64,000 nt of DNA, from contig OZ020490.1 in NCBI GenBank assembly GCA_963971405.1, positions 5,256,874-5,320,873 of the forward strand. The letters are read 5' to 3'. Below, one piece after another: positions 1 to 64,000 of this stretch; within the stretch, counting starts at the first letter, position 1; every line of letters begins with the position of its first letter. The position numbers were made by a program, and so were the translations under genes. The notes under the pieces are model-generated. The model did no database searches, had not been told where the DNA came from, and saw only the letters and a list, made by a program, of their open reading frames with translations. Source of the DNA: Psococerastis gibbosa (Eukaryota; Arthropoda; Insecta; Psocodea; Psocidae).

Positions 1-238
1 ATGAAACAGTGAAACTGCTGTTGTGAAATCCTTGTGAGAAACTAGATAGTTGGCTAGAGTAGATGCTGTAATGGTTTTAATGAATTTAAAAGAAAGTACT
101 TACTTTTTTAAGGTTGTCAAAAATTTTGCCGAATCGAAGGGCAAAGAGTATTTTCCTTTGTGTTATTCCTGATTGATCTCTGAGGTCTATTTTATAGCAT
201 TGGTGTTTAAGATATTTACGATACTATAAGAAACCCCA

Positions 239-429
239 CAAGGGTGGATCCAGTGAAAAATTTAGGGGGGGGGGGGGTCACAAGTCGTGTGTGTCGGTTT
301 GACTAGCCTATTCCCTCCACCCTCCCGAGAAATCGTTTTTGTAAATTATAGTTTTAATATCTTATGACTTTACTCATTTAGGGGGGGGGGGGCATGACCT
401 CCGTGACCTCCCCCGTGGATCCACCATTG
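239..429. mobile_element. G-run MITE, same family as 798-990
   Basis: Ends CAAGGGTGGATCCA and CGTGGATCCACCATTG, with internal ctcccgagaaatcg matching the 0.8 kb copy. The flanking bases (aaacccca and acattctg) no longer match, so the duplication has decayed or the ends differ. Confidence 0.7.
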
Positions 430-797
430 ACATTCTGGTCTACACACAAAAAAATACAATATTTGCTGAAAATATTCCTCCTCTGTCGTGTCTCGAATTT
501 CGACCTTTCTGTTCACAGTCCAACTAGGCTACGCCTGTTACGACTCAATACCCTATATAATAAGTTGCATCCATAGGATAATTATGCGCCTGGCACTTCT
601 ATAGCGGATTCCATATGCAATGCATTGCTAAGCATTACAAGGTGGGTCGGAGCTACAGGAAAGACCGCATAATGCTCTGTTTAATGTTTATGTCATGTCA
701 TAAGTCATAACATTATATACTGAGTGCGAAAGAATGAGTTACGTCTGGCGGCAAAAGGTAAGTAAGCTAGTTAGGTTGGTTATAGGGTTCCATGAGT

Positions 798-990
798 CAA
801 TGGCGGATCCACGGGGGAGGTCACGGGGGTCATGACCCCCCCCCCCCTAAATGAGCTAGTAAATCCATAAGGTAGTAAAAAATATTTTTTACAAAATCGA
901 TTTCTCGGGAGGGAAGGGCTATAAGGGTGCACACCTACACAAACAACTTGTGACCCCCCCCCCCTAAATATTCTGCTGGATGAGCCTTTG
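798..990. mobile_element. hAT-type G-run MITE (CAATGGCGGATCC family), 193 bp
   Basis: The left end is CAATGGCGGATCCACGGGGG. The right end, GGATGAGCCTTTG, is degraded. The 8-bp duplication ccatgagt is perfect at 790-797 and 991-998. Runs of 13-14 C lie inside each end. Confidence 0.85.
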
Positions 991-1084
991 CCATGAGTGT
1001 TAGCTTAACTTGACTTAACGCGCATATAACTAGGGATGAGCATAGGGTCTTAAGCTCTGTCCTGACAATGCAATGTAGCTAACT

Positions 1085-1447
1085 GCCATACCATGTTGAT
1101 TTCATTAGAACAGAGGCTGTTCCAAGCTGCGACAAACTTGGCAGAGTGCACAGCGTTGTCAGGGGAACATGGTGGGACATGATAACGCGCTGAGACTATA
1201 CCAGTCAGTCTGAGTGCGTGTCGAGGCCTCGTCACCTCCGAATTAATCGTATGGCTTTACTGTGTTCCCCAAGTGGTTCGGAATCCACTTTAATCAGGTC
1301 CACCCCGTCTGTCAACTCCCCTTCTCCCCGAGGTGAAAGAGTCTGCCCTTAGGGGCCTCAAGTTAATAAACATACTCACTCCCCCCGCAAGGTTGACAGG
1401 GTTGCTTAAAACAGAAATGCTGAAAGCAGGCTTTGGAAAAAAAACTA
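1085..1447 (+). repeat. repeat family C, full-length-like copy
   Basis: A dispersed repeat of about 360 bp, from ccatgttgatttcattag to ttgcttaaaacagaaatgct and gaaagcagg. Diagnostic text: ccccaagtggttcggaatcc and gtgcacagcgttg. Other copies: 26.3, 34.5, 44.9, 46.3 and 52.9-53.5 kb. Some copies end in (AAC)n, so it is probably a retroposed non-coding element. No A or B box was recognised. Confidence 0.75.
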
Positions 1448-1499
1448 TGCCACATGGTTTTTTGTGTATTGTGGATGTCAACGTATTATAAATCCGCTA

Positions 1500-2116
1500 A
1501 TTTCATTTATGAAGAGGAGGTTATCTCATTAACCTAAGTTAGTTTAATGGCATTGTTATGTATACCACACAATATATAAATAATACTGCAATAACTTTCA
1601 TTGAATAAAGGCAAAAGCTTTATGCAATAAAGTGAGCTCACAGACCTGTTCGGTTAGATAGTTCTGTAGCTGTGCTAACCTGTCTAGCAATTCGAATCAT
1701 GTCAATAAGAGCATACAGCATAAATAGAGGATTTAGCAGGCACCGTAGCCTATTTGTCAGGTTTGTGGTCCGGTGGTAAATATGTAAGCGTAGATCGTGG
1801 ATAACCAAACAAAAACTTAGTGTTTTATGAAAACTTGTTATTACAACTTACTATAACTAAAAGTAGTAAAACCCAAATAATCGTTTAAAAAAAATTAACT
1901 TTGTCTACAAAACCGACTAGTGTTAGTACAAAAGGTAGCTAGAAGGATTTTTTTTTAATAAATCTAATTATAAATAGTTGTTATAACCAGTTTTGATAAA
2001 ACGCTATGTTGTTGTTTGGTTATTAAAATGAAATACCACGAAGTCACGAGTAATTTAATTGTTTCTGCAGATCGTCGGTTTGAATCCCGTCAGTTTTTTA
2101 TAAATCCTCTAATCTC
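1500..2116 (+). repeat. degenerate SINE-A copy (tRNA-like), interrupted
   Basis: Contains gaggaggttatctc-type body, the unit text gacctgttcggttagatagt and gctaacctgtctagcaa, a decayed tRNA head, and ggtttgaatccc with aaatcctctaatctcag at 2078-2116. It is an older relative of the 213-bp array at 57.4 kb. Confidence 0.6.
1801..2027. mobile_element. palindromic MITE inside an old tRNA-like repeat, ~227 bp
   Basis: ATAACCAAACAAAAACTTAG at the left is mirrored by TTGTTGTTTGGTTAT at the right. It separates two halves of a SINE-A copy (gcgtagatcgtgg on its left, gatcgtcggtttgaatccc further right). Confidence 0.6.
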
Positions 2117-2455
2117 AGTTTGTGTGGACGTGTTTTTCATGGCGAAAACATGTTCAACACTGCACAAGCTCAATAACCCACTTGGCTTTGCCATATATTT
2201 CAGTTTGTGTGGATGTGTTTTTCATGGCGAAAACATGTTCACACTGCACAAGCTCAATAAGCCACTTGGCTTTGCCATATATTTCAGTTTGTGTGGATGT
2301 GTTTTTCATGGCGAAAACATGTTCACACTGCACAAGCTCAATAACCCACTTGGCTTTGCCATATATTTCAGTTTGTGTGGACGTGTTTTTCATGGCGAAA
2401 ACATATTCACACTGCACAAGCTCATTAAGCCACTTTGCTTTGCCATATGGCAAAG
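2116..2455. repeat. 84-bp tandem repeat, ~4 copies
   Basis: cagtttgtgtgg starts at 2116, 2201, 2285 and 2369. Because 84 is a multiple of three, long open frames persist on both strands. They are not evidence of a gene. Confidence 0.92.
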
Positions 2456-2969
2456 TCAGAACGGAGCTTTAGATGATAAGAAGATGCGCTTTATAACTAA
2501 GTAGGCCAGTATTATCGGATGTACTCATCTCTCAACACGTTTTGACATTTTACACAAAGAGAATGGCAAATACTGATAATTCATGTGCAGTATCTCACCG
2601 TTCATGGCATTCTCATAGAGAGGAAAATCCTTAAATTCCTATCGAACAATAATGACCTTATACGGCAGTCAAGGCTATTTTTATTAGGTACCTTTCACCT
2701 CTTCAGATAGAACATTTCTGGTCCGGTTATTACCATAACCAATCTAGACAATGCATGAAGTATTTAAGTGTACTGTCGGTGGGGGGTCAATTTGAATGGG
2801 TTCGTTGGCTATACTTGCGTTATTAGGCTATTTCGTGGGGATATATTGGCGGTCTCGTTCGTCCCTGGAGCCCTGGATTTCGTAGTTGGCAGAGAAGTAA
2901 CTGATCGACTACAACAGGGGTTCCAAACCTGTATGGACCACCGGTAGTCCACAGACGTATATCAGGTGG

Positions 2970-3139
2970 CAAGGCCGTGCCCAGATTTTGATTTGGGGGG
3001 TCAAAATTTGTTTTTTTAAACATAATTTATTAATGAATTAATGGATAAATTCTTCAAACCATACAGTTTTACATACAAACATTTATTTCGAGGGGGGGGG
3101 GGCCGGACCCCATGGACCACCTCCCTGGGCATGGCCATG
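2970..3139. mobile_element. hAT-type MITE (CAAGGCCGTGCCCAG family), 170 bp
   Basis: Terminal inverted repeats CAAGGCCGTGCCCAG and CTGGGCATGGCCATG are flanked by a perfect 8-bp duplication, tcaggtgg (2962-2969 and 3140-3147). The copy carries G runs near both ends. A sister copy is at 48904-49112. Confidence 0.88.
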
Positions 3140-3251
3140 TCAGGTGGTCCACGAGCGAAAGTAAGAAATAAGAAAATAAAACAGCTGAGTTATTGGAAAT
3201 TTTAACGAAAATACAGTAATCCTTGGTACTAAACTGTAAAATCCGGCCGAT

Positions 3252-3982
3252 CTTCTTCTTCTTCTTCCGGCTCTACAGCCCTTGGTGGGCTTTGGCCTGC
3301 TCGACAACACTCCTCCATTCTTCTCGGTTTTGCACAACGCTCCACCATCTGGAGACTCCCAACTCGCGAAGGTCATTCTCTAACTCGTCCTTCCAGCGGT
3401 TTCTTGGCCGTCCTGGCAGTCGTCTTCCCGTCATGCTTGCTTTGTACATTTTTCGTGGCATGCGTTCTTCAGACATCCTTACAACGTGTCCCAGCCACTT
3501 TAATCGTTGTGCTTTAATGAACCTTACTATGTCTTCTCCGTTGAGAGCGGCGTCGATTTCAGCGTTGTTTCTTATACGCCATTCTCCGTACTCGTAAAGG
3601 GGTCCATATATCCTCCTTATTATCTTTCTTTCGAGTACACGTAGTTTGTTGGCATCGTTTACAGTGAGATTCCAGGTTTCCGATCCGTATGTTGCAACTG
3701 GTCTTATAAGGGTTTTGTATATTCGTAGTTTTGTGGCTCTAGAGATAAGTCTTGACTTGAGCAATTTTAGGTTGGCAAAATATGCTCTATTGGCTGCTGT
3801 TATTCTTCTGTCTATCTCTGCGCTAGTTTTGTTGTGATTGTTTACTTCTGCACCAAGATAGATGAAGCTCTTAACATTCTCGAAAGCCATTCCTTGTACA
3901 GTCAGGTTGTCACTTCTCCGTCTCCTTTCTAACGCTGACATTACTAGATACTTAGTTTTTGAGACATTTATTTCTAGTCCAG
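3252..3982 (-). pseudogene. 5'-truncated LINE with C-terminal reverse transcriptase region
   Basis: An open frame of about 240 codons (4001 down to 3273) shows SKTKYLVMS, FIYLGAEV, LIRPVATYGSETW, RLKWLGHVVRM and GRPRNRWKDEL, the usual C-terminal half of an insect non-LTR reverse transcriptase. The catalytic part is missing. The 3' tail is a short (GAA)n run at 3252-3267. A 9-bp target duplication, ccggccgat, flanks it at 3243-3251 and 3983-3991, so both ends are known. The first eight codons of the open frame come from the MITE it landed in. The same 3' end recurs at 46.7 kb and 63.1-63.4 kb. Confidence 0.85.
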
Positions 3983-4638
3983 CCGGCCGATACCAGTCCA
4001 AAACATTTAATCGAATATAATGTAGTCATAAACTACTAGATGTCGGTCCTAGAATTTAACGATTTTCCTGTCACAGCCATGGTAGTCCGCGGAAAATTAT
4101 AGAATAACCCAGTGATCCACATACCAAAAAGGTTGTGGACGCTTACATCCGTCACTGCGACCCAGGAAAGGGTTCAGGATGTAGAATTTACACATACAGT
4201 TGAATTGCTTAATTGTTGTAAAAAATTTAATGTTTCCTTAATTCACAATGGATACTATAGCCTGCTATTGTAGATTCCATAGCTACTGTAGGTGGTACGA
4301 ACATGCATATTCTGATGTTCATCAATACCAAGGAGAGCTAAAGATAATACAGCTCTTGGTTGTGGTTAAAAAAATTATTAGTAAGTAAAAGTAAGTAAAT
4401 AGTATATTACAGTTTTTCTTGTGCAGTTTTCAAAGTCTACGCCAGTACTAAGTACTTAAAGAGACTTGTATCACTGGGTAATAACCCATAATTAACCCAG
4501 CTTGCCCAATTAATAGGCCAGAATTTTGTCTTACATTTTCCCAAAAACCGTACACAACATTGCTAGGCTAGATATATTCATATTCATAGCCGTGCCATCT
4601 GTGCGACACCCGCGAAGAGATGGACAGAAAAGGTGCCC

Positions 4639-4751
4639 AAGGCCGTATCTAGGATTTTCTTTCGGGGAGGGGAGTTCCAGAAACTTCATTGTATATAAGG
4701 TACTTAGTAGTTTTTATTCATCCTCCCAAAACCCCCCCCCCCCGGCCTTGG
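4639..4751. mobile_element. short G-run MITE
   Basis: The ends AAGGCCGTATC and CCCCGGCCTTGG are mirrored. The flanks aggtgccc and atgtgccc agree at 7 of 8 bases. Contains a C run at 4730-4743. Confidence 0.55.
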
Positions 4752-5087
4752 ATGTGCCCATCAATAGCAGAGGTTCAACAGATCATAATTATTGTATTGG
4801 GCTGCAAGAAAGCAGATGGCGGAAGCTAATGCTATGGCGTAATTAAAAAAATATATATAAATATTCATATTCATTCTCAACTGGAGAAATGTCTATACGA
4901 ACTATAACTGCCTAGTAACCAGCGGTAACAGTAATAGTATTTTGGTACCTGCTTAGGGCAATATCCGTGAAATCACCGTGAAACTGCGCGAATGGGATGA
5001 GGCAAAATGAACCGTGTTGGTGAAAGACCGCGGTAATAATATCTGTTTAGTTATTTTTGGCCTTGGCCCATTAAGGTAAGTGCAACG

Positions 5088-5093
5088 TTTATT
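5088..5093 (-). terminator. possible AATAAA poly(A) signal for the ZIP gene
   Basis: Plus-strand TTTATT reads AATAAA on the minus strand, about 320 nt past the ZIP stop codon. It is a candidate only, because hexamers are common in this AT-rich sequence. Confidence 0.3.
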
Positions 5094-5414
5094 TTCCATA
5101 AACTCCAAGATAATGGTACAGAACAGATATTTTCACCATTAGTGTTACGAAATATAGACAGGCCATTGAGCGAAAGTGCTGATCATTCTTACTAATGACA
5201 CTGTCAGTGTTACATTGTTACGGAAAACAAAAGGTTGGAAACAGTAATGTTCTAACTGTGCTAAACCCCAGAAAGGCGTACTTTCCACTAATAATAGATT
5301 GTCGCTGTTTATCACTTTTATGGGATTAAAGAGGGCTGTAAGATACCGGGAGGATCACTGATTCACTGCAAATCTGTGCTGTCTACAAATTGTTCCAAGA
5401 TATAAAAGCGGATG

Positions 5415-6746
5415 TCAAAATTTAACTGATTTCACCATCTTATTTGACTCCAGCTGAACTACCACTACATTAGAACTACCCTCCACCATACTACAGCAAA
5501 GCCACTTACTCGCTAACTGGAGTCCAAACATGACGCCAAATCCAACAATAATTGCAATGAGTTGAAGAACGCCTGACTGAGAATTGGCGCGTTCCCTTGA
5601 AAGCACTTCAAAGAAGACAACGTAGAGGATGGTACCAGCAGCCATCCCCTGAAGAACAGTAGTTGTAATATCAGAAGCACTCGACTCGTCACCGTGAGAC
5701 AGTGCAATGCCAATACCAATCCCGATTGGTGTCACAATGGCAAATGTGCCCAAATACAAAACCATCAACAACATCCTTGTTTTCGAACTGAGAAGCTCGA
5801 TCCCAACACAAAACGATATCACAAACTTGTGCGCTGCTATCGCGCCAGCCAAGTACCAAACATTGGAAGACTCTTTACGTTCGAGGCCAACTGCTAATCC
5901 TTCAAAAATTGCATGAAAACTCAACGCCAGAATTGTGCAGAATGCTCGGATTGATTTGGCAAGGCTTCCTGATTCATCAGTGGGATCGTCTTCGAAGGAA
6001 GTGTGAGAGTGCTGGTGGTGGAAACCTTTGTGGGGATCATCTTGTCTCTTCGTGTGGTTGAGAATAATTTCAGGTTCGATCATTTTCGGGAGATAATCCA
6101 AATCAGGGTTGTTCTCAGTAATCGTTGAATTGTTGCTGGCAGTGTCAAGAAGGATTTGCGTCGAAATTGACTTCGAAGCACAATCACTATGGCTTAGTGA
6201 TACTCTTGGGATAAATGTAGGAGTATTCTCCAAATTAGCCCGTGAGCATTTTCGAAGGCTTAGTGTTCTATGAAGGATAGCTTCATCGTCGCAATGCTCC
6301 TGTTTCTTATCCAAACACGAGTGGACGAGTTCTTCTATGAAATATACGAAGAAAAATCCCAAACAAAACACTAGTTCTGAGATTTGAATGTCGTGGGCAT
6401 ACTCTGGCAGTTTGCCTTCGTCGTGGAGTTTATCGAATTCTTCTCGGATTTCGGGTTGAAGGTGGATAAATGTTGTGAACATTAGGACACCCCCTCCGAA
6501 ACAAAGTAGCAGGGATAGCGTTAAACTTCTGCCATTGCCGGCTTTCTCTAAGTTCCAACTGAACCATCTGTTAAGCTGCACAGGGACGATTCCAACGAGG
6601 AATGAAACGATGCCAAGAACTAAAATAGAGACGATTTTAGCGATGAGAATGGAATTTTCATCGTCAGCTTCATCGTCATTATGTTCTCGACCAGTTCCGG
6701 TTGCGTTTTTGAGAATTTCTGGGATAATCGAGTAAGGAGCCGCCAT
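5415..6746 (-). CDS. ZIP-family zinc transporter (SLC39A1/2/3-like), 443 aa, single coding exon
   Basis: Predicted to import Zn2+ (possibly other divalent metals) into the cytosol across the plasma or an organelle membrane. About eight membrane segments can be seen: residues ~33-54, 74-94, 122-142, 265-288, 295-318, 326-349, 361-382 and 393-415. Segment 4 carries the ZIP signature HAIFEGLAVGLE (278-289) and segment 5 carries AAHKFVISF (304-312). These hold the conserved His, Glu and Gly of the intramembrane metal site. The long loop between segments 3 and 4 has the His-rich stretch HKGFHHQHSH (239-248), a usual place for metal sensing. The length is normal to slightly long for an animal SLC39A1-3 member. 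The start is favoured by A at -3 (actaaaATGG) and by a splice acceptor 74 nt upstream. There is no internal stop or intron. Family assignment is firm. Which of the SLC39A1, 2 or 3 orthologues it is cannot be told by eye. Confidence 0.95.
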   Translation of the reverse strand: MAAPYSIIPEILKNATGTGREHNDDEADDENSILIAKIVSILVLGIVSFLVGIVPVQLNRWFSWNLEKAGNGRSLTLSLLLCFGGGVLMFTTFIHLQPEIREEFDKLHDEGKLPEYAHDIQISELVFCLGFFFVYFIEELVHSCLDKKQEHCDDEAILHRTLSLRKCSRANLENTPTFIPRVSLSHSDCASKSISTQILLDTASNNSTITENNPDLDYLPKMIEPEIILNHTKRQDDPHKGFHHQHSHTSFEDDPTDESGSLAKSIRAFCTILALSFHAIFEGLAVGLERKESSNVWYLAGAIAAHKFVISFCVGIELLSSKTRMLLMVLYLGTFAIVTPIGIGIGIALSHGDESSASDITTTVLQGMAAGTILYVVFFEVLSRERANSQSGVLQLIAIIVGFGVMFGLQLASKWLCCSMVEGSSNVVVVQLESNKMVKSVKF

Positions 6747-6821
6747 TTTAGTTGCTGCGCAGAATAAGCAGCTGGTGTGGATTAGAATTTGGGTGTCTCG
6801 CAGCTCATTGTCTGAATTACC
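6747..6821 (-). promoter_or_regulatory. 5' UTR part and 3' splice site of the ZIP gene
   Basis: Read on the minus strand, a pyrimidine-moderate tract ends in ttgttgcag at 6821, followed by 74 nt of leader and then the start codon. This implies a non-coding first exon further right (above 6821), so the 203-bp minisatellite at 6.9-7.7 kb would lie in the 5' UTR intron or in the promoter region. The donor and first exon were not located. Confidence 0.5.
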
Positions 6822-6914
6822 TGCAACAAATAATAAGTTTTATTTTATGCAATGTAAATAATGTAATCATGTTTCAGTCAACATTAAGCTGATGAATGTC
6901 AACAGAATATAGTA

Positions 6915-7695
6915 CGGGCTGTTTGGTGAGCTACGCACTAAGCGGAATCAGGCTTCCTGGACGAGCATCCATATGGCAAGAATCCTTGAGGCAGGATGCG
7001 TCTGAAATGGGTGTGAGAGTCGTTAGTTCCTCCGGGCTGGTGACTACGTCTTGATGCTGATAATGATGGTGATAATGACCATGATGATGATCACTGAGCT
7101 GATATCACCAGAACGGTAACACGATCTGTTTCGCGAGCCACACTAAGCGGAATCAGACCTCCTGGACGAGGATCTATAGCAAGAAACCTGGAGGCAGGAT
7201 GAGACGGAAATGGGTGTGAGGGTCGTAAGTTCCTCCGGGCTGGTGACTACGTCTGGATGCTGATAATGATGGTGATAATGACCATGATGATGATCACTGA
7301 GCTGATATCACCAGAACAGCAACACGAGCTGTTTCGCGAGCCACACTAAGCGGAATCAGACCTCCTGTACGAGGATCTATAGCAAGAAACCTGGAGGCAG
7401 GATGCGACGGAAATGGGTGTGAGAGTCGTAAGTTCCTCCGGGCTGGTGACACAGTCTTGAAGCTTATAACGATGGTGATAATGACCATGATGATGATCAT
7501 TGAGCTGATATCACCAGAACGGCAACACGATCTGTTTCGCGAGCCACACTAAGCGGAATCAGACCTCCTGGACGAGGATCTATAGCAAGAAACCTGGAGG
7601 CAGGATGCAACGGAAATGGGTGTGAGAGTCATTAGTTCCTCCGGGCTGGTGACACCCTCTTGATCCTGATAATGATGGCGATAATGGCCATGATG
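6915..7695. repeat. 203-bp minisatellite, ~3.8 copies
   Basis: gggtgtgag starts at 7011, 7214, 7417 and 7620, an exact 203-bp spacing. Each unit holds a short (GAT/GATGAT) stretch and ctaagcggaatcagacctcc. It lies just upstream (in gene sense) of the ZIP 5' UTR acceptor. Confidence 0.9.
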
Positions 7696-8561
7696 ATGTA
7701 TCTAATTACACTAGCTTACAGCGTGTACACGTATATTCCAAATTGGCTAGGGAAGATCTGGGCCTAACTAATTGAGCTAAATTCGTACCTATATGTTGTG
7801 AGTAAAATATAGCCTACCAGCATGGAAGTAAGTATTGCACATAATAAGGACAATGTGGAGGATATTCTAATGGATAGGTAGAAATATAAAAAGTAAAGTG
7901 TAAATTGGGACTTGTCATTTGAAACGGTAAATGCAGGAGGGACAAAAAACACATAAAATCGAAATGCTTCTCCATTATGGGATGTAATAATTTAATTAAT
8001 ATTCTTTGATAATATCGGAACCACATTAGACTTAATATTACATTTCATGCAGAAGTCAATGCGACGCTTCCAGTGATACCACCAACTCAAATATTTTTTT
8101 TTTGTCACAAATTTGCACTCATGCTCATCAAATATAGGAAAGCAACTAGGAGTGTTGCAGACGAGACATATACAGACAGAAAGTAAGGCAGTAAATCACT
8201 TGCATATGACCGTGTACAATAGAACTGACTGTCATCATTGAAAATTGGCTTTGCATAGCACGTTACCTTGCGAAATATATGACTAGTGTCTGCAAATTGG
8301 ACTTCACCGTATATAATGACAATAATCTTCAACGCCGAATAAGTAATGATAATCAGGTCTTGAGGAACAATATAGCTTTTGCAGCTGTTGTTGCTGTTAT
8401 TTCCTATGAGCATGAACACAGCTGATGGAATGAAATGAAAACCGTATTTATATTAGGCGACCTTTCGCCCCAAAGGGCTACTCTACCAGCACAACACAGC
8501 TTTTCTCTGCGGCACAGCGTCAAATATGGTCTACCAGCCAAGGACGGACGTTGGCTGAGGA

Positions 8562-8640
8562 AGAAGAAGATGAAGAAGAAGAAGAAGATGATGAAGAAGA
8601 AGATGATGATGATGAAGAAGAAGAAGAAGAAGATGAAAGA
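8562..8640. repeat. GAA/GAT microsatellite
   Basis: gaagaagaagatgaagaaga and similar triplets. It may be the degenerate tail of a LINE. Confidence 0.85.
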
Positions 8641-8719
8641 GAATTTCTTTTAAAATAGGTAGCTGGTCATAGGAGACGTGGCGGGTGACCTCAGAAATTA
8701 TGAAAAATATATTTCTGGT

Positions 8720-8845
8720 GGGGAGCTGAGGAAAAAGAAGACGAGAACTGAGATGAACAGTAAAAGCAAAAGTCCGCCAAGACCTCAGGATTGTAGGAGC
8801 AGCTGCAGCCGAAGCACAGAAACGCAAGGAGTAGAAGAGAACCCC
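8720..8845 (+). repeat. LINE C-terminal piece, same family as 53.6 kb
   Basis: gaaaaagaagacgagaactg, caagacctcaggattgtagg and agcagctgcagccgaagcac. No open frame. Confidence 0.6.
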
Positions 8846-8899
8846 CAATATTAATAATAAAAGCGAGTAAAAAGTAAATATATTTCTGTGGTGGGAAGA

Positions 8900-8910
8900 G
8901 AGCATATAGA

Positions 8911-8945
<35 letters not shown>

Positions 8946-9065
8946 ATCTTGACTTTATTTATTCCATTACTAAGCCAACCTAAAACAGAGTTAGGGCTAT
9001 AAAGCCTTCTCTTACACTCAACTAGGAAGGCCCGGGACCGTCTGCTTTACATGCCCTCCGAATAT
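8900..9065 (-). repeat. SINE-B copy (minus)
   Basis: Carries the mirror of gagggcatgtaaagcag and of cctagttgagtgtaagag, with an (AAAT)n tail at 8910-8947. Confidence 0.75.
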
Positions 9066-9310
9066 AGAATAAAGAACTCTAAGTCTAATCATTAGTAAAG
9101 AGGAAGCCATGTAAGTTAAACGCAGTGCCGCACGAGGGAGCCCAGGTTTTTAGGAAATGGCCGCAAATTGGTGTGGTACCACGAGCACGAACCTAAAGTG
9201 ACACCGCAGATGCAGGCTGTAGTTACCAGAGCCAACCACCGTTGAGAAAATAATAATGTTATGTATATAATCTAACAGGGCAAAGAACTGTAGTTATGAA
9301 TGGTACCTGC

Positions 9311-9501
9311 TAAAGTCTATGTAAAAGAGATAGGACATTCGCTTCCCGCCAAAAAAATATATTTTTGAATCTCTGATATCTCGTCACGCCTAGTATGACC
9401 ATCGCCATTGAAAAAACGTACCCGTGGGCCCCAGGAATTTTTAAAATATTTTTGACGCACGCGAATGTTCCATCCCTACTAGGTTCCTACATAGAACTCT
9501 A
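9311..9501. mobile_element. palindromic MITE (GACATTCG family)
   Basis: The left arm, agataggacattcgcttccc plus ccaaaaaaatata, is mirrored by the right arm, ttttgacgcacgcgaatgtt. Centre ccattgaaaaaacgtac. Sister copies: 55885-56052, and partly 55115-55255 and 44765-44860. Confidence 0.65.
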
Positions 9502-9717
9502 GTATAGTCCATGCTAAATGAGAAAAGTATGGACATGGAATGTTTTGATCCTGTGCAACATTGTAAAAATATTCTTTGCACAATTTTTGTTATGCCTTGC
9601 TTGTTCCAATGCAACAAGGTAACACAAAATGGTGCTAGGAATATTTTTACAGCGTTGCACAGGATCAAAACATTCCATGTTGATACTTTATTTTCATTTT
9701 GCGTGGACTATACCTAC
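9500..9717. mobile_element. palindromic MITE, ~218 bp
   Basis: tagtatagtccatgc at the left and gcgtggactatacct at the right. The longer arms (tggaatgttttgatcctgtg and its mirror caggatcaaaacattcca) make a near full-length hairpin. Confidence 0.75.
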
Positions 9718-9794
9718 ATACACTAAGCATGACAGCTCGTCGAGAAGGTGGCTGGCAATTAAAATCCAACTGGCACAACAGCAAAATGAGGGAC

Positions 9795-10010
9795 ATGTAG
9801 CGTAGTGGTACAGACTCCAACTTTCACCCGAAAGGATGTTGGTTCGAGTCCCACGCTTTCCACACTTTCCGGCCATGCTTCGGAGGGCATGTAAAGCAGG
9901 CGGTCCCGAGTTTTCCTAGTTGAGTGTAAGAGAGGGCTTCATAGCCCTAACTCCGCTAGGTTGGCTTAGTAATAGAACAAAAAAGTCAATATTTATATAT
10001 TTTATTTTAA
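9795..10010 (+). repeat. SINE-B copy, tRNA-derived, near full length
   Basis: A tRNA-like head (A box TAGCGTAGTGG, B box GGTTCGAGTCCC) is followed by cttcggagggcatgtaaagc, tagttgagtgtaagagaggg, ctccgctaggttggcttagt and an AT-rich tail. This is the standard build of a tRNA-derived SINE. Confidence 0.85.
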
Positions 10011-10274
10011 GGACTGGTAGAGTAGAGAATTTTCTCTTGACTACAGCTCTACTTGGGAGGATGTGGTCAGAAACACGTCCGATAGTTGCGTTTTCCACAA
10101 CTGTTGCAGGTATACCCATCATGGCTGGGTGGGCCCACATCAGGTGGAATATTTCTACTCATATATCCAGTCTCGAACCTTCACCTTCCGTTTAATAGCC
10201 CAGTTCTCTAGCAATCAATCAATCAAAACGTGTATTGTAACATAAATACACAATACAATAGAAATTTTAAAAAC

Positions 10275-10375
10275 CGGGAGTCTTCCTAGTTGAGTGTAAG
10301 AGAGGGCTTTATAGCTCTAACTCCGCTAGGTTGGCTTAGTAATAGAATGAAAAAGTCAATATTTATTTATTTTTT
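10275..10375 (+). repeat. SINE-B 3' half
   Basis: tcttcctagttgagtgtaag to aaaagtcaatatttatttat. The head is missing. Confidence 0.8.
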
Positions 10376-10559
10376 CAGCTTAATAGTTTGTATGTCTAAT
10401 TGCATTTTTTATTTATTTATATTTAGTTTTAGGGCAGGGAAAATTGACATAGGTCCACTAGTGGGGCCTTACAGTTATTGTGTTTAAATTGTTTTTTTTT
10501 CTATATTCAATGCACATTCATCATTATAATAAATACCAGCAATGCTAATAATAATAATA

Positions 10560-10665
10560 ATAATAATAAACGTCTTATATTTACGGGGCGAGACTTAAGA
10601 CTAGAAAGTCTTTTTCTGCCTAACCCACATCCAAAAACAATACAATTTACAAAACACATACGCTT
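10560..10665 (-). repeat. LINE 3' end matching 51.8 kb
   Basis: cggggcgagacttaagacta and gtctttttctgcctaaccca are the reverse of the 51.77-51.85 kb text. Next to an (AAT)n run at 10536-10569. Confidence 0.6.
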
Positions 10666-10967
10666 AACGTAAACAATCTTATTCTAACAATGCATAAAAA
10701 GAACTTATTCTAAAGTGACGTGACGTAAAAAAAACCCCCTGGCATTTCCTGTGTTTTAATCAATAACCTAGTTTTTGACATTGTAACTTAATTAAATGAA
10801 GCTAAATAAGGAACATCATAGAACTGTAATTTCTTGATCTCTGTATCATGCAAATATAACGCCTTTTTTGTTACAGTGCATGCAGTATGCGTTTAAGTTA
10901 CGAATTTTAGATAAATATTATGAAAAATGCAAGGGTGATTTTTTTTTAAATTAGCACAAGAATAAAG

Positions 10968-11335
10968 AACTGGTACGACTGAACCCGTACATGCTTCATA
11001 TTTAACAATTACTTTAGGCACCGCAAAAGATAATAATTATATGATTAAACCCATGGTAAATAATTGTCCACGGGTTTAATTTCGGTTATTTTGACTTTCC
11101 AGCCCCAAAGTTGAAACAACAAAAAATAAAAATAAAATAAATTAATATTAATTTATTAGTTAACAGTAGTTTAATAAAGTCCAATGGGTTAATGTAAATT
11201 GAAAGGCTCAAGATTCGCCTTTATGGAAAATAAAGACAATTTTCTTTCTTTCTTTCTTAATAAAATGCAAATCTGCAAATGAAAATTTCGACCATCGCAA
11301 AGCTTTCCTTATACTATCGTAAAAATAGGAAAGCC
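10968..11335 (+). repeat. eroded or internally deleted family D copy
   Basis: Left text aagaactggtacgactgaac and right text aaaatttcgaccatcgcaaa with tttcctta match family D ends. The middle is mostly missing. Confidence 0.5.
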
Positions 11336-11775
11336 ATAATATACATACATATGTATAAATAGTAAATTAATAAAGTCTATATTTTAGACGTTCTTAACTT
11401 ATATATTGCAAGGTCGCGACATGCATTAAAAGAGTCATGTACCACCCCCTCGACCGTAAACCAGGGTTAAATGCACGCGCGTGCCATAAGCACTTCCTGT
11501 ACACACATTTACATAACTAAAATATATAGAACAGTAAATTGACATTGTATTTGTTGTTAACAATTGTCAAACACGTAAAAAGTTGTAGGCCTACATGTTT
11601 ACTTAAAACGATGGATAATTGACCTTTTGGTTTTATTGCCGGAAGAAAACGGTTCAATTTGGTCATGAGGGGCACTTTCAAGGTACCTTAACACGATCAC
11701 GGAAAGAACTGTTATTGCAGCAATTAGTATATGATTGCTATTGCAGTCGCGATAGGGCCCTGTCATTGGGTTTTC

Positions 11776-11885
11776 ATCTTTCCCCTTAGTGCCGCGTGCG
11801 CAGCGTGGGGGGGGGGGGGTCGCCCGAACCCATTTGCTGAACTCGCTCCGGTTGCCCGGTTGGACGCTGACGCCTTGCAGTGGGT
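11776..11885 (-). repeat. LINE fragment matching 47.1 kb
   Basis: gtgccgcgtgcgcagcgtgg, a G run, then cgaacccatttgctgaactc. Same order as at 47.09-47.17 kb. Confidence 0.5.
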
Positions 11886-12214
11886 CTCTTGTCAGTACAA
11901 AATGGTCGAAAATTCGAAAAATATCACGATAAATCGCTGCATGTTTAACTGGTGTGATCATTTAATATTTTATGTTAATTTTTTTATATATTTTTAATGT
12001 TAAGAGGAAGGTGATCGTTGATATCGCCCACCACTATTACTATCAGTCCACCCCAAAATCATGACCAATGATATAATATATAGTATATCTCTGAAGAGAA
12101 ATCGCATAGGGGGGGGGGGGGTTCTCAAATTTGCTCTTTATGTGCCGTGCCGTGATTTAGGTTCTTCGGAGGAGGGGTGGCAGGAGTTACCGGCAGTAAG
12201 CTATCCTTTAGCTG

Positions 12215-13065
12215 AAAAAAAAGAACCGGTCCGAGTTTACTCGAACATGCTTTCCAATTTATCGAAATTAGTAGACAGAGAAAATGAGTAATTCCATGGT
12301 AAATAATTTTCCTATAGTTAAATTTCCGATATCTCGGGGGGGGGGGTTGTCCATCTAACATCACTGAAGGTGAGGTAAATTATAGATAGGTCAGACCAAC
12401 ACATTACCACACAGCAATAATGGCAGAGCACGCAATGCACTTGAGCGTGAATTTTCTATCTTTTTTTTTTTAAAAAAAAAAACCTTTTTTGCCCAAAAAC
12501 CAAATAGTTTTTTGGGAAAGTTCTTCCTACTCACTTTGACACCTAAAACATGCCTGAAGGTAGAAATCATCGATAGAAAGATTTCGCAGAAAAATTAGTT
12601 TTTAGTCATTTTTCATAAAAATTTAGTTATTTTTATTTTTTTATCCCCAGAAGCAAACTATCAAGGGGCAAGCGACCCCACGCATTTTGTTAACATTAAT
12701 AACGACTACAATATATGTGAATTTAAGAGAAATCGTTGGAGCCGTTTTGGAGAAATAATTTTTTTTTTAGAGTTTTTTGAGAATAAAACCCCCCCAAATT
12801 GAGTTAGTCCAAAAAAAAAAAAATGGTCCCGAGGTATGATTTTTGTGAGCATACATGCCATCATAATCGACCGAGTAATTGGCCCGGAAATCGATGAACA
12901 GACAGACAGAGCGACAGAGCGACAGACAGACAGACAGACATTTCGTAAAAACCACTTTTTTGGGTTCCTGATACCTCAAAACGTGTAATTCCGTTGAAAT
13001 CTCGGAGTCGAAAATTTCGACCATCACAAAGCTTTCCTAATACTACGTATAAATTGGAAAGCAAT
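12215..13065 (+). repeat. repeat family D, ~840-bp copy
   Basis: Starts aaagaaccggtccgag, has tgctttccaatttat near the start and ataaattggaaagca at the end (15-bp inverted repeat), a G run before ttgtccatct, and (GACA)n near 12900-12938. Two other long copies (19.5-20.4 kb inverted, 29.0-29.9 kb) are collinear. Non-coding. Class unknown; possibly a non-autonomous DNA transposon. Confidence 0.75.
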
Positions 13066-13424
13066 AATGCAACTAGTGCCCAGCCACCGGCAAATACTTT
13101 AGGGACTGTTAAAAACATTTATTCGAACGAAACCACAATACAAAGAACCGGAAACCCGAAAGCCAAGCACCGGTGATATTGGTCACTCCCTGTAACAGGT
13201 CACCTGTTAAAGAACGGTAGTTCCATATAATTCAAGGTAAACTTCAAGCAGCTAGATATCATACCAGTATCGATCTGTTAACAGTGGGTGGTACCTACCG
13301 GAGAGTACCAATGCGTACGGAAGTGTCCCATCGTTTGATACTAATTCAAAGTCCGTCCGTCCGTCTGTCTGTCTGTCCTTGGATAGCTGAGGCATAATTT
13401 AAGTTACACATAGAATTTTATTAT

Positions 13425-14225
13425 TCTTCTAAGAAAACCAGATCTCCTTTTGGTAACCCCAAAGTTAAATACTTTTCATTTTTTATTTCATTAACTCAGC
13501 AAGTTATTAAATATTTGGCTCATGTAAGTTGAGAAGACTCCTTGTTTCACATATTCGGGTATTTTTACTTTTTGATTTTGTATTTTTTCCAAAAATCCCA
13601 GATTTTTGTCCCCACTGGTTTTTATGAAAGAACTAAGGTACCAAAAATTTAATATTTCCTATTATACGATGCATGATTCTAAATGAGCCAAATCTTTAAT
13701 AACTTGCTTTGTTAAGAGTGTACGGTATACATCCCGTAAGAAACTCGCAGCCCGCCTAAATGTAATACTTTCCATTTTATATACTTTTACACTTACCTAT
13801 GTATATACTTTTTGTTATTAAAGATTTGGCTCATTTAAGTTGTAGAAGACTACTTCATTCCGACGTATCATGTAATAAAGTATTTTTAATTTTCGAAATA
13901 ATATAATTATTGTAGTTTTTTCGTAAACCTGATTATTATATTTTTAAAACAATAACTTTTCATAATAAAAAAAACTATAATTTCGAAAATTAAAAATACC
14001 TTATTATATGATGCATGAGGTAGTCTTCAACAACTTAAATGAACCAAATATTTAATAACATGCTTAGTTAATTAAATAAAAAATAAAATGTGCTAAATCT
14101 CCTTCGGGATGTAGGCCTACACTCATAATGAAGTAAGAAATAAAAAATAATAATAAGTAATAATAATAATAAATAAAAAGGCAATAAAAACAACAAATTT
14201 TGGGGTGCTAATTTTCTACGTAGCA
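13425..14225. mobile_element. cluster of degenerate TTAAGAGAACATG-type MITEs
   Basis: Repeated core text: gcaagttattaaa, ttggctcatgtaagttg, and cctattatacgatgcatg with its mirror images. A right end, ttttggggtgctaattttct, closes it at 14200-14220. At least two overlapping or nested copies seem to be present. Borders are uncertain. Confidence 0.6.
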
Positions 14226-14748
14226 AAGTCCTGCGCCAAGCGACAGTGGATAAATTGTAGGTACAAGTTGGTAGATAGATGGCAAGTTTGTCATCTGATG
14301 TCATGCATTATGGCATAAAAAATCGTGAAAACTCAAAATATTGATTTTGGTGGTTAACTCGGTTTTTATTTCCACGCTTCATATATCAAAATGCTCAGGA
14401 AACTGTCGTAGGTTTGTCCTGATATTATGGACAGCTGTACGATGAATATTTCTTGAGATGTTTTAGGTTTACACTTATAAGTCTTCTCCCCCTCCGATTG
14501 TCTATGTCTCCGGCGGGGCAAGGCAACGTCCTGCGAAACGAGGCTAACACCGGGTTTATTATCAATTAAGGATTTTTTCAAGCATGGCGCCGCTGTTAAC
14601 GCAATAGTAATACTCGTATTATACTGTAATTTCAACCATTTATTGTACCGCTGACCGATATAATGCATCAGGAACCGTAATAAGCATTCGGGTCAATGAC
14701 CTTATTCCAAGGTAGGTTCATTGAACTTTTACGACACAACGCGGGGAC

Positions 14749-14981
14749 AGGGGCGGATTTTGCCTTTTGTGCGCGGATATAGGCAGTGCCCTTGTCGCGA
14801 ACAATAATAATTATTGTATTGTATTTTTCATTTAAAAACATGGAGTACCAACTGTACAGAAATGCGCGCCTAAATTTGAAAAAAAAATATTTCTTAAATA
14901 TCCACCAAAAGAAATCTTTAATGTACGCGCGCGCGGATATAGGCATTTGCCTCAGTAGCCTACTGGTAAATCCACCACTGT
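14749..14981. mobile_element. probable hAT-like MITE, ~233 bp
   Basis: Left end CAGGGGCGGATTTTGCC and right end GGTAAATCCACCACTG. The internal gcgcggatataggca occurs once near each end but in direct orientation. No clear target duplication. Confidence 0.5.
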
Positions 14982-15059
14982 CGGGAGAGGGTGAAAACTT
15001 ACAGCTGTAAAAAAATAACAGGAAATATCAATAGTAGAGTTATAAAGAGGTTAGAGGTT

Positions 15060-15290
15060 ATTTATTAAGGACTTTTTATGGACCCAGGCTACCCATAGGT
15101 CCCTTGTTCAATACCAACGACCCCATGGATTTCGGACATTATTTGTATAGTTTCCGTATGAATTTTTGGCCATTGACCAAATTGGTATACGTTCTCGATG
15201 TCAACCTACACCGGCTACAGGTGATAGTGGGCAAGCTGAGACAAGCTTCCATTTGACGCAGGCGAAAGCATGACTTAACCAAGTATATAC
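15060..15290 (+). repeat. dispersed repeat H
   Basis: aggactttttatggacccag to gcaggcgaaagcatgac. Same order at 45775-45995. A mirrored piece is at 58860-58985. Confidence 0.72.
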
Positions 15291-15467
15291 ACCTATACGA
15301 GTCTATTCTTGGGGGTTAAAAAAACGAAAAAAGGGGATGTTTTCTCTACAGTGGGCCTACTATGGTGATTAACTTATTCTTGGCGTTAAAAATGTAGACA
15401 AATCGATTTGGAATGGCAATTTCCACTATAAAATTATCTTGTTTACAATTTTAATCCCAGGTTAAGA

Positions 15468-15830
15468 TTAAGAGAACATGCTACGTAGAAAATTAGCACC
15501 CCAAAATTGGTTGTTTTTATTGATATTTTATATATTTTAACTAATTAAAAAAGTAAGTTATTAAAGATTTAGCTCATGTAAGTTGTAGAGGACTACTTCA
15601 TGCATCATATAATAGAAAACATAAAGTTTTTGGCACCTTAGGCTCCTTCATAAAAACCTGAGGCGGCTAAAATTTCGCGTTATCTCGGAATTTTTGGTAA
15701 AACTACAACACTGAAAAGCAAAACCTCCGGATTATATGCATGCATAGTCTTCTACAACTTAACTTAAATGTCAAATTTATAATAACTTGCTGCGTTAATG
15801 AAATAAAATAATTAAAGGCCCGCTGGAACT
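15468..15830. mobile_element. partial copy of the TTAAGAGAACATG MITE
   Basis: The left end TTAAGAGAACATGCTACGTA is intact at 15468. The centre has atgcatcatataat and its mirror. The right end is lost after ttgctgcgttaatg near 15800. Confidence 0.7.
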
Positions 15831-16114
15831 CCCAAAAACCAACATTCATTCTTTTCCTGCCACTGTCCCTGCCCCCTGTATTGGGCTACAAGAAAGCCTA
15901 AATCTAAAAAAATCTTTAAATACATAACTCCTTTACACCTAATTCCTTTGACCCCATCATTCTTTAGCAATAAAATATAATCATGTCTAATTAATTTTAT
16001 GTATTAATATACATTATAATTAAAAAATTCATTAAGGCCTCGCGGTCGGTGGGTCATCAAAAAATTAATAAACGAAGTCCTTGCATATAAATTATTACGC
16101 TGAATAATATACAG

Positions 16115-16435
16115 CAGGGGTTCCTAACCTGTGGTCCATGGACCACCGGTGGTCCACAGACATATATCAGGTGGTCCACGGGCCAAAGTTAGAAATAAGA
16201 AACAGCTGAGTTATTGGAAATTTGAAATAAAATACAGTAAGTCTTGGTACTGAGCTACAAAATCCACCTGATACCAGTTCTAATCATTTAATCAAATATT
16301 AGCACATTATTATACGCACAAGCTACTTGATCTTGGTCCTAGAATTTAACGATTTTCCTATCACAGCCATGGGGGTCCACGGAAAATCATAAAATTATCT
16401 AGTGGTCCACGGACAAAAAAGTTTGGGAACCCCTG
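16115..16435. mobile_element. intact hAT-type MITE, 321 bp
   Basis: Ends CAGGGGTTCCTAACCTG and TTTGGGAACCCCTG form inverted repeats. A perfect 8-bp duplication, atatacag, flanks it (16107-16114 and 16436-16443). The ggtccac motif recurs several times near both ends, a sub-terminal repeat layout typical of hAT elements. No coding capacity. Confidence 0.92.
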
Positions 16436-16444
16436 ATATACAGT

Positions 16445-17234
16445 ATATAAATTAATTGTATATAATTTATAATTTACCTTGTTATTAAAAATTCATTGCA
16501 GCCTCTCGTTCGGTGGATAGCCTGTACGTTATGAAGTAATAAAGTCCGTAGATATAAATGATTATGAATAAGAAAATATGTTTAGGCTAAATGCAATGCT
16601 TATCCTCGATTCTTTCAGTCACAATGCAAATTTTGGGTGCAAGCCTAACGTAAAAACACGTAAGATTAGGTTATTTTACGTAAAATTTCGTGATTAAATT
16701 ACTCTTTGATCCACCTAAGTCCGCGGCCCGAGACATACTGAAGTCTGAGTCAGTGAAGGACAAGTCAAGATGCCAGAAGGTACTATGCAGTCCAAGTCGG
16801 TACTTGGGCGGGGTGGTGACCGGGCGACTGCATATTCCGCTTAGACCTAACCCAAGTTTAGACCTCCACAATCGAGTTCTACATAGGAGAGATGAGACAT
16901 TATTGCTCCCGGCTGGAACACTGGGTGCACGCACGAAAAAATGTTATGCTCATTGTCCGTTACGCCGCATCTTAGTGTGGTTTTCATTGCTTATTACAAC
17001 AATATATTTATTTATTTGCCTATTTTTTGTTATGACGTTTTCACGTCAAATTATCGTTCGTAAACCGAGTTTACAGACAACCAATTTTTGAATTGTAACT
17101 TCTTATGGCGGGCTCTTGAAAGCTGGTTTGATATCATTTCGTGTGACGCAAAAACTGAGTTACATAACATATTTAAGGAATTACAAGTACTGTTGCGGCC
17201 CTTGTCAGGGGGCCCAACAAGCTCCAAATACATA
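16445..17234. other. unexplained region with a 133-codon frame
   Basis: A plus frame at 16690-17091 has no recognisable motif; its last third is hydrophobic. tctacataggagagatgaga resembles the GACATTCG MITE. No support for a gene. Confidence 0.3.
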
Positions 17235-17470
17235 TGAGGAGCTTGGTTACAAACGTTTTTTCACAAAATGGGGTTTTGATCCGACTTTGCAGAAAATTTT
17301 AATGTCCATCTGCACGTTGTAAAATAAAGTGACAAAAGCAGCCAGATTGCGCACAGAAGCTCTGAGAAGTCTAAGGTTAGCTATAAACTTAATGCAATTT
17401 TAAACAGAAAATCCGCTCTCCTGAAAAATTCTACAACTTGGAGTTGGCCATGTTTGTAAACAACCTTCTC
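17235..17470 (-). repeat. dispersed repeat I (inverted copy)
   Basis: ggagcttggttacaaacg to gttggccatgtttgtaaaca. The plus-oriented copy is at 35175-35420 inside BRAT1 intron 4. Contains caaaatggggttttgatcc and aattttaatgtccatctgc. Confidence 0.75.
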
Positions 17471-17899
17471 ATATTATTAGTTGGGTCCTTTTACCTTTAA
17501 TCTGCAATCCATCCCGGCCGTTTATTGGGGAACCTATATGGTACCTTTCCCCCGATGCGCGAGTCAACCCATCACCTCGTGCTGAATCTCAGCCAATCAG
17601 GAGCTACCTGATTAGGGCCATTTCCAACCGTAAAGCCGAGGTTAAAATAGATGTAATGTTACATATAAAGCTATTAATAATGTTTCACTTCCACGAAGTC
17701 ACTGAAGAAACTCTCTCATGGATAGATGTAATCTACACTATAATAAAACGCTCTTTCTCGGCCCGTATACCTAACTTTCCGTTAGAACATCCTGCAAGTA
17801 CGAAACACTAGGCATAAACCCCGCGAGTCCATGAAGTGAATAGATGCAGAAGCCAAGTTGATGGTTAAGAAACGAAAACCATTGCATACTTGTGATGAG

Positions 17900-18110
17900 G
17901 AACGAAAAGCCTTCTGCTTGTAACCATCCAAGGGAGATAGAAGGACTAAGGGCACCCGACAAAAGATGAAGAACATCCTGGTTGAAAAACATGAGACTGT
18001 GGTTTGGCAAGAACATGGCTTCCCTTTACCAAACAGCAGTCTCCAAGGTCTAAATCGCCATGATGATATCGATAGAAGAGACATTAAAAGCAGAAGATAA
18101 ATGGCCACGT
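17900..18110 (+). pseudogene. LINE C-terminal fragment (VKKRKL family)
   Basis: aagaacatcctggttgaaaa, cagcagtctccaaggtc and cgccatgatgatatc are the reverse of the 28.1 and 41.1 kb copies. Frames are broken. Confidence 0.6.
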
Positions 18111-18589
18111 TATCGTAATAACAACTGTGTGTGTAGGCAACAGAGGAATATGCAATGCATTGGACGCAGCTGCTCTTAAACACAGGGCACACTCCTGAGG
18201 AAGATGTGTCCTTCAGCAGCCATATTCCATGCGTGTTTAACTTACGGCCACGACACTTTCCCCTTTGTTGTTATATGGTGCTGAATCGGTACCTATATGC
18301 TACTTATTATAGGCTACCGTTTCCATTCTTGGATAAACAACAACTTTACCCCGTAAGCCTCAACATAAGTCTGTGGTACCATGTTAGTACAGCGTTTAAA
18401 TGCGATAGCGTAGGTACGTACTATTGCGTTATAAGTCAACGACTCGTGATCCACAAGCTGATAGAGGACTGTGGGCTATGAATTGGAAGATCGAGGGTTC
18501 GAATCCCGACATTTAATGGCTGTCCTCAACATAGTCTATATTAGCAGAGCTTCTGAGTAATGCCTTATGGTCTCAGAAGCGAAAAAGTG

Positions 18590-18875
18590 ATTTGTACATC
18601 CTCGTGGTGAAGATGAAAGCGCGCAACGGCGCCTGAAGAGATAGGGGGCCGCGTTTGAGCCGGGATAAGCGAAAAACACTGTGCAGGGCATTATTTTTTT
18701 CAGGGGTTGGGAAACTGTCCCCGAAGGCGGAGGAACTCAATGAAGAGGCAATGGTATAGGCAGAAGATAACGGGGAACCACTGCCTTTATTACAATTCCC
18801 TAGTATAGTCATCTGGCTACAATTGCCATGATGGCCACCAATCTTCAATAGAAGAGGCATTAGAAGAAGAATAAG
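18590..18875 (+). pseudogene. LINE 3' end fragment with GAAGAA tail
   Basis: gtttgagccgggataagcg with gaggaactcaatgaagaggc and gaagaggcattagaagaaga. The part at 18595-18690 is mirrored at 50255-50385. Confidence 0.5.
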
Positions 18876-18889
18876 GATAAAATGAGTTA

Positions 18890-18990
18890 AAAGAACCGGT
18901 ACAAGTGAACCCGTACATGCTTTCCCATTTATTAATTAGTATTGGTACTGCACTAGTTCCATGGTAAATTATTTTCCCAGGGTTAAATGT
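18890..18990 (+). repeat. family D left-end fragment
   Basis: aaaagaaccggtacaagtga and catgctttcccatttatt, then unrelated sequence. Confidence 0.55.
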
Positions 18991-19550
18991 TGGCTGTCTA
19001 TAGATTGTCTATAGATTGACAATTATGTAGGCAAGAATGCGGAGACCAATAATAAAATACAACCTCAGGGCCCCCACACAAAAATCGTTGAAAAGGGCCC
19101 CCACAATAGACCCAAGCAAAAGAAAAAAACACGACTAAAACTTTGGAAATTGGCAGGGAAAAGTGGCACTAATTTTATGTTTTTGTGCTGTTCTGTTGGC
19201 AAAAAAACTTCCAAGGAAAGCTGGGCAGATAGTCAACTAACCAATACTGTTAGGATGCCTACTACGGTTTTCCTTTTTTTATTTTTATGAAAAATTATAT
19301 GTAGAGGGTCCCCCATTGAGTGGGCTTCAGGGCCCCCAAAATAAAACACAATATTAATGGTTTGGTATGCAATGCATTGGGTGCACGGATTATCCATAAA
19401 ATCTTCAACTGGGATGTGAACCGATGGGTCGGAGTGCAAGGGAGCCTCTTCAATATTTGTCGGGCGTCCCCCCGCCCGGGGGGGGGGGGGAAGATATCAA
19501 TTAGGTGCAAATTTAAACAATATTGTAACGATTTCTTTGTTAGTCACCTT

Positions 19551-20410
19551 TTTTGCTTTCCAATGTATACGTAGGATAAGGAAAGCTTTGTGACGGTCGA
19601 AATTTTCGATTCCAAGATTTCAAATAATTTACACGTTTTAAGGTCCCTGGAACCCAAAAAAGTAGTTTTTACGAAATGTCTGTCTGTCTGTCTGTTCGTC
19701 GATTTCCAGGCAAACTAGTCGGTCGATTTTGATGAAATTCGGCATGTAGGTTCAAAAAAATCATACCTCGGGACCATTTTTTTTATTTTGGGCTAACTCA
19801 ATTTGGGGGGTTTTTATTTTCAAAAAAAATCAAAAAAACGTCTACTAAAAAAATTATTTCCCAAAAACGGCTCCAACGATTTCTTTTAAATTCACATATA
19901 TTGTAGTTGTTGCTAATGTTGATAAAATGCGGGGGGTCGCTTGCCCCTTGATAGTTTGCTTCTGGGGGTAAAAAAATAAAAATGACTAAATTTTAAAGAA
20001 AAATGACTAAAATTTTTTTTCCTGTGACACCTTTCCATCAATGATTTCGACCTTCAGGTATGTTTTAGGTGTTAAATTAAGTAACGAAACCGGACAGGTT
20101 GCTTTCCCAAAAAAGTATTTTGTTTTGTACAAAAAAAAGTTTTTTTTTTTAAAAAATGATAGAAAATTCATGCTCAAATGCATTGCGTGCCCTGCCACTA
20201 TAGGTGTGTGGTAATGTGTCTGACCTATCTAGAATTTACCTCACCTCCAGTGTCCAGTGACGTCAGGTGGACACCCCCCCCCCCCCCCCCGAGATATCGG
20301 AAATTTAACCATAGGAAAATTATTTACCATGAAATTACTAATTTTCTCTATCTACTAATTTTGATAAATTGGAAAGCATGTTCGAGTAGACTCGGACCGG
20401 TTCTTTTATT
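19551..20410 (-). repeat. repeat family D, inverted copy
   Basis: Runs from gctttccaatgtata to ctcggaccggttctttt. Contains (GTCT)n at 19677-19695 and a C run at 20274-20290. Collinear with the 12.2 kb copy after reversal. Confidence 0.75.
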
Positions 20411-20459
20411 TGCAGGGATGGGGAATAAGACCTCAAAATGACGCCCCTGTTTGGTGGGT

Positions 20460-21390
20460 TCAAATCCCGACTTAATCACATAGGTAGCGTAAACAGTAAT
20501 GAGTTGTGTAATATACTATACTATATGCCCCTCTTTCTCAGTACCTGAGTTACAGATTATTAAACCAACTTTACATTTAAATAATAATTATTAACAAATT
20601 AGGATTTTTTTTATAGTGACGGTGAGAGTGGCCCAATTTTTAAACGCATTCCATTTCTTACCTCATTACATTCGCAGGATTCACTTAACAATATAACAAA
20701 TGAGGCTACAAATCTTGTACCTAACCAAATGTACCATAATATATGTCTTTATACTGTCGTTAAGATTGTATTAGACAATGACCTTCTAAAGTCACGAATA
20801 TTGTCTTTATACAAGGTTACGAGTTACAGATTAACCGCACGTTCTTTGGTATTCATCTCAATGAGTTCTAGGTAGTCCGTTGTCATTACTGATAATACTG
20901 CAATTTTGTTTTTAAAAAAAGTACATTGCTTCTTGTCTTTTATCTCTCTCGGTAGTAATATCGAGAATTAGAGTAACTATACTACAATGGAAACATGCTA
21001 AAATAGAAACATCTCTTTCGCCTCTGGCCGATCAGGTGTAGGGAGATTCCTTGCTTTTCCTCTACGCTACCTACGCTATGTATATAATTAAAAATTAAAA
21101 AAACTTCATTATTTTCCCGACCACACCATCAACACTCTAAACACTCTTGTGTTTCAAATTTCGAACCACAATGCCGACTATGAACTTCTACTTATTAAAT
21201 TATTTTCACTTTGACTGGACGCCATCTTAAAATGGTTGATTTGTCGTAAAAAGTGTTGATAACCATTATCGTAGATAATAATAGGGGCTTTGAGCCAAAT
21301 TTTATTTCATTCCTCTGCGACCAATATTAACAATCGGCCGCCATCTTGTAACTAAATAGTGGATCTAGCTGGTTAACGAACTCGATCAAG
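20460..21390. other. no recognisable feature
   Basis: AT-rich, stop-dense in all frames, no repeat seen elsewhere in the window, no convincing splice-bounded frame. Confidence 0.5.
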
Positions 21391-21534
21391 ACATTTGTAT
21401 GATCAATTTTTGTGCCAAGTTTCATCAAAATCAGATATCTACGGAAGTTAGAGTGTTTCTTAAAATCGATATACATATGTACATACGATACGTACACCTA
21501 CATGCTTATACATACATATACATATATATGTATA

Positions 21535-21752
21535 TCAGGACATGTAGAGTTGTGGTACGGACTATGACTTTCACCCGAAAGGTTGTTGGTTCGAGTCCTA
21601 CACTTCCTACGTTTTCTGACCATGCTTCGGAGGGCATGTAAAGCAGGTGGTCCCGGGCCTTTCTAGTTGAGTGTAAGAGAGGGCTTAATAGCCCTAACTC
21701 CGCTAGGTCGGCTAAGTGTAATAGAACAAAAAAAGTGAATATTTATTTATTT
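21535..21752 (+). repeat. SINE-B copy
   Basis: Head with ggttgttggttcgagtccta, then agggcatgtaaagcaggtgg and tagttgagtgtaagagaggg. Preceded by a (TACA)n stretch at 21468-21530. Confidence 0.8.
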
Positions 21753-22836
21753 ATACCTATATATCGTACATAATATTTTGAAAGATGGGTGGTTTAAGGC
21801 TCAGGGGGTCATGAAATGAAAAATTGTGAAGAAATTTTCCGGAAATCGATCATTGGTTGCCATCTCAATAGGTAGATGAATCTCCCTAAAATTATGGCTG
21901 CAACCTTGACCACCAGTATTGGGTGAATCACTCGGGCTTTCTATTGTGATCAAGGTACCACCTAACACTTAAAATCTTTTTTCCGGCTGCATTAATAAAG
22001 GTGACTCACAAAGTTCTTGGAACGGTCCATCACTTTTCCTCAGACGTAATTTAAACATACATAGTTTTTTCCTGGGTCGAAAAATAGGCTTTGGCTTATT
22101 GTAACCAGGTTCACCTCGTTTTTGTAACCTGTTCCATACTGTATCCCTCTGGTTACACTTTTCCTTAACTCAGGTAGCTGAGTCAGCCCCTATCACATCA
22201 GTTTTTGCGTCGCTTTAGTCAGGGTATCATTCTTCCCCGACGCGTAGCCTCACAACAACCGCCTCACAAACATGCCAAATCCTATATCAAACCTGCCAAG
22301 TTTAGGCTACCCTTCGGGGCTAAAGCTCGCCTAATATTAAGACTCTTTTCATTCTAAAAAAAATTGTCTAGTCTAACATGGTCACTGAAACCGTTAGACT
22401 CCGCTAGGTTGGCTTTGAAATAGAACGAAAAGTAATTTATATATTTTTTACTCTATTCTCCATGTGAATGCATCAAACATGTTCCATTAAATAACCACAG
22501 AATCGGTAAAATGTTTTTTTTTCCTCAATGGTGAGCGAAGTATGTTGAAAAAATAAAATTGCATAAATAAAGTTATTAGTTTTATTATTCGTTCGTAAAT
22601 CATATTGTAAGAAAGAAGAAATAAAATAATGTTTAACCCTTTAAGATAACGCGCAGGACCGGAAATGTAACGTAACATAGACCACCAGCATCAGCCACTG
22701 CTATTACATCAGTAGCGGGAAATTCAAATCCCGATACCCTTTCTTCGATGTAGCCTGTATAGCCACTGTACATATACGACATACTGTATATATACTAGTG
22801 GTACTGCAGTACCCATGACCGTAGCTAGAGGGGGTT

Positions 22837-23718
22837 CAGAGCATCGGCGGGTCCAGGACAGATTTTCGGAGGGGGCCATTCCGGGAAAAGTGGGTGTAGC
22901 CTATCAAGCCAAATTAATTTTTATCGATTGTGCATATAGTGTGTTTGTTAGTGAAACAAGGCACATTAATTTACAGTGCATTACTTGGAAAAGCCGTGCG
23001 CCTGATGCAGACAGGTACCGGGGGTCTCCCCCGGGGGAAAAATCTAAAAATATAAAGGCAAAATAGTGGGGGTTTACGCAGGCGCGGATCTAGAATGATA
23101 CCAAGGGGGGGGGGGCTAAGATTAAATTTCGATTTTTTTTTTAAATAGGACTAACATATTGGGGTTTTTCAGAGCAATAAGGGTTTTATATTATAGGTAA
23201 TAAATACAATCGAGCGCAGGGTGAAAAATAGGACTGAAATAGGACTGAAATAGTGGGGTTTTACGCATTTTGAGCCCCCCCCCCCGTAGATCCACGCCTG
23301 GTTTTACGCATGTTAACAGAAGCAATAATGCTTATTCAAATTGCTGGAAAGAGGGGGCCCGGGGGTCTACCCCGCAGGAAAAATTTGAAAATATAAGGGC
23401 AAAATAGTGGGATTTCACTCATTATAACAACAGTAAAGTATTGATTTTTTAAATCTAACAAAGGAAAGCTTAAATGCTTATTCAAATTGCAGGAAATATA
23501 GGGGGGCCGGGGGTAAAAATTTGAAAATATAAGTTCAACATTGTTGCGTTTTACAATTTTAACAGCAGTAAAATGTAAAATTTAAACATGGAAGCCATAT
23601 TCATGTTACCATACTAAGGTTTTTGTTTAGAATGTCCTATTTTATTTAATGTATACCAATTATTCTCCGGGGGGGGGGGGAGCATGGCCCCCATGGCCCC
23701 CCTCTGGACCCGCCACTG
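22837..23718. mobile_element. possible outer G-run element enclosing 23079-23300
   Basis: GGCGGGTCCAGGA at the left and TCTGGACCCGCCACTG at the right are inverted. Flanks (gttcagag and gtgcaggg) agree at only 6 of 8. Internally, text such as gggggtctnccccg and aatataa(g/a)ggcaaaatagtgg is repeated three times (23014, 23370, 23510), so the interior is tandemly repeated. Confidence 0.45.
23079..23300. mobile_element. G-run hAT-like MITE, 222 bp
   Basis: The ends CAGGCGCGGATCTA and TAGATCCACGCCTG are inverted repeats. Flanks ggtttacg and gttttacg match at 7 of 8 bases. G and C runs sit just inside the ends. Surrounding sequence (22840-23718) has its own mirrored GGCGGGTCCAG / CTGGACCCGCC ends, so this is probably nested in another element. 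Confidence 0.75.
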
Positions 23719-24439
23719 GTGCAGGGGGTCCGAACCCCATCTCCCCTTCCGAAATATTTCCATCGTACTGTAATGTTAGTTGATAACAAATAAACAGACC
23801 ACCTTCACACGTACACTAGATAGAATGGAGTTTTAAATATATAAATATATTGAAGTTATCTCGCGTCCCCCCCCCCCTCCCACCCAAACAATGGGTGGCT
23901 ACATACGGCCATGATAGTAAGTTCTATATTATATTATAGCACCTCATAGTACATACCGTTTCATCCACAAATCCAATATTCATATTTAATTTATGCCAAT
24001 AGGCACCACATTCCGTAGTACCGAGTCATAACACTTCTGACCGCGCGAATGTAATGTAGCTTTAACGCAATTTTACCCGTGAACCGGCCTGTAGATTGGG
24101 CACAAAAGCCAACGATATACAGAAAGAATAATAGATCAACTTGCTATTGTTTAAATAGAGATAATACATAATCATCATTATAATCTGCGCATCAGCTGTC
24201 CTATCAATGTACGATAACAATATATATGATACAGTTAACCTACAGCACGATGTAAACGAATTAAAGATTAAACCATTCATGGGTATTATCATTTTAAATG
24301 CGCTATAATAATATTGTTGCAACTTAGTATTGAATTGAATTGAAGTGAAATTATTATTATTATTATTGTTATTACTTTTGGGGTACAGCGTAGTTTGTCT
24401 CCAAGCGGTGCTCCCTGGGTGATGCTAAATAAACTACAA

Positions 24440-24600
24440 TTCTTCGTCTTTTACCGTGCCACAACTTTATTGAAAAAACAAAGCAAAAGGCGAACAATAA
24501 GACTATAAAATCTTCTTTTCATGCTAAACTTAAAAACAAAAATATAGTATTAATTACAGCTAATAGATGCTTAAAATTAAATAGAGAAGAAACAAGAGAA
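24440..24600 (-). repeat. LINE 3' UTR fragment
   Basis: aggcgaacaataagactata, cttcttttcatgctaaactt and agatgcttaaaattaaatag match the 61.3-61.4 kb LINE 3' UTR. Followed by the GAA-rich tract. Confidence 0.75.
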
Positions 24601-24604
24601 GAAG

Positions 24605-24895
24605 AGGTTTTTAATTTAAGATAAAGAAGAAAAAGAACGATAAGAAAAACATGACGAAGGTGTAGAAGAAGAAGAATGAGAAGAAGACGAAGATGAAGAA
24701 GAAGAAGAAGAGGAAGAAGATGAAGATGAAGAATGAGAAGATGAACGAGACGAAGGAGACCAAGAATACGAAGATGAAGAATATGAAGAATGAGAAGAAC
24801 AGGACGAAGAAGGCGAAGAAGATGTAGAAGAAGGAGAATGAGAAGAACAATAAGAAGAACAAGAAGATGAATAAGAACAAGAACAAGCTCAGCCT
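24605..24895. repeat. GAA-rich microsatellite, ~290 bp
   Basis: Almost uninterrupted GAA/GAT/GAG triplets. The Phe-rich open frame on the other strand is an artefact of this. Confidence 0.9.
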
Positions 24896-25789
24896 CAGGC
24901 TTAGGCCCTATTGGGCTGGCGTGCCACTGTTTTTTTCAAAAAACCCGATCCATGTCGCCCATAGTAACGTATTGATAAGTCCAAAACAAAGACTTTGTAC
25001 TTTTTTTCATATCTATTAGCTATTAGGTGTTAAAGATCCACTTACCTCTAGACTACAATGCTACAGCTCTAATACCAGAATTCACAACAGTGCTTTAGAA
25101 ACAATGGCCAAGTCAAATTGGGAAGACTATATCTTGATGGATAGTCATTGACTCATAATAGAAGTAGGCCTAACTATAGATTATAAGATAAGTCCAGAAT
25201 TACTTGACCTCCTGTTTTGATGATCTCCTAATCGTTTTCATAACAAGTCTTTGTCGTTTTGAAGCCTGCATGCGCCTGAAATGTGATAAAGTAACACAAA
25301 GCAAATGGCGTAATAATAAGAGATGTTGGCCACTCGATCGCAAATCAGTATTTAAGATAACAGCCAAGTTGTTTTGGACAGGTGATATATTGTTAAATAA
25401 ACCTCACTTATGCGAGTTTTAAAAAATGTGATAACAAAGGGGATAGCTCTAATTGTGAAAAGATACAGTTGCAGTTGCTTCTGGGATTGCTCAGATTGAC
25501 TTGGCTATAGTTGGGTTGGGCTTTTCAACTTTCGTGTTCAACTCCAAATGTTCAACTTTCGCATTCGTCTTTCATGTTCAACTTCAACTTGCGTTTCCAA
25601 ATTGCGGAAACCAATATATTAAGCTCTCTCCGGTTCGGTAATGGTGATAGCAAAGGATCCCCCCCCCTGCATATACTACTAGTATAGTAGTACTTTATAT
25701 CCTTCTTTTTTTTCCCTCTCTTTTTTCTTCTCGATTTAATTTTAAGTAGGTACTTATTAATAATACTATGTTATTTAGGATTAGCATGA

Positions 25790-25858
25790 ATAAAAGACTT
25801 TATAGTCTTATTTGTTCGCATTTTGGTATTTCAATAAAGTATTTTCAAGTCAATTCAA
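25790..25858 (+). repeat. LINE 3' UTR fragment
   Basis: ttagcatgaataaaagactt, tagtcttatttgttcgc and caataaagtattttcaagtc. Ends at the TAA duplication of the MITE at 25862. Confidence 0.65.
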
Positions 25859-25861
25859 TAA

Positions 25862-26117
25862 GGCAGGTATCCCATCTGTCAATAATCCGTCATTTGTGCA
25901 TTAAAAATTGATAAGATGTTTGTTTTAATGCGACTATTGTGTAGATAGCCTACTTAACTTATCTATTATATAAATTAAGTTATAATATGGTAAAGGCTTA
26001 TTATTGATGTCTGCTACCATATTATAAATTAATTTATAATAGATAAGTTAAGTATCTACATAATATAGTCTCCTTAAAACAAACATCACATCAATTATTA
26101 ATGCACAAATGCACGCC
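25862..26117. mobile_element. palindromic MITE, 256 bp, TAA duplication
   Basis: TAA flanks at 25859-25861 and 26118-26120. The left arm has tccgtcatttgtgcatta, shared with the left end of 47873-48314. The right arm lacks about 24 bp of the mirror sequence. An internal hairpin of near 40-bp arms surrounds ggcttattattgatg. Confidence 0.8.
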
Positions 26118-26334
26118 TAAGCTAAGAGAATGATGTTTGACTTAACAAATAAGTAAATAATAATACATCTTTATTATCTATATTTCTATACCCTGCTATA
26201 TTTTGAGGCTCTGAGAATCCTGAAGAATTTCGGAAGAATAGAGAAGAAGATGGAGAGATTTGCTGCAAACCAATCGCTAGATTGCGCCTAGAGAAGCAAA
26301 AAAGTGCTTTTCCGATATTGTAGAAAGGCCAATG

Positions 26335-26690
26335 GCCTTACCATGTTGATTCCATTAGAGCAGAGCATGTTTCAAACTGCGGCAACTTGTTAGTGTGCGC
26401 AGCGTTGGCAGGGGAACCTGGTGGGACATGATAACGCGCTTAGGCAGTATAAGTCGAGTCCTGGTCACTTCCGACCTGATCGTGTGCCTTTACCATGTTC
26501 CCCAAGTGGTTCGGAATCCACTATAATCAGGAGGTCCACCCTGTTAGTCAACTCCCCTTTCCCCGAGGTGATAGAGTCTGCCCTTTGGGTGCCTCAAATT
26601 AACAAACAGACTCACTTCCCCCGCCAGGCTGACAGGGTTGCTTAAAGCAGAAATGCTGAAAGCAGGCGTTAGAAACAACAACAACAACAA
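26335..26690 (+). repeat. repeat family C with (AAC)n tail
   Basis: Same text as the 1.1 kb copy, ending aggcgttagaaacaacaac. Confidence 0.78.
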
Positions 26691-27537
26691 TATTGTAGAA
26701 AGGGGTTGGATTTCCCTTTGGGTCAGGGCTCAATTTATGCCCCCCCCCCCCCTCAGTTCTGAATCCACCCCACTTATTGAATGACACAACCATATACAAT
26801 TAGGTACAGTAATCCAGATTATCCTCTGTTTGTTTACTTCTGAATTTATGCGGCCTGGTCCCAGTCGCAGGTAACAAAAGCACAGAGAATTAGACAGGCT
26901 ACCTATTTCATCTCTCTTTGCGTTCAAAGCCCAAAAGTACACTAGTCACCATAACATGTAGGTACATAAAGAGTATGAAGTACCTACCTAAAATTTATGT
27001 GAGCTCAGGTTTACGGCACATCACAACTGACGTACCGCTTCTCGACATCCGTGCTCATGTAGACAGGTTGTTAATTAAAGAAGAACAAAGATAAGACAGG
27101 TATATGCTGTGATATGCACATATACCATCCTTAAAGGCGACAAGATGCATCGCGAATTTAACAATGACGCCAAAAGGTAGCCTACAGTATGTAGGAATAG
27201 CGGATCCACATGACTCCCCCCTCCCCCCAAATGAGTAAATTCATGAGATAATAAAAAATGAATAAAATTTAACTTTGGCGCGGTTTCCACCGACCTGCAA
27301 GGGCAAAATACACATACGGTGACGTGGTAGCAGATATAATTAATAAAGGCGGGGTTTCCACCGACCTCTCATTGCAGAATGCAAATAACATTGACGGAAA
27401 TTTAAATTTTTCTTTTTATAGTAATCTATTAAAATGTTAGTACTTAACATATCCCATGACGCCATTTTTTAATTTTAGTTTGTTTGTGATTTTACTCTAT
27501 GATCGTTGATCAATTTTAACTATGGCATATAGAGTAA

Positions 27538-27775
27538 GGCGGGGTTTTTACACATACACATACATAAGGTTAGCATGAAAACAAGACTTTATACTTTATT
27601 GTTCGCCTTTTGTTCGCAATAAAGTCGTTTTTTCATTTCATTTCATTTCATTTCATACGTCAATGGTAAATATGGTTTTGACGTGGTAGCAGACATTTTT
27701 AGTATGACTTTAATGTCTGCTAAAACGTCAATACCACATTTACCATTGACCATTGACGTATGTGGAAACCCCGCC
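27538..27775. mobile_element. third-level palindromic MITE (GGCGGGG, TAA duplication)
   Basis: Inserted in the core of the inner composite element. The 3-bp duplication TAA lies at 27535-27537 and 27776-27778. The empty site gagTAAaac is still visible in the 42.8 kb copy. Its right arm matches the solo copy at 62214-62344. Its left arm is itself broken by a LINE 3' end at about 27557-27655. Confidence 0.85.
27557..27655 (+). repeat. LINE 3'-UTR fragment nested inside the MITE
   Basis: Contains ttagcatgaaaacaagac, ttattgttcgcc and aataaagtcg, followed by (TTTCA)n. The same 3' UTR text follows the LINE at 61.3 kb and occurs at 24.4, 25.8 and 39.6 kb. It is the fourth and youngest layer of the nest. 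Confidence 0.75.
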
Positions 27776-28054
27776 TAAAACAACAATTTCCGTCAATATC
27801 ATTTGCATTCTGCAATAAGAGATCGGTGGAAACCCCGCCTTTATTGATGATATCTGCTCCCACGTCACCGTATGTGTATTTTGCACTTGCACGTCGTTGG
27901 AAACCACGCCTTTTCAACAAAAAATTACCTTTTAAACTTACATGCAACTTTTGACCCCCCCCCCCTAAATTTTCCGCTGGGACCGCCCTTGGTATGTAGG
28001 CTTCTTATATTTGGTGGGGCTAAGGTTGGATAAAAAATATATTCTTCTTCTGCT

Positions 28055-28300
28055 TTATACGCCTCTTCGAAAAATGACGATCATCATAGCAATTCGAACC
28101 TTGGAGACTGCTGCTCTGACAAGGGAAGTGTCGTGCTCTTGCCAAACCGCTGCCTCAGGTTTTTCTACCAGGATGTTCTTCTTCTGCTGGGAGCCTTCAT
28201 TCCTATAATCTTCCCTTGGATTATTACATTCAGAAGACAATACTTCTAATTCCTCAACACATGATGTATTTTAGTTTCCGTTTCTTAACCGTCAGCATTT
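28055..28300 (-). pseudogene. LINE C-terminal fragment (VKKRKL family)
   Basis: The minus-strand end reads RAAVSKVRIAMMIVIF. ccaggatgttcttcttctgc and ttcccttggattat match 41.1 kb. Confidence 0.65.
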
Positions 28301-28794
28301 TCATTTTAATTTTGAGACTTGGCCTTGTTACTTTAGTGATAAATAATTATACATACTGTACATTAGGTAGGCCCTGTATTAAGTAAAAACACAAAAAAAC
28401 ACATTTTTGACTATTCATGATGGTCACTTAGTTACTAGATCCCATCAAAGGCGAATATTCAAATTATTTAAAAAAATTGATTTTGTGATTAAAGTCAAGC
28501 CTGCACTTGTACGGCTATACGGGTATACTAGGTATACCTTTGGCCATAGATTGCAGAACCGGTACTCAACTCTATTTGACCCATGATAGTCCAGAGTTCA
28601 GTTGTGTAACAGAGCATTGTTTGTACTCAACTGAATGGATGGATGCACCAATATGAGTTTCGATTAGGTATTGGTACCGGGAGGTGCAAAAAAATTACTG
28701 CAACTCACGTCGAGCACGAATAAGCTTGGGATGGGCGTGCGAACATGGCCGAAACAAATGATTTTGTAAACTTGAGCTCAGGTACTGTATACTT

Positions 28795-28985
28795 AGTTTA
28801 CTCCTCAGCGCTACGGCCCGTGAAGGGCCTTCGCTTGGCTTGCTCTGCCACAACGCGGCAGTCTGCGCAGGCCTGAGCTTCCCTTCGCCAGTCATCGACG
28901 CCAAGGGTCGCCAGATCCACCTCGACACGTCATCCAGTCATCGCATCGGTGGCTGCTCTTGTTGCCCTATTGTCTGGCATAAGTT
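28795..28985 (-). pseudogene. LINE C-terminal fragment (VEVDLATLGVDDW)
   Basis: The minus strand reads VEVDLATLGVDDWRREAQA and ADCRVVAEQAKRRPFTG then stop, the standard last 40 residues of many insect LINE RT proteins. Confidence 0.7.
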
Positions 28986-29039
28986 CCACGTGCCCTATAG
29001 CCACCTGATGCAGGCTCACTTGTTTTTCGGCTGCTATCG

Positions 29040-29925
29040 TAGGTTCAAAGAATCGGTCCGAGTTTACTTTCCAATTTATCAAAATTAGTAGATAGAGAAA
29101 ATGAGTAATTTCATGGTAATAATTTTCCTATGGTTACATTTCCAATATCTCGGGGGGGGGGGAGGGGGGGGGGGTTGTCCACCTGACGTCACTCGTCACT
29201 GGTGGTGAGGTAAATTCTAGATGGGTCAGACCAACACATTACCACACAGCCATACTGGCAGGGCACGCAGTGCATTTGAGCGTGAATTTTCTATCATTTT
29301 TTCGTACAAAACCAAATACTATTTTGGGAAAGCAACCTGTCCGGTTTCGTTTCCTCCTAAAACATACCTGAAGGTAGAAATCATCGATAGAAAGGTGTCG
29401 CAGAAAAATTATTTTTTAGTCATTTTTTATTAAAATTTAGACATTTTTTATTTTTTTACCCCCAGAAGCAAACTATCAAGGGGCAAGCGACCCCCCGCAT
29501 TTTATCAACATTAACAATAACTACAATATAGGCTCTGTGAATTTAAAATAAATCGTTGGAGCCGTTTTATAGAAATAATTTTTTTAGACGTTTTTGTGGA
29601 GTTTTTTGAGAATAAAAAATATAATAAAAATAAAAAATAAAAATAATAAAAGCCTCAAATTGAGTTAACCCAAAATAAAAAAATGGTCCCGAGGTATGAT
29701 TTTTGTGAACCTACATGCCGAATTTCATTGAAATCGACCGAGTAGTTTGCCTGGAAATCGACGATCAGACAGACAGACAGACAGACAGAGAGACATTTCG
29801 TAAAAACCAATTTTTTGGGTTCCTGGGACCTTAAAACGTGTAAATCCGTTGAAATCTCGGAATCGAAAATTTCGGCCGTCACAAAGCTTTCCTTATACTA
29901 GGCCTACGTATAAATTGGAAAGCAA
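29040..29925 (+). repeat. repeat family D copy
   Basis: From tcaaagaatcggtccgag to ataaattggaaagca. (GACA)n near 29765. Its first few dozen bases follow a minus-strand LINE tail directly. Confidence 0.75.
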
Positions 29926-29959
29926 AAATCTCAAATCACAAATGAAGTAAAATCGCCGG

Positions 29960-30600
29960 TGGAATTGCCACCTTAATATGGTGATTAGAAACAGGCCACC
30001 AGTCTGTCATAATCTAAAATTTATCGCTTATTATGGATTAACGTCCAGCTGCAGGAGATGTTAAAAACCTATGCAATCTGTTATTCGGGCTGCCGTTTAC
30101 TAATCGTTTGTCAGTAATTAGTTGTCGGACGAAGTTTCTATTTATAAAGATCAATTTGGAAAATTTTCAAACACTAGGCTTATTTAAGTGCAGCTGTCAT
30201 GTCTAAAACCAGCTATCAGTATTATAAATTCCCCTCCGAGAGCTTGCAACGCCCTTGATCGCAGGTATAACATTCACGGGGATTAGTCCTCTGTTTAGAG
30301 GGGATTCCCTGTATTATGTATCAGGATAAACCAGGCACATATAAATAGTCTGAACAATAGTCCTTAAATACGTCTAACGTTGGATGGCATCCAAAGGCAT
30401 CTCTGGGCTCCCCCACGGATATATAGAGGCGTACAGGTACATTAGCCTATTGGCAATGGTTTGTGACCCAACCCAAGCATTTTGGGTCTAAGAGTAACTG
30501 ATCATGTCGGTGTCTGTTACGCCTAGGTGTCTTATTACAGAATTATTCAAGAGTGCAAGAGGCTATAAGGTTTACGGTACATCCATAATAGTGTTTTGTT
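29960..30600. other. no recognisable feature
   Basis: Unique-looking sequence without a long frame or inverted ends. A decayed G-run MITE may begin near 30620. Confidence 0.45.
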
Positions 30601-31159
30601 AGAGTGGAGTTTCATTCTATAACGATAGGTTTTCGGAGGGGGCGGTGCATAATTTGACGCCCCCCCCCATTTTCATAAAATTGTAGAAAAATGGCAACGC
30701 CGCTCCCGCATCCAGCTTTTAAAGGAGAACCCCGAGGGTTTGGGAGACTTATTGGGGGTCTCTCCGGGTGAAATTTCTTGAAAAATGGGCTTGAAATGGG
30801 GGTTTACGAATTTTTAGAGTACGGTAGTAACAGTTCAATTTTACAGACGAAGAATATAACTGCAATCAAAGGAGGCCTGAAAAATTTCTTTGATAAATAA
30901 TGCCTGAAATAGTGCAGATTTAGGCTACTCATTTTGTCAGAAAATAATTTAGATTGCATATTGTATTAATAAGTTATTATTATTATTATTTTAAAATAAA
31001 TATAGGCTGAAAATAGCGACTTTCTAAAAAATCATGTGGCTTTTAGACTTTATGTGGTGGCCTTATTCCCTTATTTTCAAAAAGTATTCAGCCCCTGTTG
31101 AGACATTGCGCCTTGTGCAAAATTAATAATTACGCCTTGTTCTGTGCTTTTAATATAAA

Positions 31160-31484
31160 CGTTCCTAAGCCATGTTACCGTGGAACCTCCAACCTGGTAC
31201 CCACCCGCGCCCGTCAGCACCACCGGGATCCACTTTAAATGGAGAACGTGGGCGGTGCTGAACCAACTCCGGTCCGGCGCAGCCCCTGTGAAAATAGGGC
31301 GAGATGGGGCCAGACAGACGAAAGCAATACCATGTGCTCGTGTGGTCAGAGGCAGGATATGGACCACCTGTTCCAGTGTAGCCTGTGTCCGGTCCAATGC
31401 ACGAGGGATGACCTATGGCAGGCCAACAGTGCTGCTTACGACTTCACCCGATTTTGGGATGTTCGCCTGGACACGAAAAAGTAA
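31160..31484 (+). pseudogene. LINE C-terminus with CCHC-like end, frameshifted
   Basis: One frame gives YPPAPVSTTGIHFKWRTWAV and LNQLRSG. Another then gives NRARWGQTDESNTMCSCGQ and MDHLFQCSLCPVQC, the Cys/His end of a jockey/R1-like LINE. The shift near 31280 shows it is dead. Confidence 0.72.
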
Positions 31485-32027
31485 AGTAATATAAATGTTT
31501 AATTAGTTGTAAATTTTTGCTGCATAATATCCATGTTGATTATATTTTTTGTCCATTTTGGTGAATTGTCGAAATAGGCCTACATCCATAAAGATATTTA
31601 GATCGATGGCTAGTAATGTATTTTTTCCTTGTTGATCGGGCTTCTTAAATTATCGTTTTCAAGCGTGTTCTTTTAAAAATAGCACAGTTTGTAAATTTTC
31701 CATGAAAAACTTCTCAACTTCTCTGTTAAACCATAATATACAATATATCCCAAAAAATACTAATACCAATAAAAGAATTAACTTTTTAATTGAAACTTGC
31801 GACAAAAAAGGCGCAATAATTAAAAATGATGTTGGCAGCAATGTGCTATTCTTGTTGTTAGTTTGGCAGCCATTTTGTATTTATTTGTTTACAATTTACC
31901 ATGTTTCCGGCAATAAGTTATTGCGATTTCTTTTTAGAATAATTATTAATTCATCATTAATATTGTTATTTCATGGTCTTCAAAGATATGGAAATGACTG
32001 TTGATTGAATGAAGTTAAAGGTTTACG

Positions 32028-35000
32028 ATGGCCGTGAGCAAAGAACAGTGGTCGCCAAAGCTGTTACAACTTTTGCAAAAACTCACCAACAGCAATCTAG
32101 CATGCATGGACGAATCTTATTTTGACAAAGTATTAACTTTAATCGCCAAAGAATTGGGTAAGAATTTTTCTTTGCTCTCTTGTTAGCAACAGTGTTTAAA
32201 CCAGATTAAGTATTTTCCACCCAATATTGAATCTCATGTTGAAATGTAATACTGTAATAAAATTTTAACGTGACTAATAGTGTAAGCATAACTGCAAGAA
32301 TGGTTTCTTTCTATGAATCTCTGTCTGTTTACGGAGAATGATAAGTTCAAGGTTAATGTATTCTTTTTTATATAACCTTCTTTATAATAGACCTATGTAA
32401 TATTTTTAGCTAGCGTTTTCTAGTTTGTTTCTATAATCCTGTAATTTCCCATGCAGTCATTTAAGAGATAGACAGAGGGGTAGCAATAGGTGTACACATT
32501 CCAATTTAAATTAAAAAATGACATTCCTAAACGAAATATTGAGGAACGTTATTTTTTATGACATCTCATTTTTGGCTCTACGTGCGATATTTGTGAAATT
32601 TAATTTTAGACACCTGTAAGGTTTTATCCCCTGTTGTGTCCCTTAAGGTCCGGTCCACCATCATAGGAAAGTAACTGTTCCAAAGAATATAATACAGGTT
32701 TTTTTTCCTAAAAAAGAAACACAATTACATTCACTTCTAATTCTTTAAAACGATATCCGGGGCGTAGAACATTGGGACCATAAATTCCGATAATTAGTAT
32801 TTTTTATTTCATTTACTTAGTAAGTCATTGACAATTTTGTTTTCTACTTGTAGATCGTGACGTAAATTCCAGCAGTGCTGCCACCATTATCGCTTGGCTA
32901 CGGGAAAATGCCAAATTGTGGCCAACAATATTGAAAAACCCCGCAGCGGCTGCCTTTCTTCCGAAACTGTTAGGAACGGCAATAAGGGGAAATGACACGT
33001 TGTTTAAATCGATATTGGGTTCAGGCGGTATTGAGTTTCTCAGCTCGGATTTGGCGGGAAGTGAATCGTCGGCTCTCCGCTGCAACTATGTCGCTGCGCT
33101 AACTCATGTCGCTGGTCTGCGGGAAGGCCGTAAATGGATCATGGCGGAGGGAAAGTGGATGGAAGTGTTGAAATTGGCTACTGATGATAAAAGTCTCTAT
33201 GTGCAACGGCAAGGTATGATATTTGTGTTTTAACAATGGACAGCTTTCGTATACGAATCAAATCAAATCGAATGAAGACGACAGGGGAAAAACCGGTGAT
33301 GTGATCAAAAGTTGATTTTTCAGAAATCGAATTTAAAGTTGAAAGTAGCCGTTTCTTTCCATGTATTCTGTTTTTCCCCACGCCATTTGTGCAGAACCTT
33401 ACTTGGTTTTCTTCGGTTTTGTTAGGTCATCTAAAACTACATTAAAAACTGAACAGAATGCCACCATTATCTCATTTTCGACCAAAAGTGCACCTTGCCT
33501 GTTTTTTCCCTGACGTCTTCAAATGTATTTAATTCTATCTCAATAGTACAAGATACAAATGAACAATTTCCAACCCCAAATGTTCCTAAGAATGTGCTTG
33601 GGGAGGAAACATACCATACTAGACTAAATTATTCAATTCAATAATAATGACATGTGTGCCTCAAATGGATAGCTATGCTATTGAAAAAAGGAGAAGATAT
33701 ATTAATACAAATGGATAAATAGTTAATAAAAAGATTACATGGTATATTTTCTGATATTTAGATTTGAGTGAATTGATTAGCATCGGAAAAGGAACATTGC
33801 TGCTTTGTATTGGGGTGAGTGGGAGGGGAGAGCTTTAGTAATAAATGGAAGTCTGATCTGAGGATTTCTTGTAGGGTAGTTATGTAACGACTGATGTTGG
33901 TCAACTCTCAAATGTGATGGGCTTTCCTCTGATTCTTCTTTATATTTACTTAGCCCAGCGCAAGCATAACTTAAGGTTGTGCAAAATCAAGTGTTGTTAT
34001 TAGTTGAGATGTGTTTTAAGAATTTGTCTTTGAATCAAAATGTACAGGTACGGATATACCACCACTCTATTTCCTACCTAGATGAACATGGCACTAAAAT
34101 ACAATCGGCCGACTTGCTGCCCGGTTTGTTTATTTTTGTAATTCTCTTTTTTTTATTTACAGCAACAATATTTATTCGTCTGCTCCTAAAATCAGAAACC
34201 GAAAATTTAGAATTCATCGAACAAGTTCTCAAACATTTAATGAAACAAATCGAGTGTCATATTGGGTCTGAAAGCGGTAATGTTGTTACACCATATCTCC
34301 GGCTCATCGACGCCATTTGCGAAGATTGCATTGAGTCTGAGGAAGGAAATAAGGTATCGACGTTGCTTGTGGAGAAGTTTCGTCTAGATGAAGTGCTGAA
34401 GAAAAGTCTAGAAGGTCCTGACCCTAGGGAATGTGAGTGAATATTTAGCTTTTCCTAATTGAGATCGCCTAATTGAATCCAACAGTACGGAGCCTATTCA
34501 AAACTGGAGTAAACTTGGTAGTGTGCACAGCGTTGGGAGCGCGGTGGGTCGCGATAACACGCTTAGAATTAACCAGTCAGTCTACGTGCGTGTCGAGTCC
34601 TGGTCTCCAAATTAATAGTGTGAATACTGTGTTACCCAAGTGGTTCGGAATCCACTACTATCAGGAGGTCCACATTAAGGCTCTTGTAATACCCCAGTGC
34701 TAGTTTCTACATTTTGCATTTTGCTGTAGGTGTGGTGTCTTCTTACGCACACATACTTCTGACCTCCTTACCATCGGACGCTTCCCAGGACGAGGAACAT
34801 TCTAACATTAAAAAGCTGCTGGAGATGTTTAAGATACTGGTGCGCACCGGCCACGTCTGCCACCTTCTGAAGCTCAGTCGGGTTTGCCACATCTTGTGGC
34901 TGAAGCTGAATGTACGGAGGAGGAATGTGTCTGTGAAAATTGAAATGCACTTTTTTGTTACATTGGTATGTATGACAATTCTATACCTTTGTAGTCGCTT

Positions 35001-38000
35001 TCTTAAAGTAAGGAAACACGCATCTCAATGTAAACACAAGACTAAACTTCCAGCATATTATAGGGGTCTTCACAGTGTTGGTGTAATCGAGTTATCGAGT
35101 TAGATGTGCTATCCAAGTTAACACACAATCGTGAGTGGACCTCGGGAGTGAGTTATCATGCTATATCGAAAACATTTGAGAAGGCTGTTTACAAACATGG
35201 CCAACTCCAAGTTGTAGAATTTTTCAGGAGAGGGGATTTTCTGTTGAAAATTGCATTAAGCTTATAGCTAACCCCAGACTTCTCAGCGCTTCTGTGCGCA
35301 ATCTGGGTGCTTTTGTCACTTTATTTTACAATGTACAGATGGACATTAAAATTTTCTGCAAGGTTGGATCAAAACCCCATTTTGTGAAAAAATGGAGTTT
35401 GTAACCAAGCTCCTCATTTAACAGGGTAAACAACGTGGTAGTAGTCAGACGTTCGTGGCACGGTTTTAAAGTAAGTGGCAGAACTATTCTAGTGCCACAT
35501 TTGTTTATATTTTTTGTTCATTTTGGTTATTATAATTTTAAGTATTTACGGTAATTGCTTGTGATAATAGATTATACAAATAAATTTTAATACTACAAAA
35601 TTTTAAACGCGTGTTTCAAATCAATCAGCAAACACATAGATGGCGGCGGTCAAACCTGAGCTATCGATCGCAGCGCAAGTTAAATAGCACACTTAACCAA
35701 CTTGGAAGTGCGTTTAGGATAGCACGCTGGTTAGCTTGGTTATCGGTGTGTTAACTTAACTTGATATAACACACTTAACTTAACTTAACACGAACACTAT
35801 GAAGACACCTATACATCCTGATCTCTGTTCTCCAGTAGAATTATAATAGGAATGTAAGAGACAGTCGAAGGAGGAGAAGCCTTATAAGTGTAAAATTCCA
35901 ATATCTCATGAAATATCAGTCGTAGAGCTGTCAAAAATATCAGGGCAAACAGAAGACATTTTCCTGGGCATTTTGATACATAATTTTTTTCATCTTTCTA
36001 ACAAAGATTGGCTACAATGATTGAATTTTATTTGTACAAAAAACGGTTGATGTAGTAATCCGGTCTGCCGAGGAAATAGTTCAAAAACTTCAGACTACTG
36101 AAGAGTTCAAGAACTGAGGCCAATTAGTGTTAGTGTTTCGGCTTATTGTTCTGTTTGGCATATTCTTGATTTTTAATAATTCCTGTTTATTTTAGCTTAT
36201 GCCGCTGCTGGTGTCTTTACGCAAATGCGCCCACAGTAAAATGTTGGACACGTACGTAAGCAAGCTATTGGACTTGGCGTCCGAAGAAACATTCCGTTTG
36301 GCGTACATGGCGAGAGATGCTATCAGGGTGGACCCTCCTATATCGATATCGCAAAAGGCTGTGGCTTCGATACATGGTTTAATGGACTACCATCAGCAGC
36401 TAGACCACGTAAGTTATCGAGTACAAGTGTATACCTAGGTAGTATCGACTGTCAAGTACAAGTGCATAGTATCGACTATCGAGTACAAGTGACCTGGTTG
36501 CTCTCCGCAACCCTCCGCCATCTTGTCAATATGATCCTCAACGTAAGATTATTGGACGTGTCGTGTACGCGTCCTTAGTCATTTAATCATTGTTTTTATT
36601 TTTCAATTTTTATTTTTAGGAGAAGACCGTTCTTCTTTTTCAAACACTGGTGTGGGTCCTCAAGAATTTCGTGCCCACTACTTGCGATGTGGACGAAGAC
36701 CCGGCACCCAGTGAAATCGTGGAGACTCGCCACCTGTGCGTCACGCTGACGCATCTCCTAAACGCGGTCCTGAGCGCACTTTGTACCATTACAGAGGAGT
36801 GCAAGGTATCTTGGAGTGAGGCTTTTGAAGGTCTCTGCATCCTGATGTTGTGCCATTGGCTACTGAAGAATCCTGAGCTCCCTTCGAAGGTGAGTATATG
36901 TCATCACCGTCATCATTATCTGCAATTAGATTTAACAAAGGTTAGTTGGACTTAAATTACCTGTTGTGCATAGTCATCACGCCGAGTGGTTAGAGAGCTT
37001 GCATTTCAATCGGGAGATCAAGAGCATTGAATGTACTTAGTCACGATGAATGTACTAGGGCCGTCCTCGTCTTCTTCCCTCAGCTTCGATATGTTTTACC
37101 CGCTTTATTAGGTCATTCGGCTTCTGGACTGAAGTCCTGGAAGTCACTGGAACAAACTACGCAAATGCTGAAATATCTCATTTTTATTGTTACAGACAAC
37201 CGTGCTTACCTTACGGATGACCCGTCTAGCAATCGCACAGTTCATGCCTCCCAATCTAGCCCTTCTCGTAGACGACGTCAAAGGAACATCAATGGAAGGC
37301 ATTGGGCCCATACTTCAACTAAAACTCCACGATCCACACTGGGAAGTCCGCGACTCTGCCCTCGAAGTAGTCACAGTCATTGCCGATCTAAGTCTGAACA
37401 AATTCCCCGTCTTTCAAGAGTTCCTACTCGAACTAAAGTACTATCCACTAATTGTTTCGATACTCGAAGGCGATTCCGAGAGTTATGTTCGAGCGTCTGC
37501 GATAAAATCGATAATCTCAATTGTCCCGGTTACCAAAGTGTGGAATGCTTGTTTGGTGAATTTGGAAGTGCCTAGGCTTGTTATGGGTATATTAAGAGGT
37601 GATACGGAAGGGATTGTTAGAAGAGAGGCGGCGCTTCTGATTGCTGCCATGTACCAGAATGGGAGAATTCCCGGGGCATTGCTGGGGGAAGCATACGAAA
37701 CAATGCTCAAAATAATGACGTCTGATCTTCATTGGGAGGTGAAAGTAAACGGTTTAGATTTTTGGTCACGTGTTATAGAAAATCGGCTACAGGAACAAGG
37801 CATGGTGGACGGCGTTTTCCCGCCAGTTACATTTTCGCGGGAAAATAAGAAGATTACCACGCTTACCGAAGCTGAGATCAAACTGAGGCTTTCTAAGGTT
37901 ATGACGGAGCTTTCGAAACTGGGCTGCTTAAACGCGTTGCTACAAACGCTTTATGACGATTGTGACGCAGCGGTTGTGAATAAATCTACAAAAGTTACCG

Positions 38001-38446
38001 GAGATTTTGTGGCGATGCTTAGATTATATAATTTTCTGCCGGTAGAAGTAAATGACGGTAAGAAACGAAAGCCTGGGTTTCCGTTTGATGGTAAACCGGA
38101 AAAAGTATTGACGAACCGTGCTTCGAACTCGAGTCCCCAGTGTAATAAAGAGAGTTCGTCGTCTGCAGATGTTATTGAGGATATTGTTAACGCAACGGAT
38201 ATGAAACTTTTGGCGGGAGTTTTGGTTGGTACGGAGCAGAATAATGGATGTTGCTGTAAAGAGGCTGTGGAAATGGTGGATGTTGAGACTTTTTTGACGC
38301 ATATTCAAGATGTGGATTTTGCTGAAAGTAGTGAAGAGATAAATGAGCAGGATCAGGATGTCTCAAATGATCTTTCGGCGTTATTGGACGCAGTACTCTC
38401 AATTTCGGGGGATAGTAGTGAAAATAATGTACCGGATTGTTACTAA
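32028..38446 (+). CDS. BRAT1: BRAT1 orthologue, HEAT-repeat protein, 7 exons, 909 aa
   Basis: Exons read as 32028-32157, 32854-33213, 34163-34432, 34730-34965, 36196-36408, 36620-36889 and 37196-38446. All introns are GT..AG, phases are 1,1,1,0,0,0, and the sum is 2730 nt with no stop. The protein is a run of helical HEAT-type repeats with no membrane segment. Residues ~538-550 (HDPHWEVRDSALE) and ~586-595 (DSESYVRASA), a second DLHWEV near 670, and the final DCY match the vertebrate BRAT1 pattern. Vertebrate BRAT1 was found as a partner of BRCA1 and ATM. More recent work links it to the Integrator endonuclease INTS11, with its C-terminal tail entering the nuclease active site. The start has A at -3, and MAVSKEQW opens a plausible N-terminal helix. 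The last exon (1251 nt) holds almost half the protein. An acidic Ser-rich linker precedes the tail. Introns 3, 4 and 6 carry repeat fragments. Exon borders are by eye; exons 1 and 4 are least certain. Confidence 0.88.
32158..32853 (+). other. BRAT1 intron 1
   Basis: Starts gtaaga, ends ctacttgtag. No repeat or frame recognised within. Confidence 0.6.
34480..34705 (+). repeat. repeat family C fragment in BRAT1 intron 3
   Basis: gtgtgcacagcgttgggagc, cccaagtggttcggaatcca and tcaggaggtccaca. The 3' third is missing. It ends about 25 nt before the exon 4 acceptor. Confidence 0.72.
35175..35420 (+). repeat. dispersed repeat I in BRAT1 intron 4
   Basis: tgtttacaaacatggccaac to gtaaccaagctcctcattt. 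Collinear with the reverse of 17235-17470. Confidence 0.75.
35920..36120 (+). repeat. dispersed repeat G in BRAT1 intron 4
   Basis: gctgtcaaaaatatcagggc, ggctacaatgattgaatttt and gaggccaattagtgttag recur at 42080-42270. Confidence 0.6.
37040..37135 (-). repeat. LINE piece in BRAT1 intron 6
   Basis: gggccgtcctcgtcttcttc, cctcagcttcgatatgtttt and acccgctttattaggtcatt match the 53.6-54.1 kb units. It lies about 60 nt before the exon 7 acceptor. Confidence 0.7.
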
Positions 38447-38810
38447 ATACCTACCATGTACAATAGACATTTCCTTTATATTTGATGATCAAGAGGATGT
38501 GTCATATGGACCATTCTAAGTGCCCAAAGCATGAACATTTATAGGTGTAAATAGTTACTGAATGTACAGTGAAAGAGAAACGCTTAACTTCATTACTTTT
38601 GCCAACGCCAAATCATCAGTTCTCGCGCATTATTGGTAATGTTTCCGAATGAATATCTAGCCCTTGGCAAACTGGCTTACTCCTTGATGCCAAACCCACA
38701 CCGACTACAAGTGCCAATGGACAATCTGCGACATGCTTATTTACTTTATTTTAATCGCGCCTTGTCCCTCCCTCGGAGTCGGCGGCACGGATCTTCAATT
38801 TCCAGATGTT

Positions 38811-39023
38811 TCAGTCATGTGCATCTTCTGGCGACAAACCAAGGGTTCTGACGTCCTCGCTCACTTTTGTTTCTAGGGACATCCTTGGTCGTTCACGTGG
38901 TCCGGCGCCCTCCACCGAATAGTCACTGACACGTAGTAACAGGTGTCCATCTTCTCTTCTCTTAGTGTGGCCCCACCATGCTAACCTCCGTTCCCTGACT
39001 TTGATGATACGAGCTACCTGCAT
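38811..39023 (-). pseudogene. LINE C-terminal fragment
   Basis: VRERRLAWWGHTKRREDGHL and PRERPRMSLETKVSEDVR, then LGLSPEDAHD. A decayed version of the RWxGHxxRR ... GRPRxxW end of LINE proteins. Confidence 0.65.
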
Positions 39024-39039
39024 TTCTGCTCAAGTATCT

Positions 39040-39600
39040 TCATCGCTCCTCTTATCCATCAGCAGCTTACCACTGACATTGTAACTGGCGTTAGCTCGAC
39101 TGAACCAAGTATGGAAACGAGTCGTTTACTTCGAATGACAATATAGCATAAATCAATAATAAGAACTATATAATTACAGAAGCTGTCACGGCCGGAGATA
39201 CGTGACGAATCAGTAGAATCCAGGATGATAAGCCGTGGAAGCACGCTTTCAGAACGACCAACTCAGTTGCTGCTGAAGCCTTCGAGACACAATCTAAGAA
39301 GTCTTCGCAGTTCCACTGAAGATGTCTTAGATGACCGTAGATGTTGACGAAGTAGTACGCTGTTTGGTAGTGCGCTTTTAGAACAACCACGGCCATATAA
39401 TAAGAACTATTCTCAATTTGTGTCGCGTCTGGAAAATGAGAACGTCGTCGAGATAGACAAGATTCTGCAAAACTAGATAAAGTTCACTTCGCAAGAGCCC
39501 AGAGAGTTTGGTGGATCGGTCAAGTGCAGGGAATGACTCAGCACTTAGCTGCAAGGTGAGCAGGAATGGAAGGCAAACCACGGAACCGAGGAGGAAAGGG
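39040..39600. other. no recognisable feature
   Basis: Between LINE pieces. No frame, inverted ends or match to other parts of the window. The paired phrases agaacgaccaactcag and agaacaaccacggcc hint at a decayed internal duplication. Confidence 0.35.
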
Positions 39601-39604
39601 ACTT

Positions 39605-39695
39605 GAAATGAAATGAAATGAAAAAACGACTTTATTACAAACAAAAGGGGAACAATAAGACTATAAAGTCTTGTTTTAACTTGCTGAAAATGTCA
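39605..39695 (-). repeat. LINE 3' UTR with (TTTCA)n tail
   Basis: The mirror of aataaagtcgttttttcatt and of agactttatagtcttatt. Same family as the 61.3 kb LINE 3' UTR, inserted next to another LINE's tail. Confidence 0.7.
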
Positions 39696-39716
39696 ATGAC
39701 GGTTTGGCAGAGGAAG

Positions 39717-40380
39717 GTAATACAATACAATACAATATATATTTCCTTTAAATTATACAATACATGTAAAGTATAAAATAAAATCGTCAGAGTATCGTCA
39801 AAATCCGGTAGTTCTGTCATTGTCATAGTGCTAGTGCCTCAGTGACAGTGTAGTAAGCTTTCTCTAAGAGATGGTTTCTAAGTAATTTAGGGAAGTTAGA
39901 AGCATTTCTCAGTTCAATCGGGAGTTTTCTAAGGTAGGCGAAACCTTGTAGTATAGGATCCAGTCGCTCACACTTGGCTGTGCGTGGCGCTGGCCTTACA
40001 AGGTCTCCCCGTTGCCTCGTGTTGTAGGTGTGAGTGTCCCCGTTTTGTTTAAATGTCTCCCACACCTCAGGCTTTAAGATATGTAAGATGCAGCTAAATA
40101 TGTACAGACTTGGGGCTGTCATGATTTTTAATGATTTGAAGTGAGAGCGACAATTATCACGAGGCCCAAGTTTTAGCATGTAGCGCACTCCCCTCTTTTG
40201 AAGCCTGAGTACAGCGTCCATGTTCCCTACGGAAGTTCCTACCCAGGCCAATACGCCGTAATTTATATGGCTCATGTGAGTGGTAGGCCTGGAGAGTTAC
40301 CTCCGTAGGACACACAGCGCTAAGGCGCCTGACTACAAAGAGGCCACTATTTAGTTTTTTAATAGCTCAGCCACGTGTTT
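39717..40380 (-). pseudogene. LINE C-terminal half with (ATTGT)n tail
   Basis: The frame 40275-39823 reads SHINYGVLAWVGT, LQKRGVRYMLKLGPRDNC, SLKIMTAPSLYIFSC, YNTRQRGDL and FAYLRKLPIELRNA, typical of CR1/Jockey-like RT ends. The tail is gtattgtattgtattgta on the minus strand (39719-39736). Upstream the coding text decays near the hairpin at 40429. Confidence 0.8.
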
Positions 40381-40428
40381 ATTCCATGTGAGAGTTTCCT
40401 TGGTGACTTCGTGGAACTTGGAGAACAT

Positions 40429-40522
40429 CATGAGTAGAGGAAGAAGAACGCAATGATCCAGTGACCGGTCACTATTAAAGTATTTTACTGTGGATCACTG
40501 CGTTCTTCTTCCTCTACTCATG
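40429..40522. repeat. 32-bp-arm hairpin, 31/32 matched
   Basis: The arms catgagtagaggaagaagaa... (40429-40460) and its mirror (40491-40522) differ at one base. The 30-base loop contains the palindrome gtgaccggtcac. It lies between two copies of gtgtttattcca. Confidence 0.88.
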
Positions 40523-40589
40523 GTGTTTATTCCAGTTTAAGTCCTTGTCAACTTGCATTCCTAAGAATCTGACGCTGTCGGTTGCAGTT

Positions 40590-40745
40590 ACTGGTTGTCC
40601 TGCTATATGCATATGTCAAGCAAAGGACTGGGATGTCTTGAGAGAGGTAGTGCGAGAGGCCAAAGCTCGCTCCGAGCTGTATCGCGGAAGTAGGAGAGTG
40701 CTGGATAGTTATGGAAGAAATGCCCTGTGTGGACCATGAAAGTAG
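40590..40745 (+). pseudogene. LINE C-terminal fragment
   Basis: AKDWDVLREVVREAKARSEL then a stop resembles the common LINE end (DRxxWRxVVxxAKA). Only about 40 codons remain. Confidence 0.4.
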
Positions 40746-41093
40746 AGACTCAGTAGTCAGCTGTTACAAAGCTAGAAAGCGTCCATTGGTGAGTTTGAAT
40801 TTATATTCATTGTACCTTCTTACATAGTTATTATTATTTTTTTTATTTTTTTTATTTCTTTATTCTTTAAGCTATCCGATTGTTGTAATATTGGGCCTTT
40901 TTTTCTGTAAATTTGTTTTGGCAAGGGTTTGTATATTGCATGTGGTACAACGAGATCTAGATATTATTTTAGATTATTAGATTATTAAGATTATTTATAT
41001 TATTATATATTATAAAGATTAAATACTGAGTGCACTTGGGGCATAACATTTCAGAATAATTTATTATTCGAGGGGCTATTCATGGACGTAAAC

Positions 41094-41312
41094 CTAGTGT
41101 TTGGACCTTGGAGACTGCTGCTCTGAAAAGCCAAACCACTGCCTCAGATTTTTCAACCAGGATGTTGTTCTACTGCCAGAAACCCTCAGTCGTTCTATCT
41201 TCCCTTGGATTATAACATGCAGAAGGCGATCCTTTTCGCCCCTCATCCCATAGCCGAAGTATGTTAGTTTTCGTTTCTTAACCGTCAACAACAACTCGGC
41301 TTCTGCATCCAT
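41094..41312 (-). pseudogene. LINE C-terminal fragment (VKKRKL family)
   Basis: ELLLTVKKRKLTYFGYGMRG, RLLHVIIQGKIE, TSWLKNLRQWFGFS. Other pieces of the same family are at 28055-28300 (minus) and 17900-18110 (plus). Confidence 0.72.
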
Positions 41313-42079
41313 TATAACCGCTCAATGGCCTTATGGCCAAATTTGAATTTCTAATGAACGTCGTGTGCCGCAGCCCCCTCCCTCCGGCTATTTTTACACC
41401 CCCACAATAATAATTTGTAATTCTTCCCCTTCCTCGACTTTGCCGGATGTTTTTATAGGCGCGTGCTCCTTCGTTGCTAGGCAACCGCTCGGTGAGGGGA
41501 CGCTTTCAGTCGCACGTGAGATTTGGAGAGCGAAAGGGCTTAGGTTTTTAGTTCCCCTCGAAAGGGCTTCGAGTTTTTAAATTATAGTGCGATTTGTGTT
41601 AAGCTGTACCGTAAGTTTTGTTTTAATGTTTTAAATTATTAATAATAATAATTGTTTCTTTATTGCACTAGGCTCCCCTTTCTTACACTCAACTAGAGGG
41701 CTAGTTAATTAGTGTTACAAAGCTATAAATACAAAAACAGTTGCAAATACACAAAAAAATTATAACACTCGTTCACACATTCATTCACACATGGAGAGCG
41801 AAACCACGTCAGATCTTGGCGAATCTAGTGTATTAGCCTAATTAGATGCTCCCGATAGCTAACTGTCGGTGCTTTCGGCGTTGAATTGTAGTCTCTAGAC
41901 TTTTCCCCAGCTATTTAAGATCAAATTGGAGTACCTCTACTACACGTTTTTTACCCCGAAATAGCGATCGTAGAGCCGTCAAAAATAGCCCTAAAAATAA
42001 TGCTCCTTTACATTTCGATACATGACATGTAGCCATCAATAACACCAACTGGCCCGAGTTTTTGAAGTTCTTCCTCAGG

Positions 42080-42270
42080 ACTACCATAAATCATAGAGCT
42101 GTCAAAAATAGTGAGACTAACAGAAGAAATTTTACTGATAATTTTCATACATGATATGTAACTCATTCTACCGCGGATTGGCCACAATGATTGAATTTGA
42201 TTTGTACAAGGAACAGTTAATGTTGTAGTGCCGAATAAGGAGTTGAAGAACTGCGGCCAATAAGTGTTAG
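42080..42270 (+). repeat. dispersed repeat G
   Basis: gctgtcaaaaatagtgagac, ggccacaatgattgaatttg and cggccaataagtgttagcg match the BRAT1 intron 4 copy. Confidence 0.6.
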
Positions 42271-42364
42271 CGAAGGCCAAAAGTCGTGGATCGAAGTGTC
42301 GAGGAGCATTTCTGTTAGTTTAAGTTTATGATATTTCATGTAAAAATAGTATTTGTAAGAAAAA

Positions 42365-42545
42365 GGGCGTAGTACTCGGGACTTCCCCAAGCAAGGTTGT
42401 TGGTTCGAGTCCCGCACTTGTTACATTTTCTGTCCATGCTTCGGAGGGTATGTAAAGCAGGCGGTGCCGGGCCTTCCCAGTTGATTGTAAGGGAGGACTT
42501 TATTGCCCTAATTCTGCTGGGTAGCGCTTAGTCATATTGTAGAAA
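42365..42545 (+). repeat. SINE-B copy
   Basis: ggttgttggttcgagtcccg then tgcttcggagggtatgtaaa and ttgattgtaagggaggactt. The tail is degraded. Confidence 0.75.
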
Positions 42546-42831
42546 AAAATCCATTATTATTGAGAAATGTTCCTCTACATTTTGATACATAGTGTGTGGC
42601 CATTGTGGCCGTCAGCAACATGTATTGGACACAGTATTAAAACTTGTTCAGCCGGATATCCTCAGTGTCCGTTAATTTTTACAAATTCAAGTATTTTGTT
42701 TTTATTTTTACAAATACAAGTTCAGTAATTGTCGCCTCTGATGACGGCCACACAATGTACATCGAAATGTAGAGGACAGTTAATTCGTTAATCATTTTTT
42801 GTTGCACTTTTTTTCCACACCGGTTGTCTTA

Positions 42832-43217
42832 GGCTGGGATTCCACAGACCTGCTAGTGCTAAATACAAATACGGTGACGCGGTAACAGACATTCAAGACT
42901 TAGGCGGGGTTTCCACCGACCTCGCATTGCAGAATGCAAATGACATTGACGGAAATTTGAATTTTTCTTTTTATAGAAATCTATTAAAATGTTTGTACTT
43001 AATGACGCCATTTTTTAATTTTAGTTTGTTTGTTTGTGATTTTACTCTATGATCATTGATCAATTTTAACTATGGCATAGAGTAAAACAAACATTTCCGT
43101 CAATGTCATTTACATTCTGCAATGCGAGGTCGATGGAAACCCCGCCTAAGTCTTGAATGTCTGTTACCACGTCACCGTATTTGTATTTAGCACTAGCAGG
43201 TCTGTGGAATCCCCACC
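42832..43217. mobile_element. composite palindromic MITE, 386 bp, TTA duplication
   Basis: Outer ends GGCTGGGATTCCACAGACCT and its mirror image are flanked by TTA at 42829-42831 and 43218-43220. The inner element, 42903-43146, has GGCGGGGTTTCC ends and sits between gactTA and TAagtc. The centre retains aatggcg-type and tgatcaattttaac text shared with 47873-48314. The three-base TTA/TAA duplications point to PIF/Harbinger. Confidence 0.88.
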
Positions 43218-43320
43218 TTAAGAAGCAAAACCTTGCTTGTCGCGGTGTAGAATATCTGTAGCTAGATCTGATGGCGTGCTACCACTGACAGAACTGGTGA
43301 GGATGGCAATAGCTAACTGT

Positions 43321-44060
43321 CACTTCTGAATAAGTTCTGTCACATGACTTTCACGTTATGGTCGATCATCACGACGATTTTTCAATGGAACAGGGGCACC
43401 GTCCTATTCTAGCTTCGAGTTCTAAATAGAAGAGATAAGACATTCGCCTCCCGCCAAAATATATTTTTTTTTAATTTATGGGTCCACCCGCCACGTCTCT
43501 TATGACCAGCTATAGAAAACGGTCTGTCACTTCTGAATAGATTCTGTCAAATGACTTTCACGTTATGGTCGATCATCACGACGATTTTTCAATGGAACAG
43601 GGGCACCGTCCTATTCTAGCTTCGAGTTCTATATAGAAGAGATGAGACATTCGCTACCCGCCAAAATATATTTTTTTAATTTATGGGTCCACCCGCCACG
43701 TCTCTTTTGACCAGCTATAGAAAACGGTCTATCACTTCTGAATAGATTCTGTCAAATGACTTTGACGTTATGGTCGATCATCACGACGATTTTTCAATGG
43801 AACAGGGGCACCGTCCTATTCTAGCTTCGAGTTCTATATAGAAGAGATGAGACATTCGCTACCCGCCAAAACATATTTTTTTTAATTTCTGGGTCCACCC
43901 GCCACGTCTCTTTTGACCAGCTATAGAAAGCGGTCTGTCACTTCTGAATAGATTCTGTCAAATGACTTTCACGTTATGGTCGATCATCACGACGATTTTT
44001 CAATGGAACAGGGGCACCGTCCAGTGTAGCTCCGAGTTCTATATTGAAAAGATGACACAT
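43321..44060 (+). repeat. ~206-bp tandem repeat, 3.5 copies
   Basis: cacttctgaata starts at 43321, 43528, 43733 and 43939. Each unit contains gagacattcgctacccgcc and ccacccgccacgtctctt. The last unit runs into a LINE C-terminus. Confidence 0.9.
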
Positions 44061-44770
44061 TATAACATCTTAGCATGGGGCGGAGCACATTCTACAATCA
44101 TGGACCCACTAGAAGCAGCCCTCCGAAGCGTAATTAAAGTTGCCATGAAAAAGCACTAAAGGTACCCATCGGAACTGCTCTATGACGAATTTAACGTACC
44201 TACCACCACAATCACTTACGCAAGACAGCTTTGTTTATACAGGTACAAAAAATTACTAGACGCAAACAACCAATCAGACTTAATTCAACATGACTGTGGC
44301 ACAAGACTTGGTGTTGGTCGCAATCTTCAGATCCCCAATCATAACACAACCCTTTTCAAACATTCGCACATATTTGCTATCAGTTCCATTCTATAACAGC
44401 CTTCCTGAGTTCATAAAAAACCAAAAAAAAAAATGCATTAGTAAAATTAGCTTTCATCTGTCCCAAAATCAACTAACAAATCTTCCAGCAATAGCGCGCT
44501 AGCATAACAACCCCGGATTCAACAGAGTGATAAACATTTATATTATTTCATCTTAGTATATGATCTTACTTATATATTTACTTAGTGATGTTACTTAGAG
44601 TCTACATAAAATTAATTATTATCGATAAAGTTTTAGTTTAGTTTTAGCTTAGTTATTAGTATTAAGGGGGCCCCAGCACGGGAGAAATCCTTTGGGCCAC
44701 CCCTTCTTCATTATATCACTGTATATGTAATATTGAAGAAACGAAATACATTTATTTATTTATTTATATT
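44060..44770 (+). pseudogene. LINE C-terminal remnant with (ATTT)n tail
   Basis: Plus-strand text reads YNILAWGGA, then with one stop RYPSELLYDEFNVPTT, RQLCLYRYKKL and LYNSLPEFIKN, the usual end of a CR1/Jockey-like reverse transcriptase. An in-frame stop at 44157 breaks it. The tail atttatttatttatttat closes it near 44760. Confidence 0.75.
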
Positions 44771-44884
44771 CGTTTCCCGCCAAAATACATTTTTTTAATT
44801 TCTGCAACGCTTCTACTAAGACCAGCCATTGAAAAAACGTACTAGCAGCCCTATTATGGCGATTTGGGATCGGAATCATCTGTA

Positions 44885-45005
44885 ATCAGTCAACTACTCG
44901 TCTCCTTGAGGTGGAGGAGTCGGCCCCTCACTACCTCCGCTAGGCTGACAGGGTTGCTTAAAACAGAAATGCTGAAAGCAGGCCTCGGAAAACAAACAAA
45001 AGACA
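44885..45005 (+). repeat. repeat family C 3' end
   Basis: gctgacagggttgcttaaaa and gaaatgctgaaagcagg only. Confidence 0.65.
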
Positions 45006-45102
45006 TAGCAATAATAAAAATAACGTCTTTATTGAAAAAAAAATTGGATACAGCGTGATTAGAGCCCATGGCCTTCTCTTACACCTAACTGTACTTATCA
45101 AC

Positions 45103-45290
45103 CATGGCCAAGGGGTGCGGACACCCCCCCCCCCCCCGAAATAATTTGTTTAAATGTAAACCTGAATTGTTTGAAGAATTGGAATACATTTATTTGAGTT
45201 TCAACACTGGATAGGACTTTCATTACCGGTAATAAATTACGGAAAACAATGTTTTGGACTCCCCCCCCCCCCCCCCGAAATGAGAAATTA
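45103..45290. mobile_element. eroded copy of the CAAGGCCGTGCCCAG MITE
   Basis: Inverted relative to the 48.9 kb copy, with C runs at 45124-45137 and 45262-45276. Between them lies the shared text around gaagaattggaata and gagtttcaacact. Terminal repeats are only partly kept. Confidence 0.65.
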
Positions 45291-45774
45291 TCAACGATAG
45301 TTCAATTTAAGTGACACAGGCCATAAGAGTGCATAAGTCCAGAAAGCGGATCCTCTACCAGTCCTCAGGCAGGAACCCTTGATGAGTTGTCGTGCCACGG
45401 TCCTTTTCTTATCTTACTGCAAGGTACTAGATAGTCGAGATAACTCCCAGGAAATTCCCCAGACAACGAACACACGAAAAGGTCAGAAGTGTTTGAAAAG
45501 TGGCGGGAAGTCCACCGGAAATGAGCAGTGGGAGGCGGGAAGAAGGGAGAGAGGGTAATTGTATAGTCAAGCAATGGACTGTATGCCCAACTGGCTGGAA
45601 TAACCTTGATTACGTCACTAAATCGACCAGGGGTCAGTTTATCCTTCGGTGCAGCCCTGAGCCCAAATTAGACAATCATTACACGGGCCTATTTGCAAAC
45701 ACGGGAAAAACTGAGCTACCGTAAGTTCAGGTGGATTTGATCGCCGGGTTAGTTAGTTAGACAGGTAGTTATTT

Positions 45775-45995
45775 GAGGACTTTTTATGGACCCAGGCCTA
45801 TTTACAGTGGCCCGCTGGTCCCTTGTCCAATGTCTACGATTCTATAGATTTCGGACATTATTTGTATTGCTTCCGTATGAATTTTTGGCCATTGGCAAAC
45901 AGGTATGAGTCCTAGATGTTAACCTACACCGCGGCTACTAGTGATAATGGACAAGCTGAGTCAAGCTTACCATTTACGCCATGAAACAGGCGAAA
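45775..45995 (+). repeat. dispersed repeat H
   Basis: aggactttttatggacccag, ttatttgtattgcttccgta and acaggcgaaagcatgcc. Matches 15.06 kb. Confidence 0.72.
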
Positions 45996-46054
45996 GCATG
46001 CCCAAATATACAGATGAGCAGGTCCTGATATGTCATCAGGACAAGTTGAGTTGG

Positions 46055-46240
46055 GAAACGTATTCTGACTTTCACAAGAAATGCTGTTGATTCTAGTCTC
46101 TGAGACCCCCACACTTCCTGCATTTTCAGGCCATGCTTCAGAGGGCATGTAACGTAGGTGGTCCTAAGCCTTCCTAGTAGACTGTAAGACAGGGGTTTAT
46201 TGCCCTAACTCCGCTAGATTGGCTTAGTAATATATAGTCA
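46055..46240 (+). repeat. degenerate SINE-B copy
   Basis: atgcttcagagggcatgtaa and cctagtagactgtaagacag. The B box has decayed. Confidence 0.65.
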
Positions 46241-46319
46241 TTATGTAATTTAAGAAGTCCACATGTCGAACAGAATGTTCAAAGCAAGCATGACAGGAGG
46301 AAGATTTCGGCTGGTCGGT

Positions 46320-46660
46320 TGAATCCATGAGAGCAGAGCATGTTTTAAACTGCGGCAAACTTGGAAGTGTGCACAGCGTTGGCAGGGCAACATGGTGGGA
46401 CATGATAACGCGATGAGATTATACCAATCAGCAGTATACGTGCGTGTCGAGTCCTGGTCACCTCCGATTTAATCGTGTGACTTTACCATGTTCCCCAAGT
46501 GGTTCGGAATCCACTATAATCAGGAGGTCCACCCTGTCAGTCAACTCCCGTTCCCTCGAGGTGAAAGAGTCTGTCCCTAGGGTGCCTCAAGTTAACAAAC
46601 AGACTCACTCCCCCCGCCAGGCTAACCCGGTTGCTTAAAGCAGGCGTTGGAAACAACAAC
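46320..46660 (+). repeat. repeat family C copy
   Basis: From tgagagcagagcatg to gcgttggaaacaacaacaac. An internal deletion removes the gaaatgctgaa part. Confidence 0.75.
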
Positions 46661-46679
46661 AACTTTAATGAAGCTGTAG

Positions 46680-46790
46680 ATGGTGGAACGTCGAGCGTGC
46701 AAAACCGAGATGATTGGAGGAGTGTTGTTCAGCAAGCCAAATCCTATTAAAGATTGAAGAACTGGAAGAAGAAGAAGATTATGCTCTCTG
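46680..46790 (+). repeat. LINE 3' end, same family as 3252-3982
   Basis: caaaaccgagatgattggag, gagtgttgttcagcaagcc and the (GAA)n tail. Confidence 0.65.
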
Positions 46791-47074
46791 CATGCAGAGT
46801 ATCAGTATAACTGTTCCATAAAACCTGTTCCTTAATGAAGTGTTAAAATCTTGTATAGATACAGGTTGCACTTTTCTTAGCCCAGGCTCAGCTCCTAGCT
46901 ACCTACAGGCTAACTTAGTCCTAATTTTAATTCGCTTTCGTCCGAGTATGCCTTATCACACCATCGCCAACTCCTATCAGACCTGCTAATATTTGTGTCC
47001 TGACACATTTCAGCAGTCTCCAACATGTTCATGGTAATGAAGACCATTAGAATTAGGATGCTTCTTCTTCTTCT

Positions 47075-47325
47075 TCTTCCCCCTTAATGCCGCATGAGCT
47101 GCGTGGGGGGGAGGGGGGGGGGTCGCCCCGAACCCATTTCCTGAACTCGCCCCGGTCGGGCGGACGCTAGCGTCTTGAGGTTGGCCATCGTTTTCCCTCT
47201 TGCTCCGGCGAGTTGTTCAATCCTTTCCTCGAGGGCTGTCCTTGGTTTGCCGATGGGCCTTGTGGCCTTGCTTCCGCCAACCTCCGGGTGGTCCTGTTCT
47301 CGGTCATGAAGACCATTAGAAATAG
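47075..47325 (-). pseudogene. LINE C-terminal fragment with GAAGAA tail
   Basis: The minus strand gives RPIGKPRTALEERIEQLAG and ARGKTMANLKTLAS, then a G-run zone. A small second piece (cgaacccatttgctgaactc) lies at 11776-11885. Confidence 0.55.
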
Positions 47326-47406
47326 GATGGCAGTATTCAAATAGCTCGAAGGTTGCTGCAGGTCTATATTACCAACAAGATGCTCTGTGTTTCCACTAGC
47401 TATGCC

Positions 47407-47656
47407 CAGTGGCGGCGCTAGAAATTTAAGGCGGGGGGGGGGGGCATGAGGGGCATGACTTCTATCTGGGGGGCCAATAAAAAAAAAAACTTTTTCACTG
47501 GGAGTAGGTATAATGAAAGTAGGTAACTTGTAGTCTTGTAACCAGTTTTCATTCTGACGTTTTTTAATTACAAAAATTCTGCTACCTATATATAACATGT
47601 AAAATATCTCAAAAGTGGGGGGGGGGAGGGCAGGCGCCCCCGTAGCGCCGCCACTG
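47407..47656. mobile_element. hAT-type G-run MITE, 250 bp
   Basis: Ends CAGTGGCGGCGCTAGAA and GTAGCGCCGCCACTG. The perfect 8-bp duplication is gctatgcc (47399-47406 and 47657-47664). G runs lie at 47434-47443 and 47617-47626. Confidence 0.9.
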
Positions 47657-47872
47657 GCTATGCCACTTTGGCTAAGGTGCCAGTGAAACACTCAATAGTT
47701 GAGTTATCAAGTGAATTAGAAAAGCTTCTAAGAACATGGAATTTACAATAAGACAGTTAGTCAATAATGAACAAAAGGAGCATCAGGTGAATACGATTAT
47801 CAGTTCTTCCATTCTACAGTATGTATCGGATAGTTATAGGTAAAATACTAATTTTTTAAGGTTTTTCCTTTA

Positions 47873-48314
47873 GGGGGCTATTCCACTTGTCAATATTCCG
47901 TCATTTGTGCATCAATAATTGATGCGATTTTTGTTTTACATTATGTCATTGTCCATTTTAACTTCCGCATGATAAAATTGATCAATGATCATACAGTAAA
48001 ATCACGCTTTGCAAACAATAACAAACTAAAATTAAACAATGGCGTCGTCTGGAGATGATAAATAATTGTAATGAATGTCTTGAGTACGAACGAATTATTT
48101 CATAATTTAAATCATAAAATTTCTTGTAGATTATAAAATTAAAAGAAAGACGGTGGCCAAACTTACAAAATTTGAAAAAAATTTAAAACAGAAATCGTCA
48201 ATTATTGAAGACAAGTGGAATGAGGTGTCAAAATATAAATGCAACATTGATGATATTTCCGTCAATGACATTATCAATATTATAGGAAAACTGACAATTA
48301 GTGGAATAGCCGCC
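47873..48314. mobile_element. longer PIF/Harbinger-like element, 442 bp, non-palindromic core
   Basis: Inverted ends GGGGGCTATTCCACTTGTC and its counterpart TTAGTGGAATAGCCGCC are flanked by TTA (47870-47872 and 48315-48317). The core contains tgatcaatgatcata, cagtaaaatcac and aacaatggcg, text shared with the composite MITEs. It also has a possible start ATGGCGTCGTCTGG, a possible acceptor tttcttgtag at 48117-48126, and a Lys-rich 60-codon frame at 48153-48335. It looks like an internally deleted derivative of an autonomous parent that keeps its first and last coding parts. Confidence 0.75.
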
Positions 48315-48708
48315 TTAAGAGAACATGCCACGTAAAAAATAGGCACCCCAAAATTTGTTGTTTTTATTGACTTTTTATTTTTTATTTAATTGACGAAGCA
48401 AGTTATTAAAGATTTGGAGAATACCTATACTATAATACTACATGCATCATATGATAGGAAATATTAAATTTTTGATACCTTAGTTCATTCATAAAAACCT
48501 TGGGGACAAAAATTTCACGTAAAAATATAATTTTTTGAAAAACTACAAAACCGAAAAGTAAAAATACCCGATTATATGATGCACAAAGTAGCCATCTACA
48601 GCTGAAATGAGCCAAAGATTTTATAACTTGCTGAGTTAATTAAATAAATAAAAATGAAAAGTAGGCTATTTAATTTTGGTGTGCCAATTTTCTACGTGCG
48701 TTTCTTAA
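48315..48708. mobile_element. palindromic MITE with TTAA ends, 394 bp
   Basis: Inverted ends TTAAGAGAACATGCCACGTA and TACGTGCGTTTCTTAA, followed inward by GCACCCCAAAAT and its mirror. TTAA at both ends suggests a TTAA target duplication. It abuts the previous element directly, sharing its TTA. Related copies lie at 15468-15830 and 13.4-14.2 kb. Confidence 0.8.
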
Positions 48709-48903
48709 CGGGCCATATTATCTGTTGGCATTTTGGCTCTTGCAATCCACAATTAAAAATCCTCGTTTTTATTTTTAATATTACTTTTAAAAAAATTCAT
48801 GCAAAAAAAATACTTTATAATTATTGTTACCTTATAAGCTACCTTATCTAGCTTATTTTATATTTTATTGTTACAACTGTCAAGTAGCCTATTGACTGTT
48901 AAT

Positions 48904-49112
48904 CAAGGCCGTGCCCAGGTTTTGATTTCAGGGGGGGGGGTCCAAAATTTTTTTACTTAATTTATTAATGAAAATTCATTCTATCCATTGTTGAAACTCA
49001 AATAAATTTATTCCAATTCTTCAATAAAAAAATACAGGTTTACATTTAAAAAAATTATTTCGGGGGGGGGGGGGTCCAGACCCCTTGGACCACTCCCCTG
49101 GGCACGGCCATG
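48904..49112. mobile_element. hAT-type MITE (CAAGGCCGTGCCCAG family), 209 bp
   Basis: The ends are CAAGGCCGTGCCCAGG and CCTGGGCACGGCCATG. The perfect 8-bp duplication is ctgttaat (48896-48903 and 49113-49120). Two long G runs lie just inside the ends. Confidence 0.9.
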
Positions 49113-49620
49113 CTGTTAATGAAAGTTTCCAAAACTGTCCTTCCCGTCAAGCCCCTCCAGTAATATCACTGACTTCTCCAAAACTTTTGTTTACATCACC
49201 ATGACAACCATCTTGCCATGCCCAAACCTCCCTTATATACAAATTGTAGTACAATGCTCTGAATAAGCCTACTCGGGCATTGTGGAATATGATTAGCAAG
49301 TTTCACCCCTTAGCGTGCATCAGCTGTCAGTTAGCAACCCCTCCATTCAAATCTAGAGACAGTTTCATCCCCCAAAAAAACATTTTTTCCACCCCCTCCG
49401 GGACAGCATTTGCATGTTTTCAGCTTTATAGCGGAAGGATTGTTATTTATGGCCGTTGTACTGGGATTTTACTTGTACCTTTTGACGTGGAGGCGTTAGT
49501 TTTTTTTTCATTTTTTCTTTCCTATTTATACGTTAGCATAAGGAAAGATTTGTGACGGTCAAAATTTTCGATTTCGAGATTTCAGTGGACCTGGGGTCCA
49601 GGTCGATATGTGGCCAAAGT

Positions 49621-50190
49621 CAGGCCCGGATTTAGGAATAGGCAGAGTAGGCAGCTGCTTAGGGGCCCGAATTTAAAAAGTAAGAAATAAGTAAATTTCT
49701 TATGAAAAAAATAATTTTAAATTGATGGATGAATTAATTCATAAGCATAATGTACATAATTCATTTCCAAACACCGAGATGGTTCTGAGAATTTACCTAA
49801 CATTAATGGTGACGAATTCTTCGCAGCTGAGAGGTCTTTTTCAAAGTTAAAGCTTTTGCTAAATAGGCTAAGAACTTCGATGCTCCAAGGGAGATTGAAT
49901 ATTTTGGCTCTCCTCAGCTTAGAAAGAGAGAGAGATTTTGAAAGAGCTGAACGTTGAATCTTTAATTGATACATTCATTGGTCGTAAAAGTAGACGCCAG
50001 TATATTTAAAATGAAATGTAAGGAAATGTAAGTTTTGCTCTTATTTTTATTGTTCCCTCTTTTCCTAATATTCTACTATACTCTACATCTGCAGTGCAAC
50101 ACTGAGGAAAAGCCAATGGAGCTGCTTCTTTTGTGAGGGCCCCCACAGAGAACTGGGCCTAGGGGCTTCCGAAGCCTAACTCCGGCTCTG
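49621..50190 (+). mobile_element. internally deleted hAT transposon with transposase C-terminus
   Basis: The ends CAGGCCCGGATTTA and TAACTCCGGCTCTG are mirrored. Flanks gccaaagt and gggaaagt agree at 6 of 8. Between about 49768 and 49957 a plus-strand frame reads AERSFSKLKLLLNRLRTSM then RLNILALLSLERE, the hAT dimerisation (hATC) region of ZMYM/hAT transposases. The DDE catalytic part is absent, so it cannot move itself. Confidence 0.8.
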
Positions 50191-50814
50191 GGGAAAGTAC
50201 CCGGTGGATTTTGATCAAATTTGGCATGTAGGTTCACAACAATCAGAAAAGACTTTGTTTTTCGCTTATCCTGGTTCAAACTTGGTCCCCTATCTGTTCA
50301 GTCGCCACTACGCGCTTCCATCTTCACCACGAACAGGTACAGATTAGGGATTTTTCCCGTCTTCGCCTCTGAGGTCATAAGGCAAGAAGCTCAGCTACTT
50401 TGAAGACAAGCAATGGGCATCCATGGACAATATTGAAAATAAAAGTGAAAGCGCATTTATCAAAGTAAGTGGGGCTTAGCTGAACAAAATGGTGAGCTTA
50501 GAAAGAAGTAAAGAGCTGTGCAATGACGAAGTGCTCAATCTACTATGACGGAAGTAGGTCGCGGACAATAGAGCTTTTACATAGTACCGCCATTCTATGT
50601 TGACAATCGATCTCTGCGTACAATGTAACTAACTTTTTACGTTGCAATTTGATATAATTTGTTTCAATAAATTATTTATTGCGACCTAAATCATCTTTTT
50701 TCGAATTTTTTACTGCACGCATATGTGGATGAAAGGAAATGAAAGAAGAGACGGTCAGCACTCCCCAAGACAAGGATGGATGGTGAAAAGGCAGTTTTTT
50801 CGATATCCACTAAT

Positions 50815-51385
50815 TTCGGTTATAACGAGGAGGTTACCTATTCAACCAAAGTTAATTTAATGTCAGTGTTATATACCTGTATATATACCATAGGTAATAC
50901 TGAAATGTACCAAAAGAATGCCTGAATGTTGTGAAAACAAATAAGTGCGCCACTCCTACGTTTTTAAAAGAACAACCATGGCTGCAACCATTTAACTACC
51001 AAAAGATTGACTAACTGTTGTGAAAACAAAGAAGTGCGCCACTCCTACGTTGTCTACAAGAACAACAATGGCTGCAACCATTCAACTACCAAAAGATTGA
51101 CTAACTGTTGTGAAAACAAATAAGTGCTCCACTTTTTTACAAAAACAACAATAACCGAAATTAGAGGATATGGAAAAAACTGGGCTTGACGGGATTCGAA
51201 CCCACGATCTACGCCTAACCGGGGCGTCGTCTTAACCGCTGGACATAACCAGCGGTTAGGCGTAGATCGTGGGTTCGAATCCCGCCAAGGCCAGTTTTTT
51301 CCATATCCTCTAATTTCGGTTATAACGAGGAGGTTACCTCTTCAACCAAAGTTAATTTAATGTCAGTGTTATATATACCATATAA
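50815..51385. repeat. SINE-A bodies and ~90-bp tandem repeat
   Basis: taatttcggttataacgagg with gttaatttaatgtcagtgtt occurs at 50814-50873 and again at 51311-51368. Between them, 50898-51160 is 2.5 copies of a ~90-bp unit (gttgtgaaaacaaa at 50928, 51017 and 51107). Confidence 0.75.
51182..51294. repeat. head-to-head pair of tRNA-like blocks (inverted repeat)
   Basis: A minus-strand block (gggattcgaacccacgatct at 51191) faces a plus-strand block ending gggttcgaatcccgcc. The plus copy lacks the stretch between two GGTTA motifs, a microhomology deletion. Flanking ttagaggatatgg and ccatatcctctaa are mirrored too. Confidence 0.75.
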
Positions 51386-51389
51386 TACT

Positions 51390-52095
51390 ACAATGTAAAA
51401 AACAACAATGATTTCATCTTTCATGCTAGTAATCTTTGTCTGAAATTGCTGTAATTCTTACAACCAGTAATTTCTCATCATAACTTTCTTGAAATCATTA
51501 TTCTTACACGTGCGAGTGTGCGACAATATTAATTTTTTCAAACTTGTGTACAAATAATCATTGTCTAAAATTGTTGTACTTCTAACAGCCAGTACATTTA
51601 TAACAGAGCTTTATGGTAGTTCCTTTTTTGTAAATCTCTGCCGCCAGTGGAACTCCCTAGATAAGGAAATTAGATCAGACAAAGATTCGTGGGTTAAAAG
51701 GCCAGTAGATAAAAAAATTTGCTAGGGACAGAACAGTTTTAGAATACGATTTATTGTTTATGTATTTTGGAAATTGCATTGTGTTTTGGACGTGGGTTGG
51801 ACAGAAAAAGACTTTGAACTATTCTTAAGTCTCACCCCGTAAATACAATTTAAACCGATTATTATTATATTTTAAACATGTAACTTTCCTGAAATCAAAA
51901 TTCCTACAGTTGCGACAATATTCATTGTTTCAACCTTCTCACTAGTAATCTTTGTCCGAAATTTTTGTAATTCTAACCAATTATTGTATTTGTCATTAGT
52001 ACTTTCCTAAAATCATTCTGTTCTTCACTTGCGACAATATTAATTGTTCCAACCTTCATACTCGTAACCTTTGTCCGAGATTGCTGTAATATAGC
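51390..52095. repeat. degenerate ~125-bp tandem repeat
   Basis: gcgacaatattaattgttcc and tagtaatctttgtc(c/t)gaaat recur at about 51430, 51550, 51910-51970 and 52035-52080, interrupted by the LINE piece at 51597-51870. Confidence 0.6.
51597..51870 (+). pseudogene. LINE C-terminus and 3' end
   Basis: FYGSSFFVNLCRQWNSLDKE is a typical LINE end. ttggacagaaaaagactttg and tctcaccccgtaaatac are mirrored at 10560-10660. It interrupts an older ~125-bp degenerate tandem repeat (51390-52095). Confidence 0.55.
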
Positions 52096-52351
52096 ATGAC
52101 ACATGAGCTATTTCATGTCAATTCTGGCCAGTCGATTTGACCTCGCTGCTAGCCTTTCCATCCTGCTAAAGATTATATAAATGGGGGCACTCCTGCCAAC
52201 ACGCGACACTTGCCCGGCTTTAATAAACTTTTTACTTTCACTGAGCAGCAAATCACTGCTTGTGATTATTAATTTGGTTTCATGTTTATGGGCTACTTTA
52301 GCTTCCCCGTTCATACGTCTTGTGCTTAATTGTTTCATAATGCGTCCGTAG

Positions 52352-52513
52352 CCCGTACACACGGACGAATCGACAAAAGAGTCATGGATGATTTTTTCAT
52401 TGTAGCATATGGGTAGTTAGAAAACCACCACAGGAAACTTCAGAAGATTTCTGAGTCTCGTCCGTGTCCGTGGCCGTGTCTTGCGCGTGCCGAATCATCC
52501 GTGTATACCGGGC
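52352..52513. mobile_element. small MITE, ~162 bp
   Basis: GCCCGTACACACGGACGAAT at the left is mirrored by GAATCATCCGTGTATACCGGGC at the right. A second inner pair (cgtccgtgtccgtgg) lies near the right arm. Target duplication not evident. Confidence 0.55.
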
Positions 52514-52904
52514 TTTCGTATTTATGCATTAGCATAAAAAGGTGAACACTGTATAAGTTCAAAAAATAGTTCTTTGACAGCTTTGTTTGGTAAAATGCGC
52601 CCATCTGTTATTCTCAAAATTCGAGCATACTGCATATATAGCATACCTGTAAAACATACCGGTAACCCAAGGAAGTAAAGAAATATGGGGTGTCTACCTT
52701 TTTCTTGAACCTACTATGAGCATGAGTTGCCAGGTCTGAAGGGTTGCGCGAAATTAGGCAATTTGCGACCATCCACTTCAGGATTTTTATAGGCAACCCA
52801 TATATACAAAATGTGTTCATTCAGGAAATGATAATATATTGTACATTCAAATAACAGATGGGTGCCAACATTTCTAATACCGAATCTCTAACCTTTTCCC
52901 CAAC

Positions 52905-53551
52905 GCCTGCGTTCAGCTTTTCTGTTTTTTAAGCAACCCTGTCAGCCTGGGGGGGGGGGGGAGGGGAGTGAGTCCGTTTCTTTAACTTGAGGCACCCTAA
53001 GGGCAGGCTCCTTCACCTCGGGGAGAAGAGGAGTCGACTAACAGGGTGGACCTCATGGTTATAGTGGATTCCAAACCACTCGGGGAACATGGTAAAGTTA
53101 CACGATTAATTCGTAGGTGACCAGGACTCGACACGCACTCAGACTGACTGGTATAGTCTCAGCACGTTATCATGTCCATGTTCCCTGGCAACGCTGTGCA
53201 CACTACCAAGTTTGAAGCAGTTTGGAACAGGCTGGGCCTCGGGGAAAAGGGGAGTTGACTAAAAGGGTGGACCTCCTGATTATAGTGGATTCCAAACCAC
53301 TCGGGGAACATGGTAAAGTCACACGATTAATTCGGAGGTGACCGGGACTCGACACGCATTCAGACTGACGGGTATGGTCTTAGCACGTTATCATGTCCAT
53401 GTTCCCTGCCAACGCTGTGCACACTACCAAGTTTGAACTGAAGCAGTTTGGAACAGGCTGGGCCTCGGGGAGAAGGGGAGTTGACTAACAGGGTGGACCT
53501 CGTGATTATACTGGATTCCAAACCACTTGGGGAACATAGTAAAGTCACACG
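52905..53551 (-). repeat. repeat family C in ~226-bp tandem duplication
   Basis: The first copy runs 52906-53233. The part from cctcgggga to ggaacaggctg is then repeated at 53234-53459 and partly at 53460-53551. Junctions fall each time at aggctgggcctcgggg. Confidence 0.82.
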
Positions 53552-53578
53552 TCGCAAAGTCATTCACGCACACGCACT

Positions 53579-54175
53579 TCTGTGCTTCGGCTACTGTTGC
53601 TCCTACAATCATAAGGTCTTCGCTTCTACTGTTAGTCTGGGCCGTCCTCGTTTTCTCCTTCCCTCAGTTTCGATATGCTTTACCCGCTTTATCAGGTCAT
53701 TTGGCTGCATTCTTCCCATTCATAGTTCCTTACTTTTTCCTCGCTTTTATCCCTAGGTGGGGTCAGCGATACGGCAGGTTCCCTTCCACTCCTTGCGATT
53801 CTGTGCTTCGGCTGCAGTTGCTCCTACAATCCTGAGGTATTGCCGGACTTTCGCTTCTACTGTTAGTCTGGGCCGTCCTCGTTTTCTCCTTCCCTCAGCT
53901 TCGATATGCTTTACCCGCTTTATCAGGTCATTTGGCTGCATTCTTCCCATTCATAGTTCCTTACTTTTTCCAGTGATATGGCATGTTTTCTTCCACTCCT
54001 TGCGATTCTGTGCTTCGGCTGCAGTTGCTTCTACAATCCTGAGGTATTGGCCGACTTCTACGACAGCTTCTACTGTTAGCCTCGTCCTTGTTTTCTCCTC
54101 CCCTCAGCTTCGAAATGCTTTACCCGCTTTATCAGGTCATTTGGCTGCCTTCTTCCCATTCATAGTTCAATTCTC
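53579..54175 (-). repeat. three tandem copies of a LINE C-terminal segment
   Basis: tctgtgcttcgg starts at 53579, 53800 and 54007 (spacings 221 and 207). The minus strand of the middle unit reads PNDLIKRVKHIEAEGRRKRG and RPRLTVEAKVRQYLRIVGA, a LINE protein end. Single pieces of this family lie at 8720-8840 (plus) and 37040-37135 (minus). Confidence 0.8.
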
Positions 54176-54914
54176 AAAAAACTGGACTAAAAAAAAGATA
54201 TTGCAGCAATCGGGCGGCTCTTGACCCATGGGCATCGCGTGCGGTTGGTCTAACTTCCGGCTACCACAACTCCCTAACCCCCCCCCCTCAAATCGCCCAC
54301 ATAAACCCTCCCTCCTTATAAAGCTTCTTAGTATGGATCTAGTTCAAGCTGCGGGGATTCTATACGGACTTTCCAGTTATTTATTTAAATTTTGCGTTTT
54401 GACCGTCACGAAAACAAAAACCGCTTTAGGTTATATAGGGCGGCCTGCCGGAAAGAAGAGTGGATTTCCTTGTTTTTATCTTGTAGGTTTTTATTTAGTG
54501 GTGCATGTAGACATGATAGATGTTTTGATCCTTATTTAGTCTTTGGTTAGTATATATAGTGTATAGTGTATGAGTTTTATATTGTACTTTCACTATATAG
54601 TCACCCTAAAGTCAGAACGACGTAACCGACATTTTGACGAAATTAAGTTATGATCAGATTTTGTGACCATGCCATGAGATCTACCTTTGTCTTGTATATT
54701 CATTATTCACAATTCTTGTATTGCTAATATGGCATATCCTGATGCTCCTGTCGGTTTCTAGGATGAAAAGCAGCTAGAGTAACACCATGGTGCACTTGAC
54801 TCCAAAACGCAAAAAAAAAAATCACTTCTTGGCTACTAGGCGCTTCATATAGGTGTTTTGACCTAAATAACTGACATAATCCAGATTTCAGAAAAAAGAG
54901 GAGAGGGGGGTAGG

Positions 54915-55570
54915 ATATGGCATGCTAAGAATACGACCTTGCTTTTCCGCGGGCTCAAGAGTACGGGATATACCGGATACGGAAATAGCGGGGTCTGTCG
55001 TGTCAAACGTGCTGTTACATGCGTTTGCAAAGTCACAGGCGATTGCCGAAGGGGTGTTTTCGCGCCAAATTTCAATCGAGCTTGATATAGACGCACACAC
55101 ACACACGCCACACCGCCTAGAGTTGTGTATAGGAGAGACGGGGTATTTGCGCCAAAAATATTTGTTTGCATTTCTGAATGGGTACACTCGCCATGCTTCC
55201 TATTGCGAGCCATTGAAAAAATATCCAAAATATTTTTGGTAAGCTTGAATGTCCCATCTCACTAAAGCGGCGTCCAGACTGTATGCCGCCGTTGGTCACC
55301 GGCATTGCCAACGCGGCAAAGTCAATACAATGTGGACGTGGCCGCTGAGCCAACGGTTTGCCGCTTCATTGCATGAGCTGTGGATGCCTTTCTTGCCCGC
55401 CTGGTCGTTACATGCGTTAACGAAGCCACGGGTGATGTACGGTATATATATTTTTCCGCGATTGGCATACGGAATATTTTTCGCGCCAAATTTCAAATAA
55501 ATCAATCGAGGTAGAAATACTGTAGACGCCACACAAGCCGTTTCTAACAACTTGCGTGCTGTCAAAATTT
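54915..55570. repeat. two diverged direct copies of a ~200-bp repeat
   Basis: gttacatgcgt with ttcgcgccaaatttcaa and gacgccacac occurs at 55012-55110 and again at 55408-55540. A piece of the GACATTCG palindromic MITE lies between (55115-55255). Confidence 0.5.
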
Positions 55571-55884
55571 TGGTTAGGCAAATCACTGACATGAGTATTG
55601 AGTAACCTAGTTATATATCGTATTATGTTTGTAATAACATAATAAGTACCTTAGTCTTTTATTATTGTGTAAGTCCATAATAATTCACCACGCAATGATC
55701 ATGTATAAGTAAGACAGTGTTTCCGTGTTTGCAGAACTGATTTTTTTTATGACTGTTGCGCTATTACACGCAACTAATCAACTGCCAACTATGAAGGAGA
55801 CCGGCTGCCTTACATGTCCTCTGAATTATTGGACAATGCCCCTCTTTACAAGAAAAAAGCCGCGGCCCTTTAAGGGGCTAGGCT

Positions 55885-56052
55885 AGAGTTCTACAAAGGA
55901 GAAATAGGACATTCGAGCACGCCAAAAATATTTTTTTGACTCCTGGGGCAACCTGATCCTATGATCAGCCATTGAAAAAGCGTATGAGTTGGGCCCAGGA
56001 TTCAAATAATTTCTTCGCGCTCGAATGTCCCACCTCTCATACATAGAACTCA
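55885..56052. mobile_element. palindromic MITE (GACATTCG family), 168 bp
   Basis: AGAGTTCTACAAAGGAG with GGACATTCGAGC is mirrored by GCTCGAATGTCCCA with CATAGAACTC. Inner arms gactcctgggg and cccaggattc also pair. Confidence 0.75.
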
Positions 56053-56464
56053 AAGGTAGGCCTGAGGACTGGTTTTTTGTTTTAAAGATAAATCGCATAC
56101 AAACAATTTAATGAATGTATCCGCGATTGACCTCTTCAGTCGCCTCTGTAGGTTAGTACCCGTGTTGAGTTACGACACGTCTCCGATCGCATGGCGTGTA
56201 AAGACTCGCACAAGTGCAAGCAAGTTACCACCGAAGTCGATCCTGCCTCTTGATCACGGCTCTATTTGCGTTGTTGTGGTGTGCGATTTTCCCCTACCGA
56301 TGGTGTTAGGTAAATTAGTAGGGAGTGCATCAAAATCAAGAGGGACATTTCTTCTACTTTATAGCATCTCCAATAGCTCTATTTTTCGAGAAGTTTTGGT
56401 TTGTGCAGAAAATCGACTAGTTGGGTGCCCGATTTTCAATACCCACAGTTCCTTTTAATGGAAT

Positions 56465-57130
56465 GGCTCGGCAGTAGCCCTCTTCTTCTTCTAGTTACAG
56501 CTTGCTGGCTGGTTGGCAGCAACATGTGGCATCGATTCCTCCCCTCCCCTCGATCCTGGCACGCCCTCTTCAGGTCCGCGTAGGTATTGGACCCTACATC
56601 CTCCATCACTTTCTGTATATATACTCTTTTCTCGGGCGTCCAGGTCGGTTGACGCCTTGTATGGTCCCCTCTATGATGCAGCTTACGAAGTTCTCGTGTC
56701 GTAGCAAATGTCCGATCCAGCGAGCTCTTCTTGTACATATGGATGCAACCAGAGTTTTGCTTACGCTTATTTTGGTTAGAACCTCCTCATTGGCAACATG
56801 GATCTTGCCATGGTATTCCGTAGTCATATTTCCATTTGTAAAGTCATGTATGGAAATAGTTGCGTGACCTCTTCATGCTTGAGACACTCCCCTCCAATTT
56901 TCAGAAATTCTGTGATGCGATTCCTATCTCTTGGTATAATCTATTTCAAACTGTTTATGTTCCTTGAAACTTTTCCCAAGTATATGACCACTTTTGACGT
57001 CTATGACCTTTTATACATGCGTCCTAAAGACATATTTAAAGTCTTCAACCTTTATTATCAGATTTCAATTTGTCAGACTCAAGTTCAAGGTTTGTCTGGA
57101 TACATTTTTGGCGGCTGGTTGCATATTTCT
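56465..57130 (-). pseudogene. decayed LINE RT C-terminal region
   Basis: VEDFKYL-type text near 57040, then from 56827 VANEEVLTKISVSKTLVASI, ARWIGHLLRHENFVSCIIEG and GVNRPGRPRKEYIYRK. The frame then shifts to VMEDVGSNTYADLKRACQDR. Several stops lie upstream. Confidence 0.75.
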
Positions 57131-57406
57131 GTACATATTGCTAGGTCTGTCCGTCGGTCCCCCTTAGGTGGTTATTCTTCTTCTTTTAATGCCTCTTCTA
57201 CAGATGATTATCATTACCCAACTTAAAAGAAAGTAGGTACGGTATGTAAAAAAATGTTTAAAAAATAAAAAGTTTTAAATTTAAGCGGGAATCTTGGTGA
57301 TACTGGAGGCATAGGCATATTAGCCAATACATTGCAGTATTATATGGTATATATAACACTGACATTAAATTAACTTTGGTTGAAGAGGTAACCTCTTCGT
57401 TATAAC

Positions 57407-58470
57407 TGAAATTAGAGGATATGGAAAAAACTGGGCTTGGCGGGATTCGAACCCACGATCTTCGCCTGCCTAACCTTCGTCTTAATCGCTGGACCACAAG
57501 CCTCGACAAGTCCAGTAATCGCCAAATCCTCTACTTATGCTCTAATTGACATGATTCGTGTTGCTAGACAGGTTAGCACAACTACACAACTATCTAACCG
57601 AACAGGTCTGTGAGCTGACCGAAATTAGAGGATATGGAAAAAACTGGGCTTGGCGGGATTCGAACCCACGATCTTCGCCTGCCTAACCTTCGTCTTAATC
57701 GCTGGACCACAAGCCTCGACAAGTCCAGTAATCGCCAAATCCTCTACTTATGCTCTAATTGACATGATTCGTGTTGCTAGACAGGTTAGCACAACCACAC
57801 AACTATCTAACCGAACAGGTCTGTGAGCTGACCGAAATTAGAGGATATGGAAAAAACTGGGCTTGGCGGGATTCGAACCCACGATCTTCGCCTGCCTAAC
57901 CTTCGTCTTAATCGCTGGACCACAAGCCTCGACAAGTCCAGTAATCGCCAAATCCTCTACTTATGCTCTAATTGACATGATTCGTGTTGCTAGACAGGTT
58001 AGCACAACTACACAACTATCTAACCGAACAGGTCTGTGAGCTGACCGAAATTAGAGGATATGGAAAAAACTGGGCTTGGCGGGATTCGAACCCACGATCT
58101 TCGCCTACCTAACCTTCGTCTTAATCGCTGGACCACAAGCCCCGACAAGTCCAGTAAATGCCAAATCCTCTACTTATGCTCTAATTGACATGATTCGTGT
58201 TGCTAGACAGGTTAGCACAACTACACAACTATCTAACCGAACAGGTCTGTGAGCTGACCGAAATTAGAGGATATGGAAAAAACTGGGCTTGGCGGGATTC
58301 GAACCCACGATCTTCGCCTACCTAACCTTCGTCTTAATCGCTGGACCACAAGCCCCGACAAGTCCAGTAAATGCCAAATCCTCTACTTATGCTCTAATTG
58401 ACATGATTCGTGTTGCTAGACAGGTTTGCACAACTACCTACACAACTATCTAACCGAGCATAATATAACT
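57407..58470 (-). repeat. tandem array, five 213-bp units, each with a tRNA-like Pol III unit
   Basis: The motif attagaggatatgg starts at 57411, 57624, 57837, 58050 and 58263, an exact 213-bp period. Read on the minus strand each unit has a tRNA-like block with an A box (TGGTCCAGCGATTAAG), a perfect B box (GGTTCGAATCC) and a TTTTTT stop. The anticodon arm is disrupted, so these are not functional tRNAs. Units differ at very few bases, which indicates recent amplification or homogenisation. Confidence 0.92.
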
Positions 58471-58500
58471 AGAGAATTTGGCGATTACTGGACTTGTCGA

Positions 58501-58579
58501 GGCTTGTGGTCCAGCGGTTAAGACGACGCCCCGATTAGGCGTAGATCGTGGGTTCGAATCCCGCCAAGCCCAGTTTTTT
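58501..58579 (+). repeat. tRNA-like SINE-A head with Pol III terminator, inverted relative to the array
   Basis: GGCTTGTGGTCCAGCGGTTA opens the block and GGGTTCGAATCCCG forms a T arm. The acceptor pairs at 6 of 7 positions. A five-pair ACGCC/GGCGT anticodon stem holds the loop CCGATTA, which would put GAT in the anticodon but has C at position 33 instead of U. TTTTTT follows at 58574. It may be transcribed by Pol III, but it is more likely a SINE head than a working tRNA gene. Confidence 0.6.
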
Positions 58580-58624
58580 CCATATCCTCTAATTTCGGGT
58601 ATATTGTTTTTCATTTTATCTTCA

Positions 58625-58830
58625 GTAGGCTATACCATAGTGCAAAGACTCTGAATTTCACCCGAAAGGTTGTTGGTTCGAGTCCTACACTAGTTACATT
58701 TTTGGGCCATGTAAAGCAGGCGGTCCCGGGCTTTACTAGTTGAGTGTGAGAGAGGGCTTTATAGCCTAACCCCGGTAGGTTGGCTTAGTAATAGAACAGA
58801 AAAAGTCATTATTTATATATTTTAGCTACG
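58625..58830 (+). repeat. SINE-B copy
   Basis: acccgaaaggttgttggttc, agtcctacactagttac and gttgagtgtgagagagggct. Follows the tRNA-like block at 58501 directly. Confidence 0.78.
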
Positions 58831-58854
58831 TCGACTCATAATTCGTATCTGCAC

Positions 58855-58985
58855 TTGGTTAAGTCGTGCTTCCACTTGTTACACTGCGGCAATGGTAAGC
58901 TTGTCATAACATGTCTATTATCGACTGTAGACGGTGTAGGTTGACATCGAGGACGTATACCAGTTTGCCACCACTATAAGTAGAC
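58855..58985 (-). repeat. dispersed repeat H fragment
   Basis: The mirror of the middle and right of repeat H: gtgtaggttgacatcgagga and cttggttaagtcgtgctt. Confidence 0.55.
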
Positions 58986-59139
58986 CTAGAGCCCTAAAAA
59001 CGTCATTCGAGACATTATTATTAATATCATATTAACTAAAGCAGACCTACTTTCTATATATGTATTGAAGCCCCTATTAAAATCTATTAAATTCGGATGT
59101 TTTGACTTAATTCGTCACTTGCCAAACTTGCGCATTGTC

Positions 59140-59760
59140 AGCTTCACCCCTCCCCCCCCCCCCCCCGACAAAATATTTCCATTGAACCGCCACAGGCCTC
59201 ACGCTTCCGAAATCGTCGGAAAATTGCCAAGAAATCTTCTGCTAGCCCTATCGCTAACCCCAAATATTGGAAGAATCGTGTGTACCGGCCGTCTAAGCAG
59301 GGACGGTTTCAGAAAAAGTTTTCGGGGGGGGGGGGGGTGGCCTGAAAAATATCGCGATTCTTTTACTTGAGTAATATTTTTTTTAATTTCCTTCAATAGT
59401 CCATTCCCATTCTATCTAGTATAAAGCTATTTCTCCCGGGGGGGGGGCGCCCCCACCGCCACTGCCTTGGGTGTAAATAACTTCTGCTGCCCCCCTCCCC
59501 CCCCCCCCGCAAGACCTTTTGTGCGCTCTACCTAGTCTCGTTATTTCATCTTTCTTATGAGCGATAGTCAATAGTGGAATTGTAGCCAACATGGATAACA
59601 AATTTAAATTGAATATTTTTATTAATTACGTATATTTCTATATGACTTTTTTCTTTTTGGGAGCCGAAGTGCGCCCCCAGCAAAGCTGCCCCCCCCCCCC
59701 CACCTCCCCCGCACCGCAGTGGCTCCGTGAGTGATATTTACGCCACTGGCCTTAGGGTGG
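59140..59760. repeat. cluster of G/C-run elements, borders unclear
   Basis: Homopolymer runs of 9 to 16 at 59149, 59324, 59440, 59500 and 59690 and fragments such as caccgccactg suggest several overlapping or nested G-run MITEs. No clean 8-bp duplication was found. Confidence 0.5.
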
Positions 59761-60364
59761 GTTTGACACAGCTACCCGCGTCGTAAAATTATTCTTTGTG
59801 TTGAATCTCGAACCTCCACCTTTCTGTTGATAATCTAGCTCGCTAACAACTGGACTAAGCTGGTACCAGCTAAATAGAGCTATGTCGTGCAGACGGCCAT
59901 GCTACTGGTAACAGTGTCAATGCATGGGCACGACACTCCAATAACAATAATAGGACGGCCGATCGATTTGCCATCCCATTTCCCCATGTCCTTACCCAAT
60001 TCTTCTTCATTGTGCTCATTTTGTAATTTGAAAATTTATATACAGTGTTTGGCCTTGTGGGGGCCCGTGAGCCGGAATGTGGGGGGGGGGGGGTGCCTTC
60101 AGAGCAGTCGTATGCACCCTTTGGGCTTATAGACGAATATTCCACTATCACCCAAAGTCCCGTCAAATATTTCGACAAGTTTATTTGGTTTGGTTTTTTA
60201 ATTTATTGTAATTTTATACGGTATTTTGCCACTTTTTGTGGATGCCACTTTTTGTGGATGCCCCTTTTTGTGGGGGCCCCATAACCAAACCCGGCACCGT
60301 TTATTATGCTTATATACCTAAGGTTTTTAGCTATAGGGGTATTCACTGTAGGGGTTAACCCTTA

Positions 60365-60744
60365 GGCGCCCATTCCACCGACGGGCTAGGGCTATTTACA
60401 AAAACAGTGACGTGGTAGCAGACATTCAAGACTTAGGCGGGGTTTCCACCGACCTCGCATTGCAGAATTGACGGAAATGTTTATTTTCCTCTATGCCATA
60501 GTTAAAATTTATCAATGATCATACAGTAAAATCACAAACAAACTTAAATTAAAAAATGGCGTTATGGGATATGTTAAGTAGAAACATTTTAATAGATTTC
60601 TATAAAAAGAAAAATTCAAATTTCCGTCAATGTCATTTGCATTCTGCAATGCGAGGTCTGTGGAAACGCCACCTAAGTCTTGAATGTCTGCTATAACGTC
60701 ACCGTTTTTGTAAATAGCCCTAGCCGGTCGGTGGAATGGGCGCC
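60365..60744. mobile_element. composite palindromic MITE, 380 bp
   Basis: Outer ends GGCGCCCATTCCACCGAC and its mirror image. Flanks are TTA on the left and TAA on the right, which fits insertion at TTAA with TA shared. The inner element is 60436-60673. It has the same architecture as 42832-43217, with the centre inverted (the aatggcg text is on the plus strand here). Confidence 0.87.
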
Positions 60745-61289
60745 TAAGGGGAAGTAGGAAATGAAGTAAGATGGGAGAATAGAACTGCAGTTCTTCTATT
60801 ATAAAAATGATAAAATGATGACATAAGGAAACCTGTTTCAGTGTTTCCCTAACATTTCTACTTAACCCAACTCCTAGGCAGTGGCCAAAGCACCCAAAGC
60901 TATAAAAAAGTAGCATTTTCTATCAGATACAGTAAACAAATAATTTCGCATATTAGTTTTAAAGAAAAAGAAGGAATTGGCGCGAAAATGTCAATCACTG
61001 TCTAATTGCCACGTTTTTACGTATTTTTGTTGTTGACTAGCTTGTAATAACAAAGCTTCGAATTGCCATCCGCCCTTCCCAAAACTTTTTGTTTAATCCG
61101 CCACTGCTACTAGGTTTGGTAAACTGCACTTGGAGAATCGGAAACGGCCATATTTGTTGTTTATTTACATTTCAGTTTTGCTATTTATTTATTTTTTTTT
61201 TTTTTAATTTAAAAATGAGTTCTGCGACAGAAATTAATATTTAAAAAACAAAAGGAAACATTTGGCAAAAGGTAGACTACAGCAGCAGA

Positions 61290-62385
61290 TATTGAATTGA
61301 AAACGGCTTTATTGCAAAAAAATAAAGACGAACAATAAGACTATAAAGTCTTCTTTTCATGCTAACCTTAAAAAACAAAAACATTGTATTAATTATTGAT
61401 AGATGCTTAAAATTAAATAGAAAAGAAACAAGAATGAAAAGAGAGAGAAAAAGGATGGGGGTGGAATCCATTGTCGTCACCATTATGAGACCGGAGAGAG
61501 TCTCAAGCGTTATCTAAGATATAATGTTTAATTATTTTCTTAAAGCTACTTAGTGAACTAGCTGCCCTAACCTCCAATGGTAGGCGGTTCCAGTGGTGAA
61601 TAGCGTATAATATCGTAGATTGCCCATGTCTTGTGGTCTTATGTAGTGGTATTTCGTATATTGTGCCATTGCGCTGTGACTGTAATTTTGTGTATTTTTG
61701 TATGATGTAGGAAGGTGCGCTTGAGTGGGTTACTTTATACATTAGCATCAGTGCGTGGTACTGTGTGTTTTGGTCAGTGGTTAGGAAATTTAGTACTTTG
61801 TACTGTGGGCTGATATGGTCGCGGCGCTTTGTATTAGAAATAAATCGTATGCAACAGTTCATTACCCGGTGCAAACGACGAGACAGATAATCCCTGCGAC
61901 TTAATGACAGTACAATACAATAATCAAAAAGTGGGGTAATAAGCGTAGAAACAATATTTTTCTATTTATTAATTGGTAAAAATTTTCTAATTCTGTTCAA
62001 GGGATATAAACATTTATAAATTTTGCTACAGGTTTTATTACTTCACTGTTGATAATAATGGTTGACCTTAAGGTATTTTGTAATTTTACCACAGTATTGT
62101 GGCTGCCTATCAGCATTGCCTGACTCTTAGTCGGGTTCAACTTGAGACCATGTTTTATTGACCATTTCAAAACGTTCTCTAAATCAGCATTAATATCAGC
62201 TATGGCGGGGTTTCCACATACGTCAATAGTCAATAGTAAATGTGGTATTGACGTTTTAGCAGACATTAAAGACATACTAAAAATGTCTGCTACCACGTCA
62301 AAACCATATTTACTATTGACTATTGACATATGTGGAAACCCGCCTATGGCTGTTCGCATATTCATAAGCTGATAGTCAAAAGCAA
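61290..62385 (-). pseudogene. 5'-truncated LINE with RT C-terminus and 3' UTR, broken by a MITE
   Basis: On the minus strand, LENVLKWSIKHGLKLNPTKS (from ~62200) is the region after the RT catalytic motif. From 61874 down come MHRVMNCCIRFISNTK, HALMLMYKVTH, PLHKTTRHGQST and HWNRLPLEVRAA. A 3' UTR with gaagactttatagtcttatt and aataaagccg ends at 61290. The stretch 61875-62000 has lost the frame. The MITE at 62214-62344 splits the upper part. Confidence 0.85.
62214..62344. mobile_element. solo palindromic MITE inside a LINE, 131 bp
   Basis: GGCGGGGTTTCCACATACG and its mirror image form an almost full-length hairpin. A 3-bp duplication TAT flanks it (62211-62213 and 62345-62347). It interrupts a reverse transcriptase frame on the minus strand. 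Removing it and one TAT joins ...MRTAI to ADINADLEN. Confidence 0.88.
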
Positions 62386-62639
62386 AGAAAGATCAAAACC
62401 CAATAGGTTGCATGCCCCTTGATACATTGGTTCTGGGGACAGTAAATAAATAAATACTTAATTTTCATAAAATTATAATTTAGCCATGAAAGTAATTGAA
62501 AAGGACTTTACATATCGAAAGGCGAACAATACGAGTATTAAGTCTTGTTGTATAAAGATAGTATTGCATTGTTAATACTTTAAATTATTACGGTACGTGA
62601 AAAAAAAACAGGAGAGAAAGAATCGTACATACTGTATGT

Positions 62640-62656
62640 TCTTTTTTAATTTCTAG
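62640..62656 (+). promoter_or_regulatory. splice acceptor directly before the cadherin start codon
   Basis: The stretch tcttttttaatttctag ends exactly at the base before ATG. It is a good 3' splice site, suggesting an upstream 5' UTR exon. Alternatively the ATG is internal and a coding exon precedes it, but the signal peptide argues that this is the start. Confidence 0.5.
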
Positions 62657-63844
62657 ATGTGGGGCGCCATCGTATTTCTCATTCTTTCTGGCATCGTTCT
62701 GGGCAACTATCCGTCGTTTGAGCCTTTCCATCGTATGCGCATTCTGCTCCTGCCTTCTGACATGCGCGAGGGCTCTGTCATTTACAGGCTTCGCGCCATT
62801 GACCAGGACTTTGACTATCCACTACGATTTGACGTTGTTGGTGAGTATGTTATGCATATATACCTTCCGCATTGTTATTCTTAAGTAAGACACTAGAGAT
62901 CTTTTGAATGGAAAACACATATGGCTGATATGAGCGGATATCACTAATTTTTCGTTCTTTGTGTCGTATTGAAGTGGACATACTTATCCCAGTTGATGAA
63001 TGTCCTGAAAAGGACCCACGACAATATGGTCCTGCCACCAATTCTGCACCAACCATTCTGCACAACACCTAAGATGGCTGGGACACGTCGTAAGAATGTA
63101 CAAAGCAAGTATGGCAGGAAGACGAATGGCGGGACGTCTTCGAAAGCGCTGGAAGGTTGAGTTAGAAACTGGCATCCGCGAGTTGGAACTCTGTAGGAGG
63201 AGCGTCGTACAAAACCGTGACGACTGGAGGAGTGTTGTTGAGCAGGTCTCAGCGCATCAAGGGCTGTAGATCCAGAAGAAGAACCCCTTTTCCATGGCAG
63301 GCTTGTCAGTCTTCCTAGCCTAACAAACTAAAAATTACTCTGAATTGTTTGCAGATGTTGTCGAGCAGGCCGAAGCGTATCGAGGGCTGTAAAGCCAGAA
63401 GAAGAAGAAGAACCCCTTTTTCTTAGCCGGCTTTGTGGTCTTCCTGGTCTACCCATTTCATAACAAACTAAAAATGACCCTAAATTGTTTGCAGATGCTG
63501 TGGGTAGATCCATCATCCGCATCGACAACCTTCCGTGCACCCCGACACACACCTACTGCGAAGGCAACGTCTTCCTCAAGCGAAAACTCGAGCCGGACCG
63601 CGTGTATGACATGCTGCTGAGTGTACGCGACTCGACGGGACAGGAGACCAAGGTTGACGCCACGATCAAGGGCACTAGAGCCACATCGCATTTCGAAGAT
63701 GTCTTCCCCTATGTGCCTAGTCTTCTGATGGTACCTGAGGATACTCAGCTGGGCGCGACGCTTGGGTTTGTTCTGGCACGGCGCGGCACGCGACGACGGA
63801 CTGAGCTGGAGATGTGGGGTTCTGAGAATTTCCGGCTTTATCAG
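62657..63844 (+). CDS. cadherin, N-terminal exons (partial, continues past window)
   Basis: Exon 62657-62840 ends in gttgttg|gtgagt. Exon 63495-63844 starts after ttgtttgcag and ends in ttatcag|gtatac. The phase-1 junction makes Asp. The first ~16 residues (MWGAIVFLILSGIVLG) are a signal peptide. Then follows a cadherin-type repeat: REGSVIYRLRAIDQDFDYPL gives the usual strand and acidic Ca2+-site residues (DQDFD), and LEPDRVYDMLLSVRDSTG is the typical end of an EC domain with its Asp. Pairing of NLPC and YCEG cysteines is possible. A second repeat begins with MVPEDTQLGATLGFVLARR. Such proteins are cell-surface adhesion molecules. The style recalls insect Cad86C, but this is from memory and not tested. 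A ttctag acceptor abuts the ATG, so a non-coding exon probably lies upstream. The intron contains a duplicated acceptor (see findings). The window cuts the gene after the second coding exon. Confidence 0.78.
63060..63425 (+). repeat. LINE 3' end in the cadherin intron, partly duplicated
   Basis: agatggctgggacacgtcgt, gaatgtacaaagcaagtatg, gactggaggagtgttgttga and the gaagaa tail are the 3' end of the 3252-3982 LINE family. A second tail (tatcgagggctgtaaagcc then gaagaagaag) follows at 63375-63412. Confidence 0.78.
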
Positions 63845-64000
63845 GTATACATGTATCTATTTATTTAAAGGGAGTATAAGATGTTTGGTGGGTTGTGGAA
63901 GAAATTCAAGCAAAATAATGACAGCCACAACTATAACACGAGGCAACGGGGAGACCATAATGCAACAATTCCATACTACTGGAACTTGGTATAAAACATG

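Follow-up and report, generated by a model that had tools for sequence, protein, structure and literature searches.

Insertion order of a four-layer nest of mobile elements in the genome of Psococerastis gibbosa

Introduction

Transposons inserted into one another have long been known, and REANNOTATE reportedly infers the insertion order of nested transposons from which element interrupts which. MITEs of the hAT class carry 8-bp target duplications.

For the PHIS superfamily, the part of PMC4482050 used here gives TWA as the target of PIF/Harbinger elements and TNA, preceded by C and followed by G, as the target of NuwaII. Tourist-like mPing of rice, as described in the part of PMC4561436 used here, is, like the families of the two inner MITEs of the present nest, a mobile MITE with 3-bp TTA or TAA duplications, and the same source proposes that a staggered cut at the duplication releases Tourist-like elements.

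Here we describe four elements nested within each other in a stretch of 64,000 nucleotides of the Psococerastis gibbosa genome (assembly GCA_963971405.1, contig OZ020490.1, positions 5,256,874 to 5,320,873 of the forward strand). This whole stretch is referred to as the window, and positions are given within it. The order of insertion was read in the manner described for REANNOTATE, from which nothing differs in principle, with the addition that sister copies supply empty sites for three of the four steps. The nest is a correct, careful observation of ordinary genome history, and its value does not go beyond that of a tidy illustration of how transposition order can be read.

Structure of the nest

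The initial annotation had proposed a four-layer nest with a G-run hAT MITE and its 8-bp duplication outermost, and direct reading of the sequence bore out its coordinates nearly to the base. An exact GTATGTAG stands at both sides of the hAT element, and the TTT flanks of the composite and the TAA duplication of the inner MITE, at 27535 and 27776, lie at the positions proposed. The features of the nest and of related copies in the window are as follows.

27187-27194: left 8-bp target duplication GTATGTAG, identical to 27992-27999
27195-27991, + strand: layer 1, hAT-type MITE, 160 bp without its insert (27195-27276 plus 27914-27991)
27274-27276: left TTT duplication of layer 2, from comparison with sister hAT copies
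27277-27910, + strand: layer 2, composite palindromic MITE, about 393 bp without its insert
27277-27347 and 27840-27910: A arms of layer 2, 71 bp each, enclosing unit B
27348-27839, + strand: unit B within layer 2, with a second terminal repeat pair, GGCGGGGTTTCCAC
27535-27537: left TAA duplication of layer 3; empty site in sister composites, consensus GCATAGAGTAAAACAA
27538-27775, + strand: layer 3, short palindromic MITE, about 135 bp, interrupted
27559-27563: left CATAC duplication of layer 4, adjoining an ACACAT repeat; the family arm is GGCGGGGTTTCCACATACGTC
27565-27653, + strand: layer 4, short retroposon with a (CATTT)n tail, splitting the left arm of layer 3
27654-27658: right CATAC duplication of layer 4
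27776-27778: right TAA duplication of layer 3; empty site in sister composites
27911-27913: right TTT duplication of layer 2, from comparison with sister hAT copies
27992-27999: right 8-bp target duplication GTATGTAG, identical to 27187-27194
42832-43217, + strand: sister composite without layer 3, TTA/TTA flanks, empty TAA kept
60365-60748, - strand: second composite without layer 3, ends approximate
62204-62344, + strand: sister of layer 3 without layer 4, TAT/TAT flanks

The assembly searched comprises 409 Mb in 68 contigs, with the window on contig 15. Each family search scored the best 40 candidates, so that the sister copies are the most nest-like ones and not a random sample. The hAT search listed 42 matches from 40 scored candidates, 40 of them spanning the joined site of the excised element and the other two being the nest's own halves. 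In the layer 3 search, carried out with the retroposon excised, 36 of the best 40 rows span the joined site; the remaining four (the nest's own and three others) begin at query base 16-21. The composite belongs to a high-copy family with 6699 first-look candidates, the best 40 of which were scored, and the best 40 scored for the retroposon comprise the nest's own copy (100%) and 39 more at 93-98%. Matches listed for all four layers fall on nine contigs of 23-54 Mb, and each layer of the nest is a dispersed family in its own right.

Order of insertion

The four elements entered this locus in the order hAT MITE, composite, inner MITE, retroposon, as the initial annotation had proposed: each interruption is recorded by its duplications and, for layers 2, 3 and 4, by empty sites that a genome search recovered in sister copies. 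Sister hAT copies read AACTTTTCAAC where the nest reads AACTTT, the insert and then TTTTCAAC, and the insertion site of the composite was uninterrupted (GAATAAAACTCAACTTTTCAAC, at most 3 edits) in 29 of the 30 hAT copies fetched; the remaining one, L037, gave no match to the uninterrupted site. All 27 fetched composite copies lacked an insert at the inner-MITE site (at most 5 edits), where a 5-base deletion is present in L003 and a 4-base change in L082. Among 29 inner-MITE copies, the arm that the retroposon entered in the nest was uninterrupted in 27, the exceptions being L065, with a poly-A run in the arm, and L067, a long-arm variant. Within the window, the copies at 42.8 kb and 62.2 kb, put forward earlier as empty sites for layers 3 and 4, both behave as claimed. 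Spy-like insertion without duplication was rejected for layers 2 and 3, as their empty sites show 3 added bases.

The nest is thus almost certainly a stack of four independent transposition events at one site. We infer the enzymes of the four steps as follows. A hAT transposase would have inserted the hAT-type MITE via an 8-bp staggered cut, and a PHIS-type (PIF/Harbinger-like) transposase would have placed the composite in the middle of it with a 3-bp cut. The same or a related transposase, again with a 3-bp cut, may have placed the second short MITE in the composite. In the last step a CATTT-tailed retroposon would have been copied into the MITE arm by target-primed reverse transcription.

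It is the interruptions, through duplications and empty sites, that show the order; the ages of the layers are compatible with it. Relative to the respective subfamily consensus, substitutions were counted at 9 of 121 reliable columns of the hAT layer (7.4%), 13 of 391 of the composite (3.3%), 1 of 120 of the inner MITE (0.8%) and 2 of 74 of the retroposon (2.7%, plus one indel). Divergence, proposed earlier as a check, therefore declines inward over layers 1-3, whereas the retroposon is not younger than the inner MITE by this measure and is not datable apart from it. Fisher tests gave p = 0.07 for hAT against composite, 0.21 for composite against inner MITE, 0.019 for hAT against inner MITE and 0.56 for inner MITE against retroposon, the hAT-inner contrast being the only significant one of the four. 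Ages running the other way, which the initial annotation had set against its own order, were not seen over layers 1-3, a weak test given the one significant contrast.

The same order (hAT first, PIF-like elements twice, LINE last) had also been read as successive eras of family activity. It stands for the locus, but a single nest does not establish such eras: the divergences of the sister copies overlap (hAT 3.3-15.4%, composite 1.0-11.5%, inner 0-2.5%, retroposon 0-5.4%). We consider it fairly probable that the order is right at this locus while the activity of the families overlapped, so that no order of family activity follows. At L062 an inner-family copy is found at the outer tail edge of an older retroposon relative, which of the two came first being uncertain. 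Several observations nevertheless agree with the earlier reading. The hAT copies are the most diverged, and hAT may really be earlier; moreover, no hAT match was found inside any of the split PIF-type MITEs that a script detected in the sequence examined. Within hAT copies, PIF-type MITEs were found by script in the window and at L079 and by eye at L120, the latter two being inner MITEs in hAT, and L090, together with its upstream part L110, shows a composite that contains a longer copy of the retroposon; all three loci outside the window fit the order first proposed.

Identity of the layers

Assignment of layer 1 to the hAT superfamily, made earlier from duplication length and end sequence, is well supported. 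Like hAT MITEs, layer 1 has 8-bp duplications and the ends CAATGGCGGATCC and GGATCCGCCCTTG. Both ends were present in 25 of 30 hAT copies, the 5 others being set aside, and in 14 of these 25 the 8-bp flanks agreed at 7-8 positions, compared with 0 of 600 random pairs agreeing at 7 or 8 positions. Terminal inverted repeats are evident in the sister copies (CAATGGCGGATCCAC versus CAAGGGCGGATCCAGC) and degraded in the nest copy, which also differs from its sisters in that most of the G-rich stretch on the left is gone.

Layer 4 had been taken for the 3' end of a LINE, which is plausible. CATTT repeats form the 3' tail in the nest and in all 20 fetched copies (L089-L108), the short CATAC duplication was scored in the nest copy, and longer copies exist; on the other side, neither a reverse transcriptase nor a full-length parent was recovered, the longest frame over 1.9 kb of L109 (one extended copy listed) being 115 aa. 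A serious possibility, if somewhat short of probable, is that layer 4 is instead a short retroposon, some 75 bp long, that has a fixed 5' end of its own and is not a randomly truncated LINE. The common start at (T)AAGGTTAGC in the nest and in 16 of the 20 copies favours such a fixed end, but L090, L091 and L102 extend upstream by about 115-166 shared bases and L106 by about a dozen, a continuation that resembles a LINE 3' region.

In layer 2, two A arms of 71 bp enclose the 249-bp unit B, each with terminal repeats of its own. Counting it as a single layer, as had been done, is right in that A and B repeat as one unit; the composite is, however, made of one element inside another. The joining of B to A probably lies far back, with A+B spreading as one since then, because diverged composite subfamilies with other arm sequences keep the same layout. 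No clear case of a free A or a free B was found in the sequence examined, and some copies lack an A arm. One of these, L042 (about 580-1010), is a composite without the right A arm that spans the outer left to the inner right terminus, with TAA on either side. This suggests that the inner ends of the composite still work, outer left and inner right ends having apparently been used together in this copy.

The 3-bp flanks of layers 2 and 3 were surveyed in copies with an intact end pair, which excluded 8 of the 37 composites and 1 of the 39 inner-family copies. Identical flanks were found in 38 of 67 copies (composite 17/29, inner 21/38), whereas random pairing would give 8.7 and 8.2, respectively (about 17 in all). 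TTA and TAA made up most of the 38 matched flanks; the base at -4 was C in 20 of them, and that at +4 was G in 16. For comparison, C and G each make up about one fifth of the flanking DNA. The ends of both layers begin with GG (GGCGCGGTTTCC and GGCGGGGTTTCC). In the 3-bp TWA duplications, the flanking C and G and the GG ends, both layers resemble the PHIS elements of the part of PMC4482050 used here, and their identification as PIF/Harbinger-like (PHIS) is reasonably supported because of the C-TWA-G targets at matched duplications and the GG ends. The nest's own TTT duplication of layer 2 is off-consensus with respect to TWA. The two layers differ from the PHIS elements of that source in that many of their duplications are mismatched.

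As to such a partner, a search for DDE_Tnp_4 gave 150 scored matches among 220 candidates, including many open frames with equal scores. Six of the 150 were opened with about 1 kb on each side, and no GGCGSGGTTTCC-type end pair flanked any of these six loci; the support for the PIF-like name proposed earlier comes from targets and ends. At L139 a looser pair of GGCGGGTATTCC ends, spanning 162 bp, lies to one side of the DDE_Tnp_4 frame. Equal-score DDE_Tnp_4 frames occur on C1, C2, C3, C12, C14 and others, dozens of them at 127.2 bits and most of 384 aa, and these open frames suggest recent Harbinger-type activity in the genome.

Mismatched target duplications

Flanks of 3 bp were mismatched in 29 of the 67 copies with intact ends, 12 of them at the centre only. 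Point mutation is disfavoured as the cause, as 17 of 38 inner-family flanks are mismatched against a median divergence from consensus of 0.8% (29 copies). Two cases were compared with their hosts. At L084 (composite ends near 510-904) the sequence reads ACTTA, the element and TAATACTTTGG, where the host relative L032 has CCTTATACTTTGG; at L079 (about 286-620), an inner MITE in hAT counted outside the 67 surveyed copies, it reads ACTTA, the element and TAACAATAAACTTG, where the hAT family has ACTTACAAACAACTTG. Both show contiguous host flanks and exactly 3 added bases with a changed centre, TTA flanking one end of the element and TAA the other. Ectopic exchange is disfavoured for both, the host being contiguous.

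From these two host-checked cases we entertain, as a rather doubtful idea, that many duplications of these young PHIS-type MITEs were mismatched from insertion on, perhaps with a 3-nt flap from the donor being ligated in place of a filled gap; a donor overhang retained at re-insertion would yield such mismatches. The nest's own layers 2 and 3, which have known hosts and matched duplications, run counter to this. In the part of PMC4561436 used here, the mismatched duplications of mPing are made constructs and not natural new insertions; we make no claim that natural ones are absent from the literature. If the mismatches were made at insertion, they would reveal what becomes of the overhangs of an excised element, and would be a reason not to discard MITE copies with non-matching duplications.

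Uniqueness of the nest and repeated use of the inner site

A 23-base pattern across the hAT/composite junction was searched in the one 409-Mb assembly with at most 3 mismatches and a reversed control. It occurred at 41 places, compared with 1 for the control, and the exact match was the nest locus only; within these limits the whole nest is therefore no repeated unit, so that the outcome which the initial annotation had named as fatal to its reading was not observed. The one-mismatch place, C13:16696277 (L135), proved to be a composite between AAA and AAA with no hAT element around it. The 39 places with 2-3 mismatches were counted from the pattern; among them, part of a tandem array (L136) was opened.

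The corresponding composite/inner pattern gave 111 places, compared with 3 for the control, and six loci were opened. Three (L113, L145, L146) are not composites. The other three are composites with an inner-type MITE at the place that layer 3 occupies in the nest:

L112, about 1248-1785: a T is lost from the right duplication
L143, about 19-488
L144, about 11-411

Movement of the whole nest, or of at least two of its layers, as a preformed unit is extremely improbable: the composite itself does repeat as a single unit (B between A arms), and the three loci above do hold an inner-type MITE at the same place, but their inner MITEs are of other subfamilies inside other composite subfamilies and hence separate from the nest, the inner element is missing from all 27 composite copies that were fetched because they resemble the nest, and a preformed hAT plus composite is refuted within the 23-base search. 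L112 and L143 share an inner subfamily and could stem from one common insertion. These three loci are re-use of a target site and not copies of the nest. Chance may explain the rate of re-use; a hotspot at the inner site was rejected, the three loci having been chosen by the junction pattern and a few per site being expected by chance (a rough estimate from several thousand composites, many thousand short MITEs and at least a dozen TWA sites per composite).

Other observations

The L136 array (C13:7737300-7738000, with matches to about 7739265) is a tandem array of 115-bp period derived from the MITE end GGCCCGGTTTCC, which we read as a satellite grown from a MITE. At L113 (about 1503-2130) an inner-family MITE has tandemly repeated right arms, and another copy lies downstream. 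The window also holds two long open frames, at 5415-6746 (- strand) and 37187-38446 (+ strand); we take the first to resemble a ZIP-type metal transporter, and the second presumably resembles a HEAT-repeat (BRAT1-like) protein.
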